Below, piece by piece: positions 1 through 33,428 of a DNA stretch of 33,428 nucleotides (its first letter is position 1; every line of letters begins with the position of its first letter). The DNA is taken from contig JAKBMK010000032.1 in NCBI GenBank assembly GCA_021831595.1, positions 1 to 33,428 of the forward strand. Reading direction: 5' to 3'. Source of the stretch: a bacterium (GTDB lineage Bacteria > Patescibacteriota > Minisyncoccia > Phycocordibacterales > UBA9973). Position numbers and translations under genes: made by a program. The notes beneath the pieces were generated by a model that did not search any database, was not told the DNA's origin, and saw only the letters and a program-made list of their open reading frames with translations.

Positions 1-1
1 T

Positions 2-463
2 CTTGATAGATTAAAGATTTCTATGCCGGTAATGAAGACCATTTATATAAAACTTTACCTTTCTAGAATCGCTGACAACATGGATACGATGCTGTCTTCA
101 GGTATCACGATTGTTCGAGCGATAGAGCTTACTTCTGTGGTTGTAGGTAACAGAATTTTCGAAGACTTATTAAAAGATGCTTCTGAGAAAATAAAGAGTG
201 GTAGTTCCTTGTCGGAATCTTTTGCTGTACATCCAGAGATTCCACCTATTATGGCTGGAATGATTCATGTGGGGGAGGAGACTGGTTCACTCGGTAGTAT
301 ACTTAAAACATTAGGAAAGTTTTATTCTCGTGAAGTAAATGAAGCTGTAGATACTATGGTCTCTCTCATTGAACCTCTTATGATAGTGGCGCTTGGATTA
401 GGGGTAGGACTTCTATTAACTTCTGTTTTGATGCCTATATACAATGTAGCAGGAGGAATGTAA
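2..463 (+). CDS. pilC: Type II secretion/type IV pilus inner membrane platform protein (PilC/GspF), C-terminal part, truncated by window edge
   Basis: Frame open from window start; LSRIADNMDTMLSSGITIVRAIELT...PPIMAGMIHVGEETGSLGSILKTL is typical of the PilC/GspF F domain; pilin genes follow. Confidence 0.85.
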   Translation, partial: LDRLKISMPVMKTIYIKLYLSRIADNMDTMLSSGITIVRAIELTSVVVGNRIFEDLLKDASEKIKSGSSLSESFAVHPEIPPIMAGMIHVGEETGSLGSILKTLGKFYSREVNEAVDTMVSLIEPLMIVALGLGVGLLLTSVLMPIYNVAGGM

Positions 464-518
464 AGATTATTACTTATCCACACCTCATATATATTGTACT
501 TTTAGTAAGCTTGTATGA

Positions 519-524
519 TATAAT
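519..524 (+). promoter_or_regulatory. Extended -10 promoter (TGaTATAAT) of first pilin gene
   Basis: TGATATAAT at 516-524, about 108 bp upstream of pilin ATG 633. Confidence 0.5.
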
Positions 525-589
525 ATAGTTATTAAAAAGTAAGGTCGCGTCTTTCTAACAGAAGACAAATTATTATAAGTTTAATTAAT

Positions 590-627
590 ATTTTCCGCTA
601 AAGCGGATCCGCATAAATGCGGAAAAT
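590..627 (+). promoter_or_regulatory. Structured leader immediately upstream of pilin start codon
   Basis: Perfect outer stem ATTTTCCGC (590-598)/GCGGAAAAT (619-627) with inner self-complementary GCGGATCCGC (603-612). Confidence 0.55.
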
Positions 628-632
628 AAATT

Positions 633-1103
633 ATGAATAAAAATAAAGGTTTTACACTCATTGAACTTTTGGTTGTTATTGCAATCATCGGTATTTTGGC
701 ATCAGTTGTTTTGGCATCTCTAAATAGTGCTCGTTCAAAAGGTCAAGACGCAGCTATCAAGTCAGACCTAGCTGGAATCAGAGCTTCAACAGAAGTTTTA
801 TATGATTCATTTGGTTATAAATACAAGACTGATACTACTACTGCAATAACTGCATGTCCAACTACACCTACGACTCCTGCAACAAACGTTTTCCAAGACT
901 CAAGTATAGTTACAGCTCTAAATCATGCTGTGACTGCAAATGGTGGTACAGCTGCTGTTTGTGGTATTACTGCTGATGCTAGTGCTTATGCTGCAGCTGC
1001 AAAGTTAAGAAGTGGAACAGCTGATTGGTGGTGTATTGATAGCTTGGGTAATGCAAAAGCATTAACCGCAGCTCCAGCCGCTGGTATAACAGTTTGTCCA
1101 TAA
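633..1103 (+). CDS. Type IV pilin-like protein with prepilin N-terminus
   Basis: MNKNKGFTLIELLVVIAIIGILASVVLASL: type III prepilin signal. Confidence 0.9.
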   Translation: MNKNKGFTLIELLVVIAIIGILASVVLASLNSARSKGQDAAIKSDLAGIRASTEVLYDSFGYKYKTDTTTAITACPTTPTTPATNVFQDSSIVTALNHAVTANGGTAAVCGITADASAYAAAAKLRSGTADWWCIDSLGNAKALTAAPAAGITVCP

Positions 1104-1119
1104 TCAAATAATTGATTTT

Positions 1120-1157
1120 ACAAACAAAAAACCACATTATTGTGGTTTTTTGTTTGT
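1120..1157 (+). terminator. Strong hairpin terminator
   Basis: 17-bp perfect stem ACAAACAAAAAACCACA/TGTGGTTTTTTGTTTGT with loop TTAT. Confidence 0.8.
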
Positions 1158-1211
1158 TTATATAGTATAATATAGTAGTCGAGTTATATTTATTATTTGT
1201 TGTTTTTAATT

Positions 1212-1724
1212 ATGAATAAAAATAAAGGTTTTACACTCATTGAACTTCTGGTTGTTATATCTATAATTGGAATATTGGCTGTTATTGTTTTATCAAGTCT
1301 ATCTTCTGCCGGAGAAAAAGGAGCCAATGCTGGGATCAAGTCCAATGGTACTTCTATAAAGACTCAAGCCGGTGTTTATTGGGTTGGGCAAAATCAGAGT
1401 TATAAAGGTTTTTGTACTTCAGGGACTGATTCAATCAATGATAAATCTCTTCTTCAAGCTCAGGACACAGCTAAAACAACAGGAGGTATTTTGAGAGATG
1501 GAACCATGGCTCAATCAGGAACCGCTGCCTCGGGGAATGCTACTTTGTATTGTAATGCAGACACTCGTTTTTATGTCGTCTCTCTTCCACTGAGAGCTGT
1601 TGAGAAAATAAATGGTGTTGATTCAAATTTCTGGTGCATAGATTCTAAAGGATTTGTGGGAGGTATAAAGAATCCTATTATGGCTGGAGGTACAAGCTGT
1701 GCGGATCAGATCGTTACCCCTTAG
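1212..1724 (+). CDS. Type IV pilin-like protein, tandem paralogue
   Basis: MNKNKGFTLIELLVVISIIGILAVIVLSSL; ORF track start 1197 is a TTG, the ATG at 1212 matches the paralogue. -10 TATAAT at 1166-1171. Confidence 0.88.
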   Translation: MNKNKGFTLIELLVVISIIGILAVIVLSSLSSAGEKGANAGIKSNGTSIKTQAGVYWVGQNQSYKGFCTSGTDSINDKSLLQAQDTAKTTGGILRDGTMAQSGTAASGNATLYCNADTRFYVVSLPLRAVEKINGVDSNFWCIDSKGFVGGIKNPIMAGGTSCADQIVTP

Positions 1725-1743
1725 TTTTCTAAGTATTATTTGA

Positions 1744-1777
1744 ACAAAAAAATCATCCAAAAAGATGATTTTTTTGT
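1744..1777 (+). terminator. Hairpin terminator between second pilin and pilD
   Basis: AAAAAAATCATC..GATGATTTTTTT inverted repeat with T tract. Confidence 0.65.
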
Positions 1778-1799
1778 TTATAATTGTTATACTGTATGT

Positions 1800-2618
1800 A
1801 TGAATTTACTTATATTTGTCTTTATTTTTTTACTCGGAACTATTATTGGAAGCTTTCTTAATGTAGTTATTTATAGATTTAATACTGGCAAGACTATGGT
1901 CAACAGTCGATCTATTTGTATGACTTGCAATCGTACATTACGTTGGTTCGAACTCATCCCCGTTCTGTCTTTTGTTATGCAAAGTGGTAAATGTCGTAGA
2001 TGCAAAGAGGTTATCTCGTATCAATATCCTATCGTTGAATTTTTGGGAGGTCTCGTGTTTGTCTTGGTCGCATATCACTTTGCTCCTATGCTTATATATT
2101 CGACATCTCTATATATATTCCTTGTAACTTTTTTTGTTTTTATTTTTTCTATTTTAATTGTTATTTCAGTTTATGATTTACGCCATAAAATAATCCCCGA
2201 TAAGCTTGTATACCTTTTCTCTATTGTTTCTTTTATTTCAATTTTCATAAATCATACACAGTTTGGTCCATTATTCATTCTTCCTACTTTTTATAGTGTT
2301 ATCGCAGGGCCCTTACTTGCTTTACCGTTTGCACTATTATGGCTTGTGTCGCGTGGTAAATGGATGGGGTTAGGGGATGCCAAGCTCATGCTAGGTATTG
2401 GCTGGTTGCTTGGTTTATATTTTGGACTTTCCGCTATTGTTTTAGCTTTTTGGATTGGATCTATCATTGGTTTAGGTGTTATGTTCTTCTCTAGACATAA
2501 AATAAATATGAAAACAGAAATTCCTTTTGCTCCATTTTTAATAATAGGAATGTTTATCGCTTTCTTGTTCAACTTAGATATTATAGGTTTATCAAATTTT
2601 TTTAATTTATTTATTTAA
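1800..2618 (+). CDS. pilD: Prepilin peptidase (type IV leader peptidase)
   Basis: GTIIGSFLNVVIYRF, two CxxC motifs (CMTC, CRRC), GLGDAKLMLGIGWLLG. ATG 1800 preferred; the TTG at 1740 would translate the terminator. Confidence 0.92.
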   Translation: MNLLIFVFIFLLGTIIGSFLNVVIYRFNTGKTMVNSRSICMTCNRTLRWFELIPVLSFVMQSGKCRRCKEVISYQYPIVEFLGGLVFVLVAYHFAPMLIYSTSLYIFLVTFFVFIFSILIVISVYDLRHKIIPDKLVYLFSIVSFISIFINHTQFGPLFILPTFYSVIAGPLLALPFALLWLVSRGKWMGLGDAKLMLGIGWLLGLYFGLSAIVLAFWIGSIIGLGVMFFSRHKINMKTEIPFAPFLIIGMFIAFLFNLDIIGLSNFFNLFI

Positions 2619-3277
2619 TGTTTAAATTAAGGGATAAAATCAAATACAGCAAAGGGCTTACCCTCATAGAACTTATGGTTGTTATTTCTATCTTTTTAGT
2701 TATCACAACTATTGTTATTTTTAATTATGAAGGTTTTTCTTCTACTGTTTCATTACAGAATTTGACTGACGATATCGCTCTTTCTATTCGTAAAGCCCAG
2801 AGTTTTGCTATTGGAGCTCGTGGCGTGACAGGGAATTTCAGTAATAGTTATGGTGTGCATTTTTCAAATACAGGAACTGCACCCAAGGACAATTTAGAAT
2901 CTTCTTCCAAATCATTTCTTATGTTTTCAACTAAATCTTCTAGTGAAGGATATGTAGCGGCCAGTAGTGGATCTTGCAGTGATGGCACAAATAGTTGCAT
3001 AGAAGCTTTTGGTATTGTGACTCAAGATATTATAAAAGATATAAAACTAAACGATGGGGATCTTTCTTTTTCTCCAGGTGCTTATTTGGATATTATTTTT
3101 ACTCGACCAAATCCCAGAGCTACTTTCTGCTATAGAGTAAGTTCAGTTTCCAGCACTTGTGATGCTGTTTCCAGTTCAATTTCTCGAGCAACTATTGTTG
3201 TCTCAAATGGTAACCCAGACAATGAAAAGATTAAAAATATTTCAATTCAAAATACCGGCCAAATAAGTATTCAATAA
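2618..3277 (+). CDS. GspH/FimT-like pseudopilin
   Basis: KGLTLIELMVVISIFLVITTIVIFNYEGF prepilin N-terminus; pilin operon context. Confidence 0.75.
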   Translation: MFKLRDKIKYSKGLTLIELMVVISIFLVITTIVIFNYEGFSSTVSLQNLTDDIALSIRKAQSFAIGARGVTGNFSNSYGVHFSNTGTAPKDNLESSSKSFLMFSTKSSSEGYVAASSGSCSDGTNSCIEAFGIVTQDIIKDIKLNDGDLSFSPGAYLDIIFTRPNPRATFCYRVSSVSSTCDAVSSSISRATIVVSNGNPDNEKIKNISIQNTGQISIQ

Positions 3278-3281
3278 AAAG

Positions 3282-3893
3282 ATGAAATTCAATAAGTTAC
3301 AAAAAAATAAAGGTTTTACTTTAATTGAGCTCATGATTGCGACAACCCTCTTCACTATTATTATGCTTATGGGGGTCGGCTCTCTGGTTGTGTCGTCAAA
3401 TTCCGCTAAGAGTTCTCAGAAGCTCCGTATTGCAGTAGATAACGTTAATTTTGCTATGGAGAGTATGACTCGCGAACTTCGCATGGGAACAATTTATACA
3501 TGCCCAGCTATTGATTTTGATGGATTCTCAACTGTTCAATTATCAAACTTACTGGCGGCTAGGGATTGTGCTGATGGTGGTAATTTAATAGCTTTTATGC
3601 CCCAACAAGTAGGAGTAAATCCTCCAATAAGGGTTGCTTATAAATTAAACGGAAGAACTGACGGTACGAAAACTTTACAAAGATGCGAAGCAGACGTCAC
3701 TCCATGTTCTGATATTGTTTCAAAGGACGTAGATGTAAAAACACTAAAGTTTTATGTGGTAGGGGCTGACTCTAGTACTACTAATGTTCAACCAAGTGTT
3801 AGAATTTTAATGACTGGATCTGTAAATATAAAGGGTAATACAACTGATTTTTCTCTTGAGACAATAGCTTCACAACGTTCAGCCGAATATTAA
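3282..3893 (+). CDS. Minor pseudopilin (PilW/GspJ-like)
   Basis: NKGFTLIELMIATTLFTIIMLMGVGSLV; MESMTRELRMG. Confidence 0.75.
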   Translation: MKFNKLQKNKGFTLIELMIATTLFTIIMLMGVGSLVVSSNSAKSSQKLRIAVDNVNFAMESMTRELRMGTIYTCPAIDFDGFSTVQLSNLLAARDCADGGNLIAFMPQQVGVNPPIRVAYKLNGRTDGTKTLQRCEADVTPCSDIVSKDVDVKTLKFYVVGADSSTTNVQPSVRILMTGSVNIKGNTTDFSLETIASQRSAEY

Positions 3894-3894
3894 T

Positions 3895-4485
3895 ATGAAT
3901 AAGTATAATAAAAAAATGAATAGAGGGTTTACTATAATAGAAGCACTTGTTGCCATATTTATTTTGACTATTTCTGTTATTTCCATGCTTAGTGTTACAG
4001 CTTCTTCAGCCACTTCTGCTAGATATGCCAATAATGAAATTACAGCTAAGTATTTAACAGAAGAAGCTGTTGACTACATAAGGAATAGCCGAGATACTAT
4101 TGCCTTCCAACACAAAGATGATAATGGTTATGGATGGAATGGTTTTATAAATAAATATGAACAGAGTGGAACGGATTGTTTCTCGGATAATGGTTGTGAT
4201 ATAAACATGGAGAAATTTGCTCCAAGTTCACCTTTCTCAAATGCTGATCTTATTTCTTGCAGTAGCAGTGGATGTGACAAGCTCTATTTTGATAAAAAGG
4301 CTCTATCTGTATTTTTTTATAGTCACAATAGTATCTATGGAGTAAAAAGTATTTTTTCAAGAACAATCAAAATGAAAAAAATTAATAACGATCAGATAAA
4401 AGTCACAGTTAGAGTTGATTGGGCCAATGGCTCGCTTGCTAGAACACAATCCATAGTCGTTTACCTACTAAATTGGCAAAAATAG
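3895..4485 (+). CDS. Minor pseudopilin (PilV/GspI-like)
   Basis: NRGFTIIEALVAIFILTISVISMLSVTASS; prepilin-type N-terminus. Confidence 0.75.
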   Translation: MNKYNKKMNRGFTIIEALVAIFILTISVISMLSVTASSATSARYANNEITAKYLTEEAVDYIRNSRDTIAFQHKDDNGYGWNGFINKYEQSGTDCFSDNGCDINMEKFAPSSPFSNADLISCSSSGCDKLYFDKKALSVFFYSHNSIYGVKSIFSRTIKMKKINNDQIKVTVRVDWANGSLARTQSIVVYLLNWQK

Positions 4486-4489
4486 AATT

Positions 4490-4951
4490 ATGAATATTTA
4501 TACAAAAATTAGAAAAGATAAAGGATACGCGATACTTTTTACAGTGGTTGTTGTTAGTATTATTTCTATGATTACCATTGGTCTTTCTAATGCGGCCTAT
4601 AAACAGCTAATATTGTCTTCTGTAGCTCGTGATTCTACGACAGCCTTTTATCAAGCCGATATCGCTTCAGAATGTGCTTTATTCTTTGATAATGAACAAG
4701 ATGCTTCAACGAGACCAGATACAGTATCCTTTAACTGTGCAGAAACAAATCTAGTCTTTAATAAAATAGCTGATGGTTCATACACAATAACCCCTCCAAA
4801 TCAAAATTCAAAAGATAAATGTTTCCGTATTAATATAAACAAGACAATTACGGAATCTTTAACCTCTACAGAAGTTGAAGCCATGGGATATAATATTTGT
4901 GATAAAAGTAGTGTCAGAACTGTCGAGCGTTCCCTAAAGGTTACTTATTAA
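4490..4951 (+). CDS. PilX-like pilus assembly/minor pilin protein
   Basis: KDKGYAILFTVVVVSIISMITIGLSNAAYKQLILSS; operon position; QADIASECALFF. Confidence 0.6.
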   Translation: MNIYTKIRKDKGYAILFTVVVVSIISMITIGLSNAAYKQLILSSVARDSTTAFYQADIASECALFFDNEQDASTRPDTVSFNCAETNLVFNKIADGSYTITPPNQNSKDKCFRININKTITESLTSTEVEAMGYNICDKSSVRTVERSLKVTY

Positions 4952-4962
4952 AATAATAAATT

Positions 4963-6960
4963 ATGGCAGATATAAGTATAAAAAACCGAATAGAAAAACT
5001 TCGGGAGGAGATTGAGAGACTTCGCAATGAATATCATATAAAGAATAATCCGAAAGTCACAGATGATGTCTATGAATCTCTTACTCGTGAGTTGCATGAT
5101 TTAGAGAAGAAATATCCCCAATATAGAGATCCTAATAGTTCTATAAATAGGGTAGCAGGTGCGCCACTACCAGAATTTAAAAAGATGAAACATGACATCA
5201 GAATGTTATCTCTCAATGATGTTTTTGGAGAAGACGAAATTGTTGATTGGGAAACTCGCTGTTTAAAGATGTTAGGAAATCGGACATCCTTAAATTATTT
5301 TTGCGAGGTGAAACTCGACGGACTTTCTGCTTCGCTGCATTATAAAGATGGGAAGTTTATTAAAGGAGCCACCAGAGGTGACGGGTTTGTTGGGGAGGAT
5401 ATTACAGAAAATTTGAGAATGATTGAATCTATCCCTCTTTTTTTGAAGGGGAATATAAAAGGAGAAATAGAAGTTCGAGGAGAAGTAGTTATGACTAAGA
5501 AGTCTTGGGAATCTTTAAATAAAAAACAAGAAAAATTCGGTAGGCCAACTTTTGCCAATACTCGTAACGCTGCGGCTGGAAGCTTACGTCAGCTTGACCC
5601 AAAAATTGTTAAGGAGAGAGGCTTAGACTTTTTTGCTTGGGACATAGCTTCTTATCCTACAAATATAAAAAATCATTCAGATAAGCATAAAATTCTGAAA
5701 GAAATTGGTTTTCAAGTAGCTCCTTATGAAAGGGAAGCTAATAATTTAAAAGAAGTTTTTTCTTTTATTAAAGAGGTTGGGGTTATTAGGCCCAAATTAC
5801 CTTATGGTACAGATGGTATGGTGATCTCTGTAGATAATATTGAAATACAAGACTCTCTTGGTATTGTTGGTAAAGCTCCAAGATATATGGTTGCTTATAA
5901 ATATGAGGCCGAAAGAGCAACAACCGTAGTAACAAGTATTACAGTAAATGTTGGACGTACTGGAGTTATGACTCCGCTTGCACACTTTAATCCGACTTTA
6001 GTAGCCGGTTCCACTATTTCAAAAGCTACACTTCATAATATGGATCAGATAGAGAGGCTTGATATAAAAGTGGGGGACACTGTAGTTATTCAAAAAGCTG
6101 GAGATGTTATTCCAGAAGTTGTCGAGGTTCTTACCAATATGCGCACGGGTAAAGAGAAGAAATTTAAGATGCCAGAACACTGTCCTGTATGTAATTTTAA
6201 AATTGAACGCAAGATGGGTGAACAAGAAAGTTCTGTTGCTTATTATTGTACGAATAAAAATTGTCCTGCAAGAAGCAGACGCGGAATGCAACATTTTGTA
6301 AACGTGTATGAAATTTATGAAATTGGTCCAAAGATTTTAGATAGATTAAAAGATGAAGGTCTTATTAGTGACGCAGCTGATTTGTTCACTCTTGAAGCAG
6401 CTGACCTATCAGGTCTCGAACGCTTTGGAGAAAAGTCTGCTATGAATATCATTAATTCTATTCATAGTCACAGAAAAGTCCTTCTTTGGAGATTTATATA
6501 TGCTCTTGGAATAATACACATTGGAGAACAAACTGCCCAGGATATAGCAAATCATTTTGGTAGTTATATAAAAATATCAAAAGCTAGTATAGATGATATA
6601 AATAGTATTCCTAATATTGGACCAGTTGTTAGCAAGAGTATTTACGAATATTTTAACCAGAAAGAAAATATAGCTTTTATAAATAAATTAATTAAAAATG
6701 GGGTTGTTATAGATGAGAGTAGGGTTGCTAAAAGCAATAAACTAAAAGACAAGACTTTTGTCTTAACCGGCACGCTAGAAACTCTCTCTAGAGATGAGGC
6801 GAAGAAGATGATAATAGGGGAAGGGGGGAGAGTTTCTTCTTCTGTTTCAAATAAGACAGATTATGTGCTTGCTGGAAGTGAGGCGGGTAGTAAATTGGGG
6901 GACGCACAAAAGCTAGGTGTCAAAATCATTACAGAAAAGGAATTTCTAAAAATGATATAA
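4963..6960 (+). CDS. ligA: NAD-dependent DNA ligase LigA
   Basis: Adenylation motif CEVKLDGLSASLHY, Zn finger CPVCNF...CTNKNCPAR, HhH region, C-terminal BRCT; 665 aa. Confidence 0.97.
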   Translation: MADISIKNRIEKLREEIERLRNEYHIKNNPKVTDDVYESLTRELHDLEKKYPQYRDPNSSINRVAGAPLPEFKKMKHDIRMLSLNDVFGEDEIVDWETRCLKMLGNRTSLNYFCEVKLDGLSASLHYKDGKFIKGATRGDGFVGEDITENLRMIESIPLFLKGNIKGEIEVRGEVVMTKKSWESLNKKQEKFGRPTFANTRNAAAGSLRQLDPKIVKERGLDFFAWDIASYPTNIKNHSDKHKILKEIGFQVAPYEREANNLKEVFSFIKEVGVIRPKLPYGTDGMVISVDNIEIQDSLGIVGKAPRYMVAYKYEAERATTVVTSITVNVGRTGVMTPLAHFNPTLVAGSTISKATLHNMDQIERLDIKVGDTVVIQKAGDVIPEVVEVLTNMRTGKEKKFKMPEHCPVCNFKIERKMGEQESSVAYYCTNKNCPARSRRGMQHFVNVYEIYEIGPKILDRLKDEGLISDAADLFTLEAADLSGLERFGEKSAMNIINSIHSHRKVLLWRFIYALGIIHIGEQTAQDIANHFGSYIKISKASIDDINSIPNIGPVVSKSIYEYFNQKENIAFINKLIKNGVVIDESRVAKSNKLKDKTFVLTGTLETLSRDEAKKMIIGEGGRVSSSVSNKTDYVLAGSEAGSKLGDAQKLGVKIITEKEFLKMI

Positions 6961-6978
6961 ATATGCTATTCTCTAAAT

Positions 6979-7266
6979 ATGGAAATAGATGATATTAAAA
7001 AGCTAGCTCTTATGGCTCGCGTAGATATGGATGAAAAAGAAATGAAAGAGATCGGGGATTCCTTTGGTCCTATTCTTGATTATGTAGGACAAATAAAGGA
7101 GGTTGCCGACGTTTCAGATAGTTCTTATGAAGAAGTAGCTGACGAACCTATAAATATTCTAAGAGATGATGTCGTTACAAACAAAGGAGGGGAGTATACA
7201 GATAAAATTTTAAATCAGGCTCCAGCAAAAGAGAATGGATATTTAAAAGTAAAACAGATTTTATAG
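6979..7266 (+). CDS. gatC: Asp-tRNA(Asn)/Glu-tRNA(Gln) amidotransferase subunit C
   Basis: 95 aa GatC-like (IKKLALMARVDMDEKEMKEI...LRDDVV), directly before gatA. Confidence 0.88.
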   Translation: MEIDDIKKLALMARVDMDEKEMKEIGDSFGPILDYVGQIKEVADVSDSSYEEVADEPINILRDDVVTNKGGEYTDKILNQAPAKENGYLKVKQIL

Positions 7267-7277
7267 AAAATTCAAAA

Positions 7278-8711
7278 ATGAACACAAAAATAGATTTAAA
7301 AAATTTAAACATAGAGAAAGCAAATAAACATTTGAAAGATGGTGACTTTACTGTTAGAGAATTAGTCGATGCTTATTTAGAAGTTATAAAAGAGAAAAAT
7401 ACGGACCTTAATGCTTATCTTGAAATTTTTGATAAGGATATAAACTCTCAGGTAGAGATTGCAGAAAAGATGTTTGAAGATGGAACAGCAACGAAAATGA
7501 CTGGGATACCAATTGCTGTTAAGGATAATATTTTGATTGAAGGGCACATCGCAAGTGCTTCTTCTAAGATGCTTGGTAATCACACGGCGGTTTATGATGC
7601 TTTTGTCATAGAAAAGTTAAAGAAAGAAGGATCAATTTTCTTGGGCAGAACAAATATGGACGAATTCGCTATGGGTTCTTCTACTGAAACAAGTGCTTAT
7701 GGAGTAACTCGTAATCCTTATGATAGAACTCGTGTACCGGGAGGATCTTCAGGTGGTTCGGCGGTGGCAGTTGCGGCCGATATGGCGCTAGTATCACTTG
7801 GGACAGAGACTTGTGGTTCTGTTCGTCAGCCATCATCATTTTGTGGGCTTGTAGGTATGAAGCCTACATATGGAGCAATTTCTCGAAGTGGAATTATCGC
7901 TATGGGAAGCTCTCTTGACCAGGTTGGTCCGATGGGGAAGAGTGTATCTGATGTTGAAATTCTTTATAATACTATTTCTGGCAAAGATCCTCTTGATAGT
8001 ACATCGTTAACAGATGAATTTAAATCTAAATTTGACAAGGCACCTTTGAAGAAAAAAATAGGTGTTCCTCGTGACTTTTTAAGTGGGGGAGGAATAAATG
8101 AAGAGGTTCTTAAAAATTTCGAAGAGAGCTGTGAAAAATTAAAAAAAGCTGGATATGAAATAGTAGATGTGACTTCTAAAACAATGCAATATTCTCTAGC
8201 TGTTTACTATATAATTATGCCTGCAGAAGTTTCAAGTAATCTTGCTCGCTATGATGGCATACGCTATGGTTTCAATATTGACGCACCTAATCTTTATGAT
8301 GTTTATGCACAAAGTAAGGGTAAGGGTTTTGGTAAGGAAGTTCGTAGGCGTTTGCTTCTTGGTACGTATATTCTTTCCCATGGTTATTATGACGCTTATT
8401 ACAATAAAGCCTTGAAAGTTCGAGACATGATTGCCAAGGAGTTATTAGATATCTTTTCAGACGTAGATGCTATTATAAGTCCTACTGTTCCATTTACTGC
8501 ATTTCCACTTGGAGACAAGATGGATGACCCGATGGCTATGTATATGTGTGATATATTCTCTGCTCCAGCGAATTTGGCAGGAATACCTGCAATGTCAGTA
8601 CCAGCTGGAATGAGTAAAGAAGGTTTGCCTATGGGGCTACAGATAACTGCCCCATATCTTCGTGAAGACATACTCTTTACTATTGGGAAAGATTTTGAAA
8701 AATTGGTATAA
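7278..8711 (+). CDS. gatA: Asp-tRNA(Asn)/Glu-tRNA(Gln) amidotransferase subunit A
   Basis: Amidase signature PGGSSGGSAVAVAADMALVSLGTETCGSVRQPSSFCGLVGMKPTYG; upstream catalytic Lys in IPIAVKDNI. Confidence 0.96.
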   Translation: MNTKIDLKNLNIEKANKHLKDGDFTVRELVDAYLEVIKEKNTDLNAYLEIFDKDINSQVEIAEKMFEDGTATKMTGIPIAVKDNILIEGHIASASSKMLGNHTAVYDAFVIEKLKKEGSIFLGRTNMDEFAMGSSTETSAYGVTRNPYDRTRVPGGSSGGSAVAVAADMALVSLGTETCGSVRQPSSFCGLVGMKPTYGAISRSGIIAMGSSLDQVGPMGKSVSDVEILYNTISGKDPLDSTSLTDEFKSKFDKAPLKKKIGVPRDFLSGGGINEEVLKNFEESCEKLKKAGYEIVDVTSKTMQYSLAVYYIIMPAEVSSNLARYDGIRYGFNIDAPNLYDVYAQSKGKGFGKEVRRRLLLGTYILSHGYYDAYYNKALKVRDMIAKELLDIFSDVDAIISPTVPFTAFPLGDKMDDPMAMYMCDIFSAPANLAGIPAMSVPAGMSKEGLPMGLQITAPYLREDILFTIGKDFEKLV

Positions 8712-8712
8712 T
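8707..8712 (+). promoter_or_regulatory. -10 box (TATAAT) overlapping the gatA stop codon, driving the structured leader
   Basis: TATAAT followed by N7 and the leader start at 8720; same N7 spacing as TAAAAT at 14201-14206. Confidence 0.6.
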
Positions 8713-8719
8713 ATAACTA

Positions 8720-8788
8720 CTTGTCCCGTAGTAAAATTTTGATTACGAGACATAAAAATAAACATTATTATTAAATTTTACTATCGGG
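8720..8788 (+). promoter_or_regulatory. Repeated structured 5' leader, copy 1 (abuts ATG 8789)
   Basis: 69 nt, ungapped homologue of 14214-14282; 15-bp stem 8725-8739/8773-8788 with a single bulge (T8784). Confidence 0.75.
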
Positions 8789-9400
8789 ATGCAACCAGGC
8801 GTAATACAAACTGTTACTGAAAAACCACTATTTGATCCAACATATTTAAATATAGAATATGTTTTTAATAAAATTTATAATTCTATAGGACCAATATGGG
8901 ATACGATAACTGATCCTCACACCTGGACAATTATCGGTATTATTTCTGTCTGCATTTCTATTTTGAGTCTTTTTATTATAATCTTTTCTCTTGTTCGCTT
9001 AATAGAGATACAAATTTTTGATGCACAAGAAATTGAACACGAGATTAATCATGCCTTGGCTAGGGATAAGGAGACAGATAGGTCTACTAATCCACGCTGG
9101 AAATATATACAAACTCTCATTGAAAGTCCAAATGAATCAGATTGGAGGATTGCTGTATTGGAGGCTGATACTCTTCTAGAAGAGAGTTTGAAAGAGAAAG
9201 ATATCGTAGGTAATAATATGTCAGAATTATTAGAAGAAGCTAAAGCAAATGGGTATCCAAATATACAGGGAGCTTGGGATGCACATCTAATTCGCAACAA
9301 AATTGCTCACGAAGGTGCAGATTTCCCGTTTACTCAAATAGAGGGGAGAAGAGTTATAAAACTATATCAGAATATCTTCGAAGACTTAAAGGTAATTTAA
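8789..9400 (+). CDS. Membrane-anchored HEPN-like protein
   Basis: One strong TM segment (TIIGIISVCISILSLFIIIFSLV); C-terminal HLIRNKIAHEG fits the HEPN RNxxxH motif. Confidence 0.55.
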   Translation: MQPGVIQTVTEKPLFDPTYLNIEYVFNKIYNSIGPIWDTITDPHTWTIIGIISVCISILSLFIIIFSLVRLIEIQIFDAQEIEHEINHALARDKETDRSTNPRWKYIQTLIESPNESDWRIAVLEADTLLEESLKEKDIVGNNMSELLEEAKANGYPNIQGAWDAHLIRNKIAHEGADFPFTQIEGRRVIKLYQNIFEDLKVI

Positions 9401-9411
9401 AATATAACACT

Positions 9412-9439
9412 AAAAAAGAGCAGCAAGCTGCTCTTTTTT
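9412..9439. terminator. Bidirectional hairpin terminator
   Basis: AAAAAAGAGCAGC-AA-GCTGCTCTTTTTT between convergent genes. Confidence 0.85.
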
Positions 9440-9460
9440 GTTTTATGGTTAATTATTGAA

Positions 9461-10786
9461 TCAAAGTAATCTTGCAGCAAGTTCTGCCAGATCTGATCTC
9501 TCTCCTTTAACGAGGGAGACATGACCGTAGGTTTTCTCTCCATTGAACCTGGAAATAAAATGTGTCAGTCCGTTTGAGGATTGGCTCAGATATGGAGAAT
9601 CAATTTGCGTTGGATCTCCAAGTAGAACCATTTTTGTCCCGACTCCAGCTCTGGTCAAGATAGCCTTTACTTCTGCCGCAGTGTCATTTTGAGTCTCATC
9701 CAGAATGAAGAAGGCTTTCGGAATGCTCCTTCCACGTATGAAAGCTAGTGGTTCCAAGGTAACTTTTTTCTCAGTTTCGTAGATTTTTTTGATAAGAGCC
9801 TCGTTTCCGTTAAGGCTTTTGAGGACTAGCATGTTATCAAAGAATCCTTGCATGTATGGTGATATTTTTTCGTTGGCATCACCAGGCAAGAAACCAAGAT
9901 CGTTATCTGTCAGACCAATAACTTTTCTTGTGTAGTAGATTCTGTCATATAATCCTGTCTTAACAAGATAATAAGCAGCAGCCAGTGTTAAAAGTGTTTT
10001 ACCTGTTCCTGCAGGTCCAGCAAGTGTCATAGAAGAGATGTTTGGATCGAGGAGTAGATTCAAAGCAAAAGCTTGCTCTGAGTTTCTAGCTTCTATTCCC
10101 AATGGCCTCATTTCTTTTTTGTTTATTAAATGAAGATTACCTTCTTTGTAGAATGCAAGAGCTGTTGAGCCAGAAGAGTTCGAGTCAACTGTTACTGATT
10201 CATTTTCCTTCAAGTTAAAATCATTTTTATCAAAAGAAGTAAACTTGTCTTTGTATAAAGATGAAATTATTTCTGAAGTAACCTCAATTGTTTTTGAGGG
10301 AGCGTAGAAAGTTTCTGCTTCAGGAACAGCATCAGTAGTATAATCTTCTGCTGTTATTCCTAATGCGCCGGCTTTGATACGTAAGTTTACATCTTTTGAA
10401 ACAAAGATAACATCATTCTTCACCCCTTTGCTTTTGCCGTCATTTAGTAAGCAATAGGCTGCATTAAGGATGCGATGATCCATGGTCTGCTCAGAAAAAA
10501 TTTTTTTAACCTTATTGTGATAAGGCAAAGAAATCACTCTTAGCTTTCCAAGACCTTCTCCGAGGAGGGCTCCGCCATCATGAACTTTGATTTGAGGCAT
10601 ACCCTCAATTGTTCTCAAGGCTTCTCTGGCGTGGTAGCTTATAGAATCTTCTCCTTTTTTATGGGGGTCCAATTCCATAATTACTTCGATGGGGATTGCT
10701 ACATCATTTTCCTTGAAAGAAAACAGACATTTGCTATCATGCAAGATAACATTTGTGTCTAATACAAAAGTCTTAACAGTACCCAT
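9461..10786 (-). CDS. PIN domain plus PhoH family ATPase
   Basis: N-terminal PIN (FVLDTNVILHDS), then AGPAGTGKTLLTLAAAYYLV Walker A and FFILDETQN Walker B. Confidence 0.92.
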   Translation of the reverse strand: MGTVKTFVLDTNVILHDSKCLFSFKENDVAIPIEVIMELDPHKKGEDSISYHAREALRTIEGMPQIKVHDGGALLGEGLGKLRVISLPYHNKVKKIFSEQTMDHRILNAAYCLLNDGKSKGVKNDVIFVSKDVNLRIKAGALGITAEDYTTDAVPEAETFYAPSKTIEVTSEIISSLYKDKFTSFDKNDFNLKENESVTVDSNSSGSTALAFYKEGNLHLINKKEMRPLGIEARNSEQAFALNLLLDPNISSMTLAGPAGTGKTLLTLAAAYYLVKTGLYDRIYYTRKVIGLTDNDLGFLPGDANEKISPYMQGFFDNMLVLKSLNGNEALIKKIYETEKKVTLEPLAFIRGRSIPKAFFILDETQNDTAAEVKAILTRAGVGTKMVLLGDPTQIDSPYLSQSSNGLTHFISRFNGEKTYGHVSLVKGERSDLAELAARLL

Positions 10787-10868
10787 TTTGATTCTTTTAT
10801 TAGTTTATACTAGATCTATATTTAACTTAAAACTACTCCTAAATAAAACAGAAGTCAAATAAGCCTTA

Positions 10869-11354
10869 TTAAGACTTTTTGGGAACGATTTTAACTGTTT
10901 CCATCCCACTCAAATATCCATGAAGAGTTGTACCTGTGATAAGAGACATTGGAAGTTGTATGAAAAGTAAATTAATTATTAGTAGATCTAATGGAAACCA
11001 TATGTAAATAAGTGCTGTAGAAAAACTTATTGTATAAAAAATATTGAACATAAGATGTTGTCTGAAAGTATAATGCTTTTTCCAATATGTATCCATTACT
11101 TTCATACCAAAACACCGATCTTTTTGAAAGATAAATATGAATGATTCATATAATCCAAACAACACTATTACAGATATCCTCCAATATATTGTAGGCCCTA
11201 GTATTATCAGGAAGGGGACAGATAATCCAAATGCTATGATAGCATTCAATACAGAAGCTCCAAGCTTTTCAAGCGGGTTACTAGTTTTTTCTTCATACAG
11301 AACACCACTGAGTTGTGGTAACTGTTCAATATGGAGATTTCTTGTTTTTTTCAT
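10869..11354 (-). CDS. Predicted multi-pass membrane protein (RDD-like)
   Basis: Several hydrophobic helices; start MKKTRNLHIEQ at 11354, as the 5' extension of the ORF runs into tRNA-Asp. Confidence 0.5.
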   Translation of the reverse strand: MKKTRNLHIEQLPQLSGVLYEEKTSNPLEKLGASVLNAIIAFGLSVPFLIILGPTIYWRISVIVLFGLYESFIFIFQKDRCFGMKVMDTYWKKHYTFRQHLMFNIFYTISFSTALIYIWFPLDLLIINLLFIQLPMSLITGTTLHGYLSGMETVKIVPKKS

Positions 11355-11357
11355 TTG

Positions 11358-11431
11358 CGCAGTCGAAGGGACTTGAACCCTCAACCTCCCACGTGACAGG
11401 CGGGTGCTCTAACCAGTTGAGCTACGACTGC
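11358..11431 (-). tRNA. tRNA-Asp(GTC)
   Basis: Acceptor GCAGTCG/CGACTGC, anticodon loop CTGTCAC, T loop TTCAAGT; CCA not encoded. Confidence 0.95.
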
Positions 11432-11482
11432 ATTCGTACAACATTTCAAACATAACATAAAATAGAAAATAATTCTACTCTA

Positions 11483-11559
11483 TGGTGTCGATGGCAGGAG
11501 TTGCACCTGCGACCTGGCGCTTATGAAACGCCCGCTCTTACTAACTGAGCTACATCGAC
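11483..11559 (-). tRNA. tRNA-Met(CAT), elongator type, CCA encoded (a tRNA-Ile2 role cannot be excluded by eye)
   Basis: Acceptor GTCGATG/CATCGAC, anticodon loop TTCATAA, 3' end A-CCA. Confidence 0.88.
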
Positions 11560-11604
11560 ATTTTCAGCCGTGGACATAATTTTAGCCTGTCACCAGCTTA
11601 CTTG

Positions 11605-11675
11605 TTGCGGGACTTGGAATCGAACCAAGGTCTTAAGGTTATGAGCCTTACGAGATACCATTTCTCTATCCCGCT
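11605..11675 (-). tRNA. Initiator tRNA-fMet(CAT)
   Basis: A1-A72 mismatch above a G2-C71 stem (aGCGGGA/TCCCGCa), anticodon loop CTCATAA. Confidence 0.85.
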
Positions 11676-11737
11676 ATTTATATTAGATTAAACCAATATT
11701 TGCTTATAATAACCCGAAATCATAAATTTTGCAATGA

Positions 11738-11766
11738 TTGAAAAACGCCCCAATTTAAGGTATTCT
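11738..11766 (+). promoter_or_regulatory. Sigma70-type promoter for tRNA-Thr(GGT)
   Basis: TTGAAA-N17-TATTCT. Confidence 0.65.
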
Positions 11767-11782
11767 TAGGAGAGTTTATTTA

Positions 11783-11854
11783 GCCTTCATAGCTTAGTGG
11801 CAAAGCACTCCCTTGGTAAGGGAGAGAGCGTGAGTCCGATTCTCACTGAAGGCT
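11783..11854 (+). tRNA. tRNA-Thr(GGT)
   Basis: Acceptor GCCTTCA/TGAAGGC, anticodon stem CTCCC/GGGAG with loop TTGGTAA, T arm GTGAG-TCCGATT-CTCAC. Confidence 0.93.
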
Positions 11855-11859
11855 CAAAA
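11838..11859 (+). repeat. 22-bp direct repeat copy 1 (3' end of tRNA-Thr)
   Basis: GATTCTCACTGAAGGCTCAAAA, exact copy at 11963-11984. Confidence 0.9.
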
Positions 11860-11894
11860 ATACCTGAGTATCTTTGAGTGTGAGAATCGGAAAG

Positions 11895-11940
11895 CTTTTC
11901 GATGTATATGAGAAATTACTATTTCGAATATACCGAAAAG
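11895..11940 (+). ncRNA. Long hairpin (possible structured RNA) between duplicated tRNA-Thr 3' ends
   Basis: CTTTTCG-at-GTATAT-GA-GAAAT-TACT-ATTTC-GA-ATATAC-CGAAAAG: 18 bp, one 2-nt bulge, symmetric GA/GA internal loop. Confidence 0.5.
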
Positions 11941-11962
11941 GTGTACTGCTCCTGTAAGGAGA

Positions 11963-11984
11963 GATTCTCACTGAAGGCTCAAAA
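11963..11984 (+). repeat. 22-bp direct repeat copy 2 (duplicated tRNA-Thr 3' end)
   Basis: GATTCTCACTGAAGGCTCAAAA; start-to-start spacing 125 bp. Confidence 0.9.
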
Positions 11985-12494
11985 TCACATAGAGATTTCT
12001 ATAAAAGTTTTAGAGGTTATTTTTGATATGAGATGTAACATGTCTTCTTTTTTGATAGCAAGACATCCTTTTGTATATTCCATATTTTCCTTCATTATAT
12101 GAATAAAAATTGCGCTACCCTCATTTTTTATTACAGGTGAATCATTATATCCAATAATTAAAACTATATCGTACATATTATCTTCTCTCCATAAATTTTC
12201 ATAACTCCCATTGAATGGTAGTTTAATAAATGTGTTGTATTCATTTCTTGATGGGTCGTCACACCATGCATTGTCTTTTGACAATGGGGTACATTTTATC
12301 TGGGTCTCAGGTTTCTTTATTTTATCCTCTCTATAATATATTTCTCTTATAGGGAAAGTCCCCATTGGTGTTTTCCAATCTCCCTCTTTTTTGTTGTCTG
12401 TTATCCCGTCTCTTCCAAAAACACAAAAAAAAGAGCACTTATCATCCAATGATAGTAATCTCTTTTTATAACTGGCTTTCATTATATCAAACAT
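11985..12494 (-). CDS. L,D-transpeptidase/YkuD-like protein
   Basis: GDWKTPMGTFPI and IFIHIMKENMEYTKGCLAIKKEDM resemble the YkuD H-x-G-C region. Confidence 0.7.
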   Translation of the reverse strand: MFDIMKASYKKRLLSLDDKCSFFCVFGRDGITDNKKEGDWKTPMGTFPIREIYYREDKIKKPETQIKCTPLSKDNAWCDDPSRNEYNTFIKLPFNGSYENLWREDNMYDIVLIIGYNDSPVIKNEGSAIFIHIMKENMEYTKGCLAIKKEDMLHLISKITSKTFIEISM

Positions 12495-12498
12495 ATTT

Positions 12499-12954
12499 TT
12501 ATTCTACTTTATCAAGAGAAGAATGCCAATACATATCTAAAACTGGAGCCTTTTTCTTAATTCCATCCTTATCGAGTCCGGAATAATGTAGTGGATGTTC
12601 ACCTGGCATTCCAAGTGAACTACGGTTAGAAACAGCTTGTTGTTCTCCGATATAAACTCCTAGGTGTTTGTGATCTGCTCCGTTTTGGTGTACAGAACCC
12701 CAAACAATAATACATCCTACCTTTAAAGTTTTTATCTTAAACCAACCATTGTTTTCCATTGCGTATAATGTCCCGGGGACAGTAAAGTGTACTCTATCTA
12801 TCAATCCATGCAAAAGCAAAATAGAAGAAATATAATAGGCACAACTCAAGTCACCATTTTTTAGAACATCATTACCTTCTTGATCAAAGTAACTTCTAAA
12901 GAGCTGAGATCCCGTTGAGTTTTTTACACTCAATAATAAATTTTTTAGTTTCAT
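12499..12954 (-). CDS. NlpC/P60-like cysteine peptidase-fold protein
   Basis: GDLSCAYYISSILLLHGLI, VGCIIVWGS and HKHLGVYIGEQQAVSN resemble the Cys/His layout of NlpC/P60. Confidence 0.5.
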   Translation of the reverse strand: MKLKNLLLSVKNSTGSQLFRSYFDQEGNDVLKNGDLSCAYYISSILLLHGLIDRVHFTVPGTLYAMENNGWFKIKTLKVGCIIVWGSVHQNGADHKHLGVYIGEQQAVSNRSSLGMPGEHPLHYSGLDKDGIKKKAPVLDMYWHSSLDKVE

Positions 12955-13062
12955 CTTCTAAAATTTAATTTCTCAAAATTTACCATTTTGTAGAGTTTGT
13001 GTCAAAATGGGGGAAGGGTGTATATTGTATAGGTTAGTTTTACGACATTTTGTCCTGTGAGA

Positions 13063-13135
13063 GCCGAAGTAGCTCAGTTGGTAGAGCAATGGTATCGTAA
13101 ACCGTAGGTCGCCAGTTCGATCCTGGCCTTCGGCT
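13063..13135 (+). tRNA. tRNA-Thr(CGT)
   Basis: Acceptor GCCGAAG/CTTCGGC, anticodon loop ATCGTAA, T loop TTCGATC. Confidence 0.95.
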
Positions 13136-13170
13136 CTGACGGGGGAAGATAATTATTATAAAAATATTTT

Positions 13171-14208
13171 ATGTATAGTAACAAAAATAACGGTAAAAAA
13201 GTTTTTGAAGGTGATAGTGCAATAAAAGATTTCCTAACCCCTGGATCACTCGGTGTGACCCCTCTTGTAGAACTTCCAGCTTCAGTTAATAAATTTAAAA
13301 AAGATAAAGTTCGAATTTTCGTAAAACTTATGCAATTCGTGCCACTAGGGAATATCAAGTCTATGCCTTCTTGGCAAATGCTTTCTGGTATGACTAAAGA
13401 TGAACTAAAGCAAACGAAACATCTAGTAGAATATTCTTCCGGTAATACTGTTCTCTCTCTCGCAATTCTATCTCGCCATTTTGGCATACCAAATCTTCAT
13501 GCCATTATTACACCCGATGTTCCCGAGCATAAGAAGCGTTTACTTAAACTTGTTGGGGCTGATTTGATGATTTCTTATGGTCCTCGTAGTCCTGATGTTC
13601 ATAGTAATAAAGGTGGAGTATATGAAGCCAAGCAGCTTGGTAAGAAAAAGGGTTGGCACAACCTCAATCAATATGTAAATCCTGGAAATACTAATGCGTC
13701 TGAAGAGTATGTCGCCAAGGAGCTTTGGAATCAGCTAGGTGACCAAATGACAATTTTTGCTTCGACTATTGGTACTGCAGGTACTATCTATGGCACAGGT
13801 AATTATTTAAAAGAAAAAAATAAAGATATATATATCGCTGGAACCTCTATAAAGAAAGGTTCTTCAATTCCGGGACCTCGAGTAGATGAAGCAATACTCA
13901 AGCTTGGCATTCCTTGGTATGACGTTGTAGACAAAGTTATCCCTATTGATGCAGTATCTGCGTATGAAAGAAGTTTAGCTCTCATACGGTTGGGTCTTTT
14001 TGTGGGTCCTTCGACTGGTATGCAGCTAGCCATGATAGAGAAGTTGATAGGAGAGATGAAGAAGAGCAAAACTTTGAATAAATATAGAAATAAAAATAAG
14101 GAAGTGGTAATCGCTTTTGTGGCTTGTGATATGATGCATCCATATATCGACGATTATTTTTCAATCTTACCTAAAAAATATTTTAAACAAGAGCAAAAGT
14201 TAAAATAG
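13171..14208 (+). CDS. PLP-dependent enzyme, cysteine synthase/threonine synthase-like family
   Basis: GVTPLVELP, GNIKSMPSW (Lys site), EYSSGNTVLSLA, STIGTAGTIYGTGNYLKE, FVGPSTGMQLA. Confidence 0.8.
   Translation: MYSNKNNGKKVFEGDSAIKDFLTPGSLGVTPLVELPASVNKFKKDKVRIFVKLMQFVPLGNIKSMPSWQMLSGMTKDELKQTKHLVEYSSGNTVLSLAILSRHFGIPNLHAIITPDVPEHKKRLLKLVGADLMISYGPRSPDVHSNKGGVYEAKQLGKKKGWHNLNQYVNPGNTNASEEYVAKELWNQLGDQMTIFASTIGTAGTIYGTGNYLKEKNKDIYIAGTSIKKGSSIPGPRVDEAILKLGIPWYDVVDKVIPIDAVSAYERSLALIRLGLFVGPSTGMQLAMIEKLIGEMKKSKTLNKYRNKNKEVVIAFVACDMMHPYIDDYFSILPKKYFKQEQKLK
14201..14206 (+). promoter_or_regulatory. -10 box (TAAAAT) upstream of the prfB leader
   Basis: N7 spacing to the leader start, identical to copy 1. 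Confidence 0.5.
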
Positions 14209-14213
14209 AAATA

Positions 14214-14282
14214 CTTGTCCCGTACTAAATTTTTGATTACGGGATATAGAGATAAACATTATTATTAAAATTTAGTACCGGG
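14214..14282 (+). promoter_or_regulatory. Repeated structured 5' leader, copy 2 (abuts prfB ATG 14283)
   Basis: 69 nt homologous to 8720-8788, same length, compensatory changes in the stem. Confidence 0.75.
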
Positions 14283-15170
14283 ATGGATAAAGATAAAGAA
14301 GAAATTAGAAAAGAGATAGAACAACTTGAAAATGAAATGCTTCAAGGTAATTTCTGGGAAGACAAAGTGAGAGCTCAGGGTATCATAAAGAGAATAGGGG
14401 AACTCAAGGACGAACTACTAGGAGCAGAGAAATATGACAAAGGTGGTGCTATTCTCTCAATTCTTTCAGGGGCAGGAGGAGACGACGCAGAAGATTTTTC
14501 TTCAATGTTACTTCGTATGTATATGAAATTTATAGAAAGAAAAGGTTGGCAGGCAACTTTGATTCACGAAAATAAGAATGATGTAGGGGGATATAGGAAT
14601 ATATCTATAGAAATTTCTGGTAAAAGTGCCTATGGAACACTCAAGAATGAATCGGGTGTTCATCGTCTTGTTCGTATCTCGCCATTTAATGCGAATGCCA
14701 AGCGTCATACCTCTTTTTCTTTGGTAGAAGTAATTCCAAAGTTAGAAAAAAATGACAAGGTGATAGAAATTCCACCGGAAGATTTGCGAATTGAATTTTC
14801 AAAAGCAGGTGGCCCTGGTGGACAGAATGTGAACAAAAGAGAGACGGCTGTTAGGCTTATACACATACCTACGAATATCTCTGTCCATGTCACTTCAGAG
14901 CGTTCTCAAGAACAAAACCGTGAGAAGGCCCTAGAAATGCTTAAGGGCAAGCTTTATAAGAAGAGAGAAGAAGATAAACTCAAAGAAAAGGCTGGATTAT
15001 CTCCTACAAAGACTACAGAGATAGAATGGGGTAGTCAGATTCGTTCATATGTCCTTCATCCTTACAAAATGATCAAGGATCATAGGACAGGGGTAGAAGT
15101 AAATAATGTTGACGCCGTGCTTGAAAGTGGCATGATAGACGAATTTATTGAAGCAGAACGGGAATTGTGA
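14283..15170 (+). CDS. prfB: Peptide chain release factor 2
   Basis: GGPGGQNVNKRETAVRL (GGQ), RISPFNANAKRHTSF (SPF region); short N-terminus, no frameshift needed; ends in TGA. Confidence 0.93.
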   Translation: MDKDKEEIRKEIEQLENEMLQGNFWEDKVRAQGIIKRIGELKDELLGAEKYDKGGAILSILSGAGGDDAEDFSSMLLRMYMKFIERKGWQATLIHENKNDVGGYRNISIEISGKSAYGTLKNESGVHRLVRISPFNANAKRHTSFSLVEVIPKLEKNDKVIEIPPEDLRIEFSKAGGPGGQNVNKRETAVRLIHIPTNISVHVTSERSQEQNREKALEMLKGKLYKKREEDKLKEKAGLSPTKTTEIEWGSQIRSYVLHPYKMIKDHRTGVEVNNVDAVLESGMIDEFIEAEREL

Positions 15171-15186
15171 TAAAATTATAAAATCG

Positions 15187-15867
15187 ATGATTTACTTTGA
15201 TAATGTTACAAAAAAATATAAAGAGAATTTTTCACTGGAAGGAGTTACTATTTCGATAGCCCCTGGAGAATTCGTCTCTATAGTAGGGCATTCAGGTGCA
15301 GGCAAGACTACATTAACCAAATTAATACTCGCTGAGGAGTCCCCAACATCTGGTACTATCTCTTTCGAGTCTACAGACATTCATAAATTAAACAAGAAGG
15401 ACCTCATGAACTTCCGTCGTAAGATTGGAGTTGTTTTCCAAGATTTTCGTTTACTTCCAAACCGAACAGCTTATGAGAATATCGCCTTTGCTATGGAGGC
15501 TACAGGTAAAACAGATCAGGAGATAATGGAAGATGTCCCTCATGTTCTAGAGCTTGTCGACCTTACCAATAGAGCCTTTCATTTTCCTCATCAGCTCTCT
15601 GGTGGAGAAAAGCAACGTTTGGCTATCGCCAGGGCTATCATAACTCAGCCAGATATAATAATTGCGGATGAGCCAACTGGTAATCTTGATCCAATTAATG
15701 CAGGAGAAGTTATCAAAATACTTAAGAAAATTAACGACCTAGGAACGACTGTTATTCTAACTACTCACAACAAAGGTATTGTCGACGGCATAAAGAAGCG
15801 AGTGATAACCCTTGAGAACGGTCGTGTAGTTCGAGATGATAAAGAGGGCAAATATATGCTAAAATAA
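15187..15867 (+). CDS. ftsE: Cell division ATP-binding protein FtsE
   Basis: GHSGAGKTTLTKLI, LSGGEKQRLAIARAI, IIADEPTGNLD; start MIYFDNVTKKY after the prfB stop. Confidence 0.93.
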   Translation: MIYFDNVTKKYKENFSLEGVTISIAPGEFVSIVGHSGAGKTTLTKLILAEESPTSGTISFESTDIHKLNKKDLMNFRRKIGVVFQDFRLLPNRTAYENIAFAMEATGKTDQEIMEDVPHVLELVDLTNRAFHFPHQLSGGEKQRLAIARAIITQPDIIIADEPTGNLDPINAGEVIKILKKINDLGTTVILTTHNKGIVDGIKKRVITLENGRVVRDDKEGKYMLK

Positions 15868-15873
15868 ACTTAT

Positions 15874-16794
15874 ATGTTGATACACGCTAAAAGAATAATA
15901 AGAACAGGTTGGAATAGTTTTGTACGCAGTGGTTTTACTTCCATTGCAAGTATTATGATTATGACCATCACTCTTTTTGTTATTACTTCTCTTATTTTCG
16001 TCCAGGCATCTCTCAACGCATCTCTAAATGATATAAAGAATAAAGTCGATGTTACTGTTTACTTTGTTCCAGGAGCTGAAGAAGCTTCTATCAAGAAAGT
16101 AGAAGAATCTCTCTCAAAGTTGCCAGAAGTGAAGAGTATCGTGTATGTTTCTGCTCTTGAAGCACTATCAAACTTTAAAGATAAGCACTCCAATGATTAT
16201 CTTACTCTTCAAGCCTTAGAAGAGTTGAATGACAATCCATTGGGGGCTTCACTTAATATTAAGGCAAATGATCCTTCTCAATACGAAAGTATTTCAAAAT
16301 ATTTTGAGAGTGATAATGCTTTATCAAAAGGAGCTCTCACTATTATAGACAAGGTTGATTACAATCAGAACAAGTTAATTATCGATAGACTGACTTCCAT
16401 TATCAATGGAGCTCGTAGTCTAGGATTCGCTGTTTCTCTTATACTCATTATTATTTCTATTATTATAACTTTCAATACTATTCGTCTTATTATCTATATG
16501 TCTCGCGATGAGATAAATGTGATGAAGCTTGTAGGAGCAGGGAGCAAATATGTCCGAGGACCGTTCATAGTATCAGGGGTTCTCGTTGGTATTTGTGCTT
16601 CTCTCCTTACAATCCTCATTTTTATACCTATTTCTATTTGGTTAGGGAATCATATGACTGACTTTATTGGTATTAATCTTTACCAGTATTATAAGTCAAA
16701 TTTCTTGCAGTTATTTGTTATTATGTTTGGTTCTGGTATTTTGCTTGGAAGTATTGCAAGCTTCTTTGCCATTAATAGATATCTAGGAAAATAA
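15874..16794 (+). CDS. ftsX: Cell division protein FtsX (permease)
   Basis: Follows ftsE; VDVTVYFVPGAEEASIKKVEESL, four predicted TM segments. Confidence 0.92.
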   Translation: MLIHAKRIIRTGWNSFVRSGFTSIASIMIMTITLFVITSLIFVQASLNASLNDIKNKVDVTVYFVPGAEEASIKKVEESLSKLPEVKSIVYVSALEALSNFKDKHSNDYLTLQALEELNDNPLGASLNIKANDPSQYESISKYFESDNALSKGALTIIDKVDYNQNKLIIDRLTSIINGARSLGFAVSLILIIISIIITFNTIRLIIYMSRDEINVMKLVGAGSKYVRGPFIVSGVLVGICASLLTILIFIPISIWLGNHMTDFIGINLYQYYKSNFLQLFVIMFGSGILLGSIASFFAINRYLGK

Positions 16795-16797
16795 AAT

Positions 16798-18489
16798 ATG
16801 AAAGATTCTCTCGAGAAAAAGCTAGAAAATAAATTATCTAACTGTAAGTATATCTTTGTAGTCGGTGGAGTCATCTCAGGAGTTGGAAAGGGTATTACAG
16901 CCTCATCTATTGCTCGTATACTCTCAGACAGAGGGCAGACTGTCACAGCTATAAAAATAGATCCATATATAAATATAGATGCTGGGACTATGAATCCTAC
17001 AGAACACGGCGAAGTCTTTGTGCTCGATGATGGAGACGAGACAGACCAAGATATGGGTAATTATGAACGCTTCTTGGGGGTCAACTTGTCTCGCACGAAT
17101 TATATGACAACAGGACGCGTCTATCAGAGCGTTATCGAGAGTGAAAGAAATTTAGAATATCAAGGGAAGTGTGTAGAGGTTGTGCCTCATATCCCTCTCG
17201 AAGTTATTCGCCGTATTGAGCTTGCCAGAGACAATGCAAATGCGGATGTCGTCATAATTGAAATAGGAGGAACTGTTGGTGAATACCAGAATATGCTTTT
17301 CCTTGAAGCTGCTCGTATGATGAAGATTAAGCATCACAAGGAAGTATTTTTCGTAATGGTTTCTTATCTACCAATACCATCAAAAGTGGGGGAGATGAAG
17401 ACCAAGCCTACTCAGTATGCTGTCAGAACACTCAATGCTTCAGGAATTCAACCGGATATAATTGTAGCTAGAAGTAAAATGCCTCTCGATGAGAAGAGAA
17501 AAGAGAAGATTTCTATGTTCTGTAATGTTCCCGTTGATCATATTATCTCGGCACCAGATGTAGATAGTATCTACGATATACCAGTTAATTTCGAGAAGGA
17601 GGGACTAGGAGATATGATTTGTGATACCGTTGGCATGACTTGTGGTCCAGCTGTAAATGAAGGTTCTACAAAATGGAAAAAGTTTGCCAATTCTACACAC
17701 ACAAAAAACAATGAGTTGAAAATTGCTATTGTTGGTAAGTATTTCAATACAGGAGACTTTACACTTTCTGATTCGTATCTTTCTGTTATTGAAGCTATAA
17801 AGTATTCATCTTATACGTCTGGTAGCAAGCCAGTTCTTACTTGGATTTCATCAATGGATTTTGAAAAGGACCCAAAAAGAATAAAAGAACTTTCAAAATA
17901 TGATGGCATAATTGTTCCAGGAGGATTTGGTTCACGTGGGATAGAAGGAATTTTGAAGACTATCGAGTATGCTCGTACTCATGATATTCCTTATTTTGGT
18001 CTCTGTTATGGAATGCAGCTTTTGGTAATAGAGTATGCTAGGAATGTTTTGAAGCTTAAAGATGCAAATACAAGAGAAGTGAATCCGAACGCCAAAGATA
18101 TTGTCATTGATGTTATGGAAGATCAGAAGGCTAAAATAGAAAATAAAAAGATGGGAGGAAGTATGCGTCTAGGTGCATATCCTGCTATGTTAAAGAAGGG
18201 GACAGTCGCAGAAAAGGCTTACAAGACAGATTCGATAGTCGAACGTCATAGACACCGCTACGAAGTGAATAATGCTTATAGAGAGGCTCTAGAGAAGGCT
18301 GGGCTCATATTCTCGGGCGTATCTCCAGATGGTAAGCTTTGTGAGATTGCCGAATTGCCAGCTGGCAAGCATCCGTTCTTCCTGGGGACACAATTCCATC
18401 CAGAATTCAAAGCAAGACCTTTATCTCCTCATCCTTTGTTTACAGCTTTTGTAAAAGCTTGCCAGAAGAAATTAGGTTCTAGAAAATAG
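16798..18489 (+). CDS. pyrG: CTP synthase
   Basis: KYIFVVGGVISGVGKGITASSIARIL, GTMNPTEHGEVFVLDDGDETDQDMGNYERF, GATase PYFGLCYGMQL. Confidence 0.98.
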   Translation: MKDSLEKKLENKLSNCKYIFVVGGVISGVGKGITASSIARILSDRGQTVTAIKIDPYINIDAGTMNPTEHGEVFVLDDGDETDQDMGNYERFLGVNLSRTNYMTTGRVYQSVIESERNLEYQGKCVEVVPHIPLEVIRRIELARDNANADVVIIEIGGTVGEYQNMLFLEAARMMKIKHHKEVFFVMVSYLPIPSKVGEMKTKPTQYAVRTLNASGIQPDIIVARSKMPLDEKRKEKISMFCNVPVDHIISAPDVDSIYDIPVNFEKEGLGDMICDTVGMTCGPAVNEGSTKWKKFANSTHTKNNELKIAIVGKYFNTGDFTLSDSYLSVIEAIKYSSYTSGSKPVLTWISSMDFEKDPKRIKELSKYDGIIVPGGFGSRGIEGILKTIEYARTHDIPYFGLCYGMQLLVIEYARNVLKLKDANTREVNPNAKDIVIDVMEDQKAKIENKKMGGSMRLGAYPAMLKKGTVAEKAYKTDSIVERHRHRYEVNNAYREALEKAGLIFSGVSPDGKLCEIAELPAGKHPFFLGTQFHPEFKARPLSPHPLFTAFVKACQKKLGSRK

Positions 18490-18518
18490 TTTGTAGTGAC
18501 TAGTAAAAATTAATATAT

Positions 18519-18549
18519 AAAAATGCGTTGGCGAAGCCAACGCATTTTT
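18519..18549. terminator. Bidirectional terminator
   Basis: AAAAATGCGTTGGC-GAA-GCCAACGCATTTTT between convergent genes. Confidence 0.85.
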
Positions 18550-18578
18550 ACTAGAACCTAATCACTAACTACTAGTCA

Positions 18579-19304
18579 CTAATTCAATTCATCATCTCCA
18601 GTTCTCATTTTACTTATTCTTACGACTTCTACTATTTCATCCATGTCGTCTGTGACTATGAATCTGTCCAAGTCAGACTTAGAAATTGTTTTATACTTCT
18701 CTACGAATTGTTCTTCGAGTAACTTTTTAATAGGAGTCCAAAATTCTGTTCCGTATAATATTACTGGTATTGAACCTATTTTACCCGTTTGTAAATGAGT
18801 TAGTATTTCAAAGAATTCATACATTGTGCCTGTACCTCCAGCACAGAAAATACAAGCTTCATTTGTATAATGCATTGATACTTGTCTAGCAAAGAAGAAA
18901 TGAAAAGGAACTTCTTTTGTTACATATGGATTGGTTGCTTGTTCATGGGGAAGCTTTATTGTAAAACCGACAGATTCAACTCCAGCATCATGGGCACCCT
19001 TGTTGGCGGCTTCCATTATTCCAGCTCCTCCACCTGAGATTATTATGTACCCCAATTCTTTCGCAATTTTATTTGCAAGATTATAGGCTCTTATATAATC
19101 TGGATGATCCTTTGGTAGTCTTGCAGAACCATAGAAAGTCACAGAAGGAGGTAAATTCTTAACAAAATCAATTCCTTCACGGAATTCTTCTTGGATCATG
19201 CAGAGCTTTGTCTCTTCTCCGTCTCCGCCTGTCAAAGTCATACAACCATTCTTAATGTCATCTGCCGTTATGTGTCTCGGCTCATATTTTATTTCTGTAG
19301 TCAT
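18579..19304 (-). CDS. LOG family protein (lysine decarboxylase-like Rossmann fold)
   Basis: GGGAGIMEAANKGA and GGTGTMYEFFEIL motifs. Confidence 0.88.
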   Translation of the reverse strand: MTTEIKYEPRHITADDIKNGCMTLTGGDGEETKLCMIQEEFREGIDFVKNLPPSVTFYGSARLPKDHPDYIRAYNLANKIAKELGYIIISGGGAGIMEAANKGAHDAGVESVGFTIKLPHEQATNPYVTKEVPFHFFFARQVSMHYTNEACIFCAGGTGTMYEFFEILTHLQTGKIGSIPVILYGTEFWTPIKKLLEEQFVEKYKTISKSDLDRFIVTDDMDEIVEVVRISKMRTGDDELN

Positions 19305-19387
19305 GCTCTTTATTCTACATCAAAACCATAAAGCCTCCAACTGTATTTTTTGGCATTTTGTGGTAATATAACTGTGTCTACACATAT

Positions 19388-19461
19388 TACGGGATCGTCT
19401 AATGGTAGTCGCCTCATCGGCGACCCGCCGGGGAGGCGGGGACATCTTCCTCTGGAGGAGA
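19388..19461 (+). pseudogene. tRNA-Gln(CTG)-like 5' fragment with about 30-nt D-arm insertion; T arm and 3' acceptor strand absent
   Basis: GTCTAATGGTA and CTCTGGA anticodon loop shared with the intact tRNA-Gln at 19744-19814; inserted hairpins GTCGCC-TCATC-GGCGAC and CCGCC-GGGGGA-GGCGG-like; no TTCGA T loop before the ORF. Confidence 0.65.
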
Positions 19462-19481
19462 ATGTAGTTAATTATATATTT

Positions 19482-19739
19482 ATGTTTTATACATACATAT
19501 TGAAAAGTCAAAAAAACGGTAGATTATATGTAGGAAGTACAGATAATTTGAAACGAAGATTTGAGGAACATAATAAGGGGATTGGAGGGATTTATACAAG
19601 CAATAATAGACCATTTGATTTAATTTATTATGAGGGATATATTTCATATAAGGATGCAAAAGTATCAGAAAGATTTTATAAAACAGGTTATGGAAGAGAG
19701 GTTTTAAGGGGTAAGTTAGAAGATTTTTTAAAAAAGTAA
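19482..19739 (+). CDS. Small GIY-YIG nuclease family protein
   Basis: MFYTYILKSQKNGRLYVGSTDNLKRRFEEHNKG: YTYIL...LYVGST. Confidence 0.9.
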   Translation: MFYTYILKSQKNGRLYVGSTDNLKRRFEEHNKGIGGIYTSNNRPFDLIYYEGYISYKDAKVSERFYKTGYGREVLRGKLEDFLKK

Positions 19740-19743
19740 ACAT

Positions 19744-19814
19744 TGCCAGTTCGTCTAATGGTAGGACACTTCCCTCTGGAGGAAGGTATTGGGGTTCGAG
19801 TCCCTGACTGGCAG
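19744..19814 (+). tRNA. tRNA-Gln(CTG)
   Basis: Acceptor TGCCAGT/ACTGGCA, anticodon stem CTTCC/GGAAG with loop CTCTGGA, T loop TTCGAGT. Confidence 0.92.
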
Positions 19815-19816
19815 CC

Positions 19817-19887
19817 CTTCGTTCCTCAGGGTCTGCGACAGCAACCCAAATAAAGACGAAGGCTCTGAGCTTTAATAAGCGAAGAGC
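19817..19887 (+). ncRNA. Multi-hairpin RNA between tRNA-Gln and GIY-YIG ORF 2
   Basis: CTTCGT 19817-19822/ACGAAG 19856-19861 enclosing GGGTcTGC-GACA-GCAACCC; then GCTCT-GA-GCTT-TAAT-AAGC-GA-AGAGC. Confidence 0.5.
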
Positions 19888-19896
19888 AGAATCTTT

Positions 19897-20142
19897 ATGA
19901 ATCAATATTACACTTATATTTTAGAATGCGCCGATAAGTCATTTTATGTTGGTTGTACTAATAACTTAGAGAGAAGGTTAGAACAACATAATAATTCAAA
20001 ATGTGGCGCACACTATACTAAAATTAGGCGGCCTGTAATTTTGAAGTATTCAGAGACGTTTGAAACTTTAAAAGAAGCAAGACAGCGAGAAACTGAACTA
20101 AAAGGATGGAGAAGAGAAAAGAAAATGAGTTTATTTAATTAG
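19897..20142 (+). CDS. Small GIY-YIG nuclease family protein, second copy
   Basis: MNQYYTYILECADKSFYVGCTNNLERRLEQHN...GAHYTKIRRPVILKYSE. Confidence 0.92.
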   Translation: MNQYYTYILECADKSFYVGCTNNLERRLEQHNNSKCGAHYTKIRRPVILKYSETFETLKEARQRETELKGWRREKKMSLFN

Positions 20143-20257
20143 ACTTGTAAGTTTCGAGAAACGTACCCACGGTCTTGACCGGCAGCCAAGTTGTGATAGG
20201 TTATTCCACTCGAGAGATATTAAATTTAGTTTTTATTAAAAAAATAAATTATAAATT

Positions 20258-21046
20258 ATGAGATATATTCCAGAAAACAACTTAGCTTATCCTATTTTAA
20301 TAAAAATGGATACTGGCGGATGCGGGAGTGGTTTCTTTTTAAGTAGTAAAGAAAGCCTATATTTAGTCACAGCTAAACATGTTTTTTTAAATCAAAAAGA
20401 CAATTCTTTTTTGTGTAACAAAGAATTTACCATAACTGCTTATTCTTCTGATTTATCAATTAAAGAACCAATGCAAGTGTTAATTCAGTTGGATTCCATA
20501 AAAGAAACTATAAAAAAACATAATACACACGATGTCGTAATCATAAAGATTGGAAATATAAAATATGACAAAGCAACAAATTCCAGTAAAGCTTTTTTCT
20601 TAGATGGAATTAAAGTTACTAAATGTCCAGATGGAGCTTCTATTGTCTGGATAGTTGATAATATGTTTAAAAAATATGAAGATGTTTTTATTTCAAATGA
20701 AATATTTATTTTAGGGTATCCAGTATCTATTGGACAAAAGGGTTATGAACAAATAGATATTAATAAACCACTTTTACGTAAGGGTATAGTTTCTGGTAAA
20801 AATGAAAATAAAAGAACAATAATTTTAGATTCACCAGTTTATTTTGGAAACAGTGGGGGATTAGTTCTTGAGGTTAGCATTGTAAATGGTAGCCCTCAGT
20901 TTTTGCCTATAGGTATAGTAAGTGAATACGTTCCTTTTGTTGAAGAGCTGTATAGTTTACAACATAAAGAAATTATAAGTATCAATAGAACAAATTCTGG
21001 ATATTCAATAGCTGTTCCAATTGATACAATACTCGATTTAATTTGA
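20258..21046 (+). CDS. Trypsin-like serine peptidase
   Basis: GGCGSGFFLSSKESLYLVTAKHVF (His), VYFGNSGGLVLEV (catalytic Ser). Confidence 0.75.
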   Translation: MRYIPENNLAYPILIKMDTGGCGSGFFLSSKESLYLVTAKHVFLNQKDNSFLCNKEFTITAYSSDLSIKEPMQVLIQLDSIKETIKKHNTHDVVIIKIGNIKYDKATNSSKAFFLDGIKVTKCPDGASIVWIVDNMFKKYEDVFISNEIFILGYPVSIGQKGYEQIDINKPLLRKGIVSGKNENKRTIILDSPVYFGNSGGLVLEVSIVNGSPQFLPIGIVSEYVPFVEELYSLQHKEIISINRTNSGYSIAVPIDTILDLI

Positions 21047-21138
21047 TAGCATTAAGTGCTTAAATAGCAAGAACCGTTCTTGTTATAAAAGTTCTTGCTA
21101 TAAACTTGCTATAAAAAAGGGTATAATATAAGTATTAT

Positions 21139-21534
21139 ATGGATAATTTAAAATTTTTTAGAAGATTAATCGTTGGGTCTATATTACTTATCTTAATTCT
21201 TACTGTCTTGGAGTTTCCAGCGCCTATTGGTTTTGAAGTAAGACCGCAAGATAATGTTTCCATGCTTTGGTTGGTTCTATTTCTCGCTGTTCTAATTTCA
21301 GAAATTATTACTCTTCCACTTATTTTTAAAAAGCCAAAAGCTGGGGCTTATATGGCCATCCTCGCTGCTTTTCTAAATATAATACAAATTATTGCTGATC
21401 AAACACACATGATGCAACCAGAAATTGCTCCACTCGGCTACTTACTGCTTGAAGACAGTGTTGGCATTTTATCTTTGCTGTTAGCATATAGTTCATGGCG
21501 CATTCTTAGAGAATTAAAATTGCTTACAGAGTAA
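21139..21534 (+). CDS. Small multi-pass membrane protein, unknown function
   Basis: Several hydrophobic helices; TATAAT at 21122-21127. Confidence 0.6.
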   Translation: MDNLKFFRRLIVGSILLILILTVLEFPAPIGFEVRPQDNVSMLWLVLFLAVLISEIITLPLIFKKPKAGAYMAILAAFLNIIQIIADQTHMMQPEIAPLGYLLLEDSVGILSLLLAYSSWRILRELKLLTE

Positions 21535-21619
21535 GGTAAAACCTTGCCTTATAAATATTCAGGCTCAGCCTTTATTTTTAAGTTAGGGTTTTTAAGTCAT
21601 AGTTTGATATAATAAAACC

Positions 21620-22165
21620 ATGAAAGAAAAGATTTTATATGACGAACAAGGGTTGAAACCAGGAACCCCATATGAGAAAGAGCAGTGGAAAGCAATTGCC
21701 TCTCATAATGAAAAAGAAATAAAAGGATTCTTTGGTGAATATAGGTTTTTAAGTAATTTTAGTCCTTCTAAGGTAGAATTTGAGGGAGATTTGTATAATG
21801 CCGTAGAAAATGCTTATCAAGCAGCCAAGTATATGAAAGAATCGAGAGAGTATTTACAAAAATGTTCTCCAAAAGAAGCAATAATTTTTGTAAGAGAAAA
21901 TCCAATGAATGCTTATACAGAAGAAGAGTGGGATGGTGTAAAATTACAAATAATGAGAAATTTGTTAATTCAAAAGTTTGATAAAAATCTAAACAGAGAT
22001 AATTATAATAAATTATTAGAAACTGGAAATAGATATTTAGAAGAAACGAATTATTGGGATGATCAATATTGGGGAGTTAGCAAAAGTGATGTTAATGAGA
22101 ATGGTGTTGGAGAGAATAATTTAGGAAAATTATTAATGGAAATAAGGAATAGTTTAAGAATATAA
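21620..22165 (+). CDS. NADAR family protein (YbiA-like)
   Basis: GFFGEYRFLSNFSPSKVEFEGDLYNAVENAYQAAKY, NRYLEETNYWDDQYWGV. Confidence 0.88.
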   Translation: MKEKILYDEQGLKPGTPYEKEQWKAIASHNEKEIKGFFGEYRFLSNFSPSKVEFEGDLYNAVENAYQAAKYMKESREYLQKCSPKEAIIFVRENPMNAYTEEEWDGVKLQIMRNLLIQKFDKNLNRDNYNKLLETGNRYLEETNYWDDQYWGVSKSDVNENGVGENNLGKLLMEIRNSLRI

Positions 22166-22183
22166 GGATGATTCTTATACAAA

Positions 22184-22213
22184 AAAGACCAGCATCATAG
22201 GGTGCTGATCTTT
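22184..22213. terminator. Bidirectional terminator-like hairpin
   Basis: AAAGACCAGCA..TGCTGATCTTT between convergent genes; one mismatch. Confidence 0.55.
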
Positions 22214-22232
22214 CAATAGGATTCACAATGGA

Positions 22233-22646
22233 TTAATTCATCATTGGCTCGAAGAATAATTCATCGATTTCATTAACGATGCATTTGCATGTTCCCATTC
22301 CACAGTCTTCACCTTCGTACATACCATGCCATACATTTTCTTTTTTGTTTGTAAAAACATAGTCTATTGGCGGACGTCTTTCATACCACTTTGTGAAGGA
22401 TAATTCCTCATCAGTGATTTGAAAGTTGGTAATTTTGGATTGCCCCCAACAATCATTCATTTGGCCGCATAATTCTTTTGGGTTTTCTTCAGAGGGTCCA
22501 ATAATGGCATGGAACATTCCATGATTGATTGTCTGCATAATCTTTACAGCAGTTCCAATCCCTGGTTTTTGTCCTAAACCAAAAGCATAGCCTCTTTGGA
22601 AGATTATACCTTGCAAAGAATAGAGTTTTTCTCTTTCCATAAGCAT
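22233..22646 (-). CDS. Hypothetical protein with C-terminal Cys cluster
   Basis: 137 aa ORF; EGEDCGMGTCKCIVNE. Confidence 0.55.
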   Translation of the reverse strand: MLMEREKLYSLQGIIFQRGYAFGLGQKPGIGTAVKIMQTINHGMFHAIIGPSEENPKELCGQMNDCWGQSKITNFQITDEELSFTKWYERRPPIDYVFTNKKENVWHGMYEGEDCGMGTCKCIVNEIDELFFEPMMN

Positions 22647-22792
22647 GTTTTTAAATTAAACAAAATGATTTTCATTAAGAACTTAACACAAAAGACATAA
22701 TTTGTCTATGTTATAGACTAAGATTAAGTGCATACCTAAGTTTTTTTGTTTGGGCTAGGGTTTTTGATTATTGTTTTGGTATAATAAGGTGT

Positions 22793-23677
22793 ATGCATAG
22801 AAAATATAATAACAAAAGAGAGAATCGAAATGGGGGAGAGGTTGAAAGAACAATGTCATTAATTGTTGGTTTAGCCTTAATGTATTTTTTGTTTACTTTT
22901 TTTACTAATAAAGCAAAGTTTTGGTTCCAAATATATAATTACATAATACCAGGAATTATAATATTAATTTTAATTATTGTGTTATTTATATTTTATTTAT
23001 ATAAAAAGAAAGAAAATAATAAAGACAATTTTAAAAAGATAATTCAAAATATTAAAGATATAGGTTTTGATAAACAAATTGAAAATTTTATTGAAAGATT
23101 TGGGAAGGAAGGAAAATCAGAAATATTTAAGTATAGGGATTATAACTTTGACGATAAAAGACTTGATGATTTTTATGAAACTTTTATAAAAAATGGAATA
23201 AAAATTAAAAAAGATGAAAATGAGACTCTTTTTGAGATTATAAAATATTATATTGATAATCTTGAAAAAGTTTTTTTAGATAATCGAATTGGGGCTAGGG
23301 TATCTCATAATATTAATGAATTAAACAAAAATGGTGATGATTTTGAAAACCTTATTGTTCGCCTTTACAATTCTATGGGTTATATAAGTAAAAGGATTGG
23401 AGGTCATGGAGATCAGGGGGGAGATGTGATTGCAAGTAAGGATGGTGAGAATATCCTTATACAAGCCAAATGTTATCAAGGCTCAGTTGGAAATGCAGCT
23501 GTACAACAAGCGACTGCAGCGATACCTCATTATGGGTGTACTAAGGCCGTTGTTGTCACAACTTCTTATTTTACCCTGGAAGCAGTGTCTTTGGCTAAAT
23601 CAAATAATGTTGAATTGATTGATGGAGAAATGTTAAAACGCAAACTATTGGAATATCTGAAAGAAAGTTGGCAATAA
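22793..23677 (+). CDS. Membrane-anchored Mrr-like restriction endonuclease
   Basis: Two N-terminal TM segments; DDFENLIVRLYNSMGY...GDQGGDVIASKDGENILIQAKCYQ (D-QxK nuclease core). Confidence 0.85.
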   Translation: MHRKYNNKRENRNGGEVERTMSLIVGLALMYFLFTFFTNKAKFWFQIYNYIIPGIIILILIIVLFIFYLYKKKENNKDNFKKIIQNIKDIGFDKQIENFIERFGKEGKSEIFKYRDYNFDDKRLDDFYETFIKNGIKIKKDENETLFEIIKYYIDNLEKVFLDNRIGARVSHNINELNKNGDDFENLIVRLYNSMGYISKRIGGHGDQGGDVIASKDGENILIQAKCYQGSVGNAAVQQATAAIPHYGCTKAVVVTTSYFTLEAVSLAKSNNVELIDGEMLKRKLLEYLKESWQ

Positions 23678-23680
23678 TTT

Positions 23681-24040
23681 ATGGAAAACTTAAAAGAAAT
23701 TATATATAAATTAGAAACAGACTTACTTAATCCAGAAATTAGGGGTTCTGTGGCAAAACTTGGGGAGCTTTTAGCTGATGATTTTATTGAATATGGAAGT
23801 TCTGGATTAGTTTATAATAAAGATATAATTTTAGAGAGGTTGCCACAAGAAGATTCTCCTGTTTATACTTTATATGACTTTGATGTTATCCTTTTGTCTG
23901 AAAAGGTTGTTCAATCAAGATTTAAAACAGACAAGATTAATTTAGATGGATCCAAGACTACCTCATTGAGAACTTCTATATGGAAGAACTCTGGTAATAA
24001 TTGGCAAATATTATTCCATCAAGGCACACCAGTGAAGTAA
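23681..24040 (+). CDS. DUF4440/NTF2-like protein
   Basis: LLADDFIEYGSSG...SLRTSIWKNSGNNWQILFHQGTPV. Confidence 0.75.
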   Translation: MENLKEIIYKLETDLLNPEIRGSVAKLGELLADDFIEYGSSGLVYNKDIILERLPQEDSPVYTLYDFDVILLSEKVVQSRFKTDKINLDGSKTTSLRTSIWKNSGNNWQILFHQGTPVK

Positions 24041-24058
24041 TTAGTGAAGAATAATCTT

Positions 24059-24826
24059 ATGAACATAAACTTTTTTGAAGAATATCCAACATTGGAGAAT
24101 TTAGAGAAGGCGAGGTTGATTGATTTTAATTCAACCATCTTTCTTGCAGCAAATTCTTTTGCTGAATACAAAGAAAAGCAAAAGTTGCTCGCCTCTATTA
24201 ATCCCAATCTTTCCACAGCGTATTGGCCAATACTTCCGAATTCTTATTGGATTTCTCCTTTTTCAAATAAAAAAGATTTAAGAGATTTTATAAAAGAAAT
24301 TTTTTCAATCGATGAACCTTTAACAATTCTAATAGATCTAGAGCTCCCATTAGTCAAACATAAAGAATTGTATTTCAAAAACTTCTTTTCAGTATGTAGA
24401 AATAAGAAAATTTTGAAAGACTTTTTCAAGGAAGCTTCATCGCACAATATTAAGATTGTGACAGCCGAATACCCACCATTTTTTATTGGATTTGGTTTTA
24501 TTTATCGTTTGCTCGGCATCTCTTTTGGTGTGAAGAAATATAAACATACACAGTGCATTATGTATTACACAAGTATGTTTTCAAATAAAATTATATCTAA
24601 ACTTACAAAAATTGGAGTTCTTAGAGCAAAGAAACACAATAGCGATTTACAGCTTGGCCTGGGTGCTATTGCCACAGGTGTATTAGGGGATGAACCGATT
24701 CTGTCTCCTCTTTCTTTAGAAAAAGACCTTGAATTTGCTAAAAAACAAAATATTTCAAAAGTCACCATTTTTAGACTTGGTGGTTTAAATGAAGAATATA
24801 TAGAAAAAATTAAAAATTTAGTATAA
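24059..24826 (+). CDS. Hypothetical protein
   Basis: 256 aa ORF from ATG 24059; no family recognised. Confidence 0.6.
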   Translation: MNINFFEEYPTLENLEKARLIDFNSTIFLAANSFAEYKEKQKLLASINPNLSTAYWPILPNSYWISPFSNKKDLRDFIKEIFSIDEPLTILIDLELPLVKHKELYFKNFFSVCRNKKILKDFFKEASSHNIKIVTAEYPPFFIGFGFIYRLLGISFGVKKYKHTQCIMYYTSMFSNKIISKLTKIGVLRAKKHNSDLQLGLGAIATGVLGDEPILSPLSLEKDLEFAKKQNISKVTIFRLGGLNEEYIEKIKNLV

Positions 24827-24833
24827 TAAATTT

Positions 24834-25073
24834 ATGAAAAAAATTTGGTTTAGGAGAAAATTATATGGTTGGGGATGGTACCCATCATCTTGGGAAGGGT
24901 GGGTAGTTTTGTTAATCTGGGTAGCTTTGTTTGCCTTTTCTATGTCTAGAGTAGATCATGAAGGAATAAAAAATATCTGGTTGGTATTTTTATTTACTGG
25001 AATTTTAATTCTTGTTTGTTATAAAAAGGGTGAAAAACCTAGGTGGCAGTGGGGTAAAAGATTAGAAGATTAA
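24834..25073 (+). CDS. Small membrane protein
   Basis: Trp-rich N-terminus, two TM segments; TATAAT-N6-ATG. Confidence 0.6.
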   Translation: MKKIWFRRKLYGWGWYPSSWEGWVVLLIWVALFAFSMSRVDHEGIKNIWLVFLFTGILILVCYKKGEKPRWQWGKRLED

Positions 25074-25090
25074 TAATTAACAATCATTAT

Positions 25091-25492
25091 ATGACCAAAC
25101 AAAATAAATGCGTTTTCTGTCAGGTGGCCAGAAAAGAAATTGAACATAATCAATTTTGGGAAGATGAAAATCATGTGGCATTCTTGGATAATAGTCCACT
25201 AACTTTTGGTCATACATTAGTTATCCCTAAGAAGCACGTAGGGTACGTTTTTTCTCTGCATGAAAATGAATATTTAAATTTACTGAAAGCTTCTGAGAAA
25301 ATTGCAAAAGCATTGAAGAAAGCAACTAAATGCGAAAGAGTTTGCCTGGGTATATATGGATTTGAAATAGATCATACCCATGTTCATTTAACGCCATTAA
25401 ATAATGTAGATGAGATGAAGCATCCTATTAGAAAACCAAGTCAAAAAAGACAAAAAGATTTCGCTGAAAAAATGCGAAAACTAACAAAATAA
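25091..25492 (+). CDS. HIT family protein
   Basis: CVFCQVARKEIEHNQFWEDENHVAFLDNSPLTFGHTLVIPKKHV...DHTHVHLTPL (HxHxH). Confidence 0.93.
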   Translation: MTKQNKCVFCQVARKEIEHNQFWEDENHVAFLDNSPLTFGHTLVIPKKHVGYVFSLHENEYLNLLKASEKIAKALKKATKCERVCLGIYGFEIDHTHVHLTPLNNVDEMKHPIRKPSQKRQKDFAEKMRKLTK

Positions 25493-25538
25493 TTTTTAAA
25501 AACTTTGGCAATTTTAGTGAATGATTTATAATAGATTC

Positions 25539-25718
25539 ATGAAGAATAATATATGTAATGGTGCTTCTAGTACTATTTATGGGCTTGGTTTTGTTGGATC
25601 TTTAATATATTTTGTTCAACACGCGGCTGGGTTTTGGGCTGTGATTTTAGCCATAATAAAAGCCTTTGTTTGGCCAGCAATGTTGATCTATCATTTACTT
25701 CAATTTTTACAAATTTAA
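25539..25718 (+). CDS. Small hydrophobic protein
   Basis: MKNNICNGASSTIYGLGFVGSLIYF; ATG 25539 lies 6 nt after TATAAT. Confidence 0.5.
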   Translation: MKNNICNGASSTIYGLGFVGSLIYFVQHAAGFWAVILAIIKAFVWPAMLIYHLLQFLQI

Positions 25719-25758
25719 TAAAATTGCCCTGCAAACTTCCGTCTGCGGGGCAATTTTA
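25719..25758. terminator. Bidirectional terminator
   Basis: TAAAATTGCCCtGCA...TGCgGGGCAATTTTA. Confidence 0.75.
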
Positions 25759-25793
25759 TTTCGGCTCAGGTTTTGATTTCGTGGTTGATAATA

Positions 25794-26603
25794 CTAGTTA
25801 GTACTAAATGCAGATTCACTAGATAATGCTGCATTATTTGATGCATCAACAGACTTTAAGACAAAGTGATAGAGGGTGTTTGATGTCAAATTAGGTAGTT
25901 GAACAATGTGCTTCTTGACCAATGTATCATTTGAGACAGAAAGAGTCGTACTTGCATCTACGTTTACCGGTGTAGTGGCAGCATAGAATACTTTTGAACT
26001 TGATGGTTCATCTGTTTCCCAAGAAATGATAACATTATTTTTGTTTACTCTCGTTTCGATATCATTTATAACAGGAGCTTTTGTGTCAGGAACTGGTGTA
26101 GGAGTAGGGGTAGGAGTTACTGTTCCTGTGTTATTTGTAGTAAATGACATTTCTACAGATTTCACTAATCCTATGTTGTTGGCTGAGCCAACGACTACAT
26201 AGTAAGTTGTGTTTGGAGCAAGTCTATTCAATTCGATCTTGTGCTTCTTTGTTCTGTCTCCACGCTTTATGCTTGGATCCTTGGTAGTATCTATTCCAGC
26301 TGTAGTGCTGTACCAGACCATACTGTTAGAACGAAGATCTGTATTCCATTTTATAGTGGCCTTATTTATTTTGTTTGAATTTATTACAAGGTCACTAATG
26401 ACAGGAGCACTCTTATCATTTTTTGAACTGTTGCTTCCAAACCAACTAGAGAACCAATTTGATTTACCATCTTCTTTTTTTACTTGGACTGTCTTTACTT
26501 CGTCTTTATTTTCTTTTTCATTATCTGCGAAGCTTAAAGCTGGCGTAGATAGGATAAAGGCGAGCAAGAGAGAGCCTGTAATTAATTTTTTATAGTTTTT
26601 CAT
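25794..26603 (-). CDS. Secreted protein with two fibronectin-III-like domains and a TPTPTP linker
   Basis: Signal peptide MKNYKKLITGSLLLAFILSTPALSFA; repeated APVI.D...WETD..SSS.V.Y pattern. Confidence 0.75.
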   Translation of the reverse strand: MKNYKKLITGSLLLAFILSTPALSFADNEKENKDEVKTVQVKKEDGKSNWFSSWFGSNSSKNDKSAPVISDLVINSNKINKATIKWNTDLRSNSMVWYSTTAGIDTTKDPSIKRGDRTKKHKIELNRLAPNTTYYVVVGSANNIGLVKSVEMSFTTNNTGTVTPTPTPTPVPDTKAPVINDIETRVNKNNVIISWETDEPSSSKVFYAATTPVNVDASTTLSVSNDTLVKKHIVQLPNLTSNTLYHFVLKSVDASNNAALSSESAFSTN

Positions 26604-26685
26604 ATTTATATTTAATAATAATTTATTTTGATAATATTTGTGTTTGAGTGGACGAATACCCAAGCACCCGACCTCACAATAGGGT

Positions 26686-26711
26686 AGACGTGAGAGACCA
26701 CATATTCTTAC
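26686..26711 (-). promoter_or_regulatory. ECF-sigma-type promoter for the FN3-like secreted protein
   Basis: Minus strand GTAAGA-N15-CGTCT. Confidence 0.55.
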
Positions 26712-26757
26712 CTAGACATTACCTCTATTTTGTTGTATTTTGTTTAAATGAGGTCGT

Positions 26758-26783
26758 GTAAGAAAAAAGCTCATCATACGTCT
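26758..26783 (+). promoter_or_regulatory. ECF-sigma-type autoregulatory promoter
   Basis: GTAAGA-N15-CGTCT, 6 nt before ATG 26790; same boxes and spacing as the divergent promoter. Confidence 0.6.
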
Positions 26784-26789
26784 TAATAT

Positions 26790-27305
26790 ATGGAACAGCA
26801 TATGATTAACAAATTTGAGAATATATATAAAGAAGAATCAGATGCTATTTTTAGATTCTGCCTACTTCGTGTGTCTGACCGTGAAAAAGCTTTGGACTTA
26901 ACACAAGAAACCTTTCTCCGTTTATGGAAAAGTATGTTAAAAGGCGAAGAAATACTAAATAATAAAGCTTTTTTATTTAAAATAGCCCATAGATTGATCA
27001 TCGACTGGTATCGCAAAAAGAAAAGCTTTTCCTTAGAATCTATTTTGGAGAGGAGAGAGGATGAAGAATATGATATTTTAGATGAGAATACTGATACGGA
27101 GAGCTTGTCAACACAAGCGGAAGCGAGGCATCTAATCGAGAAAATTAACGACCTGCCTTCTTATCACAGAACACCAGTTTATCTCAGATATGTAGAAGAT
27201 TTGTCGCCAGTTGAGATAGGGAAAATATTGGGGATCTCAGCCAACGCTGCATCGGTCAGAATAAATAGAGGATTAAAAGAATTAAAAGAACAGTATGAAA
27301 AATAA
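26790..27305 (+). CDS. ECF RNA polymerase sigma factor
   Basis: DREKALDLTQETFLRLWKSM, IDWYRKKK, YLRYVEDLSPVEIGKILGISANAASVRINRGLKELK. Confidence 0.93.
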   Translation: MEQHMINKFENIYKEESDAIFRFCLLRVSDREKALDLTQETFLRLWKSMLKGEEILNNKAFLFKIAHRLIIDWYRKKKSFSLESILERREDEEYDILDENTDTESLSTQAEARHLIEKINDLPSYHRTPVYLRYVEDLSPVEIGKILGISANAASVRINRGLKELKEQYEK

Positions 27306-28188
27306 AAATTTAGACAAGGGAATAAAAGAAATTCAAAATATAAAAATGACATCTCTAGAAAAAAGTCAGATTCTTGAGAACGTTTTGAGTTTTTCTGTGA
27401 CTGAAAACCAGCCAATCAAAAGTCCATATCAAGGATTCTCTTTTTCTTTTCTTTTAAAAAATACTAGACTAGCTTATGTTGTTGCTGTTTGTTTAATTTT
27501 TGTACTTTCAAGTGGCGGTTTGGTCTTTGCTTCTGAGGCAAGCTTACCAGATAGTATCTTGTATCCAATTAAAGTGAAGATTATAGAACCTATTGGCGGG
27601 GTCCTAAAGTTTTCTGCTAAAGAAAAGGCCCAGTATGAAAGTAAACTTTCCATAAAGAGAATATCTGAAGCAGAAGCTTTAGCACAAAAAAATAAACTAG
27701 ATGATGTGAATAAAAAGAAACTGGGGGATTTACTGTTGAACCATATGGATGCTTTGAATAAAGAGATAGACAAGACCGACGATAACAGGGAAGCGAATAA
27801 GATTATAGATAATTTTACTAAAGAGATGAACGTTCGTGCAAAAATCCTAGACAATAAAAAATCTGAAGGGAGAAAAGTAGATGGTAATAAGCAAAATGAA
27901 ATTTCTAAGGAAAAATCTAAAGATCAAGAAGATAAACACAAGAAAATAATTAAAGAAATCAGATCTGAAGATTTAGAAATATCGAATGTCGTCGAGATGA
28001 ATACTGAAGTGATGAAAGAAAATCAAAAGAAGAAAGAATTAGAAGTTATAAACAAAGAAATTAAAAAAGAAGAAATTCACAACGACACTATTGATACAAA
28101 AGTAGAAAAATCTATCAATAAGTCTTCCGATAATTCTAATAATGAGAGGAAAGATAAAAATGATAAACACAAAGAAAATGAAGATTAA
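27295..28188 (+). CDS. DUF5667-like membrane protein, candidate anti-sigma factor
   Basis: Overlaps the sigma gene end; one TM (LAYVVAVCLIFVLSSGGLVFA), EASLPDSILYPIKVKIIEPI, long charged coil C-terminus. Confidence 0.7.
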   Translation: MKNKNLDKGIKEIQNIKMTSLEKSQILENVLSFSVTENQPIKSPYQGFSFSFLLKNTRLAYVVAVCLIFVLSSGGLVFASEASLPDSILYPIKVKIIEPIGGVLKFSAKEKAQYESKLSIKRISEAEALAQKNKLDDVNKKKLGDLLLNHMDALNKEIDKTDDNREANKIIDNFTKEMNVRAKILDNKKSEGRKVDGNKQNEISKEKSKDQEDKHKKIIKEIRSEDLEISNVVEMNTEVMKENQKKKELEVINKEIKKEEIHNDTIDTKVEKSINKSSDNSNNERKDKNDKHKENED

Positions 28189-28224
28189 AATATTTAATTT
28201 GTTGAATTCTGGTATAATCATATT

Positions 28225-28632
28225 ATGAACAATGGAGTTCGGGCTATAATAATTGAAAATAATAAAGTTCTATTGATGCACCGAGTTAGAGCCGGCCAAG
28301 AGTACTGGGTTTTTCCCGGGGGTGGAGTGGAAGCTGATGATGCGTCTTTAGAGGATGCACTTAAGAGGGAATGTTTAGAAGAACTTGGTGTCGAGGTAGA
28401 GGTTGGTGATTTATTTTTCGAAAAGCCATCACTAGCACCTAAGACAATGGGCAGAATGGAGTTATTCTATAATTGTAAGATAATAAAAGGTGTTGTTGGT
28501 ACAGGAACAGGCCCTGAATTTTCTGGTAGAGATATAAACAAATATGGTACTTACAAAGTAGAGTGGAGATCTCTGGATGAAATAAAGAATATGACAGTTT
28601 ATCCTTTAGAATTGAGAGATAAAATAGCTTAA
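28225..28632 (+). CDS. Nudix hydrolase
   Basis: GGGVEADDASLEDALKRECLEELGVEV Nudix box. Confidence 0.93.
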   Translation: MNNGVRAIIIENNKVLLMHRVRAGQEYWVFPGGGVEADDASLEDALKRECLEELGVEVEVGDLFFEKPSLAPKTMGRMELFYNCKIIKGVVGTGTGPEFSGRDINKYGTYKVEWRSLDEIKNMTVYPLELRDKIA

Positions 28633-28677
28633 TTGTTTATATTTTATTCTTTATCAATTTACTAGTATAATATAAAC

Positions 28678-29628
28678 ATGAAAAAAATATTCGTGATTAT
28701 TTTAGTTTTGTTAATAGCCGCATTGGGTTTTGTTGTTTATAAATTTAATTTTAAGAATGATGATGTTTTTATAAAAAATAATGAAGGGAGGATACAACAA
28801 ATAAATATTCATGACGGGACATACAAAATAGCAGGGCAAAATGTGGTACTAAAGAATGGAATATCGGAAGTTCCAGCTGCGCCCGGTTCAGCATCTAAGG
28901 TAACAACAAAATATTTTGGTAATGATTTAAAAATTGATTTGAACAAAGATGGTGTAGATGATTTAGTTTTTATAATTTCTCAAGAAACTGGAGGTAGTGG
29001 AGTGTTTTATTATGTAGTGGGTCTTCTTGATACCAGAGAAGGTAAGATTGGTACAGATGCTGTCCTCCTAGGAGATAGGATTGCTCCTCAGACAATAGGT
29101 TTCGATGAAGGGAAAACTACCCTAGGAACAAATAGGCAAGGTGTTATCGTTGTAAATTATGCTGACAGAAATAAAGGTGAGGATTTTAGTGTCTCTCCAA
29201 CACTCGGCAAGAGTTTGTGGTTAAAACTTGATTTAAAGACTATGCAATGGGGTGAAGTTGCCCAAAATTTTGAAGGTGAGGCCGATTCTGCAAAAATGAC
29301 TCTTAGTATGAAGACTTGGAATTGGATAAATACTTTATATAATGATGGTAAAATTGTAAAACCTCTCAGGGACAAATTTAGTATTACTTTCAATAAAGAT
29401 AAAACTTTTAAAGCAACTACAGATTGTAATGGTATAGGTGGTGAGTATTCTGTTTCGGGCAACAAAATTACTTTTAGTAAAATGATTTCTACTATGATGT
29501 ATTGCGACGGATCACAAGAAGGAGAATTCAATAAAATGCTCAATGAAACAGGAAGTTATATGTTCACCCCTAAAGGAGAGTTAATATTACTCTTGAAGTT
29601 TGACAGTGGTTCAGTTACTTTCAAATAA
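28678..29628 (+). CDS. META domain-containing lipoprotein/secreted protein
   Basis: FKATTDCNGIGGEYSVSGNKITFSKMISTMMYCDGSQEGEFNKML META domain. Confidence 0.82.
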   Translation: MKKIFVIILVLLIAALGFVVYKFNFKNDDVFIKNNEGRIQQINIHDGTYKIAGQNVVLKNGISEVPAAPGSASKVTTKYFGNDLKIDLNKDGVDDLVFIISQETGGSGVFYYVVGLLDTREGKIGTDAVLLGDRIAPQTIGFDEGKTTLGTNRQGVIVVNYADRNKGEDFSVSPTLGKSLWLKLDLKTMQWGEVAQNFEGEADSAKMTLSMKTWNWINTLYNDGKIVKPLRDKFSITFNKDKTFKATTDCNGIGGEYSVSGNKITFSKMISTMMYCDGSQEGEFNKMLNETGSYMFTPKGELILLLKFDSGSVTFK

Positions 29629-29632
29629 ATTT

Positions 29633-30289
29633 TTAAGATTCTACTGAATCTTTTTCTTCGTCAAACATTTGTTTGTCTTTTTTGAAGAAGAATATTGATA
29701 GGTGGTAGATAGAGTAGGTGATGAAGAAAGCCGAGAGAACATCTATCGAGTAGTGATAGTGTCCCAGTAATACTATTATTCCCATAAATATTGAATAAAA
29801 CAAGAAAAAATAACGTAGAGTTTTATTGTCCCAGAAGATTAATGCTAACAAGAATGGAATCCCAGTATGACCTGAAAAAAATAAATCTCCTCCGAAAGTA
29901 AATTTATTGACGAGTATATTGTTATCTGTAATTGCTTGGGTGGGGAATGGCCCAATATGTGTAAGATTTATAAAGAAAGATCTAATTATTATAAAAAGAG
30001 CTAAACTTTCCGCCACAAAAGGTATTTTTTTTGGATTTGAAAAACATAGAAATGTTATAAAAATAGAAAATAATATAGGCGCATATACAAAGAAGATATC
30101 TACATCAAAGACTCTCGTGTTGCTTAAAATTATGTCAGTAACAGGTGCACTGGCCTTTTCTGCGGCGTAATTTCCAGCATAATAATTTATTATTACTGAT
30201 ATAAATAGAAAGACCAAAGAAGAAACAAAAGAAATTATAAAATCTTTTCTTAAAAAATTTTCCTTGTATTTTGTTTTAATTTTCTCCAT
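29633..30289 (-). CDS. PAP2/sphingomyelin synthase-like membrane phosphatase
   Basis: FSGHTGIPFLLALIFW and LGHYHYSIDVLSAF motifs in a multi-TM protein. Confidence 0.75.
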   Translation of the reverse strand: MEKIKTKYKENFLRKDFIISFVSSLVFLFISVIINYYAGNYAAEKASAPVTDIILSNTRVFDVDIFFVYAPILFSIFITFLCFSNPKKIPFVAESLALFIIIRSFFINLTHIGPFPTQAITDNNILVNKFTFGGDLFFSGHTGIPFLLALIFWDNKTLRYFFLFYSIFMGIIVLLGHYHYSIDVLSAFFITYSIYHLSIFFFKKDKQMFDEEKDSVES

Positions 30290-30307
30290 TTTAAATTAAT
30301 AAATTTA

Positions 30308-31315
30308 TTAATTAATTTCGATATCTACGTATACTATCTGAGGGAATTTTTCTTTTATCTTTTTCTCTATTTCGTCTATGTGACTGCCGACAAGGCGAGG
30401 AATTCTGTCTGTCGTTTTGAACATGAGCTTTGTAAATTTTTTGAAATCATTTTTTATTTCATCAAATTCTTCTTTCAAATCTCCAGCATCGTATATCTCC
30501 TCATAAAGAGGGGAGCCATTCCACTCAACAGTTGTATATATTCTATATTTGTTTATATCTATTGCTACTGATTTGAATTCTGAAATATTTTCAACACAAG
30601 GATCTTCCAAGAGAAATTCTATTATCTCTTCTGTTGTTACTTCGTCTAGAGATTTTCCTATTATATAATTGTGATTTTTTATGATGAGTAATACTGCCAA
30701 GAATCCTAATATGAGCCCTACCACAATACCTCCAATAGAGTCATATACATTATTGTCAGTTATATACATTAGCCCTTGTGCCCCAAGTGCCACCAAGACA
30801 CCGAGAACAGCAGCACTATCCTCATAGACCACAGCCAGAGTAACAGGGTCAGCATTGATGAAAATTTCTTTTGATAATTTTTCTTTACCTTTTAGTTCTT
30901 TGATAGCTATTAGTAAAGTTACTCCTTCTACTACAAATGCAATACATAATATAAGTACAGTAAAATAACTGAAATGATTTACGGTATTTGATTCTTGTTT
31001 TAATAGTGAATCAATCGAGTGGTATACAGTGACTCCAGCTCCAATAAAGAGAATTCCGCATGCCGAAATGAGTGACCAAAAGAATCTTTCAATACCGTAG
31101 CCGTAGCCATGGATATCATCTGCTGGTCTTTTAGATCTTTTGAGTCCTATGAGTAGGAGAGATTGATTCAAGGTATCAGCAAAAGAGTGGACACTTTCTG
31201 CAAACATACTGGCTGAGCCTGAGATTATAGCTATAATACTCTTGATAATTGTAACGAAGGTATTTCCTAATAGTGCCGCCACAACTGATTTATTCCCTTG
31301 TGTTTTATGATGCAT
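30308..31315 (-). CDS. Cation diffusion facilitator (CDF) transporter
   Basis: SMFAESVHSFADTLNQSLLLIGL, EDSAAVLGVLVALGAQ, YDSIGGIVVGLILG; ATG 31315 preferred. Confidence 0.9.
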   Translation of the reverse strand: MHHKTQGNKSVVAALLGNTFVTIIKSIIAIISGSASMFAESVHSFADTLNQSLLLIGLKRSKRPADDIHGYGYGIERFFWSLISACGILFIGAGVTVYHSIDSLLKQESNTVNHFSYFTVLILCIAFVVEGVTLLIAIKELKGKEKLSKEIFINADPVTLAVVYEDSAAVLGVLVALGAQGLMYITDNNVYDSIGGIVVGLILGFLAVLLIIKNHNYIIGKSLDEVTTEEIIEFLLEDPCVENISEFKSVAIDINKYRIYTTVEWNGSPLYEEIYDAGDLKEEFDEIKNDFKKFTKLMFKTTDRIPRLVGSHIDEIEKKIKEKFPQIVYVDIEIN

Positions 31316-31383
31316 AAGGGGGAGTATAGCATAAATTGCAATAAAATTCACTTCTTTTGCGTATTAAAGGTATAATACTATAT

Positions 31384-31965
31384 ATGATTGATCACAGTTC
31401 ATGTAGAGAAAAGACAGATGTTGAACTCGTCGGAATGTCCCTAGAGAATTCTGATCATTTTTTGTGTCTTTCAAACAGATACGAAGACAAACTTCTTCGG
31501 TATATAATGCGCATTTCTAAATTTAGTCGTGAAGATGCTAGTGATGTTCTACAGGATGTTTTTATTAAAACATACTTTAATCTGAATGGTTTTGATAAAG
31601 AATTACAATTTTCTTCTTGGGTATATCGCATTGCTCACAACGAGACTATAAGTGCTATTAGGAAAAAAGTCGCAAGGCCTTCTGTCAATCTAGATGTAGG
31701 CGATATAGAAAAGTTTGGAGAATCGTTTGATATGACAAAAGAAATAGATAATACGTTTGATCGTAAAATGATAGATGAAGCACTTTCTAGACTAGACGAG
31801 AAGTATCGAGAAGTTTTAGTTCTTCGTTTTTTAGATGAGAAAGATTATGTAGAGATATCAGATATTTTGAAAAAGCCGGTTAGTACAGTTGGCAATCTAA
31901 TATTAAGAGGCAAGAAGCTCTTCAGGGAAGAGTATGAAAAATTAACAATTAACGCAAAGTCGTAG
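31384..31965 (+). CDS. ECF RNA polymerase sigma factor (second)
   Basis: FSREDASDVLQDVFIKTYFNLNGF, SSWVYRIAHNETISAIRKK, LDEKYREVLVLRFLDEKDYVEISDIL; ATG 31384 follows TATAAT by 7 nt. Confidence 0.92.
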   Translation: MIDHSSCREKTDVELVGMSLENSDHFLCLSNRYEDKLLRYIMRISKFSREDASDVLQDVFIKTYFNLNGFDKELQFSSWVYRIAHNETISAIRKKVARPSVNLDVGDIEKFGESFDMTKEIDNTFDRKMIDEALSRLDEKYREVLVLRFLDEKDYVEISDILKKPVSTVGNLILRGKKLFREEYEKLTINAKS

Positions 31966-31986
31966 TTAGGTTTATTTATTAAAAGT

Positions 31987-32679
31987 ATGGAAAACAAAAA
32001 CATAAGCCAAATAGTATTAGAAAAAATACAAGGGGAAGGTTTAAAGCCTATCTCTAAGAAGTTTTTTAGTATTAAAAAAGTACTTTTCTGGTCGGCTGTG
32101 GTTATCTCTCTTATTATTGGCGCATTTACTTTTTCTCTGGTTCTATCTGGGCTTTTCAACAATGACTGGGATTTGTTTAATAAATTTGGTTTTAATTTCA
32201 TATTAAGAACTCTTCCTTACTTTTGGTTGATATCGTTGATAATCTTTATTATTCTAGGCGAATATTATTATCGAAAAACATTACTTGGTTATCGTCATAC
32301 GATCATAGTGGTAGTAGGAGCTTATATGGCTTCAAGTATAATTTTTGGGACTATATTTTATGTTTGTCGAGTAGGAGATATAGTCGAGACATCTTTATCA
32401 GACATTGCTCCTATGTATCGAAATATAATTTTAAATAGACATGAAGTTTGGACCCATCCAGAAGATGGTTTACTTTCTGGTAAGATTACACGAGTGAGCG
32501 ATGGAGAAATAGAAGTCATTGATGAATTTGGAGGTGTTTGGATTATAGATACGACAGCTTCTACTAGCCGTGGAAAGGTAGAGATGGAAGTTGGTGAAAG
32601 GATAAAAATTATGGGTGATATTATAGATAATAATAATTTTAATGCCGATGAAATACGTCCATGGAGAGGTCTGAGATAA
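31987..32679 (+). CDS. Membrane protein, possibly sigma-associated regulator
   Basis: Three to four TM segments; C-terminal OB-like region; follows the sigma gene. Confidence 0.5.
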   Translation: MENKNISQIVLEKIQGEGLKPISKKFFSIKKVLFWSAVVISLIIGAFTFSLVLSGLFNNDWDLFNKFGFNFILRTLPYFWLISLIIFIILGEYYYRKTLLGYRHTIIVVVGAYMASSIIFGTIFYVCRVGDIVETSLSDIAPMYRNIILNRHEVWTHPEDGLLSGKITRVSDGEIEVIDEFGGVWIIDTTASTSRGKVEMEVGERIKIMGDIIDNNNFNADEIRPWRGLR

Positions 32680-32700
32680 AATCATAAATGACGGCGTATT

Positions 32701-32734
32701 ATAAGTGTAAGAGATGACGATCTCTTACACTTAT
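32701..32734. repeat. Perfect 15-bp inverted repeat without T tract
   Basis: ATAAGTGTAAGAGAT-GACG-ATCTCTTACACTTAT. Confidence 0.85.
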
Positions 32735-32790
32735 TAAGTATCTAAACAAAATTATTTTGGAATCAATAACAAAGTAATTACTAAAAATTT

Positions 32791-33315
32791 ATGAAAAATA
32801 GGAACACATTAATTATGAGTGGATTATTAGCATTGACCTTAGGGCTTGGGTTGTCTGGGACAGCGTTTGCTGCTCAAGATTTCTCCAAGAAGAGTCCAGG
32901 ATACAGTAGCTCCTTTGATACACAAATGACAAAGGTGATGAATAGTGGAGACTTTGAAGCTTGGAAGGCTCTTGTTATGAGCAAGACCGGAAAAGTTGAT
33001 CCTCTAATTACTAAAGATAATTTTCCAAAATTTGCTGAAGCTTGGAGGTTAGCCAAAGAAGGTAAAATAAAAGAAGCTAATGCAATAAGAAAAGAGCTTG
33101 GGCTAAAGACTCGTCCTGAAAATGCTTCTCAATCAGACCTAGATAAGGATAATGACAATGATGTTTCAAAAGTTACAGGTTCTGACCCCGACAATGATGG
33201 CCAAAGAATTGGAGCTAAAGATAACATCAAAAAAGCTCAAAATAAAAGAATGAAGGCTAACAAAGTCAGGAAGAACAAGATACAAACATCCGTATCTCCT
33301 ACAACAAATCAATAG
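32791..33315 (+). CDS. Secreted hypothetical protein, basic C-terminus
   Basis: Signal peptide MKNRNTLIMSGLLALTLGLGLSGTAFA; DLDKDNDNDVSKVTGSDPDNDG. Confidence 0.7.
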   Translation: MKNRNTLIMSGLLALTLGLGLSGTAFAAQDFSKKSPGYSSSFDTQMTKVMNSGDFEAWKALVMSKTGKVDPLITKDNFPKFAEAWRLAKEGKIKEANAIRKELGLKTRPENASQSDLDKDNDNDVSKVTGSDPDNDGQRIGAKDNIKKAQNKRMKANKVRKNKIQTSVSPTTNQ

Positions 33316-33320
33316 TTTAT

Positions 33321-33358
33321 AAAACAAAATAGGCCGTTTTTACGGCCATATTTTGTTG
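33321..33358 (+). terminator. Hairpin terminator
   Basis: AACAAAATAGGCCGT-TTTT-ACGGCCATATTTTGTT. Confidence 0.75.
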
Positions 33359-33428
33359 TTAGCGGGATGTTCAAGTATTGGTGTATAATACAGATATTAC
33401 AATTTAAACGAATGACAAGTTATGAAAA

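Follow-up and report, generated by a model that had tools for sequence, protein, structure and literature searches.

Two copies of a 70-nt structured element stand directly before start codons in the window (the whole stretch of DNA analysed, 33,428 nt). Comparison of these copies with their relatives revealed a start-codon stem, a bias towards a second 5' hairpin, a position between the predicted +1 and the ATG, exactly bounded filled and empty sites, and many unrelated target genes. With a little more confidence than doubt, we read the element as a mobile leader cassette through which a leaderless gene becomes gated at its start codon. What is said below of switching, of the fold that is ON, of a trigger and of a mobilising enzyme we infer. 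The databases and papers searched contain no description of a start-codon-clamping leader that spreads by itself.

The two copies and their family

The features of the window discussed below are the following, all on the forward strand.

8707-8712, + strand: -10 hexamer TATAAT of copy 1 (sequence), first base at -12 from A8719
8719-8788, + strand: element copy 1, constituting the complete predicted 5' UTR, from the A of ACTTGTCCCG to GGG (R1, 76.5 bits; family of 205 copies)
8722-8752, + strand: alternative 5' hairpin, copy 1 (8722-8725 with 8749-8752, 8727-8732 with 8742-8747; -8.7 kcal/mol, z -3.3)
8723-8739, + strand: start-codon stem, 5' arm, copy 1, pairing with 8773-8790, C8785 bulged (fold and covariation)
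8773-8790, + strand: start-codon stem, 3' arm, copy 1, including GGG 8786-8788 and the A and U of the start codon (fold)
8789-9400, + strand: gene 1, a 203-aa membrane protein
14201-14206, + strand: -10 hexamer TAAAAT of copy 2 (sequence and -10 spacing)
14213-14282, + strand: element copy 2, the whole predicted prfB 5' UTR (R1, 78.9 bits)
14216-14246, + strand: alternative 5' hairpin, copy 2 (14216-14224 with 14238-14246; -11.0 kcal/mol, 0 of 200 shuffles as stable)
14217-14234, + strand: start-codon stem, 5' arm, copy 2, pairing with 14266-14284, C14279 bulged (fold -19.2 kcal/mol; covariation)
14266-14284, + strand: start-codon stem, 3' arm, copy 2, extending into the AUG (fold)
14283-15170, + strand: prfB, release factor 2 (GGQ motif, 295 aa)

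An earlier note on this DNA had described two gapless copies, and both the alignment (85 nt including the -10 box, 86% identity) and the covariance-model scores (76.5 bits at 8719-8791, 78.9 bits at 14213-14285) confirm them. Beyond weak antisense images of both copies, the rest of the window held no comparable match to the model. The training set of the model consisted in part of these two copies; the relatives lead to the same answer. The MFE z-score was about -3.1 for each copy. The -10 boxes at 8707 and 14201, the direct contact with the ATG and the absence of a Shine-Dalgarno sequence stood as described, except that the element begins one base earlier than had been stated, at A8719 and A14213. 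The copy-1 hexamer overlaps the stop codon of gatA, which ends at 8711, and the copy-2 hexamer is located at the end of a PALP-family gene.

Family members are about 70-110 nt long. Nearly all copies (202 of 205) share the initial A. The -10 hexamer peaks with its first base at -12 from this A (203 elements), which is where both hexamers of the window lie. Of 147 genomes of the family, 79 contained the element, as did 65 of 397 genomes sampled over the order (Candidatus Nomurabacteria and relatives, Patescibacteria); the hosts are very small bacteria that have not been cultured. The first genus search with the covariance model scored 150 candidates per genome, and the copy numbers from that search are therefore minimum values.

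The window had no Rfam match at the gathering threshold (4227 models), and in the loci of ten relatives nothing was found at the element with E up to 10. The covariation described below and the lack of an Rfam match bear out the proposal of a new structured-RNA family that reaches from the mRNA 5' end to the start codon. For the 'LOOT' motif (Latescibacteria, OD1, OP3, TM7), considered as a possible direct match, the Rfam scan gave none. A CsrA site was considered and set aside: the element end GUACUGGGAUG resembles the CsrA consensus, but the triplet varies freely. Viral spread was rejected as well, the sole IMG/VR match being a chance match within a polymerase gene.

Start-codon stem and alternative 5' hairpin

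Across the 205 distinct copies, pairing joins the 5' arm, located at the predicted mRNA start, to the bases preceding the AUG plus its A and U. For the GGG of copy 1 the predicted unpaired probability is 0.0004. All eight inner pairs were intact in 188 of 205 copies, compared with 63 (maximum 80) in reshuffled controls for which the best register was refitted. Among 91 aligned copies the covariation score was 0.205 versus 0.063; none of 500 shuffles reached it, and it was at most 0.042 when the arms were slid. One pair of the stem alone occurs as CG (46), AU (18), GC (11) and UA (10). The two compensatory pairs seen between the copies of the window are genuine; many further pair types occur in the wider family. 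With the first pair excluded, the inner stem contained 34 G.U but only 3 A.C. This indicates selection on the fold of the sense strand. In one variant (L207, L239) the start codon lies within the loop. At the level of sequence comparison, a conserved secondary structure backed by compensatory change is well supported.

The earlier note had described the stem and overlooked a second, exclusive 5' hairpin (8722-8752 and 14216-14246). In the computed folds the two structures are mutually exclusive. In two large classes the 5' hairpin exceeds its shuffles in stability (mean z -2.4 and -2.2; 110 of the 145 copies rank in the best tenth), and its partner base tracks the variable triplet (88 of 120 paired versus 55 expected). 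It is absent in the gacc subfamily (21 copies) and weak in long copies. Judged by these statistics, the 5' hairpin is also under selection. Outside the gacc subfamily, and weakly in long copies, computation gives the pattern typical of riboswitches, namely exclusive folds of which one occludes the initiation region. In the full-length RNA the closed fold is predicted to be favoured by a median of 7.9 kcal/mol. Thus switching must be kinetic, assisted, or nonexistent.

Sites, target genes and translation start

Of 49 relatives whose rpmB site was read, 47 had it empty behind the same promoter. The filled site in G001 runs from ...gatagcatagcttcacat through the element (ACTTG..GGG) into ATGGCG, and in the empty site of G009 ...gatagcatagcttcatct is joined directly to ATGGCG. 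At ftsA, filled and empty sites are interleaved on the tree, and old copies have retained the stem over 13 genomes. No target-site duplication was found at rpmB or ftsA; the filled flanks join to the empty site, with no more than a single base left ambiguous. That the element enters or leaves exactly between promoter and ATG is, as far as aligned loci can tell, well supported. Similar copies of one subfamily also occur at unrelated genes in different genomes, and three genomes carry three different element classes at rplM. The elements are short and non-coding, have terminal inverted repeats and exist in many dispersed copies, as is characteristic of MITEs. The earlier note had expected a MITE-like repeat to lack conserved-stem homologues tied to start codons. 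Such homologues are abundant, which speaks against a plain MITE; yet the element is gained and lost as a discrete unit, as mobile DNA is.

For 59 copies in four genomes the 5' end was the sole search criterion; 55 of them adjoined a start codon, in gene orientation. The downstream genes are housekeeping genes of all kinds from at least 143 families, and a release-factor regulon is thus rejected. The gene behind copy 2 was rightly identified as prfB, but the proposed small regulon around it fails: prfB carries the element at 1 of 22 genus loci, in this genome only, and its start codon is conserved in relatives that lack the element. Gene 1 had been called HEPN-like. Its product had no Pfam match and no NCBIfam match over the cut-off, and this assignment was not upheld. 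A homologue of gene 1 elsewhere (L327) is also preceded by the element.

The 16S anti-Shine-Dalgarno sequence was absent in this genome and in 14 relatives of the order (readable 16S tails). The extended -10 lies at -12 from the element's A, and ordinary genes have the same spacing between -10 and ATG; this spacing suggests that ordinary host genes are leaderless. The leader motif AUUAUU was present in 114 of 205 copies, compared with 27 in shuffles. Pairing with the altered 16S tail AAUAAU would be a new SD-like contact, for which the motif is suggestive in this family. A uORF as universal opener was rejected; it is present in the gacc subfamily only.

Interpretation and known systems

The favoured interpretation is that cassette DNA separates promoter and ATG, with exact junctions, in genes that are otherwise leaderless, whereby the element's first base (the A of ACYUGUCCCG) would become the mRNA 5' end. 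In one fold the 5' arm GUCCCGUxxxAAA would close the start codon by pairing with the segment whose 3' end is GGG-AU(G). In the other, an ACGGGAC-like segment further downstream would sequester the 5' arm in the 5' hairpin, so that the AU-rich stretch and the AUG stay open. As the two folds are exclusive and one of them closes the start codon, translation could be gated there, via folding order or a trans factor, in a lineage without Shine-Dalgarno pairing. A broader claim, to which we give slightly less than an even chance, is that a mobile element with a regulatory 5' leader as payload inserts at the transcription start and start codon of leaderless genes and places them under a common gate, so that a genome-wide expression network arose by transposition where Shine-Dalgarno recognition was lost.

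The exact filled and empty sites without target duplication, and the similar subfamily copies at unrelated genes across genomes, would also be expected of a selfish miniature transposable element. Its hairpin would serve transposition alone, e. g. with the sense strand as single-stranded DNA in a mechanism like that of IS200/IS605 or in another HUH system, perhaps into open promoter bubbles at +1, and the RNA fold would be a tolerated by-product without regulation. Y1 transposases are abundant in these genomes (34 of 46), and two copies in G151 precede a non-start ATG beside a -10 box. However, nearly all located copies adjoin start codons in gene orientation, the old ftsA copies keep their stem, and an end-to-end palindrome needs neither the 5' hairpin nor its covariation. 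In addition, no Y1 transposase was detected in the copy-rich G147 and G151, around 30 Y1 genes no element with matching ends was found, and the palindromes preceding Y1 genes differ in look. We regard this explanation as rather unlikely. It is improbable that the leader is simply removed by an endonuclease (RNase III-like or other) cutting at or near GGG^AUG to give the leaderless mRNA preferred by the ribosomes of the lineage. The apparent leaderlessness of ordinary genes and the end of the element exactly at the AUG fit such a cut, and Correia/NEMIS leader hairpins are cut by RNase III (PMC10969869, PMC2229807), but the stem has about 16 bp and the alternative 5' hairpin would be left without a role.

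Exclusive folds and occlusion of the start codon are typical of translational switches, and hence an ordinary riboswitch, thermosensor or protein-binding leader with a small regulon including prfB was considered. Its gene set lacks the coherence expected of a ligand-driven riboswitch; the unrelated genes, the rarity of the element at prfB and its repeated gain or loss as a unit speak against it. The small-regulon switch is largely refuted by gene content, and we hold it to be very improbable. The hosts are mostly metagenome-assembled genomes, which might point to a chance repeat or an assembly artefact. This deserves next to no credence, with hundreds of copies in many independent assemblies and no match of a reversed-pattern control in the 147 genomes, 79 of which carry copies.

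Patescibacteria are an immense share of bacterial life and experimentally almost closed. The mobile cassette offers a concrete, testable picture of translation start in one large lineage, with no anti-Shine-Dalgarno, apparent leaderlessness and a spreading clamp leader. If true, it would be a rare case in which an RNA switch, inserted precisely at +1, carries regulation from gene to gene. Filled and empty gene pairs in many species constitute a natural experiment on the effect of a leader without Shine-Dalgarno.

Correia/NEMIS elements (CREE, Neisseria) and other bacterial MITEs (RUP, ERIC, RPE) are non-coding, measure about 70-160 bp, are dispersed as repeats and have terminal inverted repeats as well as filled and empty sites; transcribed within mRNA leaders, they form hairpins and can change expression (PMC2229807, PMC2649163, PMC10969869). 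The present element shares their small size, dispersal, inverted repeats and filled and empty sites. Whereas they mostly duplicate a TA target and lie within as well as between genes, it inserts without duplication between promoter and ATG in gene orientation; unlike theirs, its arms covary as RNA and compete with a 5' hairpin. IS200/IS605-type elements, their non-autonomous palindromic derivatives and REP/RAYT likewise show no target duplication, precise excision and hairpin-dependent ends. They have one hairpin per end, in contrast to the single end-to-end stem found here. With translational riboswitches, RNA thermometers and ribosomal-protein leaders the element shares a 5' leader position, mutually exclusive folds and the concealment of the initiation region in one of them, but it differs from them in having no Rfam match, an incoherent gene set and a cassette-like spread. 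The anti-Shine-Dalgarno is missing in some Bacteroidetes, mycoplasmas and Carsonella (PMC6107228), a text in which Patescibacteria are unmentioned. The hosts resemble those organisms in a 16S 3' tail without CCUCC and in genes without Shine-Dalgarno, and add to this apparent leaderless transcription and inserts of a structured leader.

Occurrence of the element and its promoter context

The two element copies described in the earlier note are present in the sequence and in the alignment. Their start, however, had been placed one base late; the first base of the family is the A at 8719 and 14213, respectively. With two further repeats of the window, the features are:

8719-8788, + strand: element copy 1
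14213-14282, + strand: element copy 2, before prfB (release factor 2)
18470-18510 and 18544-18584: inverted repeat (41 nt, 71%) directly after pyrG and flanked by convergent genes; probably a structure of the terminator type
21564-21615 and 22736-22787: repeated upstream sequence (52 nt, 71%) before two genes, ending in TATAATAA; possible shared promoter

The window stems from the 807-kb genome of a patescibacterium (G000). BLASTN against 100 relatives found more copies within the genus, and a covariance model (R1) built from a seed alignment of 17 copies (A2) placed elements in at least 16 of 24 genomes of the genus, a lower bound with 150 candidates scored per genome. A pattern of the 5' end only, CYTGTCCCGTNNNAAA, matched 79 of the 147 genomes of the family (at most 20 matches each), and the reversed control pattern matched none of them. 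Order-wide it matched 65 of 397 genomes, thus copies beyond the family are real but sparser. The named carriers are nearly all Candidatus Nomurabacteria, joined by Zambryskibacteria, Parcubacteria and 'Paceibacterota'. No Rfam family matches the element. Genomes scored as copy-free may harbour variants like the diverged copy at ftsA of genome G111 (locus L415; TGTCCTGT...ACAGAAATG), which the exact pattern did not catch. At locus L179 (G143:C9) a 5' arm is fused straight into coding sequence resembling rpsP, which probably reflects a misjoined repeat or else a small deletion.

At ordinary genes the extended -10 box TGnTANNNT peaks sharply with its first base at -12 from the A of the ATG (58 of 636 in the relatives, against a background of one or two). 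This peak recurs at element genes, there at -12 counted from the A that opens the element. Given the usual distance from -10 to +1, ordinary mRNAs would begin at the AUG and element mRNAs at base 1 of the element. Genes of the window, too, have extended -10 boxes 12 nt ahead of the ATG. Judging from sequence, leaderless mRNAs seem to be the rule in this lineage. Shine-Dalgarno motifs are rare in these genomes, and every readable 16S 3' tail (G000:C16, locus L385, and 14 relatives from the order; L386-L402) reads GUGGAAUAAUUCAA or variants such as GUGGAUUAAUUCAA, without the anti-Shine-Dalgarno CCUCC. Papers cataloguing this loss do not mention the group, and a literature text search of partial coverage, which does not prove novelty, returned no report of anti-Shine-Dalgarno loss or leaderless genes here. 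We regard the leaderless context with anti-Shine-Dalgarno loss as likely.

Two predicted folds of the leader

The structure was analyzed in 205 distinct copies from all loci, each of which has both its ends as well as an open frame (consensus 5'-A-CYUGUCCCGU-xxx-AAAWU...AWUUU-xxx-AC(Y)GGG-AUG). Though freely variable, the triplet xxx is complementary between the arms in 192 copies. All eight inner pairs are formed in 188, compared with 63 expected when 3' halves were redealt among the copies and the register was refitted, and 91 aligned copies gave a covariation score of 0.205, where shuffled controls reached 0.063 and slid ones no more than 0.042. The invariance of CCCG is no proof, since the copies are related and many were found by a 5' pattern, in which the triplet was left free. 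G.U greatly outnumbers A.C in the stem (34 versus 3), which argues against a double-stranded palindrome and points to the fold of the sense strand, as RNA or single-stranded DNA, as the selected one. That the RNA fold and the family are real is near certain.

A second hairpin, GUCCCGU...ACGGGAC, draws on the same 5' arm as the start-codon stem. Within the two main short classes, 110 of 145 copies have a hairpin whose stability ranks in the top tenth against shuffled sequences. The partner base in this hairpin tracks the triplet, with 88 of 120 paired where 55 were expected; the hairpin is missing from one subfamily. Full-length RNAs are predicted to be closed (median probability of GGG being unpaired 0.001), with the best open fold 7.9 kcal/mol less stable; this open fold includes the 5' hairpin in 107 of 166 short copies. 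As to function, we lean slightly towards a start-codon gate with two folds.

In the gacc subfamily (e.g. loci L154, L162, L206), 16 of 20 copies contain an 11-codon uORF starting with ATG or GTG, whose stop UAG sits inside the 3' arm, 7 nt upstream of the start codon; here the stem could open through termination-reinitiation. Loci L207 and L239 show a variant with the start codon inside the loop and with a 3' arm (GTACTGGGATT and GTGTTGGGATT) that belongs to the coding sequence.

Filled and empty sites

The rpmB gene has the same promoter across the family. Its site is empty, i.e. without the element, in 28 of the 29 family genomes that were read, and likewise in 19 of the 20 from this genus. 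In the filled genomes G143 and G001 the element is the sole difference from the neighbours (filled G143, aatgatagcatacaactcgtt/ACCTG...GGG/ATGAAAAAA; empty G138, aatgatagcatacaaaagtt/ATGAAAAAA). The site is also filled in G147, G151 and at locus L311, and probably in G495 from another family. In the ftsA tree, empty (G134, G039, G161, G050) and filled genomes are interleaved with at least four changes. Because the stop codon of the filled form lies inside the element, the upstream ybeY frame continues into ftsA in the empty genomes, as it does in G055. This pattern fits precise loss; repeated gain is a possible alternative. Three distinct element classes at rplM in three genomes are best explained by independent gains. 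Exact gain and loss of the element as one unit is very probable.

No target duplication was seen at the insertion sites compared. Two copies in G151 precede a non-start ATG adjoining a -10 box, a hint that the target is recognized on DNA as (T)ATG. Y1 (RAYT-like) transposases are common in these genomes; none was detected in two copy-rich genomes searched, and the palindromes upstream of Y1 genes differ from the element. The RAYT-like genes at loci L501-L530 are each single; many of them have a palindrome of their own upstream, after which comes a promoter of the leaderless type. Our guess would be a single-strand transposase working in the open promoter bubble, which would account for placement at +1, for the orientation and for the absent duplication.

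Downstream genes and nearest systems

Downstream of the 205 copies are 143 gene families, 33 of them targeted in more than one genome. They include ribosomal proteins, nusG, secE, ftsA, mur, aminoacyl-tRNA synthetases, atp and pil, with names assigned by eye from protein sequences and tested in part. When all exact 5'-end matches of genomes G143, G136, G169 and G151 were read, 55 of 59 lay directly next to a start codon, in the orientation of the gene. The proposed release factor 2 regulon does not hold: among the 22 prfB loci of the genus, only that of G000 has the element, and the relatives have leaderless-type promoters there (e.g. ttgctataatagatca/ATG).

Correia/NEMIS-like MITEs (PMC2229807, PMC2649163, PMC10969869) are among the systems closest in kind; they are defined by target duplication and random placement, neither of which the element shows. 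Translational riboswitches are equally among them, yet these are defined by a coherent gene set, and the genes behind the element are not coherent.
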